Shown here: positions 1-7,148 of the stretch, piece after piece | Position numbering within the stretch: position 1 is the first letter of the stretch | How the letters are laid out: each line of letters begins with the position of its first letter | Assembly: GCA_020355945.1 (NCBI GenBank) | Contig: CP070627.1 | Span: 5,746,157 to 5,753,304 of the forward strand | Length of the DNA: 7,148 nucleotides | Direction of reading: 5' to 3' | From: Candidatus Aminicenantota bacterium | GTDB lineage: Bacteria; Acidobacteriota; Aminicenantia; UBA2199 | Notes under the pieces: generated by a model | Told to the model about the DNA's origin: nothing | The model's input: only the letters and a program-made list of their open reading frames with translations | The model's database searches: none | Made by a program: the position numbers and the translations under genes

Positions 1-1635
1 AAGTCTATTAGTGAAAGGATTTTGCAAGAAACAGGTGCGTCTTTTGCAGGTGTCGGTCTCGTGGATGAAACTCATAGAAAAGCGATGCTTGCTGTAGGTG
101 TGATGAAAAAAAAGGGTTCTATTCCCCTGGGTTACAGTCAACCGTTACATGAAGGTATTGTGGGCAGGGCTCTCACCACCGGTCAATTGGTTTGCGTCAA
201 GGACACAGCGAAATCGAAGGAATATGTAGACCTGGTACCCGGGATGCGATCGGAATTGGTGGTCCCGCTCACTTTTGGGGGGCGGGTAATTGGCATCCTG
301 GATGTAGAGAGTGAACAGGTGGGACAATTTGGCGATACTGATATCGCTCTGATCCAGGCCATTGCTAACCCCCTGGCCCTGGCCATTGAGAATGCCCGAC
401 TCTACCAGGAGGAGAGAAAACGGTACACGCAGGTGGCTATGCTTAACCAACTGAGCCAGGTATTAACTTCCACTATTGATGTGGATAAACTCCTTAACCG
501 GGTGGTGGAAACGATTCGAGAACAGCTTAAATACGGCTTTGTGGCTGCCGGGCTGCTGGATGAAAAAAATAGGGTGGTTCTTAAAGCAATAAGCTCAATA
601 TATCCGGTAGACCTGCCCATCGGTCATTCCCTGGATATCGGTGAAGGGATTACCGGTGAAGTCCTGGCAACAGGAAAGAGCCTCCTGGTGCCGGATGTAA
701 AAGAATGGAAAAATTATGTTCCTGCCCATAAAGATTTTCACTGTGAAATGTGCTGCCCTCTACGTGTTGCCGACCGGGTGTTTGGCTACCTGGACGCTGA
801 AGATACTAAGCCCTTTGCCTTTGACGAAAAAGACCTGGTGATGTTTGAGACAGTAGCGGATCATATTGCCCAGGCGGTGGAAAATGCCGAGAACCTCCGC
901 CGGGTCAACAAACTCCGGGAAGACTTAGCCAAAATGATTGTCCATGATCTTCGTAATCCTTTATCCGTCATATTTTCATCCCTGGAAATGCTGGATTTCC
1001 CGGAATTAGAGCTGCCGGAAGCCAAAAGGAAAAAGTACCTGAAAACTGCAAAAACTTCTTGCCATGAGGTTTTTACCCTGGTGGACACGCTACTGGAATT
1101 ACAAAAAATCGAATCAGGTAAATTGAAGCTTCACCGCGTGAAGGTGAATCCCACTGACATTGTCCTTCATACTGTCAATTCGCTGCATGTAAAAGCAGAA
1201 GCAGCCGGAAAATTACTAACCTATGATTTTCCCGATGACCTGCCCAACGTGGAGATGGATCGTAGTCTTTTTATTCGAGTACTGCAAAACCTGGTGATGA
1301 ATGCTATCAAATTTACTGTACGCGGGGGACATATTCATATCTCCATTAAACCAACCTCAAAGCTTATTTTACAAAAACACTTAAAAACTGCAAAGGCAGG
1401 TGTGCTGTTTTCGGTCCAGGATGACGGGTGCGGCATACCTCCAGGTGAATTGAACAACATTTTCGATAAATTTACCACCCTGGAACCTCGCTCCCGTGAT
1501 AAAGCACGGGGAACCGGCCTGGGCCTCACCTTCTGTCGAAAGGTCACCCTTGCCCATAAAGGAACAATATGGGCCGAGAGCGAGGTTGGAAAAGGAAGTA
1601 CGTTCCATGTTTTACTCCCCGTGGACAAGCAGTGA
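1..1635 (+). CDS. Sensor histidine kinase, GAF-GAF-HisKA-HATPase (5' end outside window)
   Basis: The frame is open from base 1 (Lys-Ser-Ile-Ser-Glu...) to the TGA at 1633-1635. The true start therefore lies left of the window, and the TTG at 22 is only the first start-like codon. Numbering from that TTG, most of a first GAF domain spans about 1-128 and a second about 146-290. A helical linker follows, then the H-box MIVHDLRNPL with the phospho-acceptor His308, the N-box NAIKFT (427-432), the G1 box DDGCGIP (467-473), the FDKF F-box (481-484) and the G2 box GTGLGL (497-502). All ATP-binding boxes are intact, so the kinase should be active. No membrane segment is visible, so this part is cytosolic, and GAF domains in such kinases usually sense small ligands or redox state. 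No receiver domain or response regulator gene is in view. A Cys/His-rich stretch in GAF2 (residues 236-245) is unusual. The family is certain; the signal and partner are unknown. Confidence 0.93.
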   Translation, partial: KSISERILQETGASFAGVGLVDETHRKAMLAVGVMKKKGSIPLGYSQPLHEGIVGRALTTGQLVCVKDTAKSKEYVDLVPGMRSELVVPLTFGGRVIGILDVESEQVGQFGDTDIALIQAIANPLALAIENARLYQEERKRYTQVAMLNQLSQVLTSTIDVDKLLNRVVETIREQLKYGFVAAGLLDEKNRVVLKAISSIYPVDLPIGHSLDIGEGITGEVLATGKSLLVPDVKEWKNYVPAHKDFHCEMCCPLRVADRVFGYLDAEDTKPFAFDEKDLVMFETVADHIAQAVENAENLRRVNKLREDLAKMIVHDLRNPLSVIFSSLEMLDFPELELPEAKRKKYLKTAKTSCHEVFTLVDTLLELQKIESGKLKLHRVKVNPTDIVLHTVNSLHVKAEAAGKLLTYDFPDDLPNVEMDRSLFIRVLQNLVMNAIKFTVRGGHIHISIKPTSKLILQKHLKTAKAGVLFSVQDDGCGIPPGELNNIFDKFTTLEPRSRDKARGTGLGLTFCRKVTLAHKGTIWAESEVGKGSTFHVLLPVDKQ

Positions 1636-1680
1636 GCACCATCTGAATTCACCCCCTGATTTCTAAGCACCGGCTCAACC

Positions 1681-2694
1681 ATGAATAACGGTTGGATTAA
1701 AATAAAAATCGTGACTTTTTTTATTCTTATATTATGGGTCTCGTTCCCTTTAGGTACTCAAATGACAAAGAGTACCAGGACACCAGCCATTGGAAATGAA
1801 GGCTTGAAATATAACTTTACTTACAGCTTTCAAATGGATATGAAAGGAAGGATTTTACTGGTTGTTCCTTACCGGTTCTACCACGAAGTCTCGGCATCGG
1901 TGAATTTTATCGCCAGGAAAAATAGGGAAGAAGGATATGAATTTTGTTTCGATGGTATTGAAGGGACAGGGTATGTCATGACCACCGGTGGATTGACCGG
2001 GACCTCATTGTACTTTTTTACGGCAGATTACGACCTGGAAAAGGCAATCAAATTCAGGGAAAATAAAATTGCAAATTTTAAAAAATCCGAACCCTATTAC
2101 GCAAAGAATATCAGGAAAATCCGCAGGCGCCCCATGAAAATCTTATCCGTCAACGATGATGCCATCCGATTCACCAGGGATTCAACAGGAATTCATTATT
2201 CTTCGCAAGTGAATATCCGACTCACCGATCCGCACTCCTTGACTTACTCAAATATATATAAAATCCTGGGCAAAATGTTGAATATCTACAACCATTCGTT
2301 CTTACCAGGGGCAGCCGATAGGTTGAGGGTGAATCACCTGGAACAATTTATCCATCGGGTCTGGTACAGCAAGCCCCTTGATTTTTCAAAACCGCTGGAA
2401 CAAGCAGCCAAATTAACCTCCGAATACGCTGAAAAGAATATCCGTTTTAAACAAAAACAAAAATTCAGGATGCAATACCGCATCACTGCCGTAGATAACA
2501 ATTATATGGAAATATGCGGCGAAAGTTACCCCGATGCGATCATCCGGAAAAAAATGAAAATCAGGCATGTCCTTCGAAAAATCAAGCTGCGACCGGAAGA
2601 TGATGTCGTGGTAGAAGATATGATAAATTTGGATTTCAGGGATAAAAAAGCAAGAGGCGGAACCATCCGTTTGAAATTGCAACTGCTCCTATGA
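1681..2694 (+). CDS. Secreted or periplasmic protein of unknown function
   Basis: The 337-residue product is not one I recognise. Residues 1-10 are Lys-containing, and about 11-24 form a hydrophobic stretch (VTFFILILWVSFPL), which fits an N-terminal signal sequence or membrane anchor. A cleavage site is not obvious and I see no lipobox. The mature part alternates hydrophobic and polar residues, as in beta-rich proteins (about 45-165), and is rich in Lys and Arg. It closes with a beta-like repeat-free tail ending in LQLLL. It opens with GLKYNFTYSF, faintly like the start of DUF3108-type periplasmic proteins, but that is too weak for an assignment. It starts 45 nt after the kinase stop on the same strand with no promoter or terminator seen between them, so co-transcription is plausible. 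No good Shine-Dalgarno precedes the ATG, so the start is uncertain. A GTG at 1711 would cut into the signal segment and is less likely. Confidence 0.75.
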   Translation: MNNGWIKIKIVTFFILILWVSFPLGTQMTKSTRTPAIGNEGLKYNFTYSFQMDMKGRILLVVPYRFYHEVSASVNFIARKNREEGYEFCFDGIEGTGYVMTTGGLTGTSLYFFTADYDLEKAIKFRENKIANFKKSEPYYAKNIRKIRRRPMKILSVNDDAIRFTRDSTGIHYSSQVNIRLTDPHSLTYSNIYKILGKMLNIYNHSFLPGAADRLRVNHLEQFIHRVWYSKPLDFSKPLEQAAKLTSEYAEKNIRFKQKQKFRMQYRITAVDNNYMEICGESYPDAIIRKKMKIRHVLRKIKLRPEDDVVVEDMINLDFRDKKARGGTIRLKLQLLL

Positions 2695-2700
2695 AAATAA

Positions 2701-2781
2701 GCCGCGAAGACACGCGAAGGGACGCGAATAAAAAACAAAAAAATGTCATTTTAGCCACGAAGTTACACAAAGGGACACGAA
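2701..2781. repeat. Two degenerate copies of a 28-bp direct repeat
   Basis: Copy one (2701-2728) begins GCCGCGAAGACACGCGAAGG and copy two (2754-2781) begins GCCACGAAGTTACACAAAGG. They agree at 22 of 28 positions and start 53 bp apart. Four of the six differences are G in copy one against A in copy two. Similar GCCACGAAG/CACAAAG strings occur in my recollection as dispersed intergenic repeats of many environmental bacteria, but I cannot confirm that here. No function is visible. Confidence 0.6.
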
Positions 2782-2790
2782 GAAAAAAAA

Positions 2791-2824
2791 ATCTGTGTAA
2801 TCTGTGTAATCTGTGTAATCTGTG
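2791..2824. repeat. 9-bp tandem repeat, unit ATCTGTGTA
   Basis: Three perfect copies of ATCTGTGTA (2791-2799, 2800-2808, 2809-2817) are followed by a partial fourth, ATCTGTG. The repeat is preceded by an A-run and followed by GGCATC and a T-run (2831-2838). It is noncoding and lies 9 nt after the second 28-bp repeat, so both may belong to one dispersed intergenic element. Confidence 0.8.
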
Positions 2825-2869
2825 GGCATCTTTTTTTTATCGTCTTTGGGTGAGGCTCGCATCATGAGA

Positions 2870-3063
2870 AACTACTGGAGTAGTTAGCCTCCTACCTCAG
2901 TAGGAAAGGATTCTACCTTAGTAGGAAAGCATTCTACCACAGGTAGACCATATCCTACTTCAGGTAGATAGCGTCCTACCTCAGTAGGAAAGAGTTCTAC
3001 CACAGTAGGAAAGCATTCTACCTGAGTAGGAAAGTATCCTACCGGAGTAGAAGAGCATTCTAC
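2870..3063. repeat. Array of ten units at 21-bp period, nine with a CTAC/GTAG palindrome
   Basis: CTAC starts at 2872, 2892, 2913, 2934, 2955, 2976, 2997, 3018, 3039 and 3060: one step of 20 bp, then eight steps of exactly 21 bp. In the first nine units CTAC is followed by a 4-5 base loop and GTAG, giving a 4-6 bp hairpin. The tenth lost its right arm. Loops differ (TGGA, CTCA, CTTA, CACA, CTGA, CGGA and others), while the arms do not. Most spacers read GAAAGNATT or close to it. Units four and five carry GTAG one base later, yet the 21-bp length is kept. The region is noncoding. It lacks the long identical repeats and unique spacers of a CRISPR. It could be a protein-binding array, a structured RNA or a mobile intergenic repeat. 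Confidence 0.9.
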
Positions 3064-3153
3064 TTCAAAAGGTCACAAAAAAATAAAATAAATTGGGTTT
3101 GTATAAATAAGAAAAACCTGGAAAACTTGGAGACAGTCCCGAATGCCATACTA

Positions 3154-3182
3154 AAAATCTTGCCATTTTTTGGCAAGATTTT
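3154..3182 (-). terminator. Probable intrinsic terminator after higA
   Basis: AAAATCTTGCCA (3154-3165) and TGGCAAGATTTT (3171-3182) form a perfect 12-bp stem around a 5-base loop. Read on the minus strand, the stem ends in a T-run (TTTTT), 33 nt past the HigA stop codon. The T-run is partly within the stem, so termination may be bidirectional or imperfect. Confidence 0.6.
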
Positions 3183-3214
3183 ACGATTGGGTAACCTTCT
3201 TTATATCCTGTTGG

Positions 3215-3730
3215 TTATGCCTCCACTGGCTTATATAACGGGACTAGCACTTCTATTTTTTCTAACCCGGGGCATTTTTGTTCTGCTGCCCAGAGATCAT
3301 ATTTTGTTTGCAAATTTAACCATAGTTCAGGGGTCGTATTAAATGCTTTCGACAACCGTAGTGCCATATCCGGGGTAATCGAACCTTTTTCATTGATAAT
3401 TTTCGAAATGGTTTTACGCGAAACGCCAAGGTCTCTGGCAATTTCTGAGATTGTTAAAGATAGTAGTTCAATATAGTGTCGTTTTAGAATCCCACCGGGA
3501 TGAGTGGGTTGTCTTTTTTTCATACCTTTACACTCCCTCCAATGATCTTTTAACTTACCTTTCAAGGGATGTAAATTTGAACCTGGATAATTCATATCCT
3601 GGATTATGACAGAAGCATCAAGCTGATCCAGTATATCTGCAATTTTTTGAGAATGTTTCGGCTGAATTCCGCTCTTATCTCCATAATAAAAAAAATTTTC
3701 CAGGCCTTTATGTTCAAAGCTTTTAATCAT
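3215..3730 (-). CDS. higA: In-frame fusion of truncated HigB toxin and intact HigA antitoxin
   Basis: The 171-residue frame joins two proteins that are normally separate. Residues 1-64 match the start of HigB (RelE-superfamily mRNA interferase), including MIKSFEHKGL, GIQPKH and LHPLKGKL. Normal HigB is about 92 residues, and the C-terminal strands with the conserved Arg and the final Asp-Tyr-His are missing. Residues 65-69 (RECKG) look like the former untranslated leader of higA read through. From Met70, 102 residues form a full HigA: QPTHPGGI, an Xre/Cro-type helix-turn-helix (ISEIARDLGVSRKTISKIIN), PDMALRLSKAF and ELWLNLQTKYDLW. HigA binds its own promoter and, in intact systems, neutralises HigB. 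The toxin half should be inactive, because residues needed for catalysis in HigB are lost. HigA can also be made alone from the ATG at 3521-3523. The product is probably a surviving autorepressor or orphan antitoxin. An assembly error is possible but unlikely, since the frame is clean. Confidence 0.85.
   Translation of the reverse strand: MIKSFEHKGLENFFYYGDKSGIQPKHSQKIADILDQLDASVIIQDMNYPGSNLHPLKGKLKDHWRECKGMKKRQPTHPGGILKRHYIELLSLTISEIARDLGVSRKTISKIINEKGSITPDMALRLSKAFNTTPELWLNLQTKYDLWAAEQKCPGLEKIEVLVPLYKPVEA
3521..3540 (-). promoter_or_regulatory. Internal ribosome-binding site and start of HigA
   Basis: On the minus strand GGAGGGAG (3533-3540) lies 9 nt before the ATG at 3521-3523, where the normal HigA N-terminus MKKRQPTHPG begins. 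This is a strong Shine-Dalgarno, so stand-alone 102-residue HigA is likely made whether or not the fused form is. In the fused frame the same bases are read as Trp-Arg-Glu codons. Confidence 0.75.
3539..3730 (-). pseudogene. higB: higB toxin remnant (C-terminal third deleted)
   Basis: This is the HigB-derived part of the fused frame: 64 codons ending at the Trp of KDHW. His54 and Lys57 of the HPLK motif are retained, but everything after the expected fourth strand is absent, including the usual NWRI strand and the DYH terminus. The deletion junction reads CAT TGG, very like the CAT TGA expected at the end of an intact higB (His-stop). Loss between two short CATTG strings would explain an in-frame join. 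The ATG at 3728-3730 sits right at the predicted transcription start. Confidence 0.75.
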
Positions 3731-3735
3731 AGTAC

Positions 3736-3764
3736 ATTGTAACCCTTAAGGTTACAACTGTCAA
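3736..3764 (-). promoter_or_regulatory. higBA promoter with embedded palindromic operator
   Basis: On the minus strand TTGACA (3759-3764) and TACAAT (3736-3741) are separated by 17 bp, a near-perfect sigma-70 promoter. Between them, and covering the -10 box, lie TTGTAACC (3737-3744) and GGTTACAA (3750-3757), inverted 8-bp arms around 5 bases. This is the expected type of HigA operator, so HigA bound here should block RNA polymerase. The -10 box ends 5 bases before the ATG at 3730, so the transcript would start at or next to the start codon and be essentially leaderless. Confidence 0.8.
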
Positions 3765-3826
3765 GGAAAAAACAAGTATTTGATACAAAAATTTAATTTT
3801 TTAGCGGTGTGTTTATCTGGCCTGTC

Positions 3827-3847
3827 CCCGCTTTCCTCCCGCTTTCC
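3827..3847. repeat. Short 11-bp tandem duplication
   Basis: CCCGCTTTCCT (3827-3837) is followed directly by CCCGCTTTCC (3838-3847), in the spacer just past the stop of the AbiEii-like gene. No function is visible. It could be a replication-slippage scar. Confidence 0.5.
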
Positions 3848-3852
3848 AAAAT

Positions 3853-4539
3853 TTACTCTTCTTCCCTGTGGTATGTTTTAGAAATTAAATCTTCATAAAA
3901 ACGATAAAATTCATCAATATCAAAATCTGCAATAATATCCGGAAAGGCATATGGGTTCTGCTTTATCGTTTTTAAATTATTCTCTAGCTGATACGAAACC
4001 ATCGGCGGATCATCAAACATTCCTTCCTTTTGCCGGGCATCTTTATAAATTGAATCAATATCCAGCAATTTCATTTTGTTGATAAAATAAAAATCGATAA
4101 AATCTTTCGGCTCATTACGACTGATGAGCGTACAAAATTTGTTCGAGGCTATGTTTCTTAAGGTATCGATAAAAATGAAACTATCGTTATTTATTTGATA
4201 CTTTATTTTTTTGTCATTGAATGACAGATTGTCATGGACAAAGTCTACTTTTATCCCATTTAAATATACCGATAAAATATAAGGTTCCTTAACCAGCGTG
4301 GTAAATCCTTTAGGCCATTCATTTTTTACCCAGGCTTCAATTCGATCAAATTGGGGTTGAATAACGCTGAATAAATCGATATCTTTCGAGTACCGATGAT
4401 GTAAGTAAAAGACGGATAGGGCTGTTCCTCCTGTCAGGAAAAAATTCTTTTCGATAGTTTCATGTTTAAAGAGCTGGAATAAAATCCTTCTTTGTTCTTC
4501 TTTTGCATAACAGCCTGTATTTTCGATCAGTCTATCCAA
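3853..4539 (-). CDS. AbiEii/AbiGii-like nucleotidyltransferase (putative toxin)
   Basis: The 228-residue protein has the signature of the AbiEii/DUF1814 nucleotidyltransferase fold. This includes the GG motif LTGGTAL (35-41), HHRYSKDIDLF (47-57) with paired metal-binding Asp53 and Asp55, and a third acidic site KVDF (98-101, Asp100). The later conserved block is KFCTLISRNEPKDFIDFYFI (134-153). All expected catalytic residues are present. In studied members (AbiEii, MenT) the enzyme transfers nucleotides, for MenT onto tRNA ends, and blocks growth unless countered by a partner; the substrate here is unknown. The start is the TTG at 4537-4539. An in-frame stop lies shortly upstream with no ATG or GTG between, and GGGAG sits 6 nt before the TTG. 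The gene overlaps the partner's end by 8 nt, so translation is probably coupled. The gene is clearly more A+T-rich than the kinase at the left, which fits horizontal transfer. Confidence 0.85.
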   Translation of the reverse strand: MDRLIENTGCYAKEEQRRILFQLFKHETIEKNFFLTGGTALSVFYLHHRYSKDIDLFSVIQPQFDRIEAWVKNEWPKGFTTLVKEPYILSVYLNGIKVDFVHDNLSFNDKKIKYQINNDSFIFIDTLRNIASNKFCTLISRNEPKDFIDFYFINKMKLLDIDSIYKDARQKEGMFDDPPMVSYQLENNLKTIKQNPYAFPDIIADFDIDEFYRFYEDLISKTYHREEE

Positions 4540-4780
4540 AGACTTCTCCCATTCGTTTCCACTTTCTTAAGGCATAATCCGGTAACTGCAATTTATCGAG
4601 ACTCTCTATAATCTCTTTTATATTGAAAAGTTTTAAAGTATCTACCACCCTTCCATACTTTAAAAATCGGGTCATTGCCCAATAATAAGGAACTTTACCT
4701 TTTTGTTCCTTAAGAAATTGCAGCAAATAGTCTTCATCGCTGAATTTTGGCAGGTCCCAGAATACAATATCCAGTTTCAT
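4532..4780 (-). CDS. Small partner protein of the AbiEii-like gene (putative antitoxin)
   Basis: This is an 82-residue protein starting MKLDIVFWDL. The ATG at 4778-4780 is preferred over the TTG at 4787-4789: AAGGA (4791-4795) is 10 nt before the ATG but only 1 nt before the TTG. It lacks the helix-turn-helix and length of classical AbiEi antitoxins. The FWD start, the block RFLKYGRVVDTLKLF and the IKEIIESLDKL helix resemble the small DUF6922-type proteins often encoded just upstream of AbiEii-like enzymes; this is from memory and not tested. It is the first gene of a two-gene operon, ends inside the start of the nucleotidyltransferase gene, and has its own promoter. An antitoxin role is inferred from position and size. 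No transmembrane or signal segment is visible. Confidence 0.65.
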   Translation of the reverse strand: MKLDIVFWDLPKFSDEDYLLQFLKEQKGKVPYYWAMTRFLKYGRVVDTLKLFNIKEIIESLDKLQLPDYALRKWKRMGEVFG

Positions 4781-4813
4781 CGTTAACAATTCCTTTTTTT
4801 ATGTTCCTTTTAT

Positions 4814-4842
4814 AATATACACAAAATAGGAGGAAAGTTCAA
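4814..4842 (-). promoter_or_regulatory. Predicted promoter of the AbiEii-like operon
   Basis: On the minus strand TTGAAC (4837-4842) and TATATT (4814-4819) are 17 bp apart and lie 34 bp before the ATG at 4780. The surroundings are very A+T-rich, so a chance match is possible. I see no clear palindromic operator here, which fits a partner protein without an obvious DNA-binding domain. Confidence 0.5.
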
Positions 4843-5014
4843 CTTCTTTTTTTTTAAAAAAATTGTGCGGAAAATAGGGCATGCGGATCCCGGAAAAAGG
4901 GGACATGAGAAATAGGGTCAAGTTCGCCCGAATAGGGGTCCAAATTTTTTAGAAGGATTAAAACGGACAATCTTCTTTTCCTTCTTTTGGCCTGTCATGA
5001 AATCCCGGGGCAGT

Positions 5015-5740
5015 TTATAGTTCCTGGTATAAAATAGGTTCCCGTTGGTTCAATGCGTCTTTGATGATTTTTTCAATGCTGTGGATGGTGGCGGGGTGAT
5101 CGAAATCAAAAGGATGAAGAGCAATTCGCAACAGGGTTTTACCAGACCACCAGCAGTTAAGTATCGGACAGCCCATTTGCGATATATATTTTCGCAGCCG
5201 GGTCCGGGTGGCCCAGGTAATCACCGGGGCAGGAAGCTTTTTATCTTTATCCAGCAAGTAAATGAAAGAATGGTCTTCGGTGATACGGAATCCTTGTTCT
5301 TTCAAAATTGGGATCAGGTGCCGATTGAAAAGCCAGACCGGCGCTACAAAAACATGGGGTGAACAGTGAAAAACATCATTAAAAGCGGTTTTGCCTTCAC
5401 GTATCCTGGTTTGGATTCCCGGGGGTGAAAGGTCGAGGAATTCTCTTTCATTGCCGGTGAGAAATTTTCTGTTCGATTCATGGGTTCGTTTAGATGTTTC
5501 CAGGTGGTAATACCCGTGCAGCAGCCATTGTATCACAAAGTCCCTATTCCCACAGGCCCACTGCTTAAACCTGGATAAAATAATTCTATCCAATTGGTGA
5601 TTTTTCCCGTGATAATCAGGGATAAAGAGGTAACTTATTTTAGGTACACCCCATTGAATCAATTTTTGTTCCGCTTTTTGCAGACGGGGTAAATGGTAAG
5701 GGGTGACATCATGCAGCGAAATCAGGACTTTTTTGCTCAT
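5015..5740 (-). CDS. Polysaccharide deacetylase family protein (DUF2334 type)
   Basis: The 241-residue protein shows the NodB-like deacetylase pattern. The first motif SLHDVTP (8-14) carries Asp11, LLHGYYH (73-79) supplies the metal pair His75 and His79, APVWL (133-137) lines the active site, and ALHPFDF (207-213) carries His209. Enzymes of this fold remove acetyl groups from N-acetylated sugars in a metal-dependent way. The DUF2334 branch is poorly studied and its substrates are mostly unknown. There is no signal peptide, so the enzyme should act in the cytosol, unlike exported chitin or PNAG deacetylases. The start is the ATG at 5738-5740, with AGGA upstream in the preceding gene. It lies inside the 3' end of the glycosyltransferase gene (32-nt overlap), so the two are probably translated from one message and act on the same product. 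The family is confident; the substrate is inferred. Confidence 0.85.
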   Translation of the reverse strand: MSKKVLISLHDVTPYHLPRLQKAEQKLIQWGVPKISYLFIPDYHGKNHQLDRIILSRFKQWACGNRDFVIQWLLHGYYHLETSKRTHESNRKFLTGNEREFLDLSPPGIQTRIREGKTAFNDVFHCSPHVFVAPVWLFNRHLIPILKEQGFRITEDHSFIYLLDKDKKLPAPVITWATRTRLRKYISQMGCPILNCWWSGKTLLRIALHPFDFDHPATIHSIEKIIKDALNQREPILYQEL

Positions 5741-6896
5741 TGACTTTTTTCCTGGTTTGGGATTGCTGGACTGCTTTCCGGCTGTAAAACCCTATCATTT
5801 GATCGATGGAAATTTCCCAGGTACTAAAGTCTTTGGATTTTTTAATGGACCGCTTACTTTCCTTTTCAAAATCGCAGTGCAGGGCTTTGAGGATGGCTTC
5901 GTAGAAAGATTCTAGATTGTGTGCTGCAAAGATAAAAGGAGAATTCATGGAAGCCAGTATTTCGCCGGTTCCCCCTTGATTGGGCCCCACAACAATCATG
6001 CCATTGGCTATCGCTTCCAGGACACCGATGCCAAAGGTTTCAAAAGACCCGGGGGCTAAAAAAATACTGTTTTGACGATAAATGGATTCCACTTTTTCCC
6101 TGTCCTCAATATATCCCAGGTACTGGAAACAAGGATGCTTGAAGGTCTTAAAAAAGTTTTCATGGGCGCCCTTACCCATGACAGTGATGTGAACACCCTG
6201 GATTTGCAGCAGTCGGGGTATCACTTTTTTGAGCAGGTAAATACCTTTTTCATGCTCCAATCGACCGGCAAACAGGAGCCCTTTTTCTTCCCTGGTGCGA
6301 ATACGGGAATGATTAAAAAAGATATCCTGTACACCAAAGGGTTTAACTTCAATATTTTTGATTCCCATTTTTTCCAGGTTTTGCTTTAACGTTTGAGACG
6401 CCACCATGGAATAAGGAATACGCAGATGGCTGGAGAGATATACTGTCGTGCTCAGCCAGGATACGAACCGCTTAAACATATTCGAGTTTTCTCCGTAGGC
6501 CCAGGGATAGACATAGGTCTGAAGGGGATTAGAATGGTGGAAACTTGAGAGGACACCTTTAATTGCACCCATTCGCCGAGCAAAAATGGCAAAAAACGGT
6601 GTAAGTAACGGATCGCCCACTTCTACCACGTCGGGTTTGACTTTCCGGATCAGTTTCAATACCTTCCAAAAATCCACCATTAGCAGCCGGTTCTTGCCAA
6701 TGATTCCACCCAACCCAAATACTTGAACTTTATGGATATTAGGAGCTAATCTTTCAACTTTTAATTTGGAATTGGGAAAAACCAGGTAATATTGATGTTC
6801 GGGGTGTTTTTTAAACCAATCGATCTTGGCATCGTAGAAGGTCTTCACCCCGCCGTCACTGGCAAAATAAAACGTATTGATATCTAAAAAAATCAT
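5709..6896 (-). CDS. GT-B glycosyltransferase, GT4 family-like
   Basis: The 395-residue protein has a two-domain GT-B layout. The N-terminal acceptor domain starts with a short strand and a Gly loop (SDGGVKTFYD, 13-22). The C-terminal donor domain contains FAGRLEHEKG (209-218, Arg212 and Lys217), VMGKGAH (239-245), FQYLGYI (257-263) and the E-x7-E motif Glu286...Glu294 in ETFGIGVLEA, which holds the nucleotide sugar in retaining GT4 enzymes. Such enzymes build glycolipids, exopolysaccharide or O-antigen at the inner face of the membrane. No transmembrane segment is evident. Donor and acceptor cannot be read from sequence, though the coupled deacetylase suggests an N-acetylhexosamine. The C-terminus carries an extra Lys/Gln-rich tail (about 373-395), part of which overlaps the deacetylase start. 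The ATG at 6894-6896 overlaps the stop of an upstream small ORF by one base and has only a weak ribosome-binding site of its own, pointing to translational coupling. Confidence 0.9.
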   Translation of the reverse strand: MIFLDINTFYFASDGGVKTFYDAKIDWFKKHPEHQYYLVFPNSKLKVERLAPNIHKVQVFGLGGIIGKNRLLMVDFWKVLKLIRKVKPDVVEVGDPLLTPFFAIFARRMGAIKGVLSSFHHSNPLQTYVYPWAYGENSNMFKRFVSWLSTTVYLSSHLRIPYSMVASQTLKQNLEKMGIKNIEVKPFGVQDIFFNHSRIRTREEKGLLFAGRLEHEKGIYLLKKVIPRLLQIQGVHITVMGKGAHENFFKTFKHPCFQYLGYIEDREKVESIYRQNSIFLAPGSFETFGIGVLEAIANGMIVVGPNQGGTGEILASMNSPFIFAAHNLESFYEAILKALHCDFEKESKRSIKKSKDFSTWEISIDQMIGFYSRKAVQQSQTRKKVNEQKSPDFAA

Positions 6897-7012
6897 TATA
6901 CTTTTCTAACCTCTTTTTCATTACCTGGTATAACTTTAAAGTTTTCCACTTTCAGTATATTACTAATTAGACAAGGCAGCCATGTAATCCATTTCCAGGG
7001 AATCATCTCCAT
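6896..7012 (-). CDS. 38-residue small ORF coupled to the glycosyltransferase
   Basis: This short frame starts at the ATG 7010-7012, with GAGG (7019-7022) 6 nt upstream, a better ribosome-binding site than that of the glycosyltransferase. It ends in TAA (6896-6898), whose last base is the first base of the glycosyltransferase ATG. The product begins MEMIPWKWITWLPCLISNIL: three Trp residues in a short amphipathic or hydrophobic segment, then a charged tail ending in NEKEVRKV. It matches nothing I recognise. It could be a real small membrane-surface protein, or a leader ORF whose translation delivers ribosomes to the glycosyltransferase. The strong start site and the exact stop/start overlap argue against chance; its small size leaves doubt. 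Confidence 0.5.
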   Translation of the reverse strand: MEMIPWKWITWLPCLISNILKVENFKVIPGNEKEVRKV

Positions 7013-7053
7013 CGATTTCCTCGTTATTTAAATATTTAAAAGCATTAAGGGCT

Positions 7054-7059
7054 ATTATA
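7054..7059 (-). promoter_or_regulatory. Consensus -10 box upstream of the glycan operon
   Basis: A perfect TATAAT on the minus strand would place the transcript start near 7047, about 35 nt before the small ORF. The matching -35 region is a T/C-rich tract (TTTCTT at 17 bp spacing) with poor resemblance to TTGACA. It may be a weak or activator-dependent promoter, or a chance match in A+T-rich DNA. Confidence 0.4.
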
Positions 7060-7102
7060 CTTTATTGAGAAAAAAAAAGAAAGAAAAAAAAATTAATTTT
7101 TT

Positions 7103-7126
7103 AAAAATCACGCCCCGGTTTCCGGG
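7103..7126 (-). terminator. Possible terminator of a gene beyond the right edge
   Basis: Minus-strand CCCGG (7122-7126), loop AAA and CCGGG (7114-7118) form a short G+C stem, followed after 8 nt by TTTTT (7103-7107). The stem is only 5 bp and the T-run is not adjacent, so this is a weak call. It would separate the glycan operon from a minus-strand gene further right. Confidence 0.35.
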
Positions 7127-7148
7127 TGGATAAAAAAACCATAACAAA

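Follow-up and report, generated by a model that had tools for sequence, protein, structure and literature searches.

Intergenic tandem arrays with a step of two helical turns: a candidate class of spacing-defined repeats in scattered bacterial genomes

Analysis of a 7,148-nucleotide stretch of the genome of Candidatus Aminicenantota bacterium (hereinafter, the window), together with genomes from several phyla, points to a possible class of intergenic tandem arrays that share not a sequence but a step of two turns of B-DNA (21 ± 1 bp, at 10.5 bp per turn) and that probably serve as platforms for proteins bound to the same face of the helix. We prefer this reading tentatively, with a confidence somewhat short of even. 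The array in the window shows the features by which we propose to delineate the class, namely a period of 20–22 bp, differing units and few step changes.

The window array is located between the 3′ ends of two convergent genes and consists of nine palindromic CTAC-N4/5-GTAG units followed by a half unit (Table 1). Eight of the nine steps between successive CTAC starts are exactly 21 bp and the first is 20 bp; seven units have an N4 loop, and the two with an N5 loop also keep the 21-bp step. The initial annotation had reported ten CTAC starts, nine units closed by GTAG, eight successive 21-bp intervals and two units in which a shifted right arm leaves the spacing intact, all of which we reproduced, with the 20-bp first interval as the remaining one. 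The longest run of CTAC at a fixed period comprises nine units in the window, whereas 2000 first-order Markov sequences as long as the window, scanned for any fixed period of 12–59, attain at most three (in 6 of the 2000). Tandem Repeats Finder (TRF) detected the 21-bp period (score 159) and also, with a higher score (233), a period of 84 bp, that is, four units; therefore, part of the array was probably born by a four-unit duplication. The array is probably noncoding: each of the six frames is interrupted by a stop within the called stretch (2892–3080), and the codon-position test for this array alone gives P = 0.13. One frame on the minus strand is, however, open across 2887–3072.

Table 1. 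The window array, its units and the two flanking genes (positions in the window)
Feature	Positions	Strand
Whole array: nine CTAC-N4/5-GTAG units and a half unit; 21-bp steps after a first one of 20 bp	2871..3067	
Unit 1, CTACTGGAGTAG, 20 bp to the next unit	2872..2883	
Unit 2, CTACCTCAGTAG	2892..2903	
Unit 3, CTACCTTAGTAG	2913..2924	
Unit 4, CTACCACAGGTAG, N5 loop, 21-bp step kept	2934..2946	
Unit 5, CTACTTCAGGTAG, N5 loop, 21-bp step kept	2955..2967	
Unit 6, CTACCTCAGTAG	2976..2987	
Unit 7, CTACCACAGTAG	2997..3008	
Unit 8, CTACCTGAGTAG	3018..3029	
Unit 9, CTACCGGAGTAG	3039..3050	
Half unit, CTAC without a right arm	3060..3063	
Left convergent gene, 337 aa, without a Pfam family	1681..2694	+
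Right convergent gene, encoding an in-frame fusion of a HigB-like N-terminal part and a HigA-type HTH part	3215..3730	-

In the right-hand gene, the HigB-like part covers positions 1–64 of the 91-position profile; the HigB and HigA Pfam families are found on one protein elsewhere as well (P0043, P0129 and P0138). Adjoining this gene, at 3853–4789(-), is a gene for an AbiEii-type nucleotidyltransferase with an overlapping 85-aa partner, possibly a type IV toxin-antitoxin pair. Between the left-hand gene and the array, positions 2700–2824 are occupied by a CGCGAAG-rich repeat and, after it, some four copies of the 9-mer AATCTGTGT, which is also present in doubled form in the loci L154, L162, L169 and L192. 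A CRISPR array was rejected because the linkers of the window array are only 8–9 bp long and partly alike and no cas family was detected among the seven window proteins scanned against Pfam. An origin from a phage or a plasmid is disfavored as well, given that all 10 viral matches to the CTAC pattern are inside open reading frames (ORFs) and that blastn yielded no plasmid or phage match.

Homologs of the 337-aa protein were sought in 142 genomes of the class of genome G044, which was found through protein matches within the phylum of genome G002. Matches were detected in 31 of these genomes, the closest one, with 61% identity, in G483 (10.4 Mb), where a second window protein has a 75% identical homolog on the same contig. 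At this orthologous locus (L093), no array resembling that of the window was found; instead, a different array, with steps of 20–21 bp and GGACC and T-rich units, lies on the other side of the gene. Among the 31 loci with protein hits (112 kb), only L093 holds a noncoding period-21 array. A search of ten genomes (G478–G487) with the DNA of the window array returned E-values of 0.15 at best and no window-like array, and the two-unit CTAC pattern occurs in these genomes as a single pair, in G483. The initial annotation had held that lack of conservation in relatives would speak against its proposal, and the outcome is divided: the array itself is missing from the orthologous locus, and a spacing of about 21 bp is common to the arrays of the relatives. 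Because of this absence, and because unit number changes at another locus (see below), the window array does not stand as a single conserved element.

The broader picture comes from 761 kb of sampled DNA, 416 kb from G483 and 345 kb from G485; the latter genome, in which neither window protein was matched, is known only to share the class. A periodicity scan (periods 12–34) identified 33 sites in G483, 15 of them with period 21 and 5 with period 20 or 22, and 29 sites in G485, 16 with period 21 and 3 with period 20 or 22. Unit calling at periods 20–22 yielded 21 arrays in G483 and 17 in G485, that is, 38 beyond the window, and all but one of these lie outside called ORFs (38 of 39 with the window included). 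Contigs C1, C130, C208 and C638 of G483 were chosen non-randomly and hold 4 of its 21 arrays (two in C130 and one each in C1 and C638). Seven contigs of G485, chosen from very weak DNA matches (E 0.4–9.1), hold 13 of its 17 arrays, and the six remaining contigs (73 kb) hold the other 4 at a similar density. If the samples are typical, each genome would carry some 400–525 arrays. The units mostly differ between arrays, with some recurring families (L189 and L192; L138, L154 and L190). Thus, the helical phasing that the initial annotation had noticed in one array holds and can be generalized, the 38 further arrays showing a step of about 21 bp with few changes.

The same periodicity is apparent in the intergenic DNA at large. 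The self-match at lag 21 has a z-score of 17.3 in G483 and 23.5 in G485; the neighboring lags 20 and 22 give 5.4 and 5.7 in G483 and 4.1 and 3.6 in G485. After the called arrays are masked, the lag-21 values amount to 8.0 and 7.4, respectively. The control values at lag 21 are -1.4 for G323, 4.8 for G166, which holds one 7-mer array, and 8.1 for the small-genome control G093, in which lags 7 (z = 11.6) and 6 (z = 9.3) exceed lag 21. In a scan of periods 9–110, in which neighboring matches of one array were counted separately, 24 of the 32 noncoding repeat matches in G483, 24 of the 29 in G485 and 31 of the 35 in the Bacteroidota sample fall at 20–22 bp or near 42, 63 or 84 bp; in the controls G166 and G323 (296 kb), there are 8 noncoding matches, none of them at 20–22 or 42 and one at 63. 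With permissive settings, TRF also reports many arrays of 7–9 and 14 bp in the genomes that carry the period-21 arrays.

Gene context offers no common theme. Of the 39 arrays (window included), 13 lie between divergent genes, 11 between co-directional and 6 between convergent ones, 8 are at contig ends outside called ORFs and one is within an ORF; the background of gaps of at least 200 bp consists of 53 divergent, 69 co-directional and 30 convergent ones. The transcription barrier between convergent genes suggested in the initial annotation thus finds no support, the arrays being distributed over the three kinds of gap about as the background is. A partner gene in the manner of a cassette was rejected because the Pfam families of 20 flanking proteins are mixed in function. 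Three different arrays with 21- or 22-bp steps fill one stretch without called genes in L170 (12726–13919), and four different ones, likewise with 21- or 22-bp steps, do so in L189 (178–1134). In L156 (6760–7133; contig C130 of G483, represented also as L114 1–360), nine 21-bp units are directly followed by nine inverted ones. A match to the group II intron D1-D4-6 is located at the start of a G485 contig (L170 1–128(-)).

The constancy of the step was assessed over 66 arrays, in which we counted one step of 19 bp, 49 of 20, 528 of 21, 26 of 22 and 2 of 23, the mean of the array means being 20.98. In the 56 period-21 arrays, 508 of the 514 steps are exactly 21 bp, so that only six change, and the 570 units contain 2378 mismatches to their consensus, that is, about 4 of the 21 letters per unit. 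Over all 66 arrays, constancy is weaker: 28 of the 606 steps (4.6%) leave the period of their own array, owing to one-base jitter in the ten arrays with period 20 or 22. With the indel/substitution ratio set to 0.01, arrays simulated and passed through the same pipeline, with units slightly more diverged than the real ones, show 3.3–4.4% deviating steps; a ratio of 0.05 gives about 15%. Under this model, the ratio would be below 0.005 in the period-21 arrays and near 0.01 overall. In neutral bacterial DNA, the ratio is 5–10%; with this value, the simulations suggest that the arrays have undergone fewer step changes than drift would produce.

Such constancy does not appear to reflect translation. 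No codon-position signal was detected over 30 arrays (combined P = 0.99) or over 25 others (combined P = 0.86, with one of the 25 at 0.04); several arrays, moreover, are interrupted by stops in every frame or have 20-bp, 22-bp or mixed steps. A protein-coding heptad repeat was accordingly rejected, on the strength of the missing codon-position signal and of the stops in the window array. Heptamer satellites were rejected, too, because lags 7 and 14 are depleted inside the period-21 arrays, as are lags 10 and 11. Palindromes are common but not universal among the arrays: a dyad excess at P < 0.05 was found in 9 of the 39 Aminicenantes-side arrays and, among 27 others, some of which had been chosen by means of a palindromic pattern, in 14. 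With P = 0.055 in this test, which allows loops, the window array falls just short of the threshold; in the variant without loops, 7 of the 39 arrays show the excess and the window array gives P = 0.43. The palindrome, prominent in the initial annotation, therefore does not qualify as the defining feature. Intrinsic curvature was rejected for the window array, for which a wedge model gives a smaller bend than for its own shuffles (9.4 vs 21.9 degrees per 100 bp). It is possible for many other arrays, the set having a median bend of 41.8 vs 26.8 for local DNA, with the higher value in the array in 49 of 65 cases.

Further arrays with periods of 20–22 bp and other units are present on contigs of G001, G003, G004 and G007, which we take to be Bacteroidota, and of G005, presumably a spirochaete. 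These genomes were found through the CTAC pattern, so that their CTAC arrays are selected; other arrays occur also on contigs not chosen for CTAC (G003 C1, G005 C1 and G007 C3). Outside the class of the window, a plain ORF test flags 23 of the 35 matches with periods of 20–22 bp as possibly coding (12 of 13 in G007, 5 of 6 in G005, 2 of 7 in G003 and none of 3 in G004), and the gene caller drops ORFs more than 25% of which is array, so that 'noncoding' in these genomes means noncoding by the codon test only. In G002, the CTAC array is the only one. Noncoding period-21 arrays were not found in 80 kb from eight unselected Bacteroidota, in 14 loci of the Nocardia group, in the samples of G478, G481 and G482, or in G323. 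With few or no arrays in many samples, the array-rich genomes are scattered and the distribution is patchy. One noncoding array in G003 (L230, about 11414–11700) has a period of 31 bp, close to three helical turns.

The CTAC motif itself is found elsewhere, too. The three-unit pattern with the 21-bp step matched 36 stretches of genome contigs, compared with about 0.001 expected in uniform DNA (2.57e11 bases over 4^24, for a pattern identical to its reverse complement). These stretches comprise 14 loci of Nocardia and Rhodococcus, 10 coding-looking ones and 12 that look intergenic or are uncallable; a frame tends to remain open through repeats of 21 bp, and the ORF test accordingly assigns most of these 12 to an ORF. 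Of 396 genomes in the phylum of G002, 17 contain two-unit pairs, spaced by 20–24 bp in 16 of them; among 395 genomes in the phylum of G001, 16 contain such pairs, and the spacing is 27–28 bp in 9, 22 bp in 3, 21 bp in 2 and 18 bp in 2. The backwards control matched more genomes than the pattern (about 36 of 396 and 44 of 395), and therefore two-unit pairs alone mean nothing. In the Nocardia and Rhodococcus loci (e.g., L001, L013, L017 and L026), three CTAC-N4-GTAG sites follow each other at 21-bp steps (four in L014), and this triplet looks like a conserved multiple operator. The CTAC-N4-GTAG dyad is a common operator shape; nine in a row at gene ends is unusual.

The main rival of the platform reading sees neutral or selfish minisatellites in the arrays and attributes their unit length to copying in blocks of about 21 bp, be it by helix-limited slippage or recombination or by an unknown templating enzyme; the spacing would then be a trace of birth and not of function. 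We regard this as a serious possibility, only somewhat less probable than the platform reading. It explains turnover and patchiness well. At one Flavobacteriaceae locus, the arrays of two genomes differ by 63 bp, that is, three whole units, and are rearranged inside, with the aligned segments (array parts included) 97.8 and 98.6% identical. A second Flavobacteriaceae locus, where an 82% match beside the array came with no array, bears neither way on turnover. The 84-bp period in the window, the 42-bp AB alternation in 15 of 44 arrays, the lack of attachment to particular loci, the presence of several different arrays in a single gap (L170 and L189) and the one-base step changes that do occur in period-20 and period-22 arrays are all in line with such copying. 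The few step changes are explained less well: with units diverged at about 4 of 21 letters, ordinary mutation after birth would be expected, at the neutral ratio given above, to have altered more than 6 of 514 steps. We know of no enzyme that copies DNA in 21-bp blocks.

The other explanations considered appear much less probable. That the window array gathers operators of a BlaI/MecI-type (Penicillinase_R) or TetR-type dimeric repressor is improbable, although its units have the CTAC-N4-GTAG dyad, Penicillinase_R genes adjoin the two-unit CTACN4GTAG pairs in all five loci tested, and a TetR-type regulator (TetR_C_31) adjoins the 21-bp triplets in all four Nocardia loci tested. Such operators are present in one to few copies at promoters, whereas the window has nine sites at the 3′ ends of two genes; moreover, no regulator of either type was found among the seven scanned window proteins, and the arrays of G483 and G485 have other units. 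Still less probable is an RNA element in which the transcript forms a chain of hairpins acting as an attenuator, a decoy or a source of processed small RNAs. Folding of the transcript, recommended in the initial annotation, gave a mixed answer: the array RNA does fold better than shuffles (z = -7.8 and -6.9), but tandem palindromes fold well anyway and the predicted folds mostly pair arms of different units, so that the proposed chain of nine separate hairpins is not borne out. Covariation within arrays is weak (3 of 30 arrays at P < 0.05, combined P = 0.02), no Rfam match exceeds the gathering score on the arrays of the window or of eight other sources (weak matches far below these scores appear at a loose threshold), many arrays lack clear dyads, and hairpins need no exact spacing. 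We consider it most unlikely that a transposase or an integrase has spread the arrays as mobile repeats resembling REP/BIME or CRISPR. The CTAC/GTAG arms recall GTAG, the REP tetranucleotide, some unit families recur, and Y1_Tnp genes are present in the array-bearing G483 (4), G003 (2), G004 (2) and G001 (5). However, Y1_Tnp was not matched in the array-bearing G485, G005 and G007, six such genes were found in G481, where 39 kb showed no array, and the units mostly differ from array to array.

Comparison with known repeats suggests that the arrays are a variant of intergenic tandem repeats set apart by the two-turn step. Bacterial intergenic minisatellites, or VNTRs, are tandem noncoding repeats that vary in unit number; the arrays described here are likewise tandem and apparently noncoding, and unit number differs between two near-identical genomes at one locus (not that of the window), but arrays with different units, also in different phyla, have a period close to 21 bp, and their steps change rarely. 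The iterons of plasmid replication are also direct repeats about two helical turns apart, with one sequence per replicon beside rep; in contrast, the present arrays are many, have mixed neighbors, and in the window are not accompanied by a rep family among the seven proteins scanned. The nearest published description that we found concerns the TAACTGA heptamers, direct repeats in the intergenic DNA of Beggiatoaceae, some Cyanobacteria and Bacteroidetes (PMC4679880). These are, like the present arrays, abundant, short, intergenic and patchy across phyla, but represent a single 7-bp sequence rather than differing units with a 21-bp step (PMC4679880). The direct-repeat binding of BldC at Streptomyces promoters involves one protein and one motif, unlike the arrays analyzed here (PMC5859096). 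In the open-licence literature, we found no description of a class of intergenic arrays with a 21-bp period, which does not by itself demonstrate absence from print.

Under the platform reading, arrays would gain and lose whole units through tandem duplication, and the step would be maintained by selection, given that all units have to lie on one side of the helix. A putative DNA-binding or nucleoid protein would, most likely, occupy successive units and form a cooperative row on one face of the DNA. Action at the level of DNA is favored over RNA because RNA hairpins would need no exact step. A bolder version, which we deem unlikely, is that some bacteria of several phyla carry hundreds of arrays per genome defined by helical phase alone, whatever their sequence, and that these constitute a sequence-independent layer of chromosome organization or the product of an unknown enzyme that writes two-turn blocks.

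If spacing rather than sequence is under selection, the class would be invisible to motif searches and found at once by a periodicity scan. Selection on spacing would also account for the single unit length of different repeats in distant phyla and would turn the arrays into a natural setting in which to test for protein rows on bacterial DNA that depend on helical phase. If, alternatively, a copying process makes the blocks, the arrays would point to an undescribed mutational mechanism.
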